Shown here: in pieces, positions 1 through 64,000 of the stretch
Layout of the letters: each line of letters starts with the position of its first letter
Numbering within the stretch: position 1 is the first letter of the stretch
Origin: Marinomonas pollencensis
GTDB lineage: Bacteria > Pseudomonadota > Gammaproteobacteria > Pseudomonadales > Marinomonadaceae
Reading direction: 5' to 3'
DNA: 64,000 nt
Assembly (NCBI RefSeq): GCF_003387375.1
Contig: NZ_QUNG01000001.1
Span: 332,510 to 396,509 of the forward strand
The notes under the pieces: generated by a model
The model's database searches: none
The model's input: the letters and a program-made list of their open reading frames with translations, nothing else
Told to the model about the DNA's origin: nothing
Position numbers and translations under genes: made by a program

Positions 1-92
1 CCCACCACGGTTACACCTGAGACATCCTGTAAAACACGGCTAATTCCTTGACTCACCATATCGTGGTCATCAACTATCAGGATTTTTAACAA
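1..92 (-). CDS. gacA: Response regulator, GacA/UvrY type (N-terminal end only)
   Basis: The reverse strand reads from a TTG start at 92 and leaves the window after 30 residues. The fragment begins LKILIVDDHDMVSQGISRVL, the first beta strand and acidic pocket (Asp-Asp) of a receiver domain. It closely resembles the start of GacA/UvrY, the NarL-type regulators of the Csr/Rsm small-RNA system. An AAGGTGG ribosome binding site five bases upstream supports the TTG start. The phosphorylated aspartate and the HTH domain are outside the window, so the family is clear but the GacA assignment is inferred. Confidence 0.7.
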   Translation of the reverse strand, partial: MLKILIVDDHDMVSQGISRVLQDVSGVTVV

Positions 93-207
93 AGGAACCA
101 CCTTACTCACTAGTTAACTTAGTCCTCTATTACTATGTTAACCATAATGACACGGGTCTCATAGCGCTGAGAACATTTTATTTTTTCTATTAACCTAACC
201 ACTTAGG

Positions 208-1008
208 TCACTCTGGTAAGGTGCCGCTGTAGCCCATTGCTTTCAGTTTCTCTGCTGCGATAAGGCGATATCGCTGGCGAATCCCTGTGCCCAAGGTTTT
301 TTGCGTGTAATACAGCACAGGAGCAACCTCTTCTTCAGGCAAATTCAAGGCCTTAGCAATGTCGCTAATAAGCGTATCGACACCGACTGAGTATTTGTTT
401 TCGATCATCGTCACTTTCGGCACAACAAGGCGCTCACCAGAAATCACCCGATCGACAATATTACGATAATTTTCTTCGTAAAGAGGCCACGAGACACGCT
501 CCTCTTCTGACTTAAGCTTGTACCAGCCAGTTTGCGTACCTGCAAAATACACCGCAGGGTGAGACCAATGAAACAGCAAAGGGTCTGAACGACAAGCGCA
601 GGCTTCTAAATAAGCAGAACGCGGGTCCAACAAACCATAAGCTTTATAAGCTGTATTAATCAGCTTAAGAAACTCTGAAATGGTTGGAGGCCATGCATAC
701 ACTTCTTTGGTACGTTCTACCGCATATGCCAGCAGCGGCTCCTGAAACCCCTTTAACGCAACCGCCCACTCACGCTTAGCCAGCTTTACCTCATCAGGAT
801 TACTGTAAGCCGAGGCAAATTTGTGGGTATAAATCGCTTTAAAACGAGCAAACAACATGTTCACCAAGACGCGCGTTTGCTGCTGCGCTTCGTCTCTCTG
901 ACTATCCTGCTGGGTATTACCAGTCTGTGTCGTGGATGTTGGTGAGGGCGTCGCTAACTTGCTCTCGAGAGGTTTTATTAAATTTTGTACTGCCTGAGGT
1001 TCCTTCAT
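208..1008 (-). CDS. Lambda P-like replicative helicase loader candidate
   Basis: A 266-residue protein. After a Gln/Thr-rich N-terminal 45 residues, positions 46-170 resemble phage lambda replication protein P: a helical segment, then REWAVALKGF (compare RRQWVLAF in lambda P), then WPPTISEFLKL (compare FLPSPGQFVAW). Lambda P captures the host DnaB helicase and delivers it to an origin. The first 92 bp overlap the end of the upstream DnaT/lambda O-like gene in another frame, so the two are translationally linked. A later ATG at 858 would remove the overlap, but the family similarity begins before it, so I keep the longer form. No phage genes surround the pair, so it looks like a resident chromosomal gene. 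From memory, a domesticated lambda O/P-derived pair called dopC/dopE has been proposed as a chromosomal helicase loader. I cannot confirm that this is that pair. Confidence 0.65.
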   Translation of the reverse strand: MKEPQAVQNLIKPLESKLATPSPTSTTQTGNTQQDSQRDEAQQQTRVLVNMLFARFKAIYTHKFASAYSNPDEVKLAKREWAVALKGFQEPLLAYAVERTKEVYAWPPTISEFLKLINTAYKAYGLLDPRSAYLEACACRSDPLLFHWSHPAVYFAGTQTGWYKLKSEEERVSWPLYEENYRNIVDRVISGERLVVPKVTMIENKYSVGVDTLISDIAKALNLPEEEVAPVLYYTQKTLGTGIRQRYRLIAAEKLKAMGYSGTLPE

Positions 1009-1780
1009 AAGAAGATCGATCCGATTGTTTGTACTGCCACTGACGTTTTACGTATTTAAAAAATTCGCTGTTCCAAGTTCTGACATTTTTTCGCTGCTCT
1101 TTAATACGCAACAAGAACTCCGCTTGCAGCGATAAGGCAAACTCTTTACTAATGCCCGCTTGCGCAACCTGTTCCAACGTCGCTTCTTCTGGTTGCCATT
1201 GATCGGGCTGGCGAGAGCGCTCCTTTTGCTCTAAATACAAGTCAAAGTCGGTCACTCCACGCCTATCATTAACCACTGGCGGTGTTGCATATTCTTGATG
1301 TCGCGCCGTGTGCCTTGGCGCATAGCTGGCCTTAGGAGCACTCGACTGAGGCGGCTTCGGGGTGAACTGTGATTGTGGTGCCCCTGTCGGTGTTGCAGAT
1401 GCCCTATTTAGGCTGGCGTTATCACGTGCTTCTTGCTGCAAACGATTGACTTTGGTCATCAATAAATCATCGCCACCAGCAGGCGCTGAATGCGTTTCTT
1501 TTCTTGCTCCTGACGCCTCAACCAGATGAATCTCTAACAATTGGTCATGGCGCTGAAAACTCAGTAACTGGCTAATTTGTAAGTTTGCCAATAAGCGCAT
1601 CACCATAGGCACAGTCCAAAACGGCAACTGAGTACTTAAGTGTGCGATTTCTATTTTCAAAACAGCGGAGTTCAGCACATAAGTCTGTTGTTTTAAAAAG
1701 GTTAAAAGCACCGTCTCTTCTAGGCCTACCTGTGCTGCCATAGAAAAAGAAATAGGTAATAAATAATCGTTGTTCAACAT
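917..1780 (-). CDS. Lambda O/DnaT-like replication protein
   Basis: A 287-residue protein. Residues 1-90 are hydrophobic-helical and look like a winged-helix domain of the replication-initiator type. Residues 95-185 are a low-complexity Pro/Ser/Gln/Thr linker. Residues about 195-250 match the DnaT-type ssDNA-binding domain (WQPEEATLEQVAQAGI, then WNSEFFKYVKRQWQYK), which in E. coli primosomal DnaT binds ssDNA and helps load DnaB. Its end overlaps the lambda P-like gene by 92 bp. The pair has the lambda O-P layout: a DNA-binding protein followed by a helicase-loading protein. Function in chromosomal replication or restart is inference. The C-terminal domain match is the firmest part. Confidence 0.65.
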   Translation of the reverse strand: MLNNDYLLPISFSMAAQVGLEETVLLTFLKQQTYVLNSAVLKIEIAHLSTQLPFWTVPMVMRLLANLQISQLLSFQRHDQLLEIHLVEASGARKETHSAPAGGDDLLMTKVNRLQQEARDNASLNRASATPTGAPQSQFTPKPPQSSAPKASYAPRHTARHQEYATPPVVNDRRGVTDFDLYLEQKERSRQPDQWQPEEATLEQVAQAGISKEFALSLQAEFLLRIKEQRKNVRTWNSEFFKYVKRQWQYKQSDRSSYEGTSGSTKFNKTSREQVSDALTNIHDTDW

Positions 1781-2015
1781 CGTTCTCGCTTCACACGTTT
1801 AGCCTCTCAGTCTAACAAAAGCTCGCCTCATAAGCACGATAACCCGTAAAACCCTTGGCCTGCAATCTAAGGTTTTTTTCACTAACAAAGACTAATGACA
1901 ATTACATTACCGTTACATTAAGCATCATTGACAGCACCAAAATGGACTTCTATGCTCAGGCTGTAGGTCACTAAAAACCCCTACCCAAATCAACTTTACT
2001 GAGGAGAAAAGTTGT

Positions 2016-2333
2016 ATGCACACAATTAATATTACTGGACACCACTTAGACATCACCCCAGCAATCAAAGATCATATCACTGAAAAATTCAGCAAAGTCT
2101 CAAAACTGACCGATCAAATAACTACCATCAATATCATCTTATTAAAAGACAGCAAAAATCAAAAAGCCGAAGCCACTCTTCATCTTCCAGGCAAAGAAAT
2201 TTTTGCGGCAGCCTCCTCGCAGGACAGGCTATTTCATGCTATTGATGCCATGGTAGACAAGTTAACTAGGCAAGTAGAAAAGCACAAAACCAAACAAAAT
2301 ACTGTTAGCCACAAGGCCGCAGTTGTTTCCTAG
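2016..2333 (+). CDS. hpf: Ribosome hibernation promoting factor, short form
   Basis: A 105-residue protein of the HPF/YfiA family, which binds the 30S decoding centre and stores ribosomes as inactive 100S dimers (with RMF) or 70S monomers in stationary phase. The N-terminus INITGHHLDITPAIKDHI and the central KAEATLHLPGKEIFA are characteristic of the beta-alpha-beta-beta-beta-alpha fold. The basic C-terminus LTRQVEKHKTK is also typical. The length fits short HPF, since the long form has an extra dimerisation domain. A strong GAGGAGAAAAG site precedes the ATG, and an intrinsic terminator follows, so it is probably monocistronic. In many relatives hpf sits downstream of rpoN. Here it stands alone, so a YfiA/RaiA label is also possible. 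Confidence 0.85.
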   Translation: MHTINITGHHLDITPAIKDHITEKFSKVSKLTDQITTINIILLKDSKNQKAEATLHLPGKEIFAAASSQDRLFHAIDAMVDKLTRQVEKHKTKQNTVSHKAAVVS

Positions 2334-2381
2334 CCGTTATCGCTCGTTATTGCCAAACGGCAACCAAAACCTTTCCAAAAG

Positions 2382-2405
2382 CACCGAGCACAGCTCGGTG
2401 TTTTT
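2382..2405 (+). terminator. Intrinsic terminator after hpf
   Basis: A perfect 8-bp stem (CACCGAGC / GCTCGGTG) with an ACA loop is followed by five T residues, 48 bp after the hpf stop codon. Confidence 0.9.
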
Positions 2406-2503
2406 GTATTAAGTTGTAACTATCTAAAACACATCTTGAGTTTTTGAACTAACAGCCTCATATTAAGTCATAAGGTAAACATAAACTTTAAGGAGTACCT
2501 CTC

Positions 2504-3160
2504 ATGCGTTACACCGAAGCCCTTTCGACACACACGTCCAAATCGGCCAACAAAACGCTCCGCAACACCTACGGGTTGTTATCGCTAACATTGTTGTTCA
2601 GCGCCTTTACTGCGGGCATGAGCTTGGCCTTTAACTTACCTCACCCAGGACTCATCATTACCTTGGTGGGTTTTTATGGTTTGCTTTTCTTAACCCATAA
2701 ATTTAAAAACAGCGCCCTCGGCATTCTGTTTGTCTTCGCGCTAACGGGCTTTATGGGGATCACATTAGGCCCTATTTTAAACGCCTATCTAAGCATGACA
2801 AATGGTGCTAGCTTGATCATGAGCGCATTAGCCATTACTGGCCTTTCTTTCTTAGGCTTGTCCGCTTACGCTCTTGTTTCTAAAAAAGACTTCAGCTTTC
2901 TAAACGGCTTTATTACCGTTGGTTTCTTTGTTTTATTGTTTGCTGTTATCGCAGGTATTTTCGTCCAAATGCCAGCCTTGCAAATATTTATCTCAGCGGG
3001 CTTTGCTCTCTTCTCAGCCGCTATTATTTTGCTGCAAACAAGCCAAATCATTAACGGTGGTGAAACCAACTACATAATGGCAACAGTGAATCTTTATGTT
3101 TCTCTGTACAACATGTTCTTGAGCGTTTTGTCTCTACTAGGCATGGCGAACGACGACTAA
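2504..3160 (+). CDS. yccA: YccA, Bax inhibitor-1 family membrane protein
   Basis: A 218-residue, very hydrophobic protein with about seven predicted membrane segments, as in the TMBIM/BI-1 family. E. coli YccA is an inner-membrane substrate and modulator of the FtsH protease. An N-terminal cytoplasmic segment of about 20 residues (SKSANKTLRNTYGLLSLTLL) precedes the first helix. The C-terminal NLYVSLYNMFLSVLSLLG is the usual family ending. It has its own AAGGAG site and a terminator directly behind it, and it precedes tusDCBE as in Pseudomonas and near E. coli tusE. Confidence 0.9.
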   Translation: MRYTEALSTHTSKSANKTLRNTYGLLSLTLLFSAFTAGMSLAFNLPHPGLIITLVGFYGLLFLTHKFKNSALGILFVFALTGFMGITLGPILNAYLSMTNGASLIMSALAITGLSFLGLSAYALVSKKDFSFLNGFITVGFFVLLFAVIAGIFVQMPALQIFISAGFALFSAAIILLQTSQIINGGETNYIMATVNLYVSLYNMFLSVLSLLGMANDD

Positions 3161-3186
3161 AAACAGTCAACTAGAAAGAATAAATC

Positions 3187-3211
3187 AAGGCCGCTGCATG
3201 CGGCCTTTTTT
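3187..3211 (+). terminator. Intrinsic terminator after yccA
   Basis: A GGCCGC / GCGGCC stem with a five-base loop (TGCAT) is followed by six T residues. It separates yccA from tusD. Confidence 0.9.
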
Positions 3212-3254
3212 ATTGGTAAACTCTGCACTTACTTGCAACAAGGTACAGGATTCG

Positions 3255-3647
3255 ATGCAATACGCACTCTTAGTCACAGGCTCCCCTTATCAAACAAAGG
3301 CCTGCCATAGCGCCCTAAAGTTTCTAAAAGCCGCTCTTCTCAATCCACAACACACACCGATAGGAGTTTTCTTTTACGAAGAGGCTGTGCTGATTGGTAA
3401 CGCACTAAGCCAACCACCAAGAGATGAATTTGACTTAAGAAAAGAGTGGGCGGAGCTCGCCAAAGCGCACCATATACCACTCTACTTATGCATCGCTGCC
3501 TCAGTGCGGCGCGGCATCGTTAACGAAACAGAAAGCAAGCGCTATGAGCTATCGCAACACAGCTTGGCAGAAGGCTTCCAACTTGAAGGTTTAGGCACTC
3601 TGGTTGAGCTCATGAACACCACCAGCAAACTGATACAGTTTAGGTAA
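3255..3647 (+). CDS. tusD: TusD, sulfur relay subunit for tRNA 2-thiouridylation
   Basis: A 130-residue DsrE-fold subunit of the cytoplasmic TusBCD complex. It accepts persulfide sulfur from TusA and passes it to TusE, for MnmA to thiolate U34 of Lys, Glu and Gln tRNAs. The N-terminus MQYALLVTGSPYQTKACHSAL matches TusD and fixes the start at 3255. An upstream in-frame start at 3198 would lie inside the yccA terminator. A cysteine in LYLCIAASVRRG corresponds to the sulfur-carrying Cys of TusD. The gene is first in tusDCBE, and the partner mnmA is at 18242. Confidence 0.92.
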   Translation: MQYALLVTGSPYQTKACHSALKFLKAALLNPQHTPIGVFFYEEAVLIGNALSQPPRDEFDLRKEWAELAKAHHIPLYLCIAASVRRGIVNETESKRYELSQHSLAEGFQLEGLGTLVELMNTTSKLIQFR

Positions 3648-3652
3648 CCACT

Positions 3653-4000
3653 ATGAACAACACCCTAATACACCTAAGCAGTTCACCCTTTTCCAGCCTT
3701 TCTTGTAAAGAGGGCTTAGACCTTGCTTTAGTGCTCGCAACCTTCGAGCAGCCGGTTGACCTATGCCTCTCTGGCGCAGCCATCGCCCTGCTTTACAGCG
3801 GTCAAAACCCTAATCAAACTGACGGCAAACATTTATATAAACTGCTGGATGGTCTCACGTTTTATGACATTGAAAATGTATACGTTGAAGCCAATAACGG
3901 GCTAATTCGAGAGTCAGATATTTGGCCAAACTATCAAGCGCTCGATACACCAAGCTGGCACGCTCTCTTTTCACAGTACCAACACGTTTTTCGGTTTTAA
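3653..4000 (+). CDS. tusC: TusC, sulfur relay subunit
   Basis: A 115-residue DsrF-like member of the TusBCD heterohexamer, five bases behind tusD. The SSSPFSSLSCKEGLDLALVLATF start and the FYDIENVYVEANNGL segment fit the family. TusC lacks a sulfur-handling role of its own in E. coli and is thought to be structural. It is followed by tusB after two bases. Confidence 0.9.
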   Translation: MNNTLIHLSSSPFSSLSCKEGLDLALVLATFEQPVDLCLSGAAIALLYSGQNPNQTDGKHLYKLLDGLTFYDIENVYVEANNGLIRESDIWPNYQALDTPSWHALFSQYQHVFRF

Positions 4001-4002
4001 TC

Positions 4003-4293
4003 ATGCGACTACATCAAATAAATCAACTAATGTATCCCGTAGACATCGAGCAAACTTGGCATCACGCACTGCAAGTTGGCGACGCTTTACTATTACTAGA
4101 AGAAGCCATTCTGCGCTGCACTACTGAGCAACAGGCGATGCTCGCTTCATTAGTAGCAGAAAAATCGCTCTGCCTTTATTATTTACAAAGTGATGCGCTT
4201 GCCTACGGCGTCGACCCCGCCATAGGCACAGCACTTAACGATCAAGAGTGGGTCACATTAACCCTCTCTGCCGACGCAAACATAAGCTGGTAA
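4003..4293 (+). CDS. tusB: TusB, sulfur relay subunit
   Basis: A 96-residue DsrH-like subunit of TusBCD. The start MRLHQINQL at 4003 is chosen because TusB proteins begin with a short strand followed by GDALLLLEEAI. The open frame extends back to 3922, inside tusC, but that extension matches nothing. The C-terminus NISW resembles the usual TusB ending (AW or SW). The spacing of 2 bp from tusC and 4 bp to tusE indicates translational coupling. Confidence 0.85.
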   Translation: MRLHQINQLMYPVDIEQTWHHALQVGDALLLLEEAILRCTTEQQAMLASLVAEKSLCLYYLQSDALAYGVDPAIGTALNDQEWVTLTLSADANISW

Positions 4294-4297
4294 ACCA

Positions 4298-4624
4298 ATG
4301 AATAACAGCATAGATAACATAGCTTTGGACGAGGAAGGCTACTTACTGAATCTAGCCGATTGGACAGCAGATCTCGCCTTATACCTTGCCGAAAAAGAAT
4401 CCCTTGAATTAACAGAGCAACACTGGGAGATCATTTACTTACTGAGAGACTTCTACCAACAGTTTGAAGTCTCTCCAGCCATGCGCCCTCTGGTGAAAGC
4501 CGTATCCAAATCACTTGGCCCTGAAAAAGGTAAAAGCATTTACCTAATGAAACTGTTTCCTGGTAGCCCGCCAAAACTGGCTGCGAAAATCGCAGGGCTA
4601 CCCAAACCCGCTAATTGCCTATAA
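4298..4624 (+). CDS. tusE: TusE/DsrC-family sulfur carrier
   Basis: A 108-residue DsrC-family protein. It carries the persulfide from TusBCD to MnmA. The diagnostic C-terminal arm LAAKIAGLPKPANCL ends with the conserved penultimate cysteine that bears the sulfur. The second Cys found in DsrC of sulfite reducers (about ten residues before it) is absent, as expected for TusE rather than dissimilatory DsrC. It is the last gene of the tus operon, ahead of a strong bidirectional terminator. Confidence 0.92.
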   Translation: MNNSIDNIALDEEGYLLNLADWTADLALYLAEKESLELTEQHWEIIYLLRDFYQQFEVSPAMRPLVKAVSKSLGPEKGKSIYLMKLFPGSPPKLAAKIAGLPKPANCL

Positions 4625-4651
4625 TTTAGCAAGCCATCGCTAACCCGCATA

Positions 4652-4690
4652 AAAAAAGCGCCTTGCTTAGAATAAACAAGGCGCTTTTTT
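4652..4690. terminator. Bidirectional terminator between tusE and cobA
   Basis: A long stem (AAAAAGCGCCTTG / CAAGGCGCTTTTT) with a loop of about 11 bases has A and T tracts on opposite sides, so it can end the rightward tus operon and the leftward cobA transcript. Confidence 0.9.
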
Positions 4691-4731
4691 ATTAAGCATT
4701 GCAGCACTCGCCGAATAGGCAATTCGAAAGC

Positions 4732-5475
4732 CTAATACTTTCCATGCCACTCCAGCTTATTCTGTAACGTCACTACGTCACCAACAATCAATAAGGCTGG
4801 TGACTTCACTTCATTTTGCTTAGTAACGGCTAAAATGTCTCGAATCGTAGAGGTGAATACCCGTTGCTCAGAAGTGGTGCCTTTTTCCACCACAGCTACA
4901 GGCATTGAGGGCACCATCCCAAAACGAATAAGCGATTGACTGATTTCTTCTAGGCCCGTTAACCCCATATAAATAACCAAGGTTTGTGCTGGATGCACCA
5001 GCTCATCCCATGGCAAATCCGTGCTGCCATCTTTAAGATGGCCGGTTAAGAAGCGTACCGATTGTGCGTAATCCCGGTGCGTTAAAGGAATCCCTGCGTA
5101 AGCGGCGCAACCTGCCGCTGCGGTAATCCCTGGCACTACCTCAAATGGCACATGCTCTTGCACCAACTCTTCAAGCTCTTCTCCGCCGCGCCCAAAAATA
5201 AAAGGGTCACCGCCTTTTAAGCGCACCACCATTTTGCCTTCTTTAGCCTTAACAGCGAGCAAACTATTGATCTCTTCCTGAGGCAAGCTATGCATCGACT
5301 TTGCTTTGCCGACGTACATTTTCTCGGCCGTTTCAGGGATCAAGGCAATAATTTCTGCGCCCACCAAACGATCATAAAGCACCACATCGGCTGAGGTAAT
5401 CAAGCGATGTGCTTTCATGGTCAATAGCTCTGGATCACCTGGCCCAGCACCTACTAAATACACTTTACCAGTCAT
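4732..5475 (-). CDS. cobA: Uroporphyrinogen-III C-methyltransferase (SUMT)
   Basis: A 247-residue single-domain SUMT that transfers two methyl groups from S-adenosylmethionine to uroporphyrinogen III, giving precorrin-2 for siroheme or cobalamin. Visible motifs are [12 protein letters not shown] near the N-terminus, [18 protein letters not shown] around residues 80-97 and [20 protein letters not shown]. It lacks the CysG dehydrogenase/chelatase half, so another enzyme must finish siroheme. It lies downstream of serS, separated by a terminator, as in Pseudomonas, where cysG follows serS. Confidence 0.93.
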
Positions 5476-5493
5476 AGAATATCTCGTTTTACA

Positions 5494-5519
5494 AAAAAAG
5501 CCTCCTAAGAGGCTTTTTT
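5494..5519 (-). terminator. Terminator between serS and cobA
   Basis: The stem AAAAAGCCTC / GAGGCTTTTT has a CTAA loop and is flanked by A and T runs on both sides. It lies 14 bases after the serS stop and about 20 bases before the cobA start, so cobA either relies on readthrough or has its promoter in this gap. Confidence 0.8.
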
Positions 5520-5533
5520 AAATAAAGGAAAGC

Positions 5534-6892
<1,359 letters not shown>

Positions 6893-6928
6893 CTAATAGC
6901 AATCTAGATAAAATATCTTTATAACAGC

Positions 6929-7300
6929 CTAAACGAAACGCGCTAAGGCTATTCCAGCCGCCACACCGGCAATACCTAATCCACAACTCAATAATAAATA
7001 GCTTGCCGCACTTAGCCAAGCCTGCATATTGATAAGTGAGATAATTTCCAAAGAAAAGGTAGAAAAAGTAGTAAAAGCCCCTAGCAAGCCGACCATTATC
7101 AACGGACGATAAGGTTCTAGACTCGGTATTCTCTCACTAATCACGACAAAAGCCACGCCCATTAAAAAGCAACCCAACACATTGATTAACATAGTGGCCA
7201 ATGGGAAGTGATGGTGCCAGTAACTGTTTATCAAACGCGTCGCCCCGTAGCGCCCCAAGGCACCTGTTGCGCCCCCCAAAGCAATCATAAAGTAAAACAT
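6929..7300 (-). CDS. crcB: Fluoride-specific ion channel CrcB/Fluc
   Basis: A 123-residue inner-membrane protein with four hydrophobic helices. It forms antiparallel dimers that export fluoride. Family motifs are GGATGALGRYGATR in helix 1 and GLLGAFTTFSTFSLE in helix 3, the latter holding the conserved Phe and Thr/Ser lining the pore. It starts 12 bp behind rarA. No fluoride riboswitch is possible in that gap, so its expression follows the rarA operon. Confidence 0.95.
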   Translation of the reverse strand: MFYFMIALGGATGALGRYGATRLINSYWHHHFPLATMLINVLGCFLMGVAFVVISERIPSLEPYRPLIMVGLLGAFTTFSTFSLEIISLINMQAWLSAASYLLLSCGLGIAGVAAGIALARFV

Positions 7301-7312
7301 TATTAACTCTCT

Positions 7313-8656
7313 TTATTGTGTCTTTGAATAACGTCGAATCAAACTGTGGCTGTCCAATTCAGACAACCAAGCCAGTTTATCTGCTATCTTTTTTTCTAAG
7401 CCGCGTTCGGTTGGGTGGTAATAACGAACATGCGCGATTGATTCAGGAAGGTAATTTTCTCCCGCTGCGTAGGCGTTTTCTTCATTGTGGGCGTAACGAT
7501 ATTCCTCCCCATGCCCCATACTTTTAGCCAGTGCAGTGGGCGCGTTTCGCAAATGATCAGGCACTTCATAACTCGGCTGGGAGGCCACATCTGTCATCGC
7601 TTGATTAAAGGCCGTATAAACCGCATTGCTTTTTGGAGCACACGCCATGTATACAGCGGCTTGGGCAATAGCACGATTGCCCTCTCCAGGCCCTACACGC
7701 TCAAACACATCCCATGCATTTAAACCAATTTGCAGCGCCCTTGGATCGGCATTGCCAATGTCTTCTGAGGCAATAGCCAATAATCGACGCGCAATATATA
7801 AAGGGTCACAGCCACCATCCAGCATCCGCGCCATCCAATACAAGGCACCATCAGGAGAAGAGCCACGAACCGACTTATGAAAAGCGGAAATTTGGTCATA
7901 AAAAACATCACCTCCGCGGTCATAACGACGTACACTGCCACCTAACACATCCTCTAAATGCGCGTGAGATACCGCCGTACCGGGCTCAACCAAGTCTGAT
8001 AAAATCTCGAGAAAATTCAATCCTCGACGAATATCACCATCCGCCGCTTGTGCCAAGATAGCCAAATCGTTATCGCTCAACACTAACTCAGCACTCGCAA
8101 GACCTTTTTCATGATCTGCTAAAGCTCGCTGTAGGACTTGTTTGATGTCTTCGCTTGTCGGTGTTTTCAGACGATAAACTCGCGCTCTCGACAATAAGGC
8201 TGAATTCAACTCAAATGCAGGGTTCTCGGTAGTTGCACCAATAAACAAAAAGGTACCGTCTTCAATATAGGGCAAGAAAGCATCTTGCTGAGACTTATTA
8301 AAGCGGTGCACCTCATCAACAAACAATACTGTTTGGCCGCCTTTCATCATGCGCAGCTGCTGGGCTTGCTCGACCGCTGAGCGAATCTCTTTCACCCCAG
8401 ACATCACCGCTGAGATTTCAATAAACTGAGCATCCAGGGCATGGGATAACAGCTGTGCAAAGGTGGTTTTACCGACGCCTGGCGGTCCCCATAAGATAAA
8501 CGAGTGGCAATGACCCGTTTCCACCATTCTGCGCAGCGGGCGGCCTTCACCCACTAAATGTGACTGACCTATGTATTCGGATAAATTAGCTGGACGCATT
8601 CGAGCAGCAAGAGGCTGGTATCCGGTGGATTGCTGATCAGCGAATAAATCGTCCAT
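7313..8656 (-). CDS. rarA: Replication-associated recombination protein A (MgsA/RarA)
   Basis: A 447-residue AAA+ ATPase related to clamp-loader subunits and eukaryotic WRNIP1. It acts at stalled replication forks. Walker [13 protein letters not shown] (around residue 57), Walker [17 protein letters not shown], sensor 1 [11 protein letters not shown] and the C-terminal tetramerisation region (residues 260-440) are all present. Its ATG overlaps the lolA stop by one base (TAATG), as in many gammaproteobacteria, so translation is coupled to lolA. Confidence 0.95.
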
Positions 8657-9264
8657 TATTGACCTTCTGTGATGACATCCACATCACTAGGCACTGCCAT
8701 GGAAAAATTGGCACTCGCCACGCCCTTATGTTGCTCTACCTTTTTAAACTCAATCACTGTGGTTTGCCCTAAACCGTCCAGAATGCTCATAGCGCTGATC
8801 TTAGAGCCTTTAAATGCCAAAGTAAGGGTCTTAAACATTGCCTCCGTGTCTTTTGGCTCTAGACGGTATTTAAGATCACCTAGTGTAGAGACTTGATAAT
8901 TTGGCAAAACACTGGCGGCTGGCTGGCCTAATAACGCCGCTGGAGAATTACTGGCTTTTGACAAAGGCTTTTTAGTCGCTTGCTGTAAATCGACATCCCA
9001 TACCAATACAGATTTACCGTCTGAGATAATTCTTTGGGCATAAGGTGACACACTGTCCCAGACAAACTTATTCGGCTTAGACAGCAAGAAAACACCATTG
9101 CTGACTTGTACTTTGTTGCCCTTTTCGTCATAAGTGACCTGACGAAATTCCCCTTCGAGATTACGATTTTGATCCAGTAACTGAGTTAGTTGGGTTGCAG
9201 CATTACTCGCCGCATTTGCCACACCAGTGAACAATACCAACAACACCAACATCATTTTATACAT
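8656..9264 (-). CDS. lolA: Periplasmic lipoprotein chaperone LolA
   Basis: A 202-residue protein with a signal peptide ending VANA-AS (about residues 1-18). LolA takes lipoproteins from LolCDE and carries them across the periplasm to LolB. The segment [16 protein letters not shown] and [12 protein letters not shown] fit the open beta-barrel of the family. I start at MYKMML (9264) because an AGGAGAA site lies ten bases upstream. The open frame extends to 9303, but that extension would mask the signal peptide. Confidence 0.93.
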
Positions 9265-9302
9265 CAAACTTATTCTCCTAGACCCCGACGTCTGCCACGG
9301 CA

Positions 9303-11975
9303 TTATTCAGGAATTAATACTTCACGCTGGCCATTTGTTCCCATAGGACCAACTAAACCAGCGGCCTCCATTGCTTCCACTAAATTGGCTGCACGGTTAT
9401 AACCTATTTTTAAACGGCGCTGGATCGATGATATGGAAGCTTTACGCGTTTCAATAACAATTTTGACGGCATCATCATACAAGGCGTCTTTGTCTTCACT
9501 GTCTTCTCCCGACATTAGATCTTCGGGATTCGTCACAACGTCATTGATATACTCAGGCTCGCCTCGCTGTTTCCACTCTTCAACCACCGCATGAACTTCT
9601 TCGTCTGACACAAACGCGCCATGCACTCGAATCGGAGTCGGCAAACCGGCTGGTAAATACAGCATGTCACCCATGCCTAACAACTGGTCTGCTCCACCCT
9701 GATCCAAAATAGTTCGCGAGTCTATTTTCGAAGACACTTGGAACGCCATTCGCGTTGGTATATTGGCTTTGATCAGACCGGTAATCACATCCACAGAAGG
9801 CCTCTGGGTTGCCAGAATCAAATGAATGCCTGCAGCTCGAGCCTTTTGTGCAATACGAGCGATCAACTCTTCCACCTTTTTACCAACGATCATCATCATA
9901 TCTGCAAATTCGTCAACAATGATGACAATATAAGGTAAAGGTTCTAAATGCGGCACTGTGCGCGCCACACCATCTTCGGAAAACATCGCCATCTCAGGCT
10001 GCCATAACGGATCTTCGATAGGCTTACCTGCCTCAATTGCTTCTCGCACTTTTTTGTTATAACCCGCAATGTTTCGCACCCCTAACTTGGACATCAGTTT
10101 ATAACGACGCTCCATTTCATCCACCGACCAACGCAACCCATTCGCGGCGTCTTTCATATCGGTTATCACCGGAGTAAGCAAATGGGGAATGCCTTCATAA
10201 ATAGACAATTCAAGCATTTTAGGGTCGACCATGATCATGCGCACTTCGTCTGGGGTGGCTTTTAGCAACATACTCAGAATCATGGCATTCACCCCCACCG
10301 ATTTACCAGAACCTGTGGTACCGGCGACGAGCACATGGGGCATTTTGGCTAGATCAACCACAACGGGTTCACCAGAAATATCGTGACCTAAGGACAATGT
10401 CAGCGACGAGGTGGCATTGTCGTACATGTCACAATTAATCACTTCCGAGAAATAAACGGTATCGCGCACCTGATTGGGAATTTCAATACCAATCGTTGAT
10501 TTACCAGCGATCACCTCAACCACACGTACGCTCATGACACTTAATGAACGCGCCAAATCTTTCGCCAGATTCGTAATTCTGGACACTTTGACGCCAGGCG
10601 CCGGTTGAATTTCAAAACGCGTAATAACCGGACCTGGGTTAACCTCTACTACTTCCGCCTTCACTCCAAAATCTTGTAATCGCCGTTCTAGCAATTCAGA
10701 TAAAGCCAACAACTCATCTTCGGTATATCCACCTTGTTTTGGTTTTGGCTGGGTCAGCACAGACCGATCTGGCAATAAATACGTAGGCTCAGAACGCACC
10801 TCATCATCTGAGCTCCCAGCAGGGCCGCCTAAGGTGTCAAGTTGCTTGGCCTCCGACAAAGTACGAAACGCAGGCTTATGACTTGGGATAGTCTCGGCTT
10901 TTTTGGCCACTGGCGCAGGCGTCTCTGGAGCGACAGATAACAGCGGATCATACTCTTCTTCTACTGACTTCTTCGCGTCACTTTGGGGAGCGGCCGATGC
11001 TGCCGACGCAGAAGACTCAGCTTGACTTGGCACTGCCTCATCTATGTATAAAGTATCGCCAAAAGACATTTCGACGTCTTCAATCGCAATATCCTCCAAA
11101 CCAGAGAAGCTAGGGTCTTCATGGGGTGTTTCTGTGACCGCTTCTAGCTCAGTGGGTGCGGCCTTGCTGTTTTTAGACAACAATCCAAACAAAGCAAATG
11201 GCTTCTTGGCCGGTTTTTCATCTTCTTCTGGCTGCTCCGGCTCAATTACTGCTTCCTTCTCTACCACAGGATCTTGACGATTTTTACGACGTTTGCGGAC
11301 GATCGCTGGCTCTTCAGGCGCTTCTTCAGCTGGCTGCTCAGTGACGACGTCAGCTTGATCACGCTGTTGCGCTTTTTTGGCTTGCCATTTTTCTCTGATC
11401 CGCATGATAAAATCGAAGGTTTTTTCACCCAATTTGTCAATCAAAGCCAACCAATGGATTTGAGACAAGAGCGTAAAAGCTAAAATAACAAATGCCAAAC
11501 CAACCAGAGTTGCACCATCGTAACCGATAAATCGATTTAAAAGGTTACCAAGGCCATGCCCTAAAATACCACCAGCACCATACTGCAAGGACGCCGAGCC
11601 CACCGTATGGAGGTAGCAAAGTACAGACCCGAATGAAAGGTATAAAATCCCTCCCACGGTACACAATAAGGTGTTGTTTAAAGGCAACAGTTTGTGTGGA
11701 TTACGCCATAGAATAACGGCCACCCATAAAAAGAGAGGCGGCAATGAATAAAACAATGAACCAAAGAAGCCAGAGAACAAATCAGCTATAACGGCACCAA
11801 TAGGCCCCATCGAATTATGAATCGAACCATCACGACCAGAATAAAACCAACCTGGGTCATCAGGACTATAAGAATAGATCGCCAAAGCAAAGAAAAACAA
11901 AAAAAGCAGAGCTGCAATAAACGCGGCCTGTTTGGCAAACATATCCCATATTGGTGATCGTCCAGACTCACTCAT
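9303..11975 (-). CDS. ftsK: DNA translocase FtsK
   Basis: About 890 residues. The N-terminal 190 residues contain four or five membrane helices that tether FtsK to the septum. A Pro/Glu/Ala-rich linker follows (about 190-400), much shorter than in E. coli. The motor has Walker [13 protein letters not shown] and Walker [13 protein letters not shown]. The C-terminal gamma winged helix ([20 protein letters not shown]) reads KOPS and activates XerCD at dif. An ATG at 11975 has GGAAGAA just before it. A TTG at 11987 is the alternative start, adding four residues. lolA follows 38 bp downstream. Confidence 0.96.
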
Positions 11976-12477
11976 TTCTTCCGCCAAAACACGTCCATCC
12001 TATTCATACTAAAGCTAACAGCAACACACCCAAAATTGAGCGACAAGTACGCATAGCTTACCACAAAAACCCCTAGCCTAAATATTGCCTCGACGCTTTT
12101 ACACAGATAATAAGCTTTGCCCAGACAGAACTGACACCAACAGAAAAAATTCAACCAAATCAGCCCCATAAACCTAAGACAACCATCTGGCTGAGCGCAA
12201 CTTTCGCACAAATGCATAATACGAATAACCATTAACGGATCATACACAACTGGCAGGCAATGGGTCAGTCATTCATTTTTGCCTTCCGCAAGAGAGAGCC
12301 TCTAAGCCATTGCGACAGATAAAAACATCCTGACCGACTGTGCGACCTCAGCATAACAACCAGCACTGACTGTTTAGTAAAAGAATCAGAGCAATGATGG
12401 TTTTATTGTCATTTTAATTCACGCTAAAATGCGCCCTACCCTATCGCCACTTTTTCCTTCTTAAGGCTCATATTTCC
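11976..12477. other. Intergenic region between divergent ftsK and aat
   Basis: About 500 bp with no supportable gene. Short leftward frames here lack a plausible ribosome binding site and resemble nothing. In Pseudomonas-type gene order trxB would lie here, but no trace of thioredoxin reductase (for example its CATC motif) is visible in the translations I checked. It should hold the ftsK and aat promoters. I could not single out convincing -35/-10 pairs. Confidence 0.6.
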
Positions 12478-13200
12478 ATGCCAGAACAAGACAACACTGA
12501 CAAAGAGCTCATTTTATTGACCGAACGCATCGATGAGACCCCTGACCCAAGCAAAGCATTGGATGACCCAGAAGGCCTATCTGCAGTTGGCGGCGACCTG
12601 TCTCCAGAACGTCTTATTCACCTTTATAGCAAAGGATTTTTCCCTTGGTATAGCGACCCAGACCCTATCTTATGGTGGCACCCAAAAGAACGATGCGTTT
12701 TACAACCTCAACATTTTCACGAATCTCGCTCACTGCGAAAAGCGAGCAAAAAAGAAAACTGGTCATTTACCCTCAATCAAGAATTTCAATCGGTTATGAG
12801 CCATTGCGCCGCCTTACGCGAAAAAGAAGGAACTTGGATTTCTGATGACATCAAGCAGGCTTACCAAAGCTTGCACGCTCTAGGATATGCACACTCCATT
12901 GAAGCAAGAATTGACGGTGAACTTGTCGGCGGCTTTTATGGGGTTGCCATGGGCAAGGTGTTTTTTGGCGAATCCATGTTTTCGTTGTGCCCTAATGCCT
13001 CAAAACTGGCATTGAACCAGTTTTGTAAATTCGCTCAAGAGTATGAGATAGAGCTGATTGACTGCCAAGTTGAATCCGATCATTTATTGTCACTAGGTGC
13101 GCAATTAATGCCGAGAGACGACTTTTCTGCCGCTCTTGCTCGGCTCATCACAACCCCTAATAAAAACCAATTTCTCACCAATTTAGAGGCATTCGGCTAA
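12478..13200 (+). CDS. aat: Leucyl/phenylalanyl-tRNA-protein transferase
   Basis: A 240-residue transferase that adds Leu or Phe from aminoacyl-tRNA to proteins with N-terminal Lys or Arg, creating N-degrons for ClpS/ClpAP. Diagnostic segments are GLSAVGGDLSPERLIHLYSKG, FPWYSDPDPILWWHPKERCV and GGFYGVAMGKVFFGESMFS. It lies close to its pathway partners clpA and clpS. The arginyl/leucyl transferase gene that follows aat in Pseudomonas is not present in the 236 bp before infA. Confidence 0.95.
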   Translation: MPEQDNTDKELILLTERIDETPDPSKALDDPEGLSAVGGDLSPERLIHLYSKGFFPWYSDPDPILWWHPKERCVLQPQHFHESRSLRKASKKENWSFTLNQEFQSVMSHCAALREKEGTWISDDIKQAYQSLHALGYAHSIEARIDGELVGGFYGVAMGKVFFGESMFSLCPNASKLALNQFCKFAQEYEIELIDCQVESDHLLSLGAQLMPRDDFSAALARLITTPNKNQFLTNLEAFG

Positions 13201-13436
13201 AAAAAGGACGATTGTTTAAAATAAGCGCAACGCATTGCCCTTCTGGGTTTGCCTTACGTCGTCTTTTTAGGCAAAATATGCCTCGATCAAAATTCAGACG
13301 TCGCTAAACAACGCAAGTCCATTTTTTAGCGATCAATCGGCCGAAGTAGAGACCACTCCTCTCCTTGTCTGCAGACCGTCAAATAGGCATGGTCGGCGTC
13401 TACTAATTTAAAAGTTAACACCATAGGACACATATT

Positions 13437-13655
13437 GTGGCAAAAGAAGACAGCTTAGAAATGGAAGGCACTATCATTGATACGTTGCCAAACACCATGT
13501 TCCGTGTCGAACTAGAAAACGGACACGTTGTAACCGCACACATCTCTGGAAAAATGCGCAAAAACTACATCCGCATCTTGACTGGCGATAAAGTGAAAGT
13601 AGAACTAACACCTTACGACCTAAGTAAAGGCCGTATCGTTTACCGTTCTCGCTAA
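13437..13655 (+). CDS. infA: Translation initiation factor IF-1
   Basis: A 72-residue OB-fold protein that binds the 30S A site with IF-2 and IF-3. The sequence [20 protein letters not shown] and [18 protein letters not shown] is essentially that of IF-1 in all gammaproteobacteria, at the exact family length. It uses a GTG start at 13437, preceded by AGGACA. It ends in front of a strong terminator. Confidence 0.98.
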
Positions 13656-13691
13656 GTTATTCGCCCTTCTTTGAGGGCTGAGTACCAGCAT

Positions 13692-13721
13692 AAAAAAACC
13701 GGACACTTGTCCGGTTTTTTT
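13692..13721. terminator. Terminator between convergent infA and clpA
   Basis: A 13-bp stem (AAAAAACCGGACA / TGTCCGGTTTTTT) with a two-base hinge has A and T tracts that allow termination in both directions. Confidence 0.92.
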
Positions 13722-13784
13722 ATATCTATGCAAAAGTCAAAAATGAAGTTTCATTTTAATACGGGCAAACACACTGCCGCCAAA

Positions 13785-16043
13785 TTAATGGACGACAGCT
13801 TCTTTTACCACATCAAATTTCAATTCATCTAATTTTTCATCCAGCGTCACTTTTACATGACCACCTTCGTTTAAATCACCAAACAGAATTTGGTCTGCTA
13901 ATGGCTTCTTCAAATGCTCCTGTATTACCCGCGCCATTGGGCGAGCCCCCATTTGACGATCATAGCCTTTATTCGCTAACCAGCCTCTCGCTGTATCAGA
14001 CACTTCTAACAAGACCCCTTTTGGATCTAACTGAGCCTGCAACTCCACCAAAAACTTGTCCACCACATTAAAGATAATGCGCTCATCAAGTTGCTGGAAC
14101 TGAATCACTGCATCCAGTCGGTTCCTAAATTCTGGAGTGAAAGTGCGATTAATCACTTCCATACCATCGGTTGAATTGTCTTGACTAGAAAAACCAATCG
14201 AACGACGAGCCAACTCTTCTGCTCCGGCATTAGACGTCATAATCAGAATCACATTGCGAAAATCCGCTTTGCGACCATTATTGTCCGTCAAGGTACCATG
14301 ATCCATTACCTGCAGAAGCAAATTAAAGACTTCTGGATGGGCCTTCTCAATTTCGTCCAATAACACCACACTGTGTGGATTTTTGGTTACCGCTTCCGTT
14401 AACAAGCCACCTTGATCGAAACCAACATAACCCGGTGGTGCACCAATCAGACGCGATACGGCATGACGCTCCATATACTCAGACATATCAAAACGAATCA
14501 ATTCCAAGCCCAGCTGTTTAGCAAGCTGCTTAGTCACTTCCGTTTTACCAACCCCTGTTGGCCCAGCCATCAAGAAAGAACCTATCGGCTTCTGCTCTGC
14601 TTTTAACCCAGCTCTTGATAATTTAATAGCAGATGACAAAGAATCAATCGCTTTATCTTGCCCGAACACCACCATTTTAAGGTTGCGCTCTAGATTTGAC
14701 AGCACCTGACGATCATCGGAATTCACTGCTCTCACTGGAACCCGAGCAATCTTAGAGACTATGTCTTCAATGTCCGCAACTGTGATCACCTCTTTACGCT
14801 GATCTTCTGGCTGCAAACGCTGGAATGCCCCAGCCTCATCCACCACATCAATGGCTTTATCAGGCATATGACGATCGGTCACATAACGTTGCGCTAACTC
14901 AGCGGCCGCCAATAACGCCGGCTCTTCGTATTTAATCTTATGATGCTCTTCAAAAGCACCAATAATGCCTTTTAAGATCTGATAAGTATCATCAACACTT
15001 GGTTCGTTAACATCGATTTTTTGGAAACGACGGGCCAAGGCATGGTCTTTTTCAAACACACCACGAAATTCTTGAAAAGTAGTCGAGCCGATACAACGCA
15101 ACCCACCAGAACTCAGCACAGGCTTGAGCAAATTAGAAGCATCCATCACCCCACCTGAAGCCGCGCCGGCGCCAATAATGGTGTGAATTTCATCAATAAA
15201 CAAAATCGCATTCGGTTGCTTTTTAATCTCACCCAACAAGTGCTTTAAGCGTTTTTCAAAATCACCACGGTATTTAGTACCGGCTAATAAAGCACCTAAA
15301 TCAAGAGAGTAAACTACCCCATCAGCAATCACATCGGGCACTTGACCATCAACAATGCGTTTAGCCAAGCCTTCAGCAATGGCGGTTTTACCTACGCCAG
15401 ATTCACCGACTAACAATGGGTTGTTTTTGCGACGACGAGACAGCGTTTGAATAACACGCTCTACCTCGTATTCACGACCTATCAGCTTATCAATTTTGCC
15501 CGCTTTAGCTTCTTCGTTAAGGTTGGTTGCGTACTTTTGTAGTGGTGCAGCTGAACTGTCTTCAGCTTCCTCTTCTTCTTGATCAGCACCTTGGGAAGAA
15601 GCATCCCCCAGCTTTGAAATGCCATGAGCAACATAATTGACCACATCAATACGAGCAACACCGTGACGTTTTAATAAATAAACGGCCTGGCTTTCTTGCT
15701 CACTAAAAATGGCAACCAACACATTGGCACCCGTTACTTCACGTTTACCTGATGATTGCACATGAAAGACAGCACGCTGCAACACGCGCTGAAAGCCCAA
15801 CGTTGGCTGAACCTCACGTTCAGTATCATCTTCAGGGATCAGTGGTGTCGTACTGTTGACGAACTCTTCGAGCTCTTTACTCAATGTATCAAGGCTGACA
15901 CCACAAGCCGTCAAGACACTTGATGCTGCACCATTGTCAAGCAATGCCAACAACAAGTGTTCAACTGTCATAAATTCATGGCGTTTGTCACGCGCCGCTT
16001 TAAAGGCATTGTTCAGGGTTTGTTCAAGTTCTTTATCTAACAT
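13785..16043 (-). CDS. clpA: ClpA, ATPase of the ClpAP protease
   Basis: A 752-residue Hsp100 unfoldase with two AAA+ modules. The N-domain (about 1-145, [15 protein letters not shown] repeats) is the ClpS docking site. Walker A motifs are [13 protein letters not shown] (module 1) and [13 protein letters not shown] (module 2). The SIGFSSQD loop in module 2 carries the IGF tripeptide that plugs into ClpP. ClpAP degrades N-degron and SsrA-tagged proteins. clpS is 20 bp upstream in the same operon. An acidic Glu-rich insert (residues about 150-165) links the N-domain to module 1. Confidence 0.97.
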
Positions 16044-16063
16044 TGCTATTCCCTCACTCTGAA

Positions 16064-16411
16064 TCAGTCGACTTTCTCTAAGTCACACATTAAGGGGTGC
16101 TCATTCTGTTCTACGAACTGTTGTACCATTGCTACTTTCGTTTCGGCAATATCAAAAGGGTATATACCACAAACGCCTTTCCCTTTTTGATGCACTTCGA
16201 GCATTACCTGATTGGCCTTCTCTCCATCCATTGAAAAAAAACGTTGAAGAACAAATACGACAAAATCCATTGGCGTAAAATCATCATTAAATAACACCAC
16301 CTGATACATGGATGGCGGCTTTAACTCTGTTTCTTCAGGAGCAAGGGCGATATTAGAATTCCCCGCTTCATCTTCTTCTGATATTAGTCTAATTTGTTGA
16401 TTTACAATCAT
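16064..16411 (-). CDS. clpS: ClpS, N-degron adaptor
   Basis: A 115-residue adaptor that binds N-terminal Leu, Phe, Tyr or Trp and delivers the protein to ClpA. The core [20 protein letters not shown] contains the Asn-Asp-Asp that grips the alpha-amino group, and [20 protein letters not shown] completes the pocket. The N-terminal 30 residues form the usual flexible acidic extension. It is the first gene of clpS-clpA and divergent from cspD. Confidence 0.96.
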
Positions 16412-16736
16412 CCTATGCCTCTGAGGCTACACTTTTCCACAAAATTCACCAAATTTGGTTCATTTAAGTTAAAAAATACACATATCACCACTTAAATTTT
16501 ACAAATAACAAAACGACTTCTACGCTCAATAATAGTGGATCAAATACGCAATCAATGTTGATAGATTAGATTCTAACACTGAATGCTTGAGAACACTTTG
16601 AACCTATTTAGCAACCTCGTTCATATAGATGTTTTAACTACGTTGCAACAAAACTCAAAGCTCAGTCAAGGCTTATGAGGCAAGGCAACTATTTATTAAT
16701 TATTAACGACACTTGAGAGTGGATAAGGAGTGACTC
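16412..16736. other. Divergent promoter region between clpS and cspD
   Basis: 325 bp without a gene. It is AT-rich, and the cspD side probably carries a long 5' untranslated leader, as is common for cold-shock genes. I found no convincing inverted repeat or riboswitch. Confidence 0.5.
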
Positions 16737-16997
16737 ATGCATAGTGGATCAGTGAAGTGGTTCAATAACGCAAAAGGCTATGGCTTTATCGTTAGTGAAG
16801 AGTTCGATGAAGATTTATTCATTCATTACTCTGCGATTAACGTAGAAGGCTACAAAACATTGAAAGCGGGACAATCCGTCACCTTTCAAGTTGAGCCGGG
16901 TAAACGTGGTCTACACGCCATCGATATTACCCCTGTGGCACCACCAGACAGCAACATAGAAAGCAAAGATTCTACAGTGTCAGCGCAACACGCTTAG
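16737..16997 (+). CDS. cspD: Cold-shock-domain protein CspD
   Basis: An 86-residue protein with a cold-shock domain in its first 68 residues: the RNP1-type GSVKWFNNAKGYGFI and the RNP2-type DLFIHYSAI nucleic-acid binding strands. The C-terminal tail is Ser/Asp-rich. E. coli CspD is a stationary-phase inhibitor of replication that binds ssDNA. Position next to clpSA is the classic cspD location. A GGATAAGGAG site precedes the ATG. Confidence 0.92.
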   Translation: MHSGSVKWFNNAKGYGFIVSEEFDEDLFIHYSAINVEGYKTLKAGQSVTFQVEPGKRGLHAIDITPVAPPDSNIESKDSTVSAQHA

Positions 16998-17127
16998 CTT
17001 GTACTGAAGCATCGCTATCAGCCACTGATTTTGCTATCTTACACCTCTATTGAGTAGTAAGGGCTTTCTCTCGCCTATCGATTCAGTGCTTAACAATGTG
17101 ATTTTCATTATTTAGATTTAGCGATTC

Positions 17128-17838
17128 ATGCCCTCAAATTTGATTTTATTTAACAAACCATTTCGAGTATTAAGCCAATTCTCCACCGATGACGACAAAA
17201 GCACGCTGGCAGATTTTATTGATCTACCTGACTTTTATGCCGCCGGCCGACTGGACTACGACTCTGAAGGACTGATGCTACTGACCAATCAGGGAGCCAT
17301 TCAACACATTGTCGCTTCACCAGACTTTAAGTGGCCAAAAACCTACTGGGTACAGGTCGAGGGCGAAATCACCGACAGCGCACTGCAGCAATTAAAGCAA
17401 GGCGTCAGTTTAAAGGACGGTTTAACCAAACCAGCTCAAGCTGCCATCATAGCAACGCCAGATGTTTGGCCAAGAACACCCCCTGTACGTCATCGTGAAG
17501 CCATTCCCACCAGCTGGATTAGCCTACAAATTAGAGAAGGAAAAAATCGCCAAGTGCGCCGCATGACAGCAGCAGTTGGCTTTCCAACCTTACGCTTAAT
17601 CCGTTATGCCATCGGGCCTTACACACTGGACAACATGCCGTCAGGCCAATGGGTTCATGTCGAACCAAGCAAAGAATTACTGACTGAGGTATCACGCTTT
17701 GAACAACAAAGAAAGAGGAAGACTACCACACCTGACCGTCGCCGCTTTGGTCAAAAAAGATCAACAGTATCTCATGGTGAAGGAGTGGCAAGACGGCACT
17801 CTCGTTCTCAATCAACCAGCCGGTCACGTGGAAAATAA
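17128..17838 (+). CDS. rluE: 23S rRNA pseudouridine2457 synthase
   Basis: A 236-residue RsuA/RluE-family pseudouridine synthase that isomerises U2457 in 23S rRNA. The catalytic motif AAGRLDYDSEGLMLLTNQG carries the nucleophilic Asp. The family box EGKNRQVRRMTAAVGFPTLR lies at about residues 134-153. The core ends near residue 190. The remaining 46 residues are a Lys/Arg/Ser-rich tail whose last 140 bp double as the start of nudJ in another frame. That tail is probably an overprinted extension gained by loss of an earlier stop codon. Confidence 0.92.
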   Translation: MPSNLILFNKPFRVLSQFSTDDDKSTLADFIDLPDFYAAGRLDYDSEGLMLLTNQGAIQHIVASPDFKWPKTYWVQVEGEITDSALQQLKQGVSLKDGLTKPAQAAIIATPDVWPRTPPVRHREAIPTSWISLQIREGKNRQVRRMTAAVGFPTLRLIRYAIGPYTLDNMPSGQWVHVEPSKELLTEVSRFEQQRKRKTTTPDRRRFGQKRSTVSHGEGVARRHSRSQSTSRSRGK

Positions 17839-18166
17839 CGAAAGTATTCTTGAGGCAGTCATCCGTGAAACAAAAGAAGAAGCCGGCTGGCTAGTTACGC
17901 CTATTGGACTGCTCGGCATCTACGCCCTTACCCCCTTTGTAGGCGCTGACACCTACCATAGAATCTGCGTACTCTGTGAGCCTGTGGCACCCACGAACAC
18001 AGCCTTAGACCCAGATATCGTGTCTTCTCATTGGCTCACCTTTGAAGAAATCATGGCGCAGCCTCATCGCAGCCCGTTAATTAAAACCTGCCTTGAAGAT
18101 TCATTAAATAACCCCATTATCTCCTTATCTTTGCTATCAAATCAGCATTTGTCCGCTGTGCCCTGA
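17699..18166 (+). CDS. nudJ: NUDIX phosphatase NudJ
   Basis: A 155-residue NUDIX hydrolase similar to NudJ, which removes phosphate from thiamine pyrophosphate derivatives and nucleoside diphosphates. The Nudix box GHVENNESILEAVIRETKEEAG is intact, with the REXXEE glutamates. The family start HLTVAALVKKDQQYLMVKE requires the frame to open at or near the TTG at 17699, for which GAGGTATC serves as ribosome binding site. This start overlaps rluE by 140 bp. No later start retains the first strand. The order rluE-nudJ-mnmA-hflD matches E. coli. Confidence 0.88.
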   Translation: MNNKERGRLPHLTVAALVKKDQQYLMVKEWQDGTLVLNQPAGHVENNESILEAVIRETKEEAGWLVTPIGLLGIYALTPFVGADTYHRICVLCEPVAPTNTALDPDIVSSHWLTFEEIMAQPHRSPLIKTCLEDSLNNPIISLSLLSNQHLSAVP

Positions 18167-18241
18167 TAAGAAAAATACAGTACAATAGCGCCATCCTTTT
18201 CATTGAGGCTACGCCTCTTCACAATAGAGTAAAAATAGGTC

Positions 18242-19369
18242 ATGACAGAACAACTAACTCCCTTAGACTCATCCGCTAACCACGATAAAAAAGTCATCGT
18301 AGGTATGTCTGGCGGTGTAGATTCCTCCGTATCAGCGCTTATTCTGATGCAACAGGGGTACCAAGTTGAAGGCCTGTTCATGAAAAACTGGGATGAAGAT
18401 GATGGTACCGAGTATTGCACGGCAAAGGACGACCTGGCTGACGCTCAAGCCGTCTCTGACAAACTCGGCATTAAGCTCCATACCGCCAACTTCGCAGCCG
18501 AATATTGGGACAATGTATTCGAACACTTTCTAGCGGAATACAAAGCGGGTCGAACGCCGAACCCAGACATCTTATGCAACAAAGAAATCAAGTTTAAAGC
18601 TTTCCTTGAATACGCCTTAGAACTGGGTGCAGATTACATTGCTACTGGACATTATGTACGTCGTGGCGAACGCGATGGCGAGCCGGCACTCTTAAAAGGC
18701 CTAGACGCTAACAAGGACCAAAGTTACTTCCTGCATGCGGTAGGTAAAGACGAAATTGCCAAAACATTATTCCCTGTTGGGGAATTAGAAAAACCAGAGG
18801 TTCGTCGTCTGGCGGAAGAGTTTGGTTTAATCACCCACAATAAAAAAGACAGTACTGGCATCTGCTTTATTGGTGAGCGACGTTTTAAAGATTTCTTAGA
18901 ACAATATTTACCGGCTCAACCAGGCGACATAGAAACCCTAAGTGGTGACAAAATTGGCCGTCACTTTGGCCTTATGTACCACACAATTGGTCAACGCCAA
19001 GGTTTAGGCATTGGTGGCTTATCCAACTACCCTGACGAGCCCTGGTACGTGGTTGAGAAAGACCTAGACAGAAATGTTTTGCTCGTCACTCAAGGTGGGC
19101 AACACGAGTCTCTGTTTAAAACCCATTTAATCGCGGACAATTTTGACTGGGTCGCTCGCAGCAAGCCAAACTTCCCGCTTACCTGTAAAGCAAAATGCCG
19201 CTATCGCCAAGCGGACCAAGATTGCACCATTAGCGAGCTAGCAGACGGGCGTGTTGAAGTTGCCTTTGTCGAACCACAACGCGCCATCACACCTGGGCAA
19301 TCCGTCGTTTTTTATGTCGACGATTTATGCCTAGGTGGTGGCATCATCAATGTCGCGTTTAACAAATAA
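18242..19369 (+). CDS. mnmA: tRNA-specific 2-thiouridylase MnmA
   Basis: A 375-residue enzyme that adenylates C2 of U34 in Lys/Glu/Gln tRNAs and inserts sulfur from TusE. The PP-loop is [15 protein letters not shown]. The catalytic cysteines are in [12 protein letters not shown] and [15 protein letters not shown]. The C-terminal beta-barrel contains [15 protein letters not shown]. An N-terminal extension of about 16 residues ([17 protein letters not shown]) precedes the core. The sulfur donors tusDCBE lie 14 kb upstream. Confidence 0.97.
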
Positions 19370-19401
19370 ACCCTGCCAATTAATGTGAGAGATTGTTTAT
19401 T

Positions 19402-20031
19402 GTGAGTCAACGAGAAAAAGAGCAAACCATTGCCTTATCCGCTATTTTCCAAGCGGCTGAACTTGTTGCTACCCTAGCAAAAACAGGTCAGCTCGATAAC
19501 GATGGTTTAAAGCCTTTGATTAACAGCATATTGCTCGTCAATGCCCAAACAACCGAGGGTATTTATGGCGGCCAGTGGGATTGCCAGAGCAATCTCGCAG
19601 TTGGGCGAAGAATCACTCGCCAAGCCCTTGGCAAGGAGCGCAGCAGTGTCAATCCAGACACCTTACGCTATGCGTTAAGCCTGATACATTTAGAGAGCAA
19701 GTTACAAAAATCCCCTGACACCTTGTCCGCTTTAGGCCAAGGCATCAATCAGCTTGACCGCCAAAAGTCCCATTACGAAGACATTCTGCATGAAAATATG
19801 CTGGCGGCCATCTCTGGCATTTACCAAGATACACTGAGCAAATTGCCCTTTCGCATTCAGGTTCATGGGGATAGCCGTTACTTGCAGCAACCAGCTATTG
19901 CCAACCAAGTACGGGCGACACTGTTGGCCGGCGTTCGCGCCGCGATGCTTTGGCGACAACTTGGCGGCAAACGTTGGCATTTAATTTTCAAACGAAAATC
20001 TCTGCTAAACGCATTAGAAGCACGAATCTAA
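19402..20031 (+). CDS. hflD: High-frequency lysogenization protein HflD homolog
   Basis: A 209-residue, mostly helical, peripheral membrane protein. In E. coli, HflD sequesters phage lambda CII, but its housekeeping role is unclear. The N-terminus QTIALSAIFQAAELVATLAKTG and C-terminal RAAMLWRQLGGKRWHLIFKRK are hallmarks of the family. I place the start at a GTG (19402), with GAGAG ten bases upstream. The longer TTG start at 19393 is badly spaced. mnmA-hflD is a conserved pair. Confidence 0.9.
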   Translation: MSQREKEQTIALSAIFQAAELVATLAKTGQLDNDGLKPLINSILLVNAQTTEGIYGGQWDCQSNLAVGRRITRQALGKERSSVNPDTLRYALSLIHLESKLQKSPDTLSALGQGINQLDRQKSHYEDILHENMLAAISGIYQDTLSKLPFRIQVHGDSRYLQQPAIANQVRATLLAGVRAAMLWRQLGGKRWHLIFKRKSLLNALEARI

Positions 20032-20037
20032 AACAGC

Positions 20038-20064
20038 AAAAAGGCCGACAACGGCCTTTTTTTT
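20038..20064 (+). terminator. Intrinsic terminator after hflD
   Basis: An AAAAAGGCCG / CGGCC stem with an ACAA loop is followed by eight T residues, starting seven bases after the hflD stop. Confidence 0.93.
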
Positions 20065-20183
20065 GCGCTATTTTTTTACTCTGTTTGCGAGCCACGCAGC
20101 AAAATAAAAATTTATCCGTTACAACACCTTGATTAAATGAGAATAACTCACATCTATTATGAGTATATTTTTATCCAATATCT

Positions 20184-20204
20184 CTACCCTATATTTTTAG
20201 GTAG
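20184..20204. promoter_or_regulatory. Inverted repeat in the icd promoter region
   Basis: CTACC and GGTAG arms flank an AT-rich centre, about 110 bp upstream of icd. A TTGGCCAA palindrome follows directly. The position suits an operator or promoter for icd, but I recognise no specific factor. Confidence 0.35.
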
Positions 20205-20313
20205 TATATTGGCCAAAATAATCATTAGTACACAGATGAAATTTGAGAAGGAAGACCAGAAGTCACCATCTTCTTTTAATTTGCCACATAGCCTTAAATG
20301 TTAGGGGAATTAC

Positions 20314-22536
20314 ATGTCTACAAAACAAACTATTTACTATACCTTCACCGATGAAGCGCCAGCCTTGGCAACCGCTTCTTTGCTGCCTATCTTTGGCGCT
20401 TTTGCTAAAGAAGCCGACATCGAATTGAAATTAACTGACATTTCTTTGGCTAGCCGTGTAATTGCCGCGTTTTCGGATAAGCTTCCTGCAGACAAACAAG
20501 CAGAAGACGGTCTAAAGTTCCTTGGCGACCTAACAGCAGATCCAGAAGCAAACATTGTAAAACTTCCTAACATCAGTGCTTCTCTTCCTCAGCTATACGC
20601 AACAATCAAAGAACTAAATGCTGAAGGTTACGGCCTTCCTGAATACCCAGAGAACCCACAAACTGACGAAGACAAAGATGTACTAGCTCGCTACTCTAAA
20701 GTACTTGGTAGTGCGGTAAACCCAGTATTACGTCAAGGTAACTCTGACCGTCGCGCACCAGCAGCGGTTAAAAACTTCGCTCGCAAAAACCCTCACTCTA
20801 TGGGCAAATGGAACAAAACGTCTGTTTCTCACGTTGATTACATGCGCGATGGCGATTTCTACTCTTCTGAGCAGTCCCTGACTATGGACAGCGCTCAAAC
20901 AGTCAACATTGAATTCGTTAAACAAGACGGCACTGTTGAACTGAAAAAATCTTTGCCATTGCTCGCCGGTGAAATCATCGACAGCATGAGAATCAGCTGC
21001 TCTAAGTTGCGCGACTTCTTTGAAGCGTCTCTACAAGAAGCAAAAGAAGACAACATCATGTGGTCTGTTCACCTTAAAGCGACCATGATGAAAGTGTCTC
21101 ACCCAATCGTATTTGGTCACGCGGTAACGGTTTTCTATAAAGATGTATTTGAAAAATACGGCGAATTGTTCAAAGAGATCGGTGTTAACCCAAACAACGG
21201 CCTAGGCAGTGTTTACGATAAAATCCAATCACTACCTGAAGCGAAACAAGAAGAGATCAAACAAGCTATTCAAGACGTTTACAAAACTCGTCCTGAACTC
21301 GCTATGGTTGACTCTGACAAAGGCATCACTAACCTTCACGTACCAAGCGACGTAATCGTTGATGCTTCTATGCCAGCGATGATCCGTAACTCTGGTAAAA
21401 TGTGGGGCCGTGACGGCAAAGCACATGATGCTAAAGCGGTTATCCCAGATAGCACTTACGCACGCATCTACCAAGAAACCATCAACTTCTGTAAAACCAA
21501 TGGCGCCTTTGATCCAGTAACTATGGGCACCGTACCAAACGTAGGCTTGATGGCTCAAAAAGCAGAAGAATACGGTTCCCACGACAAAACATACGAAATC
21601 GCCGAAGCTGGTACAATGCGCGTGGTTGATGCACAAGGCAACGTCCTAATGCAACACGAAGTAGAAAAAGGCGACATCTGGCGCGCTTGCCAAACTAAAG
21701 ATGCTCCGATTCGCGATTGGGTGAAACTGGGCGTGACCCGTGCTCGTCAATCTGACACTCCTGCTGTTTTCTGGTTAGAAGAAGCGCGTCCACACGACAA
21801 CGAGCTTCGCAAGAAAGTCGAAACATACCTAACAGAGCATGATACAAACGGCCTAGATATTCGCATCATGAACTACAACGAAGCGATCCGTTTCTCTATG
21901 GAGCGTATCATTCGTGGCCAAGACACTATTTCTGTAACAGGTAATATCCTACGTGACTACCTAACAGATTTGTTCCCAATCTTGGAACTAGGCACTTCTG
22001 CAAAAATGCTGTCTATCGTACCAATGCTTTCAGGCGGCGGCATGTATGAAACAGGCGCCGGCGGTTCTGCTCCTAAACACGTTCAGCAGCTAATGGAAGA
22101 AAACCACCTACGCTGGGATTCTCTTGGTGAATTCTTAGCTGTGGCGGTTTCTTTTGAAGAGTTGGGCATTAAGCACAACAATGAAAAAGCAAAAATCCTA
22201 GCGGCTTGCCTAGACAAAGCAACAGGCAAACTTCTAGACACCAACAAGTCACCTTCTCGTAAAGCGGGTGAATTGGACAACCGTGGTAGCCACTTCTACC
22301 TTGCAATGTACTGGGCTCAAGAGCTAGCAGCGCAAACAGAAGATGCAGGTCTTGCGGCGAAATTCGCGCCACTTGCTAAGCAGTTAGCAGACAACGAAGC
22401 TGCCATTGTTGCAGAGCTTGCAGCGGTTCAAGGCAAACCGTCTGGTCTATCTGGTTACTACCACATGGATCTTAACGAAGTGGCTAAGATCATGCGCCCA
22501 AGCGCTACCTTTAACAGCGCTCTAGAAACACTTTAA
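20314..22536 (+). CDS. icd: Monomeric NADP-dependent isocitrate dehydrogenase
   Basis: A 740-residue enzyme of the monomeric IDH family (usual length about 740), converting isocitrate to 2-oxoglutarate and CO2 in the TCA cycle. Recognisable segments are [60 protein letters not shown] and [19 protein letters not shown]-type sequence (here LGTSAKML). It is unrelated in length and sequence to the dimeric E. coli Icd. It sits between hflD and purB, close to where Pseudomonas also keeps its monomeric idh. Confidence 0.96.
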
Positions 22537-22590
22537 ACTCGGATACCAGTGATTTCTTAGTAAAGTAAATCACGCGTAATACCCAGTTGA

Positions 22591-22625
22591 AAAATCCCAA
22601 GTAGCTAAGCTGCTTGGGATTTTTG
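22591..22625 (+). terminator. Intrinsic terminator after icd
   Basis: A long hairpin (AATCCCAAG / CTTGGGATT plus an inner AGC / GCT) ends in a T-rich run, about 55 bp after the stop. Confidence 0.88.
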
Positions 22626-22707
22626 TTTTTAGGGCAAAACCGCTACAACAAAAGTTTACGAATCTGTGCCCTACCATAGAAGTACGCCCCCCTTTTGCCT
22701 ATAATAG

Positions 22708-24114
<1,407 letters not shown>

Positions 24115-24160
24115 CCATTGCTAGGTTTAATTAGCGAAATCTAATTAACCATTCAATGAT

Positions 24161-24189
24161 AAAAAGAGCCGATTTATCGGCTCTTTTTT
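24161..24189 (+). terminator. Intrinsic terminator after purB
   Basis: An AAAAAGAGCCGAT / ATCGGCTCTTTTTT stem with a two-base loop, 46 bp after the purB stop. Confidence 0.92.
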
Positions 24190-24233
24190 GTCTCTCCCTG
24201 TACCTTTATCTCTTTCATTAGAGTGAGCTTTTT

Positions 24234-25481
24234 ATGATAGATCTAGACGCACCACTGACCATTTTAGGCGGCATGACCGCGCGCACCTTTCTTGCTGAGT
24301 ATTGGCAGAAAAAACCACTGCTTATTCGCTCAGGTTTGGTGGCTTTTGATGTGCCACTGGATGCTGATGAGCTGGCCGGCATGGCAATGGAAGAAGAGGT
24401 CGAATCACGGATTGTCATAGAAAACGGCAGCTCTCCTTGGGAGTTACGCCAAGGCCCGTTCTCAGAACAGGATTTTGCCACACTGCCTGAACAGGAGTGG
24501 ACCCTATTAGTACAAGCGGTGGACCATTGGGTGCCTGAGGCTCAGGAACTGAAAGAGCGCTTCCAATTTTTACCAAGTTGGCGTCTAGACGACGTAATGG
24601 TTAGTTACGCCACCAAAGGCGGCAGCGTCGGTCCTCATTATGACCAATACGATGTTTTTTTAGTGCAGGTTGCGGGCAAACGTCGTTGGCAAGTACTTGC
24701 GCCAGATCAGTACCAAGACAGCGCAATCAAAGACATTCCACTGCATATATTGGACAATTTCCCCGTTGATAGCACCATGGATTGGGAACTTGAAGCAGGC
24801 GATATTCTCTATTTACCGCCTAACTTTGCCCATAACGGGCGCGCCCTCGATAACGATTGCATGACCTACTCCATCGGCTTTCGCGCCCCTAGCATGCAAG
24901 ACGCTTTAACCGGTATCCGCGATAAATTATGCGAAAACATCAATCAGAAAGATCGCTTTTGCGCACCGGAAGCCGGCACTCGAGATCACAGTGCGCAAAT
25001 CAACAAAAGCGACATTCAATATTTGCAAAGCCAACTGGTTCGTCTAATCGACCAGCCCGATGTACTCGCCCAATGGCTGGGCGAAACCATGAGTGAAAGT
25101 AAATACCCAGAATTCTTAGCGCCTCTGAATCAGCAAGAATTGGAGCAAGCGTACGCTAATGCCTTAGCTGGCCACACCTTTATTAGACCAGGCGATGCTC
25201 GCATCAGCTATTATCACCCTGAAACAGACGAGTCTGAAAACCAACAGACGTTAGAAGGTGTCGATACAAAAGACGATAACAGAACAAGCATGACGGTTTT
25301 TTGTAATGGCGATAGCATCACTATGAATCGTGAGCTAGCTATTTTCGTACAAGCGGTTTGCAATGAAACCGAGTTTGATTTCTCAGGGTTAGATTTAGAA
25401 CAAGACAGCGATCTAATTCCCTTGTTGCGCTTCCTGATTCGCCAACAAGGCCTGATTGAACTCACTGCATCTGACGATTAA
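24234..25481 (+). CDS. roxA: RoxA/YcfD, ribosomal protein uL16 arginine hydroxylase
   Basis: A 415-residue JmjC-type 2-oxoglutarate/Fe(II) oxygenase. E. coli RoxA hydroxylates an arginine of ribosomal protein L16. Iron ligands are visible as His135 and Asp137 in GPHYDQYDVFLVQ and His200 in FAHNGRAL. The 2-oxoglutarate strand KRRWQVLAP follows. The C-terminal half is the dimerisation plus winged-helix region typical of the family. It follows purB, as in the purB/ycfD neighbourhood of enterics. It starts in the same operon as the GNAT gene 12 bp downstream. Confidence 0.93.
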   Translation: MIDLDAPLTILGGMTARTFLAEYWQKKPLLIRSGLVAFDVPLDADELAGMAMEEEVESRIVIENGSSPWELRQGPFSEQDFATLPEQEWTLLVQAVDHWVPEAQELKERFQFLPSWRLDDVMVSYATKGGSVGPHYDQYDVFLVQVAGKRRWQVLAPDQYQDSAIKDIPLHILDNFPVDSTMDWELEAGDILYLPPNFAHNGRALDNDCMTYSIGFRAPSMQDALTGIRDKLCENINQKDRFCAPEAGTRDHSAQINKSDIQYLQSQLVRLIDQPDVLAQWLGETMSESKYPEFLAPLNQQELEQAYANALAGHTFIRPGDARISYYHPETDESENQQTLEGVDTKDDNRTSMTVFCNGDSITMNRELAIFVQAVCNETEFDFSGLDLEQDSDLIPLLRFLIRQQGLIELTASDD

Positions 25482-25493
25482 AAGGACAACCAG

Positions 25494-25910
25494 TTGAACG
25501 TATTAACCTCGGATTGGAACAGCAGCAAAGACCAGCTCACCTTTGTTAGGAAGCAGGTTTTTATTATTGAGCAAGGCATTCCAGCTGAAGACGAATGGGA
25601 TGAGCACGATCAAGAGGCGGTACATTTTGTTGCCTTCGGTATGACCGCTGTTCCTACCGGAGTATGCCGCTTATTAGCGGACGGTCAAATCGGCCGCTTA
25701 GCCGTATTGCCTGCTTACCGCCGACAAGGCTATGCCAGCATGCTGCTACGCAAAGCAGTTCAGGTTGCTAGAGAAATGGGTATCAGAAGAGTGTTTCTTG
25801 AGGCTCAGGTAGACGCTCAATTATTCTATGAGAAGCATGGCTTTAAAACCGATGGCAAAGTATTTTTATCGGCGACAAAACTCCACGTACACATGGAAAG
25901 AGACATATAG
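25494..25910 (+). CDS. GNAT-family N-acetyltransferase
   Basis: A 138-residue acetyltransferase with the acetyl-CoA motif GRLAVLPAYRRQGYASMLL (Gln/Arg-x-x-Gly-x-Ala) and a C-terminal FYEKHGFK. The TTG start at 25494 is supported by AAAGGAC upstream and by spacing to roxA. The layout FVRKQVFIIEQGIPAEDEWDE resembles YjcF/ElaA-like small acetyltransferases. The substrate is unknown. Coupling to roxA might suggest a ribosomal or protein target, but that is speculation. Confidence 0.85.
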   Translation: MNVLTSDWNSSKDQLTFVRKQVFIIEQGIPAEDEWDEHDQEAVHFVAFGMTAVPTGVCRLLADGQIGRLAVLPAYRRQGYASMLLRKAVQVAREMGIRRVFLEAQVDAQLFYEKHGFKTDGKVFLSATKLHVHMERDI

Positions 25911-25950
25911 CTTCTCGGCTTTTAAACCAAAAGAACATTAGTCTTCATAT

Positions 25951-25991
25951 AAAAAAGCGAGTTACCCTATTCTGGATAACTCGCTTTTTTT
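25951..25991. terminator. Bidirectional terminator between GNAT gene and fklB
   Basis: A 14-bp stem (AAAAAAGCGAGTTA / TAACTCGCTTTTTT) with a 12-base loop separates convergent genes. Confidence 0.92.
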
Positions 25992-26013
25992 GCTATTAAC
26001 GCTTAATGACTAA

Positions 26014-26634
26014 TTAAACAACAGCAATCAATTCAACATCAAACTGAAGAACAGAATGAGGCTGGATCATAGCACCAGCGCCTTGTGCGCCGTAAGCCAA
26101 TTCAGCAGGAATAGTAAGACGGTATTTCGCGCCTTCTTTCATCAACTGAAGACCTTCAGTCCAACCAGCGATAACGCCAGTTAGAGGAAATTCAATTGGC
26201 TCGCCGCGAGCGATAGAGCTATCGAATACTTGACCGTCAAGTAGACGACCTTCGTAGTGAACACGAACAGTAGACTCTAGCGCTGGAGTTGCACCAGTAC
26301 CTTCTTCAAGCACTTCGTACTGAAGGCCACTTTCTGTTACCTGGATGCCATCTTTTGCTTTGTTTTCTGCAAGGAAAGCTTCACCCGCTTGGATGTTTCC
26401 TTCAGAAGCTGCACGACTCTTTTCTTCCATTTTTTGCTGAAGTTCAGCGAAAGCCGCTTCAAGCTCAGCACCAGGAACACGCATTTCAGCACCATTCAAC
26501 GCATCTTCAATCGCAGCAAAAAGGTGGTTTAGAGACAATTCACCAAGATCGCTACCACGTAGTTGATCACCGATTTGACGACCAATGCCGTATGCGATTT
26601 TAGATTCGTTTGAGTCGAACGACAGTTCTGACAT
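26014..26634 (-). CDS. fklB: FKBP22-type peptidyl-prolyl isomerase
   Basis: A 206-residue FKBP isomerase, exactly the length of E. coli FklB. Residues 1-95 are the helical dimerisation domain (KIAYGIGRQIGDQLRG). Residues 105-206 are the FKBP domain (VRVHYEGRLLDGQVFDSS, GVIAGWTEGLQLMKEG, ELAYGAQGAGAMIQPHSVL). There is no signal peptide, so it is cytoplasmic rather than a secreted Mip protein. The start is divergent from the Fur-box promoter at 26747. Confidence 0.93.
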   Translation of the reverse strand: MSELSFDSNESKIAYGIGRQIGDQLRGSDLGELSLNHLFAAIEDALNGAEMRVPGAELEAAFAELQQKMEEKSRAASEGNIQAGEAFLAENKAKDGIQVTESGLQYEVLEEGTGATPALESTVRVHYEGRLLDGQVFDSSIARGEPIEFPLTGVIAGWTEGLQLMKEGAKYRLTIPAELAYGAQGAGAMIQPHSVLQFDVELIAVV

Positions 26635-26746
26635 AGCTAACTCTCTTATCTGTTAAAAATTTGAGGCCGTATCATAACATAGCCCTACCAGCAGAACATT
26701 ACCCCAAAACATGCAAACAGCGAGAAGTTAAAATAGAATTTGCAAA

Positions 26747-26761
26747 TGATAGTGATTATCA
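26747..26761. promoter_or_regulatory. Fur box
   Basis: TGATAGTGATTATCA matches the 7-1-7 Fur consensus (TGATAAT-N-ATTATCA) at 13 of the 14 arm positions. It lies 42 bp upstream of the small membrane protein ATG and 112 bp from fklB on the other strand. Iron-dependent repression of the rightward gene is the likely meaning. Confidence 0.75.
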
Positions 26762-26803
26762 TTTATTATCAAGATATCGCAATGAATGGAAGAGAGCGAC
26801 ACC

Positions 26804-27022
26804 ATGAAAGCAAAAACATTTATACCGCAAATGATCCATCACAAAGAAGCCAAAAGACCTCGTGATTATTGGGGTATCTTGTTTGTTGGTCTGGTGTTCA
26901 CCGCCTTAATGGGCAGCTTCTTAATTGATAGCCATAGAGACAAACAGAGCGCTAGCCTCAAAATGGCCCTCTCTAATACCAGCTCACTAAATATTGATAT
27001 AGGTCAGCACCAAAAAAGCTAA
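26804..27022 (+). CDS. Small single-pass membrane protein, Fur-box controlled
   Basis: A 72-residue protein I do not recognise. A basic, cytoplasm-like N-terminus of about 25 residues (IHHKEAKRPRDYWG) precedes one hydrophobic helix (residues about 24-43). A polar C-terminal tail of about 28 residues follows. The ATG at 26804 has GGAAGAG at good spacing. An ATG at 26786 in frame is an alternative start that adds six residues. A universal stress protein gene follows after 41 bp with no terminator between, so the two may be co-transcribed. A role in iron transport or iron-limited respiration is only suggested by the Fur box. Confidence 0.7.
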   Translation: MKAKTFIPQMIHHKEAKRPRDYWGILFVGLVFTALMGSFLIDSHRDKQSASLKMALSNTSSLNIDIGQHQKS

Positions 27023-27063
27023 CCCGCCTATACTCTATTTATACTAGAAAAAGGAGAGTCACT

Positions 27064-27546
27064 ATGCTTGCGCCAATTAACACCATACTATATGCCTGCG
27101 ACCTCGAAGGACAAACCCAATCTGCATTAGAGTTAGTGATGAATCTTGCTTTAGCCCACCAAGCCAAGGTCATCATCATGCACTCTATGGAACCTCTTAG
27201 CACTCAAACCAATAGCATGATTTATAATTATGTATCGGCTGAAGTATCTAAGAAGATGCAGGAAGAGGCTGTCAGAAATGTAAAAGAAAGAATGGATCAA
27301 CAACTTGATCGCTTTATGGAAGAGCATAAAGATACATTAGCAGCACTCACCAGCACCCCAGAAAGACTGATAGTGAATGGCATAGCATCCGATGCGATCC
27401 AATATACAGCGGAAGAAAAAGGCGCTGACATGATCGTCATGAATAGCCGAACGCACAGTCGGATTGGACAAATGATTATTGGCTCAACCGCCAATAAAAT
27501 TATTCACCACAGTAAAATTCCTGTGCTTGTCGTTCCTATTAAATAA
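27064..27546 (+). CDS. Universal stress protein, UspA family
   Basis: A 160-residue single Usp domain. It begins with the nucleotide-binding strand NTILYACDLEG and ends with KIPVLVVPIK. The ATP-binding loop reads SRTHSRIGQMIIGSTANK. The spacing to the final Gly-Ser is right, but the first glycines of the usual G-x2-G are replaced, so it may bind ATP poorly or belong to the non-ATP subgroup. It follows the Fur-box small protein and precedes the LexA-controlled topB. Its function is unknown. Confidence 0.85.
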   Translation: MLAPINTILYACDLEGQTQSALELVMNLALAHQAKVIIMHSMEPLSTQTNSMIYNYVSAEVSKKMQEEAVRNVKERMDQQLDRFMEEHKDTLAALTSTPERLIVNGIASDAIQYTAEEKGADMIVMNSRTHSRIGQMIIGSTANKIIHHSKIPVLVVPIK

Positions 27547-27570
27547 CCCTAGTCAGATACCACTATCTTG

Positions 27571-27606
27571 GATACACTTACTGTATATATAAACAGTAAG
27601 TGTATC
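27571..27606 (+). promoter_or_regulatory. LexA (SOS) box inside a 14-bp-arm inverted repeat before topB
   Basis: Perfect 14-bp arms (GATACACTTACTGT and ACAGTAAGTGTATC) are separated by ATATATAA. The centre, CTGT-N8-ACAG at 27581-27596, is the classic gammaproteobacterial LexA box. The 20-bp core at 27579-27598 differs from the E. coli consensus at one position. The repeat ends one base before the topB start codon, so LexA would cover the promoter or ribosome binding site, and the transcript could fold over the initiation region. Confidence 0.85.
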
Positions 27607-27607
27607 T

Positions 27608-29584
27608 ATGATTCTTTATATTGCTGAAAAACCCAGTCTCGCTCGCGCTATTGCCGCCGCCCTACCCTCTCCACAAAAAAAAGAGGATGGCTGTATTTGG
27701 TTACCTAATGGTGATTGTGTCAGTTGGTGTATTGGTCATCTACTTGAGCAAGCAGAACCTCATCAGTACAACCCCGCGTATAAAGCCTGGAACTTAGAAC
27801 ACCTACCTATCATCCCTAGTGAATGGCAATGGCAGGAAAAAGCCGCGACTAAAAAACAGCTTTCTATCTTAAAAAAGCTCATTAAAAAAGCCTCCGTCTT
27901 AGTCCATGCTGGCGACCCTGATCGCGAAGGACAACTGCTCGTTGATGAGGTGCTGCACTACACTAAGGTGCCAGCTCAAAAACTGAAAAGCACACAACGA
28001 TTATTGATTAACGATCTAACCCCTTTAGCCGTGAAAAAAGCACTTAGCCAATTACGTTCCAATGCCGAGTTTTCAGCCCTTTCAAGGTCAGCTCTTGGTC
28101 GCGCCCGTGCAGACTGGCTATTTGGACTCAATCTAACTCGCGCCTACACGATTCGAGGGCGCCAAGCGGGCTACCAAGGCGTTCTTTCTATTGGTCGCGT
28201 TCAAACCCCGGTATTGGGATTGGTAGTCGCAAGAGACAAAGAAAGAGAAGCTTTTGTGGCAAAGGATTTCTATCAGGTTTGGGCCAACATAGAAGACAAA
28301 CAAGGTCATCGCTTTCGTGCAAAGTGGCTACCGAGCGAATCATGCCAACCCTATATGGACTCAGAAAATCGCGTATTAAGCCTCCCCCTTGCGCAAAATG
28401 TTGCGGCTCGTATCACGAATAAACCGGCCATTGTGAGCCAAGCGAATTACCAACAAAAAAAGCAGCCCCCACCCCTGCCTTATAGTCTGTCTGCATTACA
28501 AATTGATGCTGCAAAAGCTTTCTCTTTGTCTGCCCAACAGGTGTTAGACATTTGTCAGACACTGTACGAACGCCATCAAATGATCACTTACCCAAGATCT
28601 GATTGTCGTTATTTACCAAACCAACAGCACAAAGATGCGACGGCCATCATTAAAGCTCTTGGCAACGCAGAAGGAGAAATCGCTAAGGGCGCGAGCTCAG
28701 CCGATCCAAGCCGAAAAAGTAAGGCGTGGAATGACAAACAAGTGACCGCCCATCACGCTATTATCCCCACTACTCAAGCTTATAAAATGGCGTCTTTATC
28801 CAAGACTGAAGGACTGGTTTTTTCTCTTATTGCTCGTCAGTACTTAATGCAGTTCTATCCTGATTATGACTATTTATCCTCACAAATAAGGCTGGTTATC
28901 GAAGGCGGACAATTTGAAGCCAAGGGCAATACACCGATCGCATTAGGCTGGAAAGCCTTGCTCGGCAATAAAAATAAAGCGAAAAGCCCTTCTGACGAAG
29001 AACAAAGTGAGCTTCCTAAACTGGTAAAAGGCGAAGAAGCTTGGTGCCACGAAGGCATGATAGATGAAAAAGTCACCACACCACCGGCTGCTTTCACCGA
29101 TGCGACCTTGCTCGCCGCCATGACAGGCATCAGTCGCTTTGTGACCGACAAAAGCATTCGAGCTATTCTCAAAGAAACCGACGGCCTTGGTACTGAAGCC
29201 ACGCGAGCCAGTATTATTGAGCTGCTTTTTAAACGCAATTTCTTAACTCGACAAGGTAAGCAGATTCATGCGAGTACCACAGGTCGTGCTTTTATAGATT
29301 GCCTACCGAACCAACTTGTGACACCTGATATGACGGCCAAATGGGAATCCTCTCTAAATGCAATCAGCTTGGGGGAAGCAAGCTACCAAGACTTTATGCA
29401 GAGCCTAGAAGAAAACCTGACGTCATTGCTCGACAAATCAAGAGAAATGCCGACAGCAGCGCTAAAAAACCTGCCGCCTCCAAGTAAAAAAGCATTCACT
29501 AAGCGCAAACCATCGAGCAGAAAATCAACCAGCAAAAAAGCTGGCTCCAGCAATACAAAAAGACGCCCAAGGGCGTCTTTTTGA
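27608..29584 (+). CDS. topB: DNA topoisomerase III
   Basis: A 658-residue type IA topoisomerase that relaxes and decatenates DNA, often with RecQ. The Toprim domain shows YIAEKPSLARAIAAAL and HAGDPDREGQLLVDEVLHY (Asp-x-Asp). The active-site tyrosine is Tyr328 in MITYPRSDCRYLP, the same number as in E. coli TopB. The C-terminal 60 residues are a Lys/Ser/Arg-rich DNA-binding tail without zinc-finger cysteines. It is probably SOS-regulated through the LexA box. Its last codons form the terminator hairpin. Confidence 0.95.
   Translation: MILYIAEKPSLARAIAAALPSPQKKEDGCIWLPNGDCVSWCIGHLLEQAEPHQYNPAYKAWNLEHLPIIPSEWQWQEKAATKKQLSILKKLIKKASVLVHAGDPDREGQLLVDEVLHYTKVPAQKLKSTQRLLINDLTPLAVKKALSQLRSNAEFSALSRSALGRARADWLFGLNLTRAYTIRGRQAGYQGVLSIGRVQTPVLGLVVARDKEREAFVAKDFYQVWANIEDKQGHRFRAKWLPSESCQPYMDSENRVLSLPLAQNVAARITNKPAIVSQANYQQKKQPPPLPYSLSALQIDAAKAFSLSAQQVLDICQTLYERHQMITYPRSDCRYLPNQQHKDATAIIKALGNAEGEIAKGASSADPSRKSKAWNDKQVTAHHAIIPTTQAYKMASLSKTEGLVFSLIARQYLMQFYPDYDYLSSQIRLVIEGGQFEAKGNTPIALGWKALLGNKNKAKSPSDEEQSELPKLVKGEEAWCHEGMIDEKVTTPPAAFTDATLLAAMTGISRFVTDKSIRAILKETDGLGTEATRASIIELLFKRNFLTRQGKQIHASTTGRAFIDCLPNQLVTPDMTAKWESSLNAISLGEASYQDFMQSLEENLTSLLDKSREMPTAALKNLPPPSKKAFTKRKPSSRKSTSKKAGSSNTKRRPRASF
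29557..29582 (+). terminator. Terminator embedded in the end of topB
   Basis: An AAAAAGACGCCC / GGGCGTCTTTTT hairpin with an AA loop has its T-run running into the TGA stop codon at 29582, so the final residues of TopB are encoded by the terminator itself. Confidence 0.88.
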
Positions 29585-29652
29585 CGGTTTGATGGCTTAA
29601 CGGACATCCATCTTAATCATAAAACCATTTCGTCACATAGGGCGCACAGCCA

Positions 29653-30270
29653 TTAACCCATCGCCAACCAAGCACCGACGAAGAGCATTAATGTACCAGC
29701 GACACGATTCATAATACGAACGTTACCACTTTTCATCAAAACGGAACGCAAGGTTCGCCCGCCCGCGGCATAAATGATCAAACAACTGAACTCCAAACAT
29801 AAAATAATCACGACTAACACCGCCAGTTGACTGGCAAGTGGCTGTGAAGAATCCAGAAACGGCGGTAGCAAAGCCACAAAAAATGCCCAACCCTTAGGGT
29901 TAGCAATCGCGGTTACAAATCCCTGAGAAATAAGCTCAAAATACGTCGAAGGCGCACTTTCTTCCTGTGACTTGATCGCCATTTTCCCTTTCGACAGCCA
30001 CATTTGGATACCAATATAGGCAAGATAAAGACCCCCAAGTGCTTTCAGTACAGTGAAGGCTGTCGGGTAATTAAGCAATAATGCCGCAACGCCAATGGCG
30101 GATAAGGTCGCTACTGTGGCAACTCCAGCAAGTTCGCCTAACATCATCCATAATGCACGCTTCACCCCAATGGTCATTCCTAACGTCATAGCAAGTGTCA
30201 TACACATGCCAGGCGTAATAGAAACAAAAAAGAAAGTAGGAATAAAAGCTGATAAAAGCGCTAAGTTCAC
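29653..30270 (-). CDS. LysE/RhtB-family amino acid exporter
   Basis: A 205-residue inner-membrane protein with about six helices. SITPGMCMTLAMTLGMTIGV, near the N-terminus, is the family signature. GFVTAIANPKGWAFFVALLPPF is the second conserved block. Family members export amino acids such as homoserine, threonine or leucine. The substrate cannot be told from the sequence. It lies 83 bp behind two membrane-anchored proteins and may share their transcript. Confidence 0.9.
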   Translation of the reverse strand: MNLALLSAFIPTFFFVSITPGMCMTLAMTLGMTIGVKRALWMMLGELAGVATVATLSAIGVAALLLNYPTAFTVLKALGGLYLAYIGIQMWLSKGKMAIKSQEESAPSTYFELISQGFVTAIANPKGWAFFVALLPPFLDSSQPLASQLAVLVVIILCLEFSCLIIYAAGGRTLRSVLMKSGNVRIMNRVAGTLMLFVGAWLAMG

Positions 30271-30353
30271 AAAATCCCCTTATGTCATTTAGCTTAAATA
30301 TTTCCGCCCTAAAGCAGAGCCCCAGAAGTCGAAAGTAACAGGAAAGGCACCGA

Positions 30354-31139
30354 CTAGAAATGTTTCTTTTTCTTGAACTCTGTTTCATCAATGAACTTAT
30401 CCCATTCTTGGGTCAATTCACTGTCTGCTGAGTCTTGTTCGGCATGACTTGACGCTCCATTGTCATTCCCCCCCCCAGATTGCGCTTCTTCAACTTCATT
30501 TATTAAGCTAGTAAGTTGCTTACTGGCTGTTTTCGCTTCCGCTGTGCCCTTAATAGGAGCTAGCTGAGTTAATGCCTCTTTATAAGATGCGATCGCTTTT
30601 TCATAATTCCCAGATAAAAAAGACTGTCGAGCAATATAAGCATGCAAATCTGCTTTCGCTTTGTATTTATAAAACTGGAGCAAATTTGAATATCGAGCTA
30701 CTACTTCGGTGTCGAGTGTTTTCTCTTTTTCAGCTTGTTTAATACACAACTGAAAAGAATCGAATAGACGTTTTAAATCCATTACCATCAACTCATCATT
30801 AATCGGCTTAGCTCGCCTCTTTTGCTTACTTGTTTGCAACTCTGACATTTCTTCCGCGGTCAATTTTCGACGGCGAGACAGTGTCGCATCTGGTTGCAAC
30901 TTAATGAGCTCATCATAGTGAGTCAGTAAACGAGAAAACAGCCATAATCGCATGTCTTTTGGCTGATATTGGGGAGGAATATCATCGAGATAACGGCGTA
31001 TCTGTCGCAGCTGATTTTTCAAAGCCACTATTTTTCTGAGTTTTTCTAAGCGAGCTTGCTCTTTAAACTGAAGGTATATTGCAAACGCAATAAAGCCACC
31101 AATGACTAATAAGAGAACAGAAACAATGATAACCGTCAT
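30354..31139 (-). CDS. Membrane-anchored helical protein of unknown function (paralog A)
   Basis: A 261-residue protein with one N-terminal membrane helix (residues 2-23), then a charged, mainly helical soluble part. It has the layout of the next gene upstream: an anchor, a basic juxtamembrane helix (RKIVALKNQLRQIRRYLDDI), then Pro-x-x-Tyr-x-Pro (PPQYQPKDMRLWLFSRL). Around residues 165-200, LHAYIARQSFLSGNYEKAIASYKEAL looks like a tetratricopeptide repeat. The tail is acidic, ending in a Lys-rich KKKKHF. It may be a bitopic scaffold. I recognise no named family. Confidence 0.7.
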   Translation of the reverse strand: MTVIIVSVLLLVIGGFIAFAIYLQFKEQARLEKLRKIVALKNQLRQIRRYLDDIPPQYQPKDMRLWLFSRLLTHYDELIKLQPDATLSRRRKLTAEEMSELQTSKQKRRAKPINDELMVMDLKRLFDSFQLCIKQAEKEKTLDTEVVARYSNLLQFYKYKAKADLHAYIARQSFLSGNYEKAIASYKEALTQLAPIKGTAEAKTASKQLTSLINEVEEAQSGGGNDNGASSHAEQDSADSELTQEWDKFIDETEFKKKKHF

Positions 31140-31204
31140 ACTCTACCGTTTACTCTTTTGAATGAAAAATATAGGTTTTGACTCATCGTACAGTGGCTTA
31201 ACCG

Positions 31205-31939
31205 TCAGACAGACCGCGCCCCCTCAGCTATCGAGTCCAGCGAGCTAGATGATGTATGAGTGACAAATAGCATCTCCTCCACCTTAGCAATACGACACTT
31301 CACCCACTCAATTTCTTCCGCCACATTTTCAATGACCGCGACTTTTTCTATTTCTGCTAACGCGCTACGGTATTTGTCTAATGCACTGGCTTTTCTATCG
31401 GCCACTAAATCCACTTTTGCTTGATATAGCAATAAGTCATAATGCACTAAAGAATAGGAAAAGCGCATTAACACAGCCTGGCGCTTCGCGCTTCGACTAT
31501 CAATAATATGTTTTTCTGAAAACTCTCTTAATAATACAGGCAAGAAATGAAGCGCATTTTGTATTTTAGTACAATGCGTTTTGCTCATTACTTTTTCATT
31601 TTTGCTTTTTTGAATCCCATCTCTCAACTGGCTTCTTATTTCTGACAACTCAGGCAAAACCACCATTAACTCAGGCACAGAAACCCGCTTACTCACGAGG
31701 TTTGGCACAATAGAATGCAAATAATCGATCAACAACATCTTGGTTTGAATCGGTAAGTATCGATCAGGTACGGACTCCAGGATTGAAACTAAACGATAAC
31801 TTCTATTAATCAGTTTTTCGATAATTTTTTTCTTCCGAAGCTGCTGCTTTTTTTGCCATACAATAAACGCTGCAACACTGAGTAGAAATATAATACTTAC
31901 AATAAAAACAATCGTTAGTAGAACACTTATTTGCTGCAT
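31205..31939 (-). CDS. Membrane-anchored helical protein of unknown function (paralog B)
   Basis: A 244-residue protein with one N-terminal membrane helix (about residues 6-28), then a basic segment QKKQQLRKKKIIEKLINRSYR. A block VPDRYLPIQTKMLLIDYL corresponds to PPQYQPKDMRLWLFSRL of the neighbouring gene. Late in the sequence, LLLYQAKVDLVADRKASALDKYRSAL parallels the tetratricopeptide-like stretch of the neighbour. The two are adjacent, same strand, 65 bp apart, and probably arose by tandem duplication. Function is unknown. It lies downstream of the PiT transporter, but a terminator separates them. Confidence 0.7.
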   Translation of the reverse strand: MQQISVLLTIVFIVSIIFLLSVAAFIVWQKKQQLRKKKIIEKLINRSYRLVSILESVPDRYLPIQTKMLLIDYLHSIVPNLVSKRVSVPELMVVLPELSEIRSQLRDGIQKSKNEKVMSKTHCTKIQNALHFLPVLLREFSEKHIIDSRSAKRQAVLMRFSYSLVHYDLLLYQAKVDLVADRKASALDKYRSALAEIEKVAVIENVAEEIEWVKCRIAKVEEMLFVTHTSSSSLDSIAEGARSV

Positions 31940-32010
31940 ATTGTCTGGCCTGTCGATTAATCCCTATCTCCCATTACTTTTTTATATCATAGAGCTCGAT
32001 CAAGAGACAC

Positions 32011-32038
32011 AAAAAAGGCCAGTAAAAACTGGCCTTTT
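32011..32038 (-). terminator. Terminator after the PiT transporter gene
   Basis: An AAAAGGCCAGT / ACTGGCCTTTT stem with an AAAA loop. Read leftwards it ends in six T residues, 60 bp after the transporter stop. Confidence 0.87.
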
Positions 32039-32097
32039 AATCACTAGGGATAATAGGAGAATGTCATATTGACGCTTCCTAAACCTCCTGCATAATA

Positions 32098-33672
32098 CTA
32101 ACGAGAGACAGAGAAGCCTAACAGCATGTAAAACAACATAGCAGCAAGCACAGCGGAAGCTGGTACCGTAATCACCCATGCTGCAGCAATTCGAATTAGC
32201 GCTGAACGCTTAACCAATTCTTTCTTAGTCGCTTTTTTAAGTCCTTTACGCTCTTCTTTAGAGATAGGAGAATTTGAGCTTGCTTGCTTCAGCTCCTTCA
32301 GAATAAGGCGCTTTTGGTCTACATCAGCTTCTGTAAAACGTGTCACAAATGACTGAGTCTCATCGACACCAAACCCTGCGTCTTTAGAATGCTTAATAAT
32401 AGCGGCGATCTTTTTATCGTAAGACTGTTTCAAGTATTCACGTAAAAATCCAACACCAAAAATACCACCCACTGCAATATGCGTGGAGCTCACTGGAAGC
32501 CCTAGTTGCGAAGCAATAATGACCGTAATCGACGCGGCCATGGCCACACAAAATGCGCGAGTTTTATCTAGCTCGGTGATTTCACTACCCACTGTTCTAA
32601 TCAGTTTAGGACCGAATAGAGCAAGTCCGATAGCAATACCAATACCACCCACTGCCATTACCCAAAGAGGTATAGAGGCTTTACTGGCAACGGATCCAGT
32701 CATCAAGGCGTCGTTGATGGCAGCTAAAGGCCCAATCGAGTTGGCGACATCATTGGCGCCATGAGCAAAACTTAATAGCGCTGCAGAAACGATTAATGGA
32801 ATAGTAAACAAACTATTCACGGCATCTTTATTGTTTTGCAAAGAAGCAGCCGCTTTGTCCACCATAGGTCGCACAAGGAAGTACGCCGTTAATGCGATGG
32901 CAAAACCGATTAGACCCGCCGTGATAATGTCTAATTTCCAAAGATGCTTAAGGCCTTTAAGAATAAGATAGGTCGAGAAAGCCCAAACCATCAGCCCCAC
33001 CAATAGAGGAACGGTTTTTTGTGCTGCGGCTATCATGTCATTTTTATAGGTAATAGACCGCTTAATATAGATTAAGAATAGAGCGGCTATCACACCACCT
33101 AAGACAGGAGAGATTACCCAACTAGCGACAATAGCAAGCAATTGACTCCAGTTTGCAATATCCCAACCACCAGCGGCAATACCTGCACCTAACACACCAC
33201 CCACAATGGAGTGTGTAGTAGAAACTGGCGCACCTAAGTAAGTAGCTAGGTTAAGCCAAATCGCCCCAGCAAGCAGCGCTGCCATCATTAGCCAAATAAA
33301 AGTCTCGGCATCGGCAATGGCATCTGGATTAATAATGCCTTTTTTAATTGTACCAACAACATTACCACCGGCAATCAAGGCCCCAGCTGCTTCAAATAAT
33401 GCGGCAATTAGGATTGCACCCGTCATAGATAAGGCTTTCGACCCCACCGCAGGGCCCACGTTATTGGCAACATCATTAGCACCAATATTTACCGCCATAT
33501 AGGCACCAATGGCCGCAGCAATAGCAAGAATAGAAAGGTTAGAAACACCTATCCCTTGCCAGGATGCGTAAAAGCCAGCGATAAAAATAAACGCAGCGGC
33601 TAGCAAGATTCGAATAAATTCGCTTCCACCCCATAGGGTAGTTTCTTCTTTCGGGTTATTTGTAAGATCCAT
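32098..33672 (-). CDS. PiT-family inorganic phosphate (or sulfate) permease
   Basis: A 524-residue inner-membrane transporter of the PiT family, which moves metal-phosphate with protons or sodium. The two inverted halves each carry the family motif: GANDVANNVGPAVGSKAL near residue 65 and AHGANDVANSIGPLAA near residue 305. About ten hydrophobic helices surround them. A hydrophilic loop of about 80 residues (400-480, HSKDAGFGVDETQSF) precedes the last helix. No PhoU-like gene adjoins it, as it does in many Pit operons. CysP-type sulfate transport is a less likely alternative. Confidence 0.9.
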   Translation of the reverse strand: MDLTNNPKEETTLWGGSEFIRILLAAAFIFIAGFYASWQGIGVSNLSILAIAAAIGAYMAVNIGANDVANNVGPAVGSKALSMTGAILIAALFEAAGALIAGGNVVGTIKKGIINPDAIADAETFIWLMMAALLAGAIWLNLATYLGAPVSTTHSIVGGVLGAGIAAGGWDIANWSQLLAIVASWVISPVLGGVIAALFLIYIKRSITYKNDMIAAAQKTVPLLVGLMVWAFSTYLILKGLKHLWKLDIITAGLIGFAIALTAYFLVRPMVDKAAASLQNNKDAVNSLFTIPLIVSAALLSFAHGANDVANSIGPLAAINDALMTGSVASKASIPLWVMAVGGIGIAIGLALFGPKLIRTVGSEITELDKTRAFCVAMAASITVIIASQLGLPVSSTHIAVGGIFGVGFLREYLKQSYDKKIAAIIKHSKDAGFGVDETQSFVTRFTEADVDQKRLILKELKQASSNSPISKEERKGLKKATKKELVKRSALIRIAAAWVITVPASAVLAAMLFYMLLGFSVSR

Positions 33673-33999
33673 ATAGGCTCATCTTTACTGATTAATCTAT
33701 GCCAAACCGCTTTTCACTGAACCCAATATAGTGAAAAGAGAAATGCCTACCTTAGCAATTGTAGAATTCGGCTCTGGGGTCATCCTGTCACATTTTGTTC
33801 ATAAAATGCCTTTCGGGCGCCATTCTACACCGAGGGTCCTAAGATAAAAACCCTATAAATATTACATTTTTGTGTCAAAAAGTTTCTTAAAAAAAAGCGC
33901 CTCATACGGCGCTTTTACAAAAAAACTATTTGTCGATAAAACAGTCTATGTTTGCGACCTACCACTCCATCTAAAGTAGTGGCCACTTATAGAGCTTAA
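33673..33999. other. Intergenic region between soxG and the PiT gene
   Basis: 327 bp holding the leftward promoter of the PiT gene and, at its right, the terminator of the sarcosine oxidase operon. I see no gene. Confidence 0.6.
33891..33916 (-). terminator. Terminator of the sdaA-soxBDAG operon
   Basis: An AAAAGCGCC / GGCGCTTTT stem with a six-base loop. Read leftwards it is followed by a run of T, 84 bp after the soxG stop. Confidence 0.85.
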
Positions 34000-34626
34000 C
34001 TAAACCACGGTTAAGCCATATTCTGCCGATGCATCCACTAACCAACGCCAAACATAGTCGGCGAAACTACGTCGCACTATCAGAAAATACTTCCCCTCTG
34101 CTTGGTGGTGAAGCACTAGGGTAGCCTTAGCAAAGGTCGTAGTGACGACTTTACCAACCGGCAAAGAAGCCTCCACATCGTAACCACAACTTTTTTGTAG
34201 CACTTGTTGGACCGCTTCGCCTGACAACGTCATTAAGGTTTGGCCTGCGGATACATCCACCACAGCAAAATGCCCTGTCAATTCAGCACGCAACGACGCT
34301 TCAATCACTGCGGGCTCGATGTTTTCAGCCAAAATAAGCCACTCACCAGGGCTAATCCAAAAGACATAATAACTGTCCGATGCATGACTGGTTAAGGGTT
34401 GAACTGGTAAGGCAAAACCTAATACCTTTTCCACACCGGCTAAGAAATCTGGGTTCTCTGGGCTCCCTCGTAAAGTAAGTTGTGCGCAAAATGGCACTTC
34501 ATTGAACACCACGGCGGCGGCTTCCGCATTTTGATGAGAAACATGGTGCAAGGGTGTTTCTCTGCGTGTTGCACCTTGAGTATTTTGAGCGCGTGCAGCG
34601 AACTCAAAGGTCGTCAAATCAGACAT
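34000..34626 (-). CDS. soxG: Sarcosine oxidase gamma subunit
   Basis: A 208-residue gamma subunit of heterotetrameric sarcosine oxidase. It has a GcvT-like fold (DSYYVFWISPGEWLIL, VVDVSAGQTLMTLSG) and packs against the alpha subunit. Its start MSDLTTFEFA at 34626 has AGGAGAG upstream and overlaps the soxA stop by eight bases (ATGTCTGA), giving translational coupling. The longer frame to 34665 is inside soxA and is discarded. Confidence 0.93.
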   Translation of the reverse strand: MSDLTTFEFAARAQNTQGATRRETPLHHVSHQNAEAAAVVFNEVPFCAQLTLRGSPENPDFLAGVEKVLGFALPVQPLTSHASDSYYVFWISPGEWLILAENIEPAVIEASLRAELTGHFAVVDVSAGQTLMTLSGEAVQQVLQKSCGYDVEASLPVGKVVTTTFAKATLVLHHQAEGKYFLIVRRSFADYVWRWLVDASAEYGLTVV

Positions 34627-37600
34627 TTTGGCGCTCTCCTTCTGGGTCATAAAACACATAATCACAAATCACGGCTTCGATAACACGCCCATCGGCCAAC
34701 GGAAAATATAAGGTTTCACCTTTATGCTTATGGCCTTCTTTGATCACAGCTAACGCGATTGATCGCCCTAAAACAGCACTGTAGTAACTCGAAGTAACAT
34801 GACCTACCATGGTCATTGGAATGGCCTGCTTAGGATCCCATACTGCTTGTGCCCCTTCTGGCAACACCTCATCACTGTTCTTTGTTTTGAGTCCAACAAA
34901 CTGTTTACGGTCGGCTTTTTGCGTATCTGGACGATCAAAAGAGCGCTTGCCAATAAAACTAAAGGCTTTGTTCTTACCCACACACCAGCCCATGTCCATA
35001 TCATAAGGGGTAACGGAACCATCGGTATCCTGACCGACTATAATAAAGCCTTTTTCCGCCCGTAAGACATGCATCGCTTCGGTGCCATAAGGCGTAATAG
35101 AAAACTCTTTGCCAGCCTCAATAAGCGCCTCCCAAACAAATAAACCATCATTCGCTGAGACATTGATTTCATAGGACAATTCGCCCGTAAAACTGATACG
35201 AAAAACCCGTGCAGTGACGCCTGCCACCGACCCATTGCGCCACTCCATAAACTTAAACGCCTCTTTATCAAGGTCAATGTCATGGCAAACTTTAGCCAGC
35301 ACCTTGCGTGCATTCGGTCCAGAAATGGTCATGGTTGACCAATGATCAGTCACCGACGACATATAGACTTCAAGCTCAGGCCACTCTGTCTGATGCCATA
35401 ATTCTAACCACTCTAAGACAGCCGCAGCCCCGCCAGTGGTCGTGGTAACAATAAAGTGATCATCTGCTAAACACGAGGTCACACCATCGTCCATGATCAT
35501 GCCATCTTCTTTTAACATTAAGCCATAACGACATTTCCCTATCGCCAACTTAGACCAAGCGTTGGTATAAACTCGATTCAGAAATTCACGGGCATCTTTG
35601 CCTTGAATGTCTATTTTGCCTAACGTAGAGGCATCTAGAATCCCTACGCTATTACGGGTAGCTAAACACTCTCGGTTTAATGCCTCCGATAAGCTTTCAC
35701 CTGGCTGAGGGTAATACCAAGGCCGCTTCCATTGACCAACATCTTCAAACACAGCGCCATTATCAATATGCCATTGGTGGATTGCGGTATAACGCTCGGG
35801 ATCAAACAAAGTGTCTGCATCACGCCCCGCTAATGCACCAAAAGTTGAAGGTGTATAAGACGGCCTAAAAATCGTGGTGCCAGTTTCTTCAATACTCTTG
35901 CCCAATGAACGTGCAGCAATCGCCATGCCGTTCACATTGCCAAGCTTACCTTGATCTGTACCAAAGCCCATGGCGGTATAACGCTTAACATGCTCAATCG
36001 ACTCGAACCCTTCACGGGTCGCCAGCTCAATACCAGCTGCGGTCACATCATTTTGTAAATCAACAAATTGCTTGGGTGCTCGACTGACATTTTTTTTATG
36101 TGGCACCAGAAACAAGGCTTGAGCCTTGCCTTCTGCTAAGCGCTCAATGTCTGGCTTAGTCATCAGCAGCTCACCATCACCAAAGCCTGCTTGTGCCGCC
36201 GCTTTGCTGCCCGTCTCCAAGCCACCATGAACACAATCAGCCAGTTGATGATCGCCCATTATTGAGCCAACACAATGTTGCGCCTGTAATGCTTTACCCG
36301 GAACAAAACCAATAATGTCATCACGCCAGACAGGACGAGACCCTGTGTGGCAGCTTAAATGCACAACCGGGCTCCAGCCTCCTGAAGTGGCTACCGTATC
36401 GCAATCGTAGGTTTTAACGTCTCCTATTATGCGATCGCCTTCCGCGCTGATAGCCGCCACCGACGCTGAATAAACACGTCGTCCGCCTTTAACCTCCATA
36501 ACGCCATGACCAAACCAAACGTCAATACCTAGCGCTTTGGCCTCAGCGACTAAAGCACCATCAGAATGGGGACGAGAATCAGCTATACCGACCACATTAC
36601 GCCCCGCTTTAGACCATTCTATGGCGGCCAAATAACCACTGTCATTGGCGGTCGACACAATCAAGTTATGACCTGGTACAACGGCATAACGTTTAATATA
36701 GGTAGTGACCGAAGACGCGAGCATGACGCCTGGCACATCATTGTTAGCAAATACTAGCGGCCGCTCTTGTGCCCCTGCGGCCAAAATCACTTGCTTAGCA
36801 CGAATACGATGAGAGCGTTGACGCGTCCCCGAGACAGCACGCTCGCCAAGATGATCGGTACGTCGTTCAATCGCCACTAAAAAATTATGATCGAAGTAGC
36901 CCATCACTGTAGTCTTAGGCAATACTTTTACATTGCTCATGGCATTTAGCTCTGCCACCATCTCAGCTAGCCATAGACTGCTGGACTGACCATTAATGGT
37001 TTGCTCGAAGGTCAGCAGATGACCTCCCATTTCGCTCTGCTCATCCGCAATGATGACGCGAGCGCCTGTTTTCGCGGCGGCATAAGCCGCACTCAACCCC
37101 GCAGGACCACCCCCTACTACCATCACATCACAGTGCTGATTAAACTTATCATAGGTATCTGGGTCTGGAGCTGTCGGCGCTTTACCTAGGCCTGCGGCTT
37201 TGCGAATAAAGTGCTCATAGGTCATCCACAACTTTTGCGGATACATAAACGTCTTATAATAGAACCCAGGCGGCATCATGGCGCCTGCCTTGCCCAGATA
37301 AGACATCAGATCGAACTGTAAACTCGGCCAGCCTGCTACCGGGTTAGAAACCAAGCCGCTATACAATTCTTGCTGTGTCGCTCGCACATTGGGTACAGTT
37401 GAATCGCCGGTACCAAGCTGAACCACACCATTTGGTTCTTCGCTACCATGTCCTGTAATGCCGCGCGCACGAGAATACTTGAAGCTGCGGCCAACCACAT
37501 CAACCCCATTTGCCAATAACGCTGAGGCTAAGGTATCTCCTTCATAGCCCTTATATGTCTGACCAGCAAAACTGAAATTTAATACTCTATTACGGTCAAT

Positions 37601-37636
37601 CCGGCCCCCTTGGGCTAAGCGATTTTGTTGGCTCAT
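34619..37636 (-). CDS. soxA: Sarcosine oxidase alpha subunit
   Basis: A 1005-residue alpha subunit. The N-terminal part has a ferredoxin-like FAGQTYKGYEGDTLASALLANG region, then a dinucleotide-binding domain (VMVVGGGPAGLSAAYAAAKTG) for NAD. The C-terminal 400 residues are a GcvT/aminomethyltransferase-like folate domain (STLGKIDIQGKDAREFLNRV, GIDAYG-type ending). The complex oxidises sarcosine to glycine, forming H2O2 and passing the C1 unit to tetrahydrofolate as 5,10-methylene-THF. Its ATG overlaps the soxD stop by four bases. Confidence 0.96.
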   Translation of the reverse strand: MSQQNRLAQGGRIDRNRVLNFSFAGQTYKGYEGDTLASALLANGVDVVGRSFKYSRARGITGHGSEEPNGVVQLGTGDSTVPNVRATQQELYSGLVSNPVAGWPSLQFDLMSYLGKAGAMMPPGFYYKTFMYPQKLWMTYEHFIRKAAGLGKAPTAPDPDTYDKFNQHCDVMVVGGGPAGLSAAYAAAKTGARVIIADEQSEMGGHLLTFEQTINGQSSSLWLAEMVAELNAMSNVKVLPKTTVMGYFDHNFLVAIERRTDHLGERAVSGTRQRSHRIRAKQVILAAGAQERPLVFANNDVPGVMLASSVTTYIKRYAVVPGHNLIVSTANDSGYLAAIEWSKAGRNVVGIADSRPHSDGALVAEAKALGIDVWFGHGVMEVKGGRRVYSASVAAISAEGDRIIGDVKTYDCDTVATSGGWSPVVHLSCHTGSRPVWRDDIIGFVPGKALQAQHCVGSIMGDHQLADCVHGGLETGSKAAAQAGFGDGELLMTKPDIERLAEGKAQALFLVPHKKNVSRAPKQFVDLQNDVTAAGIELATREGFESIEHVKRYTAMGFGTDQGKLGNVNGMAIAARSLGKSIEETGTTIFRPSYTPSTFGALAGRDADTLFDPERYTAIHQWHIDNGAVFEDVGQWKRPWYYPQPGESLSEALNRECLATRNSVGILDASTLGKIDIQGKDAREFLNRVYTNAWSKLAIGKCRYGLMLKEDGMIMDDGVTSCLADDHFIVTTTTGGAAAVLEWLELWHQTEWPELEVYMSSVTDHWSTMTISGPNARKVLAKVCHDIDLDKEAFKFMEWRNGSVAGVTARVFRISFTGELSYEINVSANDGLFVWEALIEAGKEFSITPYGTEAMHVLRAEKGFIIVGQDTDGSVTPYDMDMGWCVGKNKAFSFIGKRSFDRPDTQKADRKQFVGLKTKNSDEVLPEGAQAVWDPKQAIPMTMVGHVTSSYYSAVLGRSIALAVIKEGHKHKGETLYFPLADGRVIEAVICDYVFYDPEGERQNV

Positions 37637-37929
37637 TCCGTTTCTTCCTTATCGGTTACAGCTGGCGTTTCACCTATTTTGTAGGTTTCATAAATCTCAT
37701 AAGTAACTGTGTTGCGAGTAACGTTAAAAAAACGTCGACAACCGCTCACGTGATACCACATTTCATGATGGATGCCTTTGGAGTTATTACGGAAGAACAA
37801 ATAATCCCCCCACTCTTTATCCGATAACGACTCTGGATCTTTGGGTCGAACAATATGCGCCTGACCACGATAATGAAACTCGTTTTCTTCGCGCAATTCC
37901 TGACAATAGGGACAAAATAGATGCAACAT
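37633..37929 (-). CDS. soxD: Sarcosine oxidase delta subunit
   Basis: A 98-residue zinc-binding delta subunit. HLFCPYCQELREENEFHYRGQAH gives the first Cys pair (Cys6, Cys9) and a His, and WYHVSGCRRFFNVTRNT provides the later His and Cys. The family length is about 95-105. It is the second gene of soxBDAG and lies 11 bp behind soxB. Confidence 0.95.
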   Translation of the reverse strand: MLHLFCPYCQELREENEFHYRGQAHIVRPKDPESLSDKEWGDYLFFRNNSKGIHHEMWYHVSGCRRFFNVTRNTVTYEIYETYKIGETPAVTDKEETE

Positions 37930-37940
37930 AAAACAGCCTC

Positions 37941-39191
37941 CTAGTGAGCGACACCTGCCGCGCCATGTTCGTCAATAAGATGCCCCGAATGGAAGCGATC
38001 GATACTAAAAGGCTTGGCCAACGGATGCGGTTCGTCTTTCGCAACCGTATGAGCAAACACATTTCCAGAACCAGGAGTCGCTTTAAAGCCACCGGTTCCC
38101 CAGCCACAGTTAAAATACAAACCTGGGATATGTGTCTTAGATATAATCGGACTGGCATCCGGTGTGGTGTCAACAATTCCTCCCCACGCACGGTTCATTC
38201 GCACTCGCCTAACATCAGGAAACATTTCACAAATCGCTGCTAAAGTGTGCTCAATAACCGGAAACGAACCGCGCTGGCCATACCCTGTGTAGCTGTCTAT
38301 GCCGGCACCGATGACCAAATCGCCTTTATCCGACTGACTCATATAGCCATGCACTGCATTGGACATTACCACGGTATCTAGAATCGGTTTGATCGGCTCA
38401 GAGACGCAGGCTTGCAATGGATGACTCTCAATAGGCAGTTCCATACCCACCATTTTCGCCAATAACGACGAGCTACCCGCAGTAACACAGGCCACTTTCT
38501 TCGCGGCAATAAAGCCGCGATTGGTTTCTACGCCACACACCGCACCTTCATGGCGACGGATGCCTACTACTTCCGTTTGTTGTAATAAATCAACGCCCAA
38601 TGAATCGGCAGCACGGGCAAAACCCCAGGCCACCGCATCATGACGTGCGACACCACCACGGGCTTGCCAAGAAGCGCCCAAAACAGGGTAACGAGCCCGC
38701 TCAGAACAATCCAAAAGCGGGCAGATCTCTTGCACTTGTTTGGCGTTCAATACCTCACCATCAATACCATTGAGGCGATTGGCATTGACGCGACGTTCAA
38801 TGTCTCTCATGTCCTGAAGATTATGCCCAAGGTTCAACACGCCACGTGGCGAATACATCACGTTATAGTTCAAGTCTTGGCTCAAACCTTCCCATAGTTT
38901 CATCGAGTGCTCGAATAAATGAGCCGCTTCATCCCAAAGGTAATTTGATCGCAGTATTGTGGTATTACGGGCGGTATTGCCGCCCCCTAAATAACCTTTT
39001 TCTACCACTGCAACATTGGTAATGCCATGCTCTTTAGCAAGATAATAAGCCGTTGCTAAACCGTGCCCTCCACCGCCAACAATCACCACGTCGTAAACAT
39101 CCTTGGGAGTTGGGTTACGCCATACTTTTTGCCAGTTTTCATGGTGACTTAACGCATGCCTGAATAGACTAAACACTGAATAACGACTCAT
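37941..39191 (-). CDS. soxB: Sarcosine oxidase beta subunit
   Basis: A 416-residue DAO-type flavoprotein that carries the sarcosine dehydrogenation site. The FAD-binding motif is [19 protein letters not shown] near residue 33. His184 in [12 protein letters not shown] aligns, by my reading, with the histidine that binds FMN covalently. The C-terminal [20 protein letters not shown] is conserved. It is the first sox gene and lies 60 bp behind sdaA, probably in the same transcript. Confidence 0.96.
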
Positions 39192-39251
39192 AACACCATC
39201 CTATACACTCGATAACACGGTTCTAAAACGATTTATCACTAATCTGCTATA

Positions 39252-40634
39252 TCAGCACTCAATGACATTAACAGCGAGTCCACCGCGGGAAGTTTCTTTG
39301 TACTTATCATTCATATCACGCCCGGTATCGCGCATAGTACGAATGACTTTATCCAAAGAAACATAATGAGAACCATCTCCTCGTATTGCCATTGAAGCTG
39401 AGTTAATGGCTTTCATTGCCGCCATGGCGTTGCGTTCGATACAAGGTACTTGAACCAGCCCACCGATCGGGTCACAGGTCAGCCCTAAGTTATGTTCCAT
39501 ACCAATTTCTGCCGCATTTTCAATCTGCTCTGGGGAGCCTCCTGTCGCTGCCGCCAATCCAGCGGCAGCCATAGCACAAGCAGAGCCGACCTCTCCCTGA
39601 CAGCCCACCTCGGCTCCAGAAATAGACGCATTTTCCTTGAACAACATGCCAATCGCGGCGGCAGTTAAAAAGAACTCGATGATGCCGTCTTCACTAGAGC
39701 GTGGGCAAAACTCCCAGTAATAATGTAGGACAGCAGGAATAATGCCAGCCGCACCATTGGTTGGCGCCGTTACTACACGTCCCCCTGCGGCGTTTTCTTC
39801 ATTGACTGCTAAGGCATATAAATTCACCCAATCCATTGCGCCAAGAGAAGGCGTTATCATATCCATACGGGTTTTACTGGTTAAATCTCGGTACAAACTG
39901 GCCGCTCGACGTTTTACCTTTAAGCCTCCTGGCAAAATACCTTCATTACGCATGCCGTTTTTGACACACTCCTCCATGACGTTCCAAATACCAATAATGC
40001 CAGAGCGTATTTGCGCTTCACTGCGCCACACTTTTTCATTTTCTAGCATGATCTGAGCAATACTCAGGTCGTGTTTTTTGCATAAGCTAATCAAGGTTTC
40101 TGCACTGTGGAATTCAAACGGCAGGACCGTGTTATCTTCAACTAACTCCACTTCACCTTGTGCATTTTCCTCGACAATAAAACCGCCGCCAACCGAGTAA
40201 AAAGTTGACTGATGTAAGGATTCGCCACTCGCGGCAAAGGCTTCTAGCACCATGCCATTTGCATGAAAATCTAACCGGTCAATACGGTGATAAATTAAAT
40301 CCGTCTGCACATTAATAGACACCGCCTGCTTGGTAAGTAGCTTGATCACAGAACTGGATTCAATTTCACTTACGCGCCCTTCTATAATGCTCGGGTCAAC
40401 CACATCAGGAAGCGCTCCTTCTAACCCCATTAATACCGCTTTACCTGTGCCATGCCCTTTACCTGTGGCACCTAGAGAACCATACAAATCAACCTTTAAG
40501 CTGCTCACTTGAGACAGTAAATTAAGTGCTTCTAGCTGCTCAGAAAATTGACAGGCGGCGACCATAGGACCAACGGTATGGGAGCTCGACGGCCCAATGC
40601 CTACCTTAAAAAGATCAAATAAACTGATTGCCAT
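39252..40634 (-). CDS. sdaA: L-serine dehydratase, single-chain iron-sulfur type
   Basis: A 460-residue [4Fe-4S] enzyme that converts L-serine to pyruvate and ammonia. The start SLFDLFKVGIGPSSSHTVGPM is diagnostic. Cluster cysteines are in GCQGEVGSACAMAAAG and LTCDPIGGLVQVPCIERNAM. Here it leads the soxBDAG operon. Sarcosine gives glycine plus a C1 unit. Glycine hydroxymethyltransferase (not in the window) would combine them to serine, and SdaA would feed pyruvate to central metabolism. Confidence 0.95.
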   Translation of the reverse strand: MAISLFDLFKVGIGPSSSHTVGPMVAACQFSEQLEALNLLSQVSSLKVDLYGSLGATGKGHGTGKAVLMGLEGALPDVVDPSIIEGRVSEIESSSVIKLLTKQAVSINVQTDLIYHRIDRLDFHANGMVLEAFAASGESLHQSTFYSVGGGFIVEENAQGEVELVEDNTVLPFEFHSAETLISLCKKHDLSIAQIMLENEKVWRSEAQIRSGIIGIWNVMEECVKNGMRNEGILPGGLKVKRRAASLYRDLTSKTRMDMITPSLGAMDWVNLYALAVNEENAAGGRVVTAPTNGAAGIIPAVLHYYWEFCPRSSEDGIIEFFLTAAAIGMLFKENASISGAEVGCQGEVGSACAMAAAGLAAATGGSPEQIENAAEIGMEHNLGLTCDPIGGLVQVPCIERNAMAAMKAINSASMAIRGDGSHYVSLDKVIRTMRDTGRDMNDKYKETSRGGLAVNVIEC

Positions 40635-41335
40635 GACTACGCTTTCCTCTTTTTCTGGAACCCTGGCATGATGAAAAACACAGCGTTCGGTTGTTTTTAT
40701 TATTTGTATAACGGCAAGATATGAGAAACATCACTCCTGCCTCACTGTCATCTTTTTATCATGATTAGCCAAGCGAACAAGAAGTTAAATGCAAAATTGC
40801 CGCTAACAAATAAACACGCGCCACGTTAAGGCAACATTGTGTGTGCCATCAGGCTGAATTATTTACCTGAAAACGACATCTTTATGCCCTCACGCTCCGG
40901 TACGAAAGCTCAACTCACAATACTTTCAAAGATCCCTGCTTAATATGAATTTGACGCAAGAAAGAAACCATTCAAAAAATCAACCACTTAAGCCATCCAT
41001 TTTGTAAGTATAAGTAACTGAAATTGTTGAAAATTTCCCTTCTATCAAAACAAACCAAAATGGCCTGTTAAGCGAAATCCCCCATTAAACCTCGCTATGA
41101 GCAATCTCATTGAGATGAATGAATTTTATTTTGTGCACATTTGTTACAAAGTATGCAATTCGTCATTGTTTTTTGTATAGTGTCTGCAGGCTTTATTACG
41201 CATTTCTACTTTACGGCTGAAGTAAAGCCATTCTTTTTAGCATGTTGGCCTTTTCTCAAAAAGGTTTCAAAAACAGCATCCAATAAAAACGAACACAGAG
41301 ATTTACCCTTCACACCCAAAGGAAGAGGATTAATT
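40635..41335. other. Divergent promoter region between sdaA and the Usp gene
   Basis: About 700 bp without a supportable gene. An open frame running into the Usp gene from 41141 starts at a TTG without a ribosome binding site and encodes a hydrophobic stretch unlike any Usp, so I exclude it. I looked for a glycine riboswitch, which often precedes glycine symporters, and saw no matching aptamer core. A regulator site for sdaA-sox is likely but not identified. Confidence 0.55.
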
Positions 41336-41776
41336 ATGTCAGCAACTATTATTGTCGGAGTCGACGGAAGTGAAGCAGGAAATCGTGCCCTTTCCTACGC
41401 GAAACGACTCGCTACCTTAATCGGAGAAGATTGCGTATTAGAGCTTGTATGCATTGTCGAATGGTCTCCCTATACCTTTCAAACCCACGAAGAAAACGCC
41501 CTACGTAAGAAACACCGTCAGGAAGAATTAAACAACGCCAACGCTCGGGTTATTGCCCCAGCACTTAAGTCGCTCGAAGAAACGGGAATTAAAGGCAATG
41601 GCCGCGTGCTACACGGTAAAGTTGCTCACCTGTTGAACAGCATTGCCGTCGAAACAAACGCGGAACAAATCGTCGTGGCTCGCTCCACTGAACACGGCTT
41701 AAGCACACGTGTATTTGGGAGTGTGACAGCACACCTTGTTATGAGTGCAAACGTGCCTGTCACCGTTGTAAGCTAA
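41336..41776 (+). CDS. Universal stress protein, UspA family
   Basis: A 146-residue single Usp domain. It starts at MSATIIVGVDGSEAGNRAL (41336, with GGAAGAGGA upstream), the correct family start. The C-terminal block reads ARSTEHGLSTRVFGSVTAHLV then VPVTVV. The usual Gly-x2-Gly is degenerate, but the Gly-Ser is kept. It lies nine bases before an alanine/glycine symporter gene, so it is probably co-translated with it and may sense or tune that transporter. Confidence 0.85.
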   Translation: MSATIIVGVDGSEAGNRALSYAKRLATLIGEDCVLELVCIVEWSPYTFQTHEENALRKKHRQEELNNANARVIAPALKSLEETGIKGNGRVLHGKVAHLLNSIAVETNAEQIVVARSTEHGLSTRVFGSVTAHLVMSANVPVTVVS

Positions 41777-41785
41777 GGAGCTGCC

Positions 41786-43339
41786 ATGAAAAATTTCACG
41801 ATATTAATAACCGCCTTAGCCTCTTTGCTGCTGATGAGCACTACAGCTCAAGCAGCAGAAGGCATTGATGCTGCCGTGAACGAAGCCTTTGGCGCGGCCA
41901 CCGGCTGGTTCGTTGCACTTATCTTCGCACCTATTCCAGGAACCAGTTTCCCTTGGATAGTCCTTTGGTTGGTCACGGGGGCCAGTATCTTCACCTTGTA
42001 CTTTGGTTTTGTTCAATTCCGCAGCATCGGGCACTCGATTGCCTTGGTCAAAGGCGATTATTCAAACCCAAATGACGCCGGTGAAGTAAGCCACTTTCAA
42101 GCCTTAGCAACCGCGCTTTCCGGTACCGTTGGTCTGGGTAACATTGCCGGCGTAGCGGTAGCTGTCTCTATCGGTGGCCCTGGTGCAACCTTCTGGATGA
42201 TCCTCGCAGGCTTGTTAGGCATGGCCTCAAAATTCACCGAGTGTACTTTGGGTGTGAAATACCGAAATGAATACAAAGACGGCAGTGTTTCTGGTGGCCC
42301 CATGTATTACATTTCCAAAGGCTTCGCTGAAAAAGGCATCCCTGGCGGTAAATTGCTCGCTGGTTTGTTTGCCGTATTTTGTATCTTGGGCTCCCTTGGT
42401 GGCGGTAACATGTTCCAAGCCAACCAAGCTCACGCTCAGTTAACACAAGTTATCGGCAACTACCCTGGCTGGATTACAGGGGTTATCTTTGCCGCACTGG
42501 TTTTCTCCGTTATCGTTGGTGGTATCAAATCGATTGCCCGTGTTACCGACAAAGTGGTGCCATTCATGGGTATCCTTTATGTGGGCGCAGCCGTGATTAT
42601 CTTGATCTTCAATGCCGATAAAATTGGCTGGGCATTTGGTCAAATCTTTACTGGCGCATTTACCGGTCTTGGTGTTGCGGGTGGTCTAGTCGGTGCCTTG
42701 ATTCAAGGGTTCAAACGTGCAGCTTTCTCTAACGAAGCCGGTGTTGGTTCTGCTGCAATCGCTCACTCAGCGGTACAAACAAGCGAACCTATTACGGAAG
42801 GCTTTGTGTCTTTGCTTGAACCTTTCATTGATACTGTTGTGATCTGTACTATGACCGCTCTTGTGATCATCATCACTGGCCAATTAGTCTCTGACCCACA
42901 AACAGGCCTTTATATTCTTAATGAAAGTGGCTCTATCATGACCGCTGACGGCTCATCTGGTGTGGCATTAACGTCTGCCGCATTTGGTTCAACCATTAGC
43001 TGGTTCCCGTTCATCTTAGCCATTGCGGTTATCTTGTTCGCTTTCTCAACCATGTTAAGTTGGTCTTATTACGGCCTAAAAGCTTGGACATACTTGTTCG
43101 GCGAAAGCAAAAAAATGGAGCTGACATTTAAAATCATCTTCTGCTTATTTGTTATCGTGGGCGCTGCGTCTAGCCTAGGCCCTGTGATTGACTTCTCTGA
43201 TGCTGCGATCTTCGCCATGGCCGTTGCCAATATCATCGGCTTATATTTCTTGATGCCGATCGTGAAAAAAGAATTAACCTCTTACTTAGCGCGTCTAAAA
43301 AGCGGCGAGATTGTGAAATACAAAGACAGCAAGAAATAA
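41786..43339 (+). CDS. Alanine/glycine:cation symporter (AGCS family)
   Basis: A 517-residue sodium- or proton-coupled amino acid symporter with about 11 helices after an N-terminal signal-like segment (TILITALASLLLMSTTAQAA). Family motifs are GTVGLGNIAGVAVAVSIGGP near residue 115, GLLGMASKFTECTLGVKYR and GFKRAAFSNEAGVGSAAIAH near residue 310. Its likely substrates, glycine or alanine, tie in with the nearby sarcosine-to-glycine-to-serine genes. It is coupled to the Usp gene upstream and followed by a terminator. Confidence 0.92.
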   Translation: MKNFTILITALASLLLMSTTAQAAEGIDAAVNEAFGAATGWFVALIFAPIPGTSFPWIVLWLVTGASIFTLYFGFVQFRSIGHSIALVKGDYSNPNDAGEVSHFQALATALSGTVGLGNIAGVAVAVSIGGPGATFWMILAGLLGMASKFTECTLGVKYRNEYKDGSVSGGPMYYISKGFAEKGIPGGKLLAGLFAVFCILGSLGGGNMFQANQAHAQLTQVIGNYPGWITGVIFAALVFSVIVGGIKSIARVTDKVVPFMGILYVGAAVIILIFNADKIGWAFGQIFTGAFTGLGVAGGLVGALIQGFKRAAFSNEAGVGSAAIAHSAVQTSEPITEGFVSLLEPFIDTVVICTMTALVIIITGQLVSDPQTGLYILNESGSIMTADGSSGVALTSAAFGSTISWFPFILAIAVILFAFSTMLSWSYYGLKAWTYLFGESKKMELTFKIIFCLFVIVGAASSLGPVIDFSDAAIFAMAVANIIGLYFLMPIVKKELTSYLARLKSGEIVKYKDSKK

Positions 43340-43371
43340 CATGCATTAATTACCCTTTGTATATAATCAAT

Positions 43372-43409
43372 AAAAACCAAAAGAGCCCCTGCTCTTTTGG
43401 TTTTTTTTT
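43372..43409 (+). terminator. Terminator after the symporter gene
   Basis: An AACCAAAAGAGC / GCTCTTTTGGTT stem with a CCCT loop is followed by a run of about nine T. Confidence 0.92.
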
Positions 43410-43419
43410 GCTCAGCTTA

Positions 43420-43440
43420 AAAATGGCCCCGTAGGGCCAA
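43420..43440 (-). terminator. Terminator after aldB
   Basis: A TGGCCC / GGGCCA stem with a CGTA loop. Read leftwards it is followed by five T, 36 bp after the aldehyde dehydrogenase stop. Confidence 0.7.
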
Positions 43441-43474
43441 AGGTATCAACTTGCTAATAGCAATATTAGCTTTC

Positions 43475-44992
43475 CTAGAAAAAGCCTAGCGGATTAACGT
43501 CGTAGCTCACTAGCAAGTTTTTCGTTTGTTGATAGTGCTCTAATGCCACTTTATGGGTTTCACGACCTACACCCGACTTTTTATAGCCGCCAAACGCCGA
43601 GTGCGCTGGGTACTGGTGATAGCAGTTCATCCAGACTCGTCCCGCCTGAATGTTACGTCCCATGCGATACGCTAGATTCGTATCACGCGTCCATACTCCC
43701 GCACCTAAACCAAATTCGCTGTCATTGGCAATCGCCAGCGCTTCTGCTTCATCTTTAAAGGTGACAATACTAACGACCGGGCCAAAAATTTCCTCTTGGA
43801 AAACCCGCATATCATTGGTGCCTTTAAACAAGGTTGGCTCCATATAAAAGCCTTTTTCAAAGCCTGGTACGGTCGCTACGCCACCGCCAATCAAGACTTC
43901 TGCACCTTCTTGCTTACCAATTTCCATATAACTCAAGATCTTATCAAATTGCTGTTGCGAAGCTTGAGCACCGACTTGCGTGTCGGTATCTAATGGATCA
44001 CCACGCACAATGGTTTTGGTACGCTCAATCACTAATTTGATAAATTCGTCGTAAATAGATTCATGAACCAGGGCGCGCGATGGACAAGTACACACTTCAC
44101 CTTGGTTAAAGAAGGCCAATACCAAGCCTTCGACACATTTACTAATATAAGACTCTTCTTGCTGCATGATGTCTGCAAAGTAAATATTCGGTGACTTACC
44201 ACCCAGTTCAACAGTAGAGGGAATGATGTTCTCCGCGGCACAATGCAAAATCTGCGCACCGACTGGGGTCGACCCAGTAAAGGCAATCTTGGCGATACGC
44301 TTGCTTGATGCCAGAGCTTGACCTGCTTCTTTACCAAAACCATTGACGATATTGAGTACCCCAGCAGGCAGCAAATCACCGATAAGTTTCACCAGTTCAA
44401 GAATAGAGGCAGGAGTCTGCTCCGCTGGTTTTAACACCACACAGTTACCCGCGGCCAACGCAGGCGCTAATTTCCATGCGGCCATTAAGATTGGAAAGTT
44501 CCAAGGAATAATCTGCCCGACAACGCCTAATGGTTCATGAAAATGGTACGCCACCGTATGTTCATCCAACTCTGCTGCCGTGCCTTCTTGGGATCTTAAG
44601 CAACCGGCAAAGTAGCGGAAATGGTCAGCTGCCAGAGGGATGTCTGCATTGAGAGTTTCACGCACTGCTTTACCGTTATCCCAGGTTTCTGCGACGGCTA
44701 AAAGCTCTAGGTTCTGTTCAATACGGTCTGCGATTTTGAGCAAAATATTAGAGCGCGCCGCAACGGCGGTTTTACCCCAGGCTTCTCGAGCTTCATGGGC
44801 TGCATCCAGTGCTAGGTTAATGTCTTCTTCTGTGGATCGTGGGATTTGGCAAAAAACTTCACCGGTAACAGGGCTGACATTATCAAAGTATTGGCCTTTC
44901 ACTGGCGCAACCCAATCCCCGCCAATGTAGTTTCCATATTGCTCTTGAAATGATACGAGGCTACCTGCACTGCCTGGTTTTGCATAAATCAT
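43475..44992 (-). CDS. aldB: Aldehyde dehydrogenase, AldB/ExaC type
   Basis: A 505-residue NAD(P)-dependent dehydrogenase, very similar along its length to E. coli AldB and Pseudomonas ExaC, which oxidise acetaldehyde. Conserved segments are [28 protein letters not shown] (catalytic Glu) and [14 protein letters not shown] (catalytic Cys), and the AldB-type ending [25 protein letters not shown] precedes the ATG. It is divergent from an AraC regulator that likely controls it. Acetaldehyde, glycolaldehyde or betaine-derived aldehydes are all possible substrates. Confidence 0.9.
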
Positions 44993-45220
44993 AATCTATC
45001 TCCACTCTTGTTGTTTTTGTAATGAGTTTTAATGAGGCTAAAAAATCATTAGCGACTCTTCTTCCCACTTTAGAAACAAGCGCCACAAAAAACTTGCCCA
45101 CCAGTCCAAGATACTTGTCTGTGTATCCATTTATATTGACCTTAATCAACACAAGGTAGATGATAAAAGCGAAAAATATAAACACCGCGCCACCAAAAAA
45201 AACAATTCAGAGGTGTGTTA

Positions 45221-46144
45221 ATGAACAAATCTTTCATGGCAGATAAACCACTTGCTTGGCAAAAGCGAGCACCAAGTCAATTGATTGAAAACCGTGTTTG
45301 TTTTGCTGGCCCCCATGCTGAGTTAAGTATTTATGATACCTATGAGCAAGCCCAAAAAGTCAGCCTGAAAGCAAACTCTCTGCTCTACTGCGGCATGGTC
45401 ACTGGGGCAAAAGTCATGCACACAAAAAGCCGTGAAAACATCCCTTTCATGCCCCATGAATCCTTTATTTTATCCCCTAATGAAGAAGTCTTTATCGACT
45501 TTCCGGAAGCGCAACTAGACCTACCAACTACCTGTCTAACCATTGAAATTTCCAAAGAACGCGTCGCGCAAATTTGCGACCGGATGAACGATATCATGTC
45601 GTCTTCGCCTATCCCTGTGAATGTGCCCATTGACCCAAATCAACCACTGCACACCTTACACACTCAGGCGACACAACAGTTACTAAACCGACTCACCAGT
45701 GATTTTGTGCAAAATGACCCTGACCGCGACTTACTGGTGGACTTTGGCGTCAGTGAGTTAGTCACGCGCATTCTTCGCCATCATGGTCGCGATGCATTAC
45801 TGCACTTCACCCAGCAAAACCCTGATGCCAATGGACTTACCTGTGTGCTTCATTGGATTGAACAAAACCTAGCCTTGCCTTTGGACATAACAGAGCTGAG
45901 CAAAAAAGCCTGCATGAGCCGCAGCCGCTTTTACGATGCTTTTAAACGCCAGTTACACTGCACACCAGCCGAGTACCAGCATCAGCGGAGGATGTGCCGA
46001 GCCTACCAACGTCTACAAGAACACGTTTCGGTAACCGAAGTAAGTTATGAATTAGGGTACCAAAGCCTGAGCCATTTCAGCCGACGCTTTCATCAACACT
46101 TTGGGGTAACACCAAGGGAAGTGACACAGAACAAGCTCAATTAA
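45221..46144 (+). CDS. AraC-family transcriptional regulator
   Basis: A 307-residue regulator. Residues 1-200 form a sensor of the AraC_N type (FMPHESFILSPNEEVFIDFP). Residues about 205-300 carry the double HTH: LDITELSKKACMSRSRFYDAF and SVTEVSYELGYQSLSHFSRR, followed by the FGVTPREV signature. I take the ATG at 45221 (AGAGG eight bases before) over a GTG at 45215. Its position 228 bp away from, and divergent to, aldB suggests it activates that gene. Confidence 0.88.
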   Translation: MNKSFMADKPLAWQKRAPSQLIENRVCFAGPHAELSIYDTYEQAQKVSLKANSLLYCGMVTGAKVMHTKSRENIPFMPHESFILSPNEEVFIDFPEAQLDLPTTCLTIEISKERVAQICDRMNDIMSSSPIPVNVPIDPNQPLHTLHTQATQQLLNRLTSDFVQNDPDRDLLVDFGVSELVTRILRHHGRDALLHFTQQNPDANGLTCVLHWIEQNLALPLDITELSKKACMSRSRFYDAFKRQLHCTPAEYQHQRRMCRAYQRLQEHVSVTEVSYELGYQSLSHFSRRFHQHFGVTPREVTQNKLN

Positions 46145-46297
46145 CAAGTCAATGGGCGGTTTAGGGTCTGTTTGAAGGGCGCTTTTTAGACGTTTTCTTA
46201 GGGTATTGAAACAAAAAAATGCTTCTTCAATTGCTGAGCGGAAACTTAACAACCAAAGAAGCACAAACCTAATTCAGATAATACTCAGCACTGACAC

Positions 46298-47380
46298 TTA
46301 CTTAAGTAAGATAGTGGCCCGCGTTACTTTTCTTTCCATGGAATCAGTTAGAGCCTCTTTTACATTCTCAAGGCTGTATTCTGCGTCCAACATTTTATTG
46401 AACGGTAAGCGATCAATATTTTTGCTCAAAAAGCTCAACGCTTTATGCAAATACTCTGGACTATAACGCATGACAGGAATGATCATCACTTGCTGTCTGG
46501 TAATGAAGCCTGGGTCAATATCGATGGTTTTGCCTGGTGTCACATTTCCCATGGTAACAAACTTACCGCCACTGCGAACCAATTCTAGGCCTTCGGCAAA
46601 CGCTGCCGGAACACCCGCCACTTCAATACAAGCATCCGCACCTTGACCATTGGTCAACTCACGAACGGCAGCCACTCGCTCTTGCTTGGTTTTGTAGTCA
46701 TTCATGTTAATAACATGATCTGCCCCAAATTCAGCGGCTAACGCTAACCGTGATGGGTCCGCATCAATCACAATGACGTCAACGCCTTTGCTTTTCAAAA
46801 TCGCCGTAGCGTAAATACCTAATCCGCCTGCGCCCTGTACTACAACCTTATGGCCTAGGCTAACAGCGGCCTGGTCGATACCGTAATACACTTGTGACAA
46901 GGCACAATTTGCTCCAGCTGCCAAAGTATCTGGCACATTATCAGGTACTTTATAAAAGAACTGACCTGGATGAATAAAATAATGTGTTGAAAAAGTAGTA
47001 TGGAAATGCGGGTATTCTTCTGGTTGCTTCGCCCAGAAACTATAGGCATTTTCACACAGATTCAGGCGACCAGACTGGCACGTTGGACAGTGCTGACAAG
47101 CAATGAAATAAGTTGCTGCAATACGATCGCCTACTTTAAGTTCCTGACCGGCATTATCCGTTACAACGCCTTCACCCAGTTGATGTACAAGCCCTACGGT
47201 TTCATGACCCAGCCCGCCGCTTTTCTTAGGGTGCTCGCCTGACCAAATATGCAACTCTGAGCCACACACATTACTGCATAAAACTTTGACAATTACATCG
47301 CCTGGGCCTGGAGCTGGAACATCATATTCCTGATACTCCAACGCACCAGGTTCTGTCATTACCACTATTTTACCTTTCAT
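46298..47380 (-). CDS. Zinc-dependent medium-chain alcohol dehydrogenase
   Basis: A 360-residue MDR-family dehydrogenase. The catalytic zinc site is SNVCGSELHIWSGEHPKKSGGLGHETVG split over two motifs, with Cys and the GHE pair. The structural zinc cysteines are CQHCPTCQSGRLNLCE. The NAD-binding Rossmann motif is VVQGAGGLGIYA near residue 180. I start at MKGKIVVM (47380). The open frame extends nine codons further to 47407. It is the last gene of the lactonase-YqfO-ADH operon. Oxidation of a hydroxy-acid made by the lactonase is the natural inference, but the substrate is unknown. Confidence 0.87.
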   Translation of the reverse strand: MKGKIVVMTEPGALEYQEYDVPAPGPGDVIVKVLCSNVCGSELHIWSGEHPKKSGGLGHETVGLVHQLGEGVVTDNAGQELKVGDRIAATYFIACQHCPTCQSGRLNLCENAYSFWAKQPEEYPHFHTTFSTHYFIHPGQFFYKVPDNVPDTLAAGANCALSQVYYGIDQAAVSLGHKVVVQGAGGLGIYATAILKSKGVDVIVIDADPSRLALAAEFGADHVINMNDYKTKQERVAAVRELTNGQGADACIEVAGVPAAFAEGLELVRSGGKFVTMGNVTPGKTIDIDPGFITRQQVMIIPVMRYSPEYLHKALSFLSKNIDRLPFNKMLDAEYSLENVKEALTDSMERKVTRATILLK

Positions 47381-47501
47381 CTTTGTCACCACTGTTTTAA
47401 TTAACACACACTTAATGGGTTATGATGGAAGCCAAGGTTTGCCTTGGCTTTTTAGTTCGCTCACAACCTCTTAAGCTCACGTTAGATATTGTTATTTTGG
47501 G

Positions 47502-47864
47502 TTAAATCACGCCATTTTTTCGCGTGTCGATGGTTTCTGTAATAGAGATTACCGGCTCATCCCAAGGATGACTGGAAAAAATACTTTCTACTACTTTTTC
47601 AAGCAACGCACGCTCTCTAGGAATAGAGAACTGAACTTGAATAGAGTCACAAGCGTACTGCCCGTCAATTTCACCCGCGTAAGTAACCGACCCTTTACGC
47701 GGTACACAGCGCTCTGTACCTGGTTGTGAATGCCACAACACTCCATCATAATTACCATACTTAAGGTTGGTTGCTTCCTTAATTGAGGCTATGACTTTTT
47801 CGAGGAATTCCTCAATAACAAACACTTTGATTCGATAAGAATCGACGAAAATAATATCGCTCAC
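47502..47864 (-). CDS. YqfO/NIF3-like small protein
   Basis: A 120-residue protein with the CutA-like fold found as the insert domain of NIF3/YqfO proteins and as stand-alone proteins in pseudomonads. It shows YGNYDGVLWHSQPGTERCVPRKGS, then DSIQVQFSIPRERALLEKVV, then the family ending SSHPWDEPVISI. The stand-alone proteins have no agreed function, although some carry a misleading 'toxin' label. It lies between a lactonase and an alcohol dehydrogenase, 11 bp behind the lactonase, so a regulatory or metal/substrate-binding role in that pathway is possible. Confidence 0.75.
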   Translation of the reverse strand: MSDIIFVDSYRIKVFVIEEFLEKVIASIKEATNLKYGNYDGVLWHSQPGTERCVPRKGSVTYAGEIDGQYACDSIQVQFSIPRERALLEKVVESIFSSHPWDEPVISITETIDTRKNGVI

Positions 47865-47875
47865 TGTGACACCCC

Positions 47876-48733
47876 TTACTCGTAGTAGCCATCAGTTGAT
47901 TTAACAAGCGAATCAAATTGCTTGCTATCGTGGCCAAACCAGACTTCAGAATTCGTACGGTTAGACAGTTTTTTGATTTTCTCAACCGTATTCATGTAGC
48001 CAATAGAATCAATGATGGTTGAAGGCAGGCGTGTTGGTGGTCCATAGTTCTCTGCTGTGTAAACCGCATCGGATGATAAGATAACGCCACCATGTCCAGG
48101 CATATCAATATGCAAACCCAACATGCCGTAGGAATGACCGCTACCGAAGTTCAATAGCTGAATCCCCTCTAGCAGCTCAAGATCCCCTTCGGATTCTTTC
48201 ACTACTCGCCATGTCAGATCACTTTTAATCCAAGAATCTATTTCATCCCAAATAAAACCATCGGCGGTTTTGTTTTGAGCGTAATTAGACATAGCAGCAT
48301 TAAATTCATTTTGATGAACAATAATCTTGGCTTTGGTAAACAACTCCAAACAGCCAGCATGATCAAGATGTAGGTGGGAAACAACGACGTAGTCTATGTC
48401 TTTCGGGTCAAAGCCGATTTCTTCCAAGCGACTATGGAGATGACAATCCTGTCCATTGACTTCAGCAGTGTAATTAAACATTTTTTGTACTGCTTGAGGC
48501 CAGGTTCCATTTTCTCCCATACCTTTAGGGCTACACGCGGTATCGAATAAAATTTTACCATCGGGGTGGTCAATCAGAACGGTATAGATGGGGAACTCTA
48601 ACAATTCATTTGGCTTGTTTGGTTCATCTATCGTGGCAGGGTTATGCATGCTCACAAAAAAGTTTTTATCGGCTTTCATGCGACCATTATCAAGTACATA
48701 CACTTTAGGAATTTGTTTTATTATATTAGACAT
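47876..48733 (-). CDS. Metallo-beta-lactamase-fold lactonase (AiiA/AttM-like)
   Basis: A 285-residue hydrolase of the N-acyl-homoserine/gamma-butyrolactone lactonase group. All dinuclear zinc ligands are visible: His120, His122, Asp124 and His125 in SHLHLDHAG, His200 in GSGHSYG, Asp222 in SSDAVYT and His268 in WFGHDS. Family enzymes are usually 250-265 residues. The extra length is mostly near the N-terminus and around residues 150-180. There is no signal peptide, so it is cytoplasmic. With the adjacent alcohol and aldehyde dehydrogenases the set resembles the Agrobacterium butyrolactone pathway (lactone to hydroxy acid to semialdehyde to acid). Quorum quenching is an alternative. Confidence 0.85.
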   Translation of the reverse strand: MSNIIKQIPKVYVLDNGRMKADKNFFVSMHNPATIDEPNKPNELLEFPIYTVLIDHPDGKILFDTACSPKGMGENGTWPQAVQKMFNYTAEVNGQDCHLHSRLEEIGFDPKDIDYVVVSHLHLDHAGCLELFTKAKIIVHQNEFNAAMSNYAQNKTADGFIWDEIDSWIKSDLTWRVVKESEGDLELLEGIQLLNFGSGHSYGMLGLHIDMPGHGGVILSSDAVYTAENYGPPTRLPSTIIDSIGYMNTVEKIKKLSNRTNSEVWFGHDSKQFDSLVKSTDGYYE

Positions 48734-48790
48734 TTTTCCCTTCCTTTATTTGCTTCATAATTATTTTTTTTATTGCATCACTTACCTTTC

Positions 48791-48861
48791 CATATTGTCT
48801 AAAAGAGCAACAGAACAAAATTCAAATAAATAATGAAGGTCAGTAGATAACCTTATGCTTA
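48791..48861 (-). promoter_or_regulatory. Shared upstream element, copy A (lactonase operon)
   Basis: This segment aligns without gaps to 53798-53868, upstream of the BCCT operon. Over the 49-bp core (48813-48861), 39 positions are identical, including GAACAAAATTCAAAT and TCAGTAGATAA. The core contains a GAA-N5-TTC dyad. This copy also has AAGGT-N9-ACCTT around the second block. It ends 58 bp from the lactonase start and probably contains the promoter (TTGTTC, then CAATAT, read leftwards) and an activator site. Confidence 0.75.
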
Positions 48862-48956
48862 GACACAGCAGACGAGAACCCTAGATAGGTAATGGTGATA
48901 TTTATTCAGGCTGACATAAGTTAAACTTCAGGTTTCGCTTTTATGGACCTTGTATA

Positions 48957-49685
48957 ATGAGAAAAACACCGCCACGTTATATTGAAATCGCTCAGTATCT
49001 GGAAGACTCGATACAACAGGGCGACTACCCAATTGGCCAACGACTGCCAACCGAAGCTATGCTCTGCAGCCAATACGAAATCAGCCGCTTTACCGCTCGA
49101 AATGCCCTGTCTTTATTAGAGGAAAAAGGCTTAATCCAGCGCACCCAAGGCCGCGGTAGTGTCGTGATCTCACTCAATACCTCAATGTTCAAAGGTGCAT
49201 GGTCTTCTATCGATGAATTATTAGAACATGCTAGTACCGTTCGAACTCAGGTTAATGCCATCTCAAAGGTGACTGCTGATTTTGATTTAGCCCACAAGTT
49301 GGGCGTTGAAATAAACCAAGAGCTGATTCAAATCGAAGGCGTTCGATATAAGTACGAAGGGGGCAAAGAAAACCCTATCTGCACCTTGAGGATTTGGATA
49401 CTCGCGGAGTTTTCCGGCATTCTAGAGGAACTTCCAAAGCTCAAAGGCTCCATTGCTGGCCTACTAGAAAACAAATTTGGTAAGCGTTCTGCAAGTGTCG
49501 AACAAACCGTCTCGGCTTGTATTATCAATTCACAAGAAGCACAAACCCTGAATGTAAAAGAAGGGGATGCGGCGCTCTACTTGCTGCGAAAATTCGTCGA
49601 TGATAACAACGGTGTTTACGAAGTCAGTGAATCGATCCTACCAGCAAGTCGCTTTAACTATCAAATGAGGTTGATCCGAAATTAA
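48957..49685 (+). CDS. GntR-family regulator, HutC/UTRA type
   Basis: A 242-residue regulator. The N-terminal winged helix (YIEIAQYLEDSIQQGDYPIG, LPTEAMLCSQYEISRFTARN, GLIQRTQGRGSVV) is followed by a UTRA ligand-binding domain (residues about 85-240, LIQIEGVRYKYEGG, LLRKFVDDNNGVYEVSESIL). It lies between, and divergent from, the lactonase operon, with copy A of the shared element in the gap. It is a candidate repressor or activator of this island. The ligand is unknown. Confidence 0.9.
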   Translation: MRKTPPRYIEIAQYLEDSIQQGDYPIGQRLPTEAMLCSQYEISRFTARNALSLLEEKGLIQRTQGRGSVVISLNTSMFKGAWSSIDELLEHASTVRTQVNAISKVTADFDLAHKLGVEINQELIQIEGVRYKYEGGKENPICTLRIWILAEFSGILEELPKLKGSIAGLLENKFGKRSASVEQTVSACIINSQEAQTLNVKEGDAALYLLRKFVDDNNGVYEVSESILPASRFNYQMRLIRN

Positions 49686-49687
49686 TC

Positions 49688-49720
49688 AAAAAAAGTGGAG
49701 GCGAAAATACCGCCTCCACT
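49688..49720 (-). terminator. Terminator after the semialdehyde dehydrogenase gene
   Basis: AGTGGAGGCG and CGCCTCCACT pair around a seven-base loop. Read leftwards a T-run follows. It lies in the gap between convergent gntR and the dehydrogenase gene. Confidence 0.85.
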
Positions 49721-49754
49721 AAAAGGGATGTTATCTATCAATGCACAATCCGTT

Positions 49755-51179
49755 TTAACGGTAGCTTACGTACTTACTTTTTAAGTAAGCATCTAACGCC
49801 TCAATACCACCTTCAACACCATAGCCACTATCGCCCCAGCCGCCTAACGGCACTTCTGCAATGTGCGCAGGAACATCGTTAACACCAATTGTTCCCACCG
49901 TTAGTTGATCACTAAACTTAGCTTGTCGATCTGCATCTTTAGTAAAGAAATAACCCGCCAAGCCATAATCCACATCGTTCGCAATGCGTAACACTTCATC
50001 TTCATCATCAAAGGGTAAAATTGGCACAATAGGACCAAAGATTTCCGTGCTCATTAGCTCGGCATCTAGGCTCACGTTGGTCAATACCGTTGGCTCGAAG
50101 AAGAAGCCTTTATCACCAATACGCTTGCCTCCGGTTTCAATCTTAGCGCCTTTTGCAACAGCATCTTTTACCAACACTTCCATGGCTTCCAAACGTCGAA
50201 TATTCGCCAATGGCCCCATCTTAGTTTTCACGCCACAGCCATCACCAACCACTAATTCTTTCGCGCTTTGAACAAACACTTTTACAAATTCATCATAAAT
50301 ACTTTTATGAACAAAGAAGCGCGTTGGAGAAACACATACTTGGCCTGCGTTGAAGAACTTTTTAGCCACTAAAGATTTCGCTAATGCAGCGACTTCTACG
50401 TCATCAAATACAATAACCGGTGAGTGTCCGCCCAGCTCCATGGTCACAGGCTTCATGTACTGGCCCGCTTGTGAGGCCAGTAATTTGCCCACTGGAGAGG
50501 AACCCGTAAAAGTGATTTTACGGATAGCTGGATCAGCAATCAGCTGATTAGAAATATCTGCTGGTTTACCCAACACCATGTTTAGTGCATTACCAGGAAC
50601 ACCGGCATCGACTAAAACCTTGATCAGCTCAACAACCGAGCCTGGCGTTTCTTCAGCAGGTTTGACCACACATGAACAGCCAGCCCCCAATAAACCAGCT
50701 AATTTTTTAGCCGTTAAAACGATAGGGAAATTCCAAGGTGCGAATGCCGCAACCACGCCCACAGGCACTTTTCTAACTTGAATGCTGCAACCAGTGTCAC
50801 GGCCACTGATTAGTCGCCCTGCGACGCGACGACCTTCTTCGCCACCCCATTCAATAAAATCAGCGGCACGATCAATTTCACCAACCGATTCAGCCAGCGG
50901 TTTACCTTGCTCTAAGGTTAGGATACGAGCAATTTTTTCTTTGCGCTCACGCAGTAGATCTGCCGCGCGTTTCAAAATGTCACCACGCTCCCAAGCCGGC
51001 ACAGCGCTCCAATCTTTTAGGCCTTGCTTAGCCGCCGCAACGGCTCTCTCTATATCGTCAGAAGTAGCATGACAAAAGTGACCTATAACGTCTTCTGTTG
51101 CAGGATTAATAACAGCTTCAGTAACGCCTTCTGAGCCATCTACCCATTTACCATCAATAAATAGTTGATACTTATTCAT
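49755..51179 (-). CDS. Aldehyde dehydrogenase, succinate-semialdehyde type
   Basis: A 474-residue NAD(P)-dependent dehydrogenase of the GabD/SSADH-like branch. Segments are VGVVAAFAPWNFPIVLTAKK, the catalytic Glu in MELGGHSPVIVF, the catalytic Cys in FFNAGQVCVSPTRFF and the C-terminal GGWGDSGYGVEGGIEALD. I start at MNKYQLFIDGKW (51179), preceded by an excellent AAGGAG. A 16-residue upstream extension is ignored. It is the third gene of BCCT-lysR-ALDH. The semialdehyde or betaine-aldehyde substrate cannot be fixed. Confidence 0.9.
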   Translation of the reverse strand: MNKYQLFIDGKWVDGSEGVTEAVINPATEDVIGHFCHATSDDIERAVAAAKQGLKDWSAVPAWERGDILKRAADLLRERKEKIARILTLEQGKPLAESVGEIDRAADFIEWGGEEGRRVAGRLISGRDTGCSIQVRKVPVGVVAAFAPWNFPIVLTAKKLAGLLGAGCSCVVKPAEETPGSVVELIKVLVDAGVPGNALNMVLGKPADISNQLIADPAIRKITFTGSSPVGKLLASQAGQYMKPVTMELGGHSPVIVFDDVEVAALAKSLVAKKFFNAGQVCVSPTRFFVHKSIYDEFVKVFVQSAKELVVGDGCGVKTKMGPLANIRRLEAMEVLVKDAVAKGAKIETGGKRIGDKGFFFEPTVLTNVSLDAELMSTEIFGPIVPILPFDDEDEVLRIANDVDYGLAGYFFTKDADRQAKFSDQLTVGTIGVNDVPAHIAEVPLGGWGDSGYGVEGGIEALDAYLKSKYVSYR

Positions 51180-51260
51180 AACCACTCCTTCAATTTTAGA
51201 GGCGCATCTAATAGCATGAATCATCATTTTATTAGATCCACATAGTTCAATTATTGTTAT

Positions 51261-52136
51261 TTAAATTTCAAATCTATCTTTTATCCAATTGAGAAAAATA
51301 GTCTCATTTTTGGACAAAACATGATCGTTAGGCTCAATAATGTAGTAATTTTCTCTACATTTGATTTCACCGTAATCGAGCTTCTCCAGTTCTCCACTGT
51401 TAATAAAATGATTTACTAGAGAGCTTATTCCTAAGGCAACATAATCACCGGATATACAGGCGTTATAAGCCAATACATTACTTTCTACGCTGAGCACACT
51501 TTGTTTTTCTTCAGCTTTAGGAAAATATTCAGAAAGCCATTCTCCCCAGCCATTTTTATTCCCCATCACAGAAACAAAAGGGTGCTGGATAACATCTTCC
51601 AATGATTGAATCTTCTCTTTAGTGCGCGGCGAACATACTGGAAAAATATAGTCATTTGAAAGTTGGTGAGAATTAGAATCAGGCCATATGCCATCGCCAT
51701 ATCGAATTTCAATACTGCCATCTAAATCCCCCAAATCCGTTAACCAAAACCCGGTGTAAATTTCCACACAAATATCAGGATATTTATTATGAAATTCACT
51801 TAATGCCCTGCTGATCCAAACATCCGCAAAAGAATAATTCGATTTAACAGTGACCGTTTCTTTATGGGTTGTGCCAAACAACTGATCTGTCGCCAGCGCT
51901 ATTTTATCCATCGCCACTTTAACTATGTTGTAATAATGCTTCCCTTCATCAGTCAATATAATTCCCTTTTTCCCTCTGATAATAAGTCGCCTCCCCAAAT
52001 AATCTTCCAGTGACTTTATCTGTTGACTTACAGCCGATTGAGACACATACAATCTCTCTGCGGCTTCTGTAATCGATCCAGACTCCACGATTACTTTAAA
52101 TACAAATAGCCAGTTATTTGGAGGAGGTCTTTTCAT
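51261..52136 (-). CDS. LysR-family transcriptional regulator
   Basis: A 291-residue regulator. The N-terminal HTH (VIVESGSITEAAERLYVSQS, then SQQIKSLEDYLGRRLIIRGK) and the periplasmic-binding-like sensor (residues about 90-290, VCSPRTKEKIQSLEDV) are normal for GcvA/BetI-like LysR proteins. It lies 12 bp behind the BCCT transporter and 81 bp before the aldehyde dehydrogenase, so it is inside the operon it probably controls. It is a good candidate to bind the shared element at 53798 and 48791. Confidence 0.92.
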   Translation of the reverse strand: MKRPPPNNWLFVFKVIVESGSITEAAERLYVSQSAVSQQIKSLEDYLGRRLIIRGKKGIILTDEGKHYYNIVKVAMDKIALATDQLFGTTHKETVTVKSNYSFADVWISRALSEFHNKYPDICVEIYTGFWLTDLGDLDGSIEIRYGDGIWPDSNSHQLSNDYIFPVCSPRTKEKIQSLEDVIQHPFVSVMGNKNGWGEWLSEYFPKAEEKQSVLSVESNVLAYNACISGDYVALGISSLVNHFINSGELEKLDYGEIKCRENYYIIEPNDHVLSKNETIFLNWIKDRFEI

Positions 52137-52148
52137 TATTTTTCTTCT

Positions 52149-53711
52149 CTAATTTGGTTTACTATCTTCTTTCAGATATTTAAATGTTGTGATCATCATA
52201 CAGAATAATACGCCAATTAGAGGAAGTGCGACGATTACCGACGCTGTTTGCATACTTTTCAAGCCACCGACGAACAACAGAGTCAGGGGCAAAATGGTAA
52301 TAATAAAACACCAGAACAGACGGTTAGAGCGCTCCGGCTCTTCGCCTTCACCTAGCTTATAAGATGTAGCACAAGCCAACACATAAGCTGCAGAGTCAAA
52401 CGTTGTCGCCAACAATACAATGCCAGATAAAGCCAATGCGATTAACAAGATAGTAGCGCCTGGCAATTGCTCAAAGATGGCAACTATGGCCGCTGCACTG
52501 CCCTTAGTATTCACCACGCTTGACACATCCAGCTTGCCTGTCATTTGCAGGTCAACACCGTATCCGCCCACAACCACATAAAACAGAGTGCAACCCGCAG
52601 TACCAAACACCAACATACCAGTGACAACTTCACGGATCGTACGACCTTGAGAAATACGAGTAACGAACATTCCCATGAAAGGAGCGTAAGCAATCCACCA
52701 AGCCCAATAAAACACTGTCCAAGCCTGAGGGAAGCCACTCTTATTAACACTGTCTGTCCAAGTGCTCATTTTGATGAAGTGCTCAGCAACGTAACCTACC
52801 GAATCAAAGCCAAGGCCGATAATGAAATTCGTTGGGCCGATCACCAAGATGTAAACCACAATCGCCAATGTCAGGACGGTTGAAAAAATACTTAAACGCT
52901 TAATCCCTTTATCCAACCCCAAACCACTACTGATGGTAAAAACAGCGGTACATACCAAAATAATACTCACGTTCATCGTGAGGCTAGATTCAATGCCTAA
53001 TACATGGGAGATAGCCGTCCCTATCATCGGCGTCCCTAATCCAAGCGATGTCGCTGCAGCGCCCAAAATACCAAATAAGAACAAGTAATTAATAAATGTA
53101 CCGAGAGGACCATCAACCCATTTACCCAAGGCGCCACGGCACGACTCACTGAGGTTATAAATGTGTTTTTGGCGAACATAGTAGATATAAGACATGGCGA
53201 TGGTTGGCACACAGTAGATAGCCCACGCTGATGGCCCCCAGTGGAAAATGCCATAGGCCTGCGCCACTGTGTACATTTCCGGAGTCTTTGGAGTGATACC
53301 AAATGGTGTCCATGCATAGTGGTAGCCCCACTCGGTACCCGCCCACAACAATAAACCTGTTGCAATGCCTGCTAAGAACACCATCATTAACCAAGAACTC
53401 TTAGAAAACTCGGCCGTATCTTCTTGATTGGCACTTAACTTAATATCACCATATCGAGAGAAAGCCAGATACACTAGAAACAGCATCGCTGAGATCGGTA
53501 CCAAAAGAAAAACAGAATCGAAAGTATGAGTCATCCATTTAAACAGTGCGTTAATGACATTTTTACCTTCGACTGGGAAGGCAACCAGCGGGATAACCAC
53601 TGCTACGACAATCAAAATACTCAAGAACTGCATTTTTCTGTCGCTGTTTTTAACTGGCGTATTAGGTTCTGTAATAAAACCTTCAGCTTTAGCTTGGGGG
53701 GTATTATTCAT
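52149..53711 (-). CDS. BCCT-family betaine/carnitine/choline-type transporter
   Basis: A 520-residue secondary transporter with about 12 helices. Two conserved blocks show the aromatic substrate cage: FHWGPSAWAIY (helix 4) and FYWAWWIAYAPFMGMF (helix 8), followed by RISQGRTIREV. It imports quaternary ammonium or sulfonium compounds. It has a short C-terminus without the long osmosensing tail of BetP, so it fits nutrient uptake better than osmoprotection. It is first in the BCCT-lysR-aldehyde dehydrogenase operon and carries the shared element upstream. Confidence 0.93.
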   Translation of the reverse strand: MNNTPQAKAEGFITEPNTPVKNSDRKMQFLSILIVVAVVIPLVAFPVEGKNVINALFKWMTHTFDSVFLLVPISAMLFLVYLAFSRYGDIKLSANQEDTAEFSKSSWLMMVFLAGIATGLLLWAGTEWGYHYAWTPFGITPKTPEMYTVAQAYGIFHWGPSAWAIYCVPTIAMSYIYYVRQKHIYNLSESCRGALGKWVDGPLGTFINYLFLFGILGAAATSLGLGTPMIGTAISHVLGIESSLTMNVSIILVCTAVFTISSGLGLDKGIKRLSIFSTVLTLAIVVYILVIGPTNFIIGLGFDSVGYVAEHFIKMSTWTDSVNKSGFPQAWTVFYWAWWIAYAPFMGMFVTRISQGRTIREVVTGMLVFGTAGCTLFYVVVGGYGVDLQMTGKLDVSSVVNTKGSAAAIVAIFEQLPGATILLIALALSGIVLLATTFDSAAYVLACATSYKLGEGEEPERSNRLFWCFIITILPLTLLFVGGLKSMQTASVIVALPLIGVLFCMMITTFKYLKEDSKPN

Positions 53712-53797
53712 CTTTATTGCCTTTTTATTTTTATAATATTAGTACTCAAAACACCATTTAATAGAACACAAATAGGCTCACGGTATTTCTCTATACT

Positions 53798-53868
53798 CAT
53801 ACTGAACAAGATTTCTACCGAACAAAATTCAAATTAGTAATAGATATCAGTAGATAATCTTAAGTTAA
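53798..53868 (-). promoter_or_regulatory. Shared upstream element, copy B (BCCT operon)
   Basis: Ungapped counterpart of 48791-48861, including the identical GAACAAAATTCAAAT (from 53820) and TCAGTAGATAA blocks. Its left edge lies 86 bp upstream of the transporter start. Read leftwards, TTGTTC and CAGTAT fall in the same places as the promoter-like TTGTTC and CAATAT of copy A. The coding regions behind the copies are unrelated, so conservation points to common regulation rather than gene duplication. Confidence 0.75.
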
Positions 53869-53955
53869 AATATTTACACCTCTATGCAGCAAAAAAGTAA
53901 CGCGTTCACTCACTGTAATCATGCCCTTCCTGTTCGGCTTCACGTCTTGCCAACC

Positions 53956-53984
53956 TGTGGCATGCATTCACAATGCACGCCACA
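53956..53984. repeat. Hairpin between the lyase and BCCT genes
   Basis: Arms TGTGGCATGCATT and AATGCACGCCACA (one G-T wobble) with a three-base loop, 16 bp after the lyase stop. There is no T-run on either side, so it could be a transcript 3' stabiliser, a Rho-dependent end or a protein site. Confidence 0.5.
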
Positions 53985-54000
53985 TGAACTCAACCTCTTG

Positions 54001-55344
54001 CTAGGAAGCGTTAAGCACTTGATCCACAATATGTTGTGACAAACCCAGATAAGACGCCGGTGACAAGATGTCTGCCAGCTCTTTTTCGGAAATCAAGTCC
54101 ATAACTTCTTGGTGCTTTTTCAAAGCATCAAACAAGGAGATTTTGGCACTTTGTGCCTCACGGCACGCCTCGTAGACAATGTCATGAGATTCTTGTCGAC
54201 CAAGATGTGGGGCTAACGCCATCATTGCGGACTCTGCCACAATTAACCCATTACTGATGTTTAAGTTTTGCGCCATTTTATCTGGGAATACCTCTAGCCC
54301 CTCCAGCAAAAAGACCGCCTGAGAAACCGCACAATGACTTAATACAAACGCTTGAGGGAGAGCAATCCATTCTGCATGCCATGGTCCTGTCGCACGCTCA
54401 AAATCTGATTCTTGCGCTTCAATCAACATGCCAGCCGCTTTACTTACGCTGCTATGACAACCACGAATCACTTCACAAGAAATTGGATTGCGTTTTTGTG
54501 GCATAGTCGAAGAAGCACCACGGTCTTTAACGAATGGCTCTGCTAATTCTGAGATTTCATCCATACACATGATCATGATATCGAATGCAATTTTACTTAA
54601 TGAGCCAGTCATCAAGGCGAGACATGTCGCGGCTTCGGCAATCCCATCACGGGTTGCATGCCATGGAGCAATCGGCGCATATAAGCCTAATTCTTTGGCA
54701 AATTCGGCGGTCAGCAACTCTGCTTTATCACCAATTGAAGCCAAGGTGCCTGCTGCACCCCATAACTGAGCTCGTAGCACTCTCGGCTTCATTTCAGTAA
54801 TACGCTCGCGAGTACGATGAATACTGTCTAACCACACCGCGGCTTTATAGCCAAAGGTGATCGGCAGAGCATGTTGCAAATGAGTACGACCCGCCATTAC
54901 CGTATTTTGATGTGTTTTTGCCAAGACTTTTAAGGCGTTTTCAACCTTGTCCAAGTCTTCGCTAATCAGCTCAAAACCATTGCGAATTTGTAGAACGGAC
55001 GCCGTATCCATAATGTCTTGGGTTGTTGCGCCCCAATGAACATAGCCTGCCGCGTCGCCTTCTGTTGCGGCCACCAGTTGGCGCACTAGGCCTAAAATAG
55101 GGTAACCAACAATGCCTGTGTCTTTGGCTAACCGGTCCATATCAATGTCAACGCTGTTCGCGGCATCATTAATTTTTTTCGCGGCTTGTTGAGGAATCAT
55201 GCCTAAATTCGCTTGAGCCCTCGCTAACGCGGCCTCACTGTCTAAGTAAGCCTGCACTCTGGCCTCATCATTAAACAAAGACTGCATGCGAGTTGAATGA
55301 AAAAGAGGCGCGAATATTTTTGAATCTATGATCGACGATGTCAT
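54001..55344 (-). CDS. Fumarase/aspartase-superfamily lyase (PcaB-like)
   Basis: A 447-residue lyase. Superfamily blocks are VHWGATTQDIMDT (residues 102-114), the histidines of GRTHLQHALP (152-161) and the mobile-loop signature ASSTMPQKRNP (277-287) with the catalytic Ser. It resembles 3-carboxy-cis,cis-muconate cycloisomerase and the lyases that split N-substituted aspartates to fumarate, more than purB at 22744. No other protocatechuate genes are present, so a true PcaB role is unlikely. Next to a betaine transporter it might act on an aspartate-like quaternary amine, but that is inference. Confidence 0.85.
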   Translation of the reverse strand: MTSSIIDSKIFAPLFHSTRMQSLFNDEARVQAYLDSEAALARAQANLGMIPQQAAKKINDAANSVDIDMDRLAKDTGIVGYPILGLVRQLVAATEGDAAGYVHWGATTQDIMDTASVLQIRNGFELISEDLDKVENALKVLAKTHQNTVMAGRTHLQHALPITFGYKAAVWLDSIHRTRERITEMKPRVLRAQLWGAAGTLASIGDKAELLTAEFAKELGLYAPIAPWHATRDGIAEAATCLALMTGSLSKIAFDIMIMCMDEISELAEPFVKDRGASSTMPQKRNPISCEVIRGCHSSVSKAAGMLIEAQESDFERATGPWHAEWIALPQAFVLSHCAVSQAVFLLEGLEVFPDKMAQNLNISNGLIVAESAMMALAPHLGRQESHDIVYEACREAQSAKISLFDALKKHQEVMDLISEKELADILSPASYLGLSQHIVDQVLNAS

Positions 55345-55893
55345 TACGAAAACCCTCTAAGGTAACGTTAATTGTGTGCTATCAGATATTTTCGACACAC
55401 GACTACAAGCAAAAAAGTATCGAGATAGTGCCGAAATTGGTGATTTTATACTCGCATCGAGACAATAATTTGTCCATACATTTTTTAATAAAAATCACAA
55501 AAAGCAACAAAACCTTTAAGATAGAAATAAATTATATTAACGAAATCAATATGTTGAGTTGTGTTGATTTATTGATTAATGCGCAAAAAAGATAAAATGT
55601 ACTGACATTTGCACCTAACTTATAGATTAGAATGAATCCCCATTGCGCCACTTTCAGCAGTCAAAGCATTGCAATTGTCGAAGTTGAAAAAGTGGAATAG
55701 TAAGGCGTAACAAATAGCAATAATAGACATTAAGAGAGAAGGTTCTTCAATCTCCTCTCTGGTCAAATGAAACCTTCCTCGCGTATAGTACGCCAACCTG
55801 TTGTTGCCCCTAGCAGGCAACAACCAGCTCACTTCTAATACAAAACATTATTTTTACGCTGTTGCAGCAAACAACAAGGACGATAAGGCTGTT
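55345..55893. other. AT-rich intergenic region upstream of the MFS gene
   Basis: About 550 bp, strongly AT-rich on its left half, with the leftward promoter of the lyase and the rightward promoter of the MFS gene. A 70-codon leftward frame at 55620-55832 has no family resemblance. I see no copy of the shared element here. Confidence 0.5.
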
Positions 55894-57105
55894 ATGTCTC
55901 CGCTGTTTAAAAACCATAACTTTGTTCATTATTGGGTGGGGCAAATAGCGTCATCTTTTGCCTTTCAAATGCTCAGTGTCGGTGTTGGCTGGCAGATGTA
56001 TGAGCTAACCAACAGCCCTCTTGCCCTGGGTTTGGTAGGCCTTGCACAATTTCTTCCACAGCTGTTACTCACCTTGGTGGTGGGTCATGTGGCAGACCGA
56101 TATAACCGTCGATTAATCTGCGTTTGTACTCGGCTTTCAATGGCTCTTACGGTTGGCATCCTTGCGTTTGGCAATATTTCTGACACCATCTCGGCTCAGA
56201 TGATTTACTTTTGTGCCGCTATGCTGGGTGTCGCACGCGCTTTTGAAATGCCTGCCAACCAGGCGATTTTGCCCAACTTAGTGCCCAGCGATATGCTTTC
56301 TCGTGTTATGAGTGCCATTGCCTCTGCCCGAGAAATTTGCGTCATTGCCGGACCTGCATTAGGTGGTTTAATTTATCTGCTGGGCCCTACCACACTCTAT
56401 TTGGCCAGTATGAGCTGCTTTCTCATCGCTTGCGGTATTATGTTTTTCTTGCACTACAACTTCTCAGTAAAAGGCAAAACGCCGATTAATCTGGAACACT
56501 TATTGGGTGGTTTCTCCTTTATTCGTGGTAATAAAGTGATCTTAGGCTCCATTTCGCTGGACATGTTTGCCGTTTTACTAGGCGGGGCGACTGCGCTGTT
56601 ACCGATTGTCGCTAAAGATATCTTGCATACTGGACCATGGGGATTGGGGTTATTACGATGCGCTCCAGCATTGGGCGCTTTGCTCATGTCTATTTACCTT
56701 GCTCGTCGACCTTTAGAGCACAGTGTGGGAAAAATCATGTTTGCAGCCGTGGCGGTATTTGGCGTTGCCACCATCTTATTTGGGTTATCAGAAAGCCTAT
56801 TGTTGTCCATGTTTTCACTTGTTTTATTAGGCGCATCAGACATGATCAGTGTGGTGATACGCTCAACACTCGTACAACTAGAAACGCCAGATGAAATGCG
56901 CGGTCGTGTGAGTGCCGCCAACTCTATTTTTATTGGCAGTTCGAATCAATTAGGGGAATTTGAGTCTGGCGTGACCGCCGCATGGTTTGGTGTGGTGCCT
57001 GCTATTGTCATAGGCGGGGTGGGAACCATTGCCATTGTCGGTATTTGGATGTATTTATTCCCACACTTGGTGCAGCGCAACAAGCTAGAAGAAGCCAACG
57101 ATTAA
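55894..57105 (+). CDS. MFS transporter, EntS-like (MFS_3 type)
   Basis: A 403-residue 12-helix major facilitator. Motif A between helices 2 and 3 reads GHVADRYNRRLIC. ESAMPANQAIL-like sequence occurs as EMPANQAILPNLVPSDMLSR, typical of the EntS/multidrug MFS_3 branch. The start MSPLFKNHNFVHYWVGQ at 55894 fits the family. The open frame reaches back to 55801, but that segment is not conserved. The substrate is unknown. Confidence 0.88.
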   Translation: MSPLFKNHNFVHYWVGQIASSFAFQMLSVGVGWQMYELTNSPLALGLVGLAQFLPQLLLTLVVGHVADRYNRRLICVCTRLSMALTVGILAFGNISDTISAQMIYFCAAMLGVARAFEMPANQAILPNLVPSDMLSRVMSAIASAREICVIAGPALGGLIYLLGPTTLYLASMSCFLIACGIMFFLHYNFSVKGKTPINLEHLLGGFSFIRGNKVILGSISLDMFAVLLGGATALLPIVAKDILHTGPWGLGLLRCAPALGALLMSIYLARRPLEHSVGKIMFAAVAVFGVATILFGLSESLLLSMFSLVLLGASDMISVVIRSTLVQLETPDEMRGRVSAANSIFIGSSNQLGEFESGVTAAWFGVVPAIVIGGVGTIAIVGIWMYLFPHLVQRNKLEEAND

Positions 57106-57122
57106 CAAGTGGATAACCTAAC

Positions 57123-57152
57123 AAGAAACGGTTATTTAAATAACCGCTTCTT
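57123..57152. terminator. Hairpin at the convergent MFS / small membrane protein ends
   Basis: An imperfect 30-bp dyad centred on the perfect palindrome GGTTATTTAAATAACC. It contains the stop codon of the leftward small protein and is followed rightward by a T-rich stretch, so it can serve as the MFS terminator. Confidence 0.6.
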
Positions 57153-57404
57153 CTTAATGCGCTGCCATTTCCAACTAGGAGGAGCGCCTTTTACGATATA
57201 AACAATAATCAGCAGAACCGATAAACCGGCCACCCAAGCCGCCCAGCGCATCAAGCTTAATTTTGGGTCATGTATTACACTTACTGTCGCGACACCTATA
57301 AAATATGCCCCCAACACAAACCAACCTTGCCATGTGTTCGGCTTCCCCCAACCCCAGCCATTTTTTTTAGCTGGAAACCAAGTAGACGCTTTGTCTGTCT
57401 TCAT
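57132..57404 (-). CDS. Small two-helix membrane protein of unknown function
   Basis: A 90-residue protein. An aromatic N-terminus (WFPAKKNGWGWGKPNTWQGW) is followed by two hydrophobic helices, then a basic tail (KWQRIKKKRLFK). The ATG at 57404 has AAGGAGAC at proper spacing. The frame to 57437 is longer, but lacks a better site. Similar short Trp-rich membrane proteins are annotated as hypothetical. It lies behind folE with a 62-bp gap. Confidence 0.7.
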   Translation of the reverse strand: MKTDKASTWFPAKKNGWGWGKPNTWQGWFVLGAYFIGVATVSVIHDPKLSLMRWAAWVAGLSVLLIIVYIVKGAPPSWKWQRIKKKRLFK

Positions 57405-57466
57405 CTTGTCTCCTTCATTGGGGGCGTTATGCATCATCAGTCAAGCCAGGTTCAGTCAGTATTCAA

Positions 57467-58150
57467 TTAGCTTGCTAAAAACTCGCCACGGGTTTTATCG
57501 CTGCGCTTAAACAAGCCACCTAAAGCGGTCGTTTGGGTGGAAGAACTGGCATCCATAACCCCACGGGCTTTCACACAATAATGGGTTGCATCAATACTGA
57601 CGGCGACATTATCGGTTTCTAATAGCACCTGTAAGGTCACTAATATTTGCTGGGTTAGGCGCTCTTGTACCTGTGGTCGCTGAGCAAAAAACCTCACAAT
57701 TCGATTAATCTTTGATAGTCCAATAATCTTATTTTTCGGTAAGTAAGCGACCTTGGCAAAACCGTCTATCGTGACAAAGTGATGCTCACAAGTACTGGTA
57801 AAGCTAATATTGCTGACTTTTACCATCTCATCAACTTTCATTTTATTATCAATGACGGTGATTTTTGGAAACTGACTATAATCCAAACCCGAAAAAATTT
57901 CCTTCACGTACATTTTGGCAATACGGTGTGGCGTTTCGGCTAAGCTATCATCTGTTAGGTCTAACCCTAATGTACTGACCACATCTTCAAAAGATTGTTT
58001 GATGCGCTGGTATTTTTCTTCCGTCGTTAACCCATTGTCAATCATCGGTGTTTCGAGACCGTGATTTATCAAGGCTTCACGCACTCTAATCGCCTCTTCA
58101 GAAAGCACTAGGCTACCTACATTTGTTTTTTCTGCTACGGCAATACTCAT
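57467..58150 (-). CDS. folE: GTP cyclohydrolase I
   Basis: A 227-residue FolE that opens GTP to dihydroneopterin triphosphate for folate and monapterin synthesis. Zinc and catalytic residues are visible in [21 protein letters not shown] and in [22 protein letters not shown]-type sequence appears as [12 protein letters not shown]. The N-terminus has about 25 extra residues compared with short forms. folM is 88 bp upstream on the same strand, which points to the tetrahydromonapterin branch. Confidence 0.95.
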
Positions 58151-58238
58151 ATCTATGTCCTAAGTTGCTATACCTTGTCTAACGACATAAAGGCTTCTAT
58201 CTAAAAAGAAGTGATCTTTTATTTGCTTTATAACTTGG

Positions 58239-58961
58239 CTAAACCAAATGCCGCCCTCCATCAAGAGAGAGGGTCCGCCCTGTCATATAGCTGTTGGTTA
58301 ATACATATTGTACCGCTAGTACACCTTCTTTTTCACCTGGCGCCTGATGCAGAAGCGACTTATTCAACGCTTTTTCACGATAATCTGCGTCGTCTTCGGG
58401 GTGAAACATTAACAGTGACGGTGCGATCGAATTCACCTTCACTTTTGGTGCAAATCGTTTCGCAAAAGAATAGGTTAAATTTGCCAACCCGGCTTTGCTA
58501 GAGGCATAAGCTATGTGCTTATCACTGCCTTTTTCGGCGACATAATCCGTCATATGAATAATGTCAGCTTTTCCCAGACATTCAAAGCCTGCATATAATA
58601 AAGCTTCAAACGCAAGATTCATACGATATGGCGCAAATACATGGACTTGCCACATTTTTTCCATCAACTGTCTAGGGTCTGGGCTGATCGCCTCTGAGTC
58701 CCATTCTGAGGCATTATGAATAATCCCACGCAGCGCCGAATAATCCTGTTTGATGTGCCTAATAAAAGACTCAACCCCTTCAAACGATGAAAAGTCCGCG
58801 TACATACAGCGCGCACCGAGCTCTTCTAACAAAGCAAGGCTAGGCTTAGTAGCTCGATACGTAACCAGCACATCGAAACCATCAGCCAGTAACGCTTTAG
58901 CACAAGCCAACCCTAGCCGCTGTGCTCCTCCAGTGATGATAATGGGCATTGTGCATGTCAT
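58239..58961 (-). CDS. folM: FolM, dihydromonapterin reductase
   Basis: A 240-residue short-chain dehydrogenase, clearly closer to FolM than to general SDRs: PIIITGGAQRLGLACAKALL, HNASEWDSEA, DIIHMTDYVAEKGSDKHIAY with the catalytic Tyr-x3-Lys (YASSK) and APGEKEGVLAVQYVLTNSYM. FolM reduces dihydromonapterin to tetrahydromonapterin, the cofactor of bacterial phenylalanine hydroxylase. In Pseudomonas it groups with folE and folX. folX is not seen here. Confidence 0.92.
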   Translation of the reverse strand: MTCTMPIIITGGAQRLGLACAKALLADGFDVLVTYRATKPSLALLEELGARCMYADFSSFEGVESFIRHIKQDYSALRGIIHNASEWDSEAISPDPRQLMEKMWQVHVFAPYRMNLAFEALLYAGFECLGKADIIHMTDYVAEKGSDKHIAYASSKAGLANLTYSFAKRFAPKVKVNSIAPSLLMFHPEDDADYREKALNKSLLHQAPGEKEGVLAVQYVLTNSYMTGRTLSLDGGRHLV

Positions 58962-59261
58962 ATAGCAGCATTCCTATTCTGTTATTTTTATCAGCCATAT
59001 AAAGTAAGATAATTCTGCTCAGCCACTCACTTTTATAATACTAGCGCCTCAGATTAGCCAGTGCTTGCATCAAACCACCGCCAACAAGCCTTTAAATGCA
59101 GTTAATTGGTAAAAATAACAAACTAAGGCAAATATCCATTCGCGATACTCCCTCAATTATGCCTATTATTAGCAGGGAAACATTGGCGTTTGCTTACCTT
59201 TAATAAAGCACAACAACAATGCTTTTGTTGTGTTATCACCTATTATTGAGAGGGATTAACA
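58962..59261. other. Intergenic region between folM and the hydrolase
   Basis: 300 bp between divergent genes. I see no gene or strong motif, only promoter-like AT-rich stretches. Confidence 0.5.
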
Positions 59262-60182
59262 ATGACCGTAATAACAGAACACTCGACACCAGCACTATCT
59301 GCGCAAGACATACCTCAAGAAGCGTTTGATTGGTACGACGAATACGCCCATGGTGATATCGACCGCCGCACCTTTTTATCGCGTCTTGGGTCGCTTAGCA
59401 TAGCTGGCCTCACCCTGCCGGTTGTGGCTGGTGCTCTGCTGCCGAATTACGCATTAGCCGAGCAGGTTTCTTTCAACGATGCAGACATTCATGCCAGCTA
59501 TTTAGAATTCGACTCTCCTAATGGGCATGGTCGCGGTCGCGGCTACTTGGTGGTGCCCAAAGGTGTCAGCGCGGAAAATAAAGCCCCCGCCGTGTTGGTA
59601 GCCCATGAAAACAGAGGCTTAAACCCTTATATTGAAGACGTTGCTCGACGCCTTGCTAAAGCTGGTTTTATTGCTTTTGCGCCAGACGCTTTGTTCCCCT
59701 TAGGAGGCTACCCTGGCAATGACGATGAAGGTCGCGCCATGCAGAAAACCCTAGACGGCAATAAGATTGAAGGCGATTTCATGGATGCGGCGCGATTGCT
59801 TAAACAGCACCCCTACAGCACAGGGAAAGTCGGTATGGTTGGTTTCTGTTTTGGTGGCTACCTAACCAACACCCTCGCGGCCACCATGCCTGAGACGATT
59901 GCCGCCGCGGCGCCTTATTATGGCACTCCGGCGAAATCGCATTTGGAGCAAATTAAGGGGCCATTACAGCTTCATTTTGCCGAATTAGATAAACGCGTCA
60001 ATGCCACTTGGCCAGCTTATGAAGAAGCATTAAAAGCTCATAACGTGACTTATACTGCTTATGTATATAGCAATGCTAATCATGGATTTCATAATGACTC
60101 AACGGCTCGCTATCAAGAAAAAAATGCTGAACTTGCTTGGTCAAGAACCCTAGAGTTCTTTAATAATAACCTCGCCAGTTAA
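59262..60182 (+). CDS. Dienelactone hydrolase family protein, Tat-exported
   Basis: A 306-residue alpha/beta hydrolase. An N-terminal region with DRRTFLSRLGS followed by a hydrophobic stretch ending NYALA is a twin-arginine signal, about residues 34-66. The nucleophile elbow is GMVGFCFGGYL, with Cys as in dienelactone hydrolases, and the catalytic His is in NANHGFHND. The segment VLVAHENRGLNPYIEDVARR is typical of the family and of YghX-like proteins. It probably acts in the periplasm on an unknown ester or lactone. Confidence 0.88.
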   Translation: MTVITEHSTPALSAQDIPQEAFDWYDEYAHGDIDRRTFLSRLGSLSIAGLTLPVVAGALLPNYALAEQVSFNDADIHASYLEFDSPNGHGRGRGYLVVPKGVSAENKAPAVLVAHENRGLNPYIEDVARRLAKAGFIAFAPDALFPLGGYPGNDDEGRAMQKTLDGNKIEGDFMDAARLLKQHPYSTGKVGMVGFCFGGYLTNTLAATMPETIAAAAPYYGTPAKSHLEQIKGPLQLHFAELDKRVNATWPAYEEALKAHNVTYTAYVYSNANHGFHNDSTARYQEKNAELAWSRTLEFFNNNLAS

Positions 60183-60206
60183 TCCTGCTTAGTAAAATAA
60201 AACCTT

Positions 60207-60248
60207 GCCCCTCTCCTCGATGATTGGAACATCTGGGTGGAGAGGGGC
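60207..60248. terminator. Hairpin between convergent hydrolase and glycosyltransferase genes
   Basis: Perfect 10-bp GC-rich arms (GCCCCTCTCC / GGAGAGGGGC) enclose a smaller GATG / CATC stem. Read leftwards it is followed by a T-rich stretch, so it probably ends the leftward operon. Confidence 0.65.
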
Positions 60249-60260
60249 ACCTTAAATAGA

Positions 60261-61379
60261 CTAAGCCGATAGCCCTGTAAACCAAGCGTTTTTCGAAGGG
60301 GAGTGAGGCGCAGTTTGTTGAGAGTTTTTAGGAAAGCTAAAGTCGATACCTGCAGTATTAGGGGTTTGTGCCCATAACTCTGCACACAAGGTCTCAATAG
60401 AAGTATTATTGCCCGCTTGCAACCATTGCACCACTGCACGGGGCACATTTGGGTAAGATACTTGCACCACTCGGCTGCTATCAAGCCATTGCTGAATAAC
60501 GTGTGAGTTTAAAGACTCACTGGTCTGTGCCAAGCCTAAGGTGTCTAAAGCAATCATATTGGAAAGTTGCTCTATTTGTCCCTGCATAGGTTTAGCCAAG
60601 ATACGACGCCCTAACTGCAGCGCCTCAGAATTCAGCTCAAACCCGGCATTACACAGTACCGATTCACATTCACCAAGGTTCTTTTGGAATTCACTCAAGC
60701 TAAATGGAAACACCTCGACATTTCGATACACCCCAGGGTCGATGTCCTTACAGTGCAAGCGAAATTGGTAATCTGGAATTTCCTCAAGCCATTCCATTAC
60801 CTCTTCGCTGTTTTCAAACGGTAAATACACCAATACAGCCTTCTCATGAGGCGTATTTTTCATCTCATTAAGGTGCACTAACGGTGGCAAAATTGGATAC
60901 CCGAAGTGGTGCCAGTGAGCTCCTAACTGGGTGGTCGATGGCGCAAAATTAGAGAGAATCCATTGTGACAAACGCTTACCTGTGTAACGTGGAATGTCAT
61001 GGCTGAACGCATATTGATGGCCAAACCCTAAACATGGGGTGCCTTGACGTTTTGCCGCCCAGGCCACCACAGGCTCAAAATCAGTAATGACCAAATCATA
61101 GCCGCGAGTATCAAGTTGGCGTATGTCTTTGAATAAGGTCAGAAAACGTGCTTTCTGGCAGGTGGCCAAAAGGTCTAAGCGGCCGTTTTTCGCCACAAAA
61201 CTTAGTCCCTCATAGGTTTTGTAGTCACCAAACACCCCCATATCAAAATAATCTGCAGCGGGTCGTCCTGAGAACACAAAATCCACTTCTATTCCCGCCA
61301 ATGCAAACTCCGCTGCCATGGATCGTGCTCGCGTAATATGACCATTCCCTGTTCCTTGAACACCATATAGAATCTTCAC
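60261..61379 (-). CDS. Glycosyltransferase of the MJ1255/UGT-like family
   Basis: A 372-residue GT-B-fold protein. The start KILYGVQGTGNGHITRARSM is the family signature (sugar acceptor loop GxGNGH). The second Rossmann half has CESVLCNAGFELNSEALQLG, the nucleotide-sugar binding region. I start at a GTG (61379), seven bases after GGAG, overlapping the PAP2 stop by four bases (GTGA). The open frame extends upstream to 61496, inside the PAP2 gene. A lipid or cell-surface glycan substrate is suggested by the PAP2 and phospholipase neighbours. Confidence 0.85.
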   Translation of the reverse strand: MKILYGVQGTGNGHITRARSMAAEFALAGIEVDFVFSGRPAADYFDMGVFGDYKTYEGLSFVAKNGRLDLLATCQKARFLTLFKDIRQLDTRGYDLVITDFEPVVAWAAKRQGTPCLGFGHQYAFSHDIPRYTGKRLSQWILSNFAPSTTQLGAHWHHFGYPILPPLVHLNEMKNTPHEKAVLVYLPFENSEEVMEWLEEIPDYQFRLHCKDIDPGVYRNVEVFPFSLSEFQKNLGECESVLCNAGFELNSEALQLGRRILAKPMQGQIEQLSNMIALDTLGLAQTSESLNSHVIQQWLDSSRVVQVSYPNVPRAVVQWLQAGNNTSIETLCAELWAQTPNTAGIDFSFPKNSQQTAPHSPSKNAWFTGLSA

Positions 61380-61894
61380 ATTAATACTCCAATCATTAAG
61401 GCTGCGCATCCTGAGCCAAGCAAGGCCCCCATCACAGTATCGGTAGGAAAGTGCACACCAAGAAAAATGCGCGACAAACCGACTTGCGTCGCCCAAACGT
61501 ATAAATAAAGTCCAACATCAGGGAACACTTCAGTTAAACAATAAGCCACAAAGAAAGCCCCTGAAGTGTGGCCAGACGGAAAAGAAAATTGATCCGAAGG
61601 TACAATAAAGCTTTTGAAATTATCCAATGCATCTTCCGGTCGATTACGCTTAAAACCGCGCTTAAGAATAAGGTATAAGGCACGCTCAAGTAGAAACCCT
61701 AAGAGCATCACTGAGGCGAGCGCTTGATACTCGAAAATCCACAACAGGACGGCGATTACCCCGTAAAGTGGGCCATCGGCGCTAAATGAAACTGCTCGAC
61801 TAATACGAGCCAGCCCAATGCGATGTTTACGAGCCATACACCAAGAAAAAGCATGAACGTCAATCGCGTGGATATTTTGGAGAATATTCATCAT
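61376..61894 (-). CDS. PAP2-family membrane phosphatase
   Basis: A 172-residue inner-membrane phosphatase of the PAP2/PgpB/UppP type. The three catalytic motifs are present: KRGFKRNRPED, PSGHTSGAFF and SRIFLGVHFPTD (catalytic His). About five hydrophobic helices. Likely substrates are lipid phosphates such as undecaprenyl pyrophosphate or lipid A phosphates. Its stop overlaps the start of the glycosyltransferase, so both act together. Confidence 0.9.
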   Translation of the reverse strand: MMNILQNIHAIDVHAFSWCMARKHRIGLARISRAVSFSADGPLYGVIAVLLWIFEYQALASVMLLGFLLERALYLILKRGFKRNRPEDALDNFKSFIVPSDQFSFPSGHTSGAFFVAYCLTEVFPDVGLYLYVWATQVGLSRIFLGVHFPTDTVMGALLGSGCAALMIGVLM

Positions 61895-62056
61895 CTCACC
61901 TCACCTTATTGATCATTCTTTAAACATAAGATACTGAGGTGTCAGTTAGGCTGCATTTCGATGACAACTTTGTGACAGTGCGAGGCTAGCCTACTGTATA
62001 ACTGGGCTAGGCGCTTATTTGACAAGAGCGAAGTGGGAGATTCCTAAGCAATATGG

Positions 62057-63058
62057 CTAAAACCAATTAGTTAACATAATGCCTACGCCTAATGTTTGAG
62101 AGGACTTATCATAGCCTAAAAGCGACTGCCCGTAGCCATTAAAGTATTGAATATAACCTCTCGACTTCCCCCATAAAGGAAAGGTAAAGCCAAGCTCAAT
62201 AGCGCCTTTGTTCTCTGAAGAACGTAGGTTGTTACGCAGCATCATATCAATGCTGTAATCATCAATGACATGAAACACACGAAATTCACCATAGCCTAAA
62301 TATTTTTCAATATTCGGGTTCTCATCTTCCTCTTCACTTTCTGGAATTCGATACCAAGGCTTGATGGAATACACTGTGTCGCCGTGCTCAAACATAATAT
62401 CGACATACAAACGATTCCATGAACGTGAAAGCGTATCAGACTGCCCATTTGATTGATGATCAAAACCATAACTAATATAGCTTGGCTTAACATCAAACAA
62501 AGACACATTAGGTTGCGTGACAATAAACACTTCTGGCTCATAGTTGGTATCGCGAAACGGCGCTGAAATGGCCCCATTATATGCTTGCCAATAAGACTGC
62601 TGAGTATAAGCAAACCACAAACTGGTATTTTTACCGACTATGTTATAAGCAACGGGAAATTTAAAACTCAGCTGAAATTTAAACTCTACTTTGTCTAAAT
62701 CTTCATCGTCGGCTTTATCACCTAAAAACGCCGATTCATTAGGGCGAGGGTTAAAAGTAAAAGGAAGGAAGTAGTTCGGCCGGTGTGGCGTCAACACAAA
62801 CGGGTTATCTGAAGAGGTAACTTCCCGTTCAGCACGCTGCTCTAACAGGCCATTGGCATCTTTCGCACGCTGCGCAATTGTTTTAGGGACTGGTGGCTCT
62901 TCAGGTAAATAATCGTCTTCCTGCTCCTCTTTGTTGAGTTGAGCTTCGACTTCATTTAGCTGACCTTGCACACCTTGCGATGCTCTCTTTTCATTGTTCT
63001 CAGTTTGCCCATATAGTAGAACAGGAAAACATAAAATCCATAACAGCATAACTTTCAT
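62057..63058 (-). CDS. pldA: Outer-membrane phospholipase A
   Basis: A 333-residue OMPLA. A signal peptide (about residues 1-17, ending LLYGQ) is followed by a Glu-rich segment (20-80) absent from E. coli, then the 12-stranded barrel. The catalytic residues are in FDHQSNGQSDTLSRSWNRLY, with His, Ser and Asn in the same spacing as E. coli His142, Ser144 and Asn156. The C-terminal residue is Phe, as for BamA-assembled barrels. It removes mislocalised phospholipids from the outer leaflet. Confidence 0.93.
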   Translation of the reverse strand: MKVMLLWILCFPVLLYGQTENNEKRASQGVQGQLNEVEAQLNKEEQEDDYLPEEPPVPKTIAQRAKDANGLLEQRAEREVTSSDNPFVLTPHRPNYFLPFTFNPRPNESAFLGDKADDEDLDKVEFKFQLSFKFPVAYNIVGKNTSLWFAYTQQSYWQAYNGAISAPFRDTNYEPEVFIVTQPNVSLFDVKPSYISYGFDHQSNGQSDTLSRSWNRLYVDIMFEHGDTVYSIKPWYRIPESEEEDENPNIEKYLGYGEFRVFHVIDDYSIDMMLRNNLRSSENKGAIELGFTFPLWGKSRGYIQYFNGYGQSLLGYDKSSQTLGVGIMLTNWF

Positions 63059-63107
63059 GAAATATTCCCTTACCCTAGAACAACAACGAATAGGATACTC
63101 TTGGTGA

Positions 63108-63455
63108 TTAAGATAAAATCACTTTCCGAGCATAAGTATCACGCTCCATCTCACACACCTCAACGGTATAGCTCACATCCACCAGAGAAAATTGTGTTAA
63201 GGCCTCTAATACTTGCTGAGCAAGCGCTCTTTTCTGCTCTACAGGGCGGCCCGAAAGCATCCGAATGGTCACATGCACAAACGCATCTTCTTTGCCTGCT
63301 GTCATAAAGTTCTTATAAGGAAATCCGCGCAATTTTACATCCGATTCAGCAAAAATCCCTGACGCTAAGCAGGCTTTCTTAACGGTTTCCAACCAGTCTG
63401 CGGGAGGAACTTCTTGATCCAAATTTTGGCTGTACTCTACAATACAATGCGGCAT
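63108..63455 (-). CDS. 5-carboxymethyl-2-hydroxymuconate isomerase family protein
   Basis: A 115-residue tautomerase-fold protein. The start MPHCIVEYSQNL places the catalytic Pro1 after Met removal. TIRMLSGRPVEQKRALAQQVL is the family core. In the homoprotocatechuate pathway this enzyme (HpcD/HpaF) isomerises CHM to a 2-oxo-acid. No other hpa genes are present, so a different or orphan tautomerase role is possible. Confidence 0.85.
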   Translation of the reverse strand: MPHCIVEYSQNLDQEVPPADWLETVKKACLASGIFAESDVKLRGFPYKNFMTAGKEDAFVHVTIRMLSGRPVEQKRALAQQVLEALTQFSLVDVSYTVEVCEMERDTYARKVILS

Positions 63456-63530
63456 ATTTACCCTCTTCCTAGACTTATCAGATTAAAAACAATGCAATTT
63501 TTAGGGCCAATCAGAACGCTTATGTTCTTA

Positions 63531-64000
63531 TTAATAACCTATTTCAATATCCACTGCTGGAGGTATTTCACCTTTCTCTCGGTAACCTCGTATATTAGCA
63601 GCCACTATCTGACTGGCACTTTCAGGGTGCGTGGGCGCTGATATATGAGGCAGAACACTAACCCGAGGATGCTGCCAATAGGGATGATCTTTAGGCAGTG
63701 GCTCTTGCGAAAAAACATCCAACACAGCATGAGCGACTTGTTGATCTAGAGCTGTTAACAAGCTCACATCATCGATAATTGCCCCCCGAGCAAAATTAAT
63801 AATAGTCGCACGCTCGGGCAAACAAGCAAGCGTTGCTTGGTTCAAAAGCCCTGTTGTCTGCTTTGTTAACGGCAACAAGCAGACAAGAATATCACTTTGT
63901 TGTAACAATTCATAAAGCCCCTTTTCACCATCAAAACAGGAGATACCCTGCAGCTCTTTTGGGTTTCGACTCCAACCACGCACATCAAAACCATTTTCTT
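63531..64000 (-). CDS. ghrA: Glyoxylate/hydroxypyruvate reductase A (partial)
   Basis: The C-terminal part (about 156 residues) of a D-2-hydroxyacid dehydrogenase, cut by the window end. The frame stays open to 64000 (ENGFDVRGWSRNPKE). It shows DILVCLLPLTKQTTGLLNQ, then NFARGAIIDDVSLLTALDQ (catalytic Arg), then VFSQEPLPKDHPYWQHPRVS and the His in LPHISAPTHPESA. These match E. coli GhrA, which reduces glyoxylate and hydroxypyruvate with NADPH. Confidence 0.92.
   Translation of the reverse strand, partial: ENGFDVRGWSRNPKELQGISCFDGEKGLYELLQQSDILVCLLPLTKQTTGLLNQATLACLPERATIINFARGAIIDDVSLLTALDQQVAHAVLDVFSQEPLPKDHPYWQHPRVSVLPHISAPTHPESASQIVAANIRGYREKGEIPPAVDIEIGY

Follow-up and report, generated by a model that had tools for sequence, protein, structure and literature searches.

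A conserved hairpin at the topB start codon, built around a LexA box, as a candidate read-through lock in Marinomonas

Organization of the topB locus

The window, by which we mean the whole 64-kb stretch of Marinomonas pollencensis DNA analysed here, carries a topB gene for DNA topoisomerase III directly downstream of a gene of the universal stress protein family. The topB product scored 838 bits against the profile NF005829 (cut-off 597) and 714 bits against TIGR01056 topB (cut-off 515.75); the usp ORF gave weak matches to the UspG, UspE, UspF and UspC models, every one of them below its cut-off. By topB identity, the closest named relatives are Marinomonas sp. KMM3893 (89%) and M. flavescens (88%), in a comparison from which records very near the window may be missing. 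Just 61 nt separate the end of usp from the topB ATG, and into this short interval, only 24 nt after the usp stop codon, falls a palindrome of 36 bp (27571-27606) with perfect 14-bp arms, followed by a single T and then by the ATG at 27608. No Shine-Dalgarno sequence is apparent before topB on reading the sequence; a match of at least 4 nt occurs at 51% of 339 control gene starts of the same genome, these being uncurated starts of longest ORFs. The features referred to below are as follows.

27064..27546, + strand: usp-family (universal stress protein) gene, an ORF directly upstream of topB on the same strand
27568..27573, + strand: candidate -35-like hexamer TTGGAT, weak, spotted by eye only
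27571..27584, + strand: left arm of the palindrome/hairpin, GATACACTTACTGT, from sequence reading and folding
27579..27598, + strand: LexA (SOS) box TACTGTATATATAAACAGTA, core at 27581-27596, kept in relatives
27584-27589, + strand: alternative putative -10 candidate, TATATA
27585-27592, + strand: centre of the palindrome (loop of the hairpin), ATATATAA, from sequence reading
27588..27593, + strand: candidate -10 element TATAAA, putative, mostly within the hairpin loop
27593..27606, + strand: right arm of the palindrome/hairpin, ACAGTAAGTGTATC, from sequence reading and folding; 1 nt (T) from the ATG
27608..29584, + strand: topB, DNA topoisomerase III, 658 aa, from profile matches

The LexA box and probable SOS control of topB

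A first-pass annotation of this DNA had described a CTGT-N8-ACAG box 11 bp before the topB ATG, one substitution away from the LexA consensus and enclosed in a perfect inverted repeat with 14-bp arms. Direct reading confirms both the box and the repeat, and a scan of the window yields the same single mismatch between TACTGTATATATAAACAGTA and TACTGTATATATATACAGTA, the LexA consensus used for scoring. The ACAG of the core ends 11 nt, and the 20-bp box 9 nt, before the ATG. The bare core CTGTN8ACAG is by itself unremarkable in the window (1 observed against 0.77 expected); the topB box is the only site with three or fewer mismatches to the full consensus, against a mean of 0.00 in 100 shuffles, and a chance origin of the 20-bp box is ruled out on this basis.

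Boxes of the same type precede other genes of this genome that we take, from sequence reading, to be recA, lexA, ruvC, two umuD-like genes and one yebG-like gene; both umuD-like genes (L065 and L072 in G000) have a LexA core. Among the 48 genus genomes sampled, every one of which has a topB match, the best LexA core within 60 nt of the topB ATG matches at 8/8 positions in 25, at 7/8 in 11 and at 6/8 in 12. Other genera of the same order were represented by 65 distinct upstream regions, drawn, like the 38 non-genus loci considered below, from 115 non-genus genomes with a match, mostly the better-scoring ones. A perfect CTGTN8ACAG lies within 100 nt before topB in 30 of these 65 upstreams and in none of them when read backwards; 26 of the 30 cores are found 7-37 nt, and the other four 65-68 nt, before the start. 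The expectation that the box recurs before topB in relatives thus holds across genus and order, though not universally, as the core is intact in 25 of the 48 genus genomes.

The earlier view that topB is not a standard SOS gene has been overtaken by published work. According to the passages cited, EMSA shows LexA bound to the topB promoter in V. parahaemolyticus (PMC3323433), an SOS table from a mitomycin C transcriptome of V. cholerae includes topB with a value of 4.8 (PMC5963079), and a lexA deletion in Shewanella piezotolerans WP3 raises a gene printed as 'topA (DNA topoisomerase III)' (PMC4471891). Marinomonas would resemble Vibrio and S. piezotolerans WP3 in placing a topoisomerase III gene under LexA control, but adds a covarying start-codon hairpin around the operator, of which these Vibrio and Shewanella passages make no mention (PMC3323433, PMC5963079, PMC4471891). 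With topB a known member of the LexA regulon elsewhere, the SOS claim as such is ordinary; the LexA box before topB is already known in other marine bacteria, and the outer hairpin is the newer part. A literature search combining Marinomonas and LexA returned no match with either word in its title or abstract. LexA control of topB in Marinomonas is well supported by the conserved box, by canonical lexA and recA boxes in the genomes checked and by published precedent. The core of the palindrome is very probably a LexA site, and from the sequence, its conservation and the publications on other genera we consider it highly likely that the LexA operator overlaps the topB promoter and that topB is de-repressed in the SOS response of this species.

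An outer palindrome beyond the LexA box

Pairing extends 8 bp past the 20-bp box and 10 bp past its core, so the 5-bp outer symmetry given in the first-pass annotation was too low. When the box was held fixed and the flanks were shuffled, at least 8 outer pairs arose in 7 of 200000 trials, which rules out a chance origin of the outer arms. Nor is long outer symmetry a general trait of LexA boxes in the genus. Symmetry past the core reaches 10 bp at topB. Of the 20 other LexA-type cores read in the genome, 19 have 0-4 bp of it, and among 42 cores in the lexA and recA loci of 18 genomes it does not exceed 6 bp. The partial exception is the core at one umuD-like gene (L065, G000), which has 7 bp of outer symmetry, all A-T.

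The distribution of the stem was followed with a score, computed for the best stem without gaps whose end falls 0-4 nt ahead of a start codon and called high at 24 or more. High scores were found for 39 of the 48 genus topB genes, that is, in more genomes than have an intact LexA core (25), and seven genus genomes combine such a stem with a core of merely 6/8. At the 339 gene starts, from 464 kb of the window's own genome, only six scores are high, topB being among them and second highest; at the 38 topB loci of other genera none is, the best reaching 22. In high-scoring rows the right arm stands 0-3 nt from the ATG, while loop size runs from 4 to 34 nt between clades.

Besides the main stem design there are four others in the genus (clades B to E). 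Clade B (G010, G021) has 16-bp arms around a 4-nt loop, and in G021 CTGT and ACAG lie 16 nt apart. Clade C (e.g. G014, G003, G016 and G030) has arms of 10-13 bp, such as GGATGCACAAA and TTTGTGCATCC, and a loop with the left LexA half-site only. In clade D (G023, G029) the arms are 15 bp long and CCAG replaces ACAG, and clade E (L118, L127) has a full LexA core between unrelated outer arms. The LexA right half-site is absent in clades B and C, and the stem is present there, hence the stem has been retained where a dimeric LexA site has been lost. In the eight stem-keeping clade B and C genomes checked, the core is 8/8 at both lexA and recA; in G019, a clade-C relative without the stem, the recA box core is 7/8. 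For this comparison recA was readable at 17 of 18 loci, that of G034 lacking a start. On sequence comparison, the outer palindrome is a feature separate from the LexA box.

Covariation and the case for RNA pairing

Compensatory change in the arms was assessed in an alignment of 14 distinct sequences of the main, D and E types, in which L003, L019, L024, L133 and the outgroups were left aside and the L127 row ends on the A of the ATG, and in a separate clade-C alignment; both were made without clade B and without L108/L031, L007, L010, L017, L095 and L130, whose stem is absent or altered. In the 14 rows, 97.8% of cells are paired and 8 of the 13 pairs have changed on both sides; double-changed cells number 24, where 5.4 are expected, and 0 of 500 shuffles reached that number. 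When the partner was shifted by 1-3 columns, pairing fell to 19-40%. Within clade C, 98.7% of cells are paired and 2 of 11 pairs have changed on both sides, a number no higher than in shuffles (reached by 222 of 500); for pair types, which are fewer, 500 of 500 shuffles scored as high.

The kind of intermediate mismatch bears on whether RNA or DNA is under selection, since a DNA operator should accept G-U and A-C alike, whereas an RNA of the coding strand is more tolerant of G-U. On a topB protein tree, Watson-Crick pairs of 27 main-clade rows turned into G-U 7 times and G-U reverted 4 times; A-C arose once, and one change was double. These rows come from a set of 29, in which L019 has a bulge and did not fit the pattern, and L003, whose left arm carries a 1-nt insertion, was not counted; L007, L010, L017, L024 and L095, in which an arm is lost, were outside it, and the tree itself was built without L133 (interrupted topB) and joins clade D to the outgroup rows, with a long-branch warning. 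Over all clades, a hand count on tree and alignments gave 13 G-U to 4 A-C events (one-sided p 0.025), one of the A-C events lying at pair 11 of L030; with the third pair of clade C counted as a single event, the ratio is 12 to 4 (p 0.038). The G-U excess, which rests on 17 events and could in part reflect strand-biased mutation, is a strand-specific sign of RNA pairing.

A reading in which no RNA is involved would make the extended palindrome a stronger LexA operator, or the operator of a second repressor. In keeping with it, the symmetry of the main clade is centred on the LexA core, conservation of the box extends over the order, and the umuD-like box of the same genome shows the A-T symmetry described above. 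Such an operator accounts poorly, however, for outer symmetry that is so much longer at topB than at 19 of 20 other cores and at the 42 lexA- and recA-locus cores, for a stem that stays in clades B and C when the right LexA half is lost (or, in G021, when the half-sites stand 16 nt apart), for outer arms whose sequence varies between clades and for G-U events that exceed A-C, and we regard a purely DNA-level role as distinctly unlikely. Persistence without the LexA right half-site, compensatory changes in the arms and the excess of G-U over A-C together make the hairpin probably an RNA structure, and the outer palindrome probably acts as such in transcripts entering from usp.

Mutation, too, can produce repeats that are nearly perfect and whose two arms change in concert, through quasi-palindrome correction, in which the template is switched during replication. 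A repeat like that at topB is the expected product of this process and could then be kept with no function at all. Yet such correction would not favour G-U over A-C, tie the right arm to the start codon across five clades or rank topB second of 339 starts, which makes purely mutational upkeep of the palindrome extremely unlikely. Assignment to a known RNA family was rejected as well: three Rfam matches, obtained at relaxed thresholds and far below gathering scores, are animal microRNA precursors that fit any perfect hairpin. The start-codon hairpin at topB is conserved and covarying and, as far as the literature was searched, new for topB.

Predicted folding, start accessibility and a putative internal promoter

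The first-pass annotation had remarked only in passing that the symmetry might place a hairpin over the initiation site, and this turned out to be its more informative part. The predicted folding energy of the region is -30.1 kcal/mol, whereas shuffled sequences average -14.4 (z -5.7). In a read-through RNA, opening the topB start (-18 to +12) is predicted to cost 21.6 kcal/mol, the second highest value among the 339 starts (mean 9.1); for RNAs starting between 27595 and 27605 the predicted cost is 0.9-2.2 kcal/mol. The same calculation, in a set without L130-L132, gave 12.9-23.3 kcal/mol at twenty other hairpin-bearing loci of the genus and 9.2 at L019, whose stem is bulged, compared with 4.7-12.2 at five genus loci where the stem is lost and 4.9-13.6 at 21 topB loci of other genera (ten of these as stretches of 121-134 nt instead of 150).

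RNAs of the second kind require a promoter inside the hairpin. We infer that the topB promoter lies there, giving an RNA devoid of the left arm. The stretch TACTGTATA, which covers the loop and the inner arm, is invariant over the 14 distinct rows from three clades, and TACTGTATAAATAA is invariant over seven clade-C rows in which the LexA right half is lost; that TACTGTATA stays invariant even without this half is expected of a retained -10 element. In clade C, inspection by eye offers only a fair promoter pair, TAGACT and TATAAA separated by 18 nt. A promoter scan of 26900-27900 recognised no sigma-70 promoter-like pair on the + strand, which makes the embedded promoter the weakest step of the argument.

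If transcription instead began upstream, the hairpin could be a regulated 5'-UTR element of the topB mRNA, for example one that senses temperature or binds a protein, with LexA acting as a roadblock. The covariation, which suggests that an RNA with both arms matters, and the lack of a clear promoter in the loop would both suit this arrangement. It would nevertheless push the promoter probably into usp, given the 24 nt between the usp stop and the left arm, and would burden every topB mRNA with a permanent start-opening cost of about 21 kcal/mol; we hold it to be very unlikely.

A proposed read-through lock and its parallels

The preferred reading is that one 36-bp element carries two controls, a LexA operator and a start-codon hairpin. 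The operator would lie over the topB promoter, giving de-repression of topB during the SOS response, and both operator and presumed -10 would fall within the inverted repeat, the right arm of which reaches the start codon. Read-through RNA from usp, having both arms, would fold and bury the topB start region, so that little topoisomerase III would be made from it, while RNA from the embedded promoter would have its 5' end in the loop or right arm, would be missing the left arm and would keep its AUG accessible. With the two RNAs differing in this way, topB expression would hinge on its own promoter. Topoisomerase III works on recombination and replication intermediates, and its expression outside repair could therefore be costly.

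Among several readings this one, in which the hairpin locks out read-through and makes topB expression depend on its own promoter, is judged the best, with a probability of about 0.5. What the analysis shows are the sequence, its conservation and covariation, the predicted folding and the neighbourhood; the transcription start, the read-through RNA, the translation block and LexA binding in Marinomonas are inferred from them. The broader picture, of an SOS gene doubly guarded by a single element, with LexA silencing the promoter, the read-through fold hiding the start and the lock outliving the intact operator in two clades, is put forward more tentatively. If true, bacteria would be using a device of the phage and transposon type on their own chromosome, making a repair gene blind to read-through, and topB RNA-seq counts in such species may misreport the amount of enzyme made.

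Comparable devices are known from transposons and phages. In IS10 and IS50, fold-back of the transposase start region protects against read-through transcription. The likeness to topB would lie in an inverted repeat that blocks translation of incoming transcripts, and the difference in the gene served, a mobile-element transposase there and an SOS gene here. According to the passages cited, transcripts of I-TevI, I-TevII, I-TevIII and segB of phage T4, and of mobE of Aeh1, that come from upstream promoters form a hairpin hiding the ribosome-binding site, sequestration being named also for T4 soc and e, and a promoter whose transcript omits part of the hairpin gives translatable RNA (PMC2988022). 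The logic proposed for topB matches that of I-TevI and segB, in that the upstream RNA hides the ribosome site and the inner promoter frees it (PMC2988022). The T4-type cases, as described there, belong to phages, are transcribed from late promoters and have their Shine-Dalgarno sequence within the stem (PMC2988022), whereas topB is a chromosomal repair gene with a putatively LexA-controlled inner promoter and a stem that would hide the start codon, with no evident Shine-Dalgarno. Judged from the listings and passages of the literature searched, no report was found of a start-hairpin read-through lock for an SOS gene.

Gene neighbourhoods as natural tests

Where the neighbourhood of topB has changed, the fate of the hairpin bears on the proposed lock. 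In G020, where no usp was found and the upstream ORF is oppositely oriented, the hairpin is lost and the LexA core intact; in G019, where about 370 nt separate usp from topB and usp has a hairpin of its own behind it (-18 kcal/mol), the start hairpin is gone; and in G017, whose topB is interrupted in the assembly, the arms have decayed. These three losses fit a read-through lock. At L097 and L110, tblastn found no usp, a small same-strand ORF ends 71 and 98 nt upstream, respectively, and the stem is kept.

Other loci count against the lock. G023 keeps the stem with one mismatch and has no same-strand ORF of at least 70 aa within 363 nt upstream, nor any of at least 26 aa in the 420 nt that precede topB. 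The left arm is lost in G006, G024 and G327, and in G006 and G327, which have enough upstream sequence, an unrelated same-strand ORF of 315 aa lies upstream, where read-through should still matter. G015 has usp upstream and a simple stem score of just 11; its RNAfold structure of -21.6 kcal/mol includes the AUG. Outside the genus, the nearest ORF is on the same strand (not always close by) at 18 of the 38 topB loci, and the stem occurs at none of the 38, so that no general tie of start hairpins to a neighbouring gene on the same strand was seen across the order.

The association with a same-strand upstream gene would be the same if the hairpin were simply the 3' end of the usp transcript, a weak terminator or end-protecting stem overlapping the LexA operator and insulating topB by ending transcription. 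A loose scan indeed lists the stem as terminator-like, with 16 pairs (5 of them G-C) and the tail TGATTCTTTA, as the only candidate between usp and topB (a weak 5-pair candidate lies inside the usp end, at 27508-27525), and the loss of the start hairpin in G019 next to a second strong usp hairpin agrees with this role. Termination, on the other hand, needs no right arm fixed 0-3 nt from the ATG in spite of loops of 4-34 nt, and the stem is A-T rich and followed directly by the ATG and codons 2-5 rather than by a U-tract; the invariance of TACTGTATA in loop and inner arm is likewise unfavourable. A usp 3' end is for these reasons a rather unlikely explanation, and the read-through lock is preferred.

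Further observations were made at individual loci. At L007, L095 and L165 (G006, G327) the 315-aa ORF ends 65 nt before topB, and other sequence stands in place of the left arm and the left half of the LexA site; judging by its start only, the ORF may be guessed to encode a transposase. In L017 (G034), 215 nt before topB, the right arm of the hairpin is split by an insert of about 140 bp (by eye) with strong self-complementarity, and the LexA core, still intact, stands about 155 nt from the ATG; the insert resembles a small mobile repeat. The topB genes at L133 (G017), L131 (G023) and L132 (G029) are about 51-57% identical to that of the window, as against about 85% for the neighbouring fklB, and topB may have been replaced in place in these genomes, of which G023 and G029 join the outgroups in a quick tree that carries a long-branch warning. 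Finally, on contig C11 of G000 (L071:1085-1118), two LexA cores 2 bp apart lie 20 nt before a minus-strand ORF of 198 aa, a possible further SOS gene of Marinomonas.
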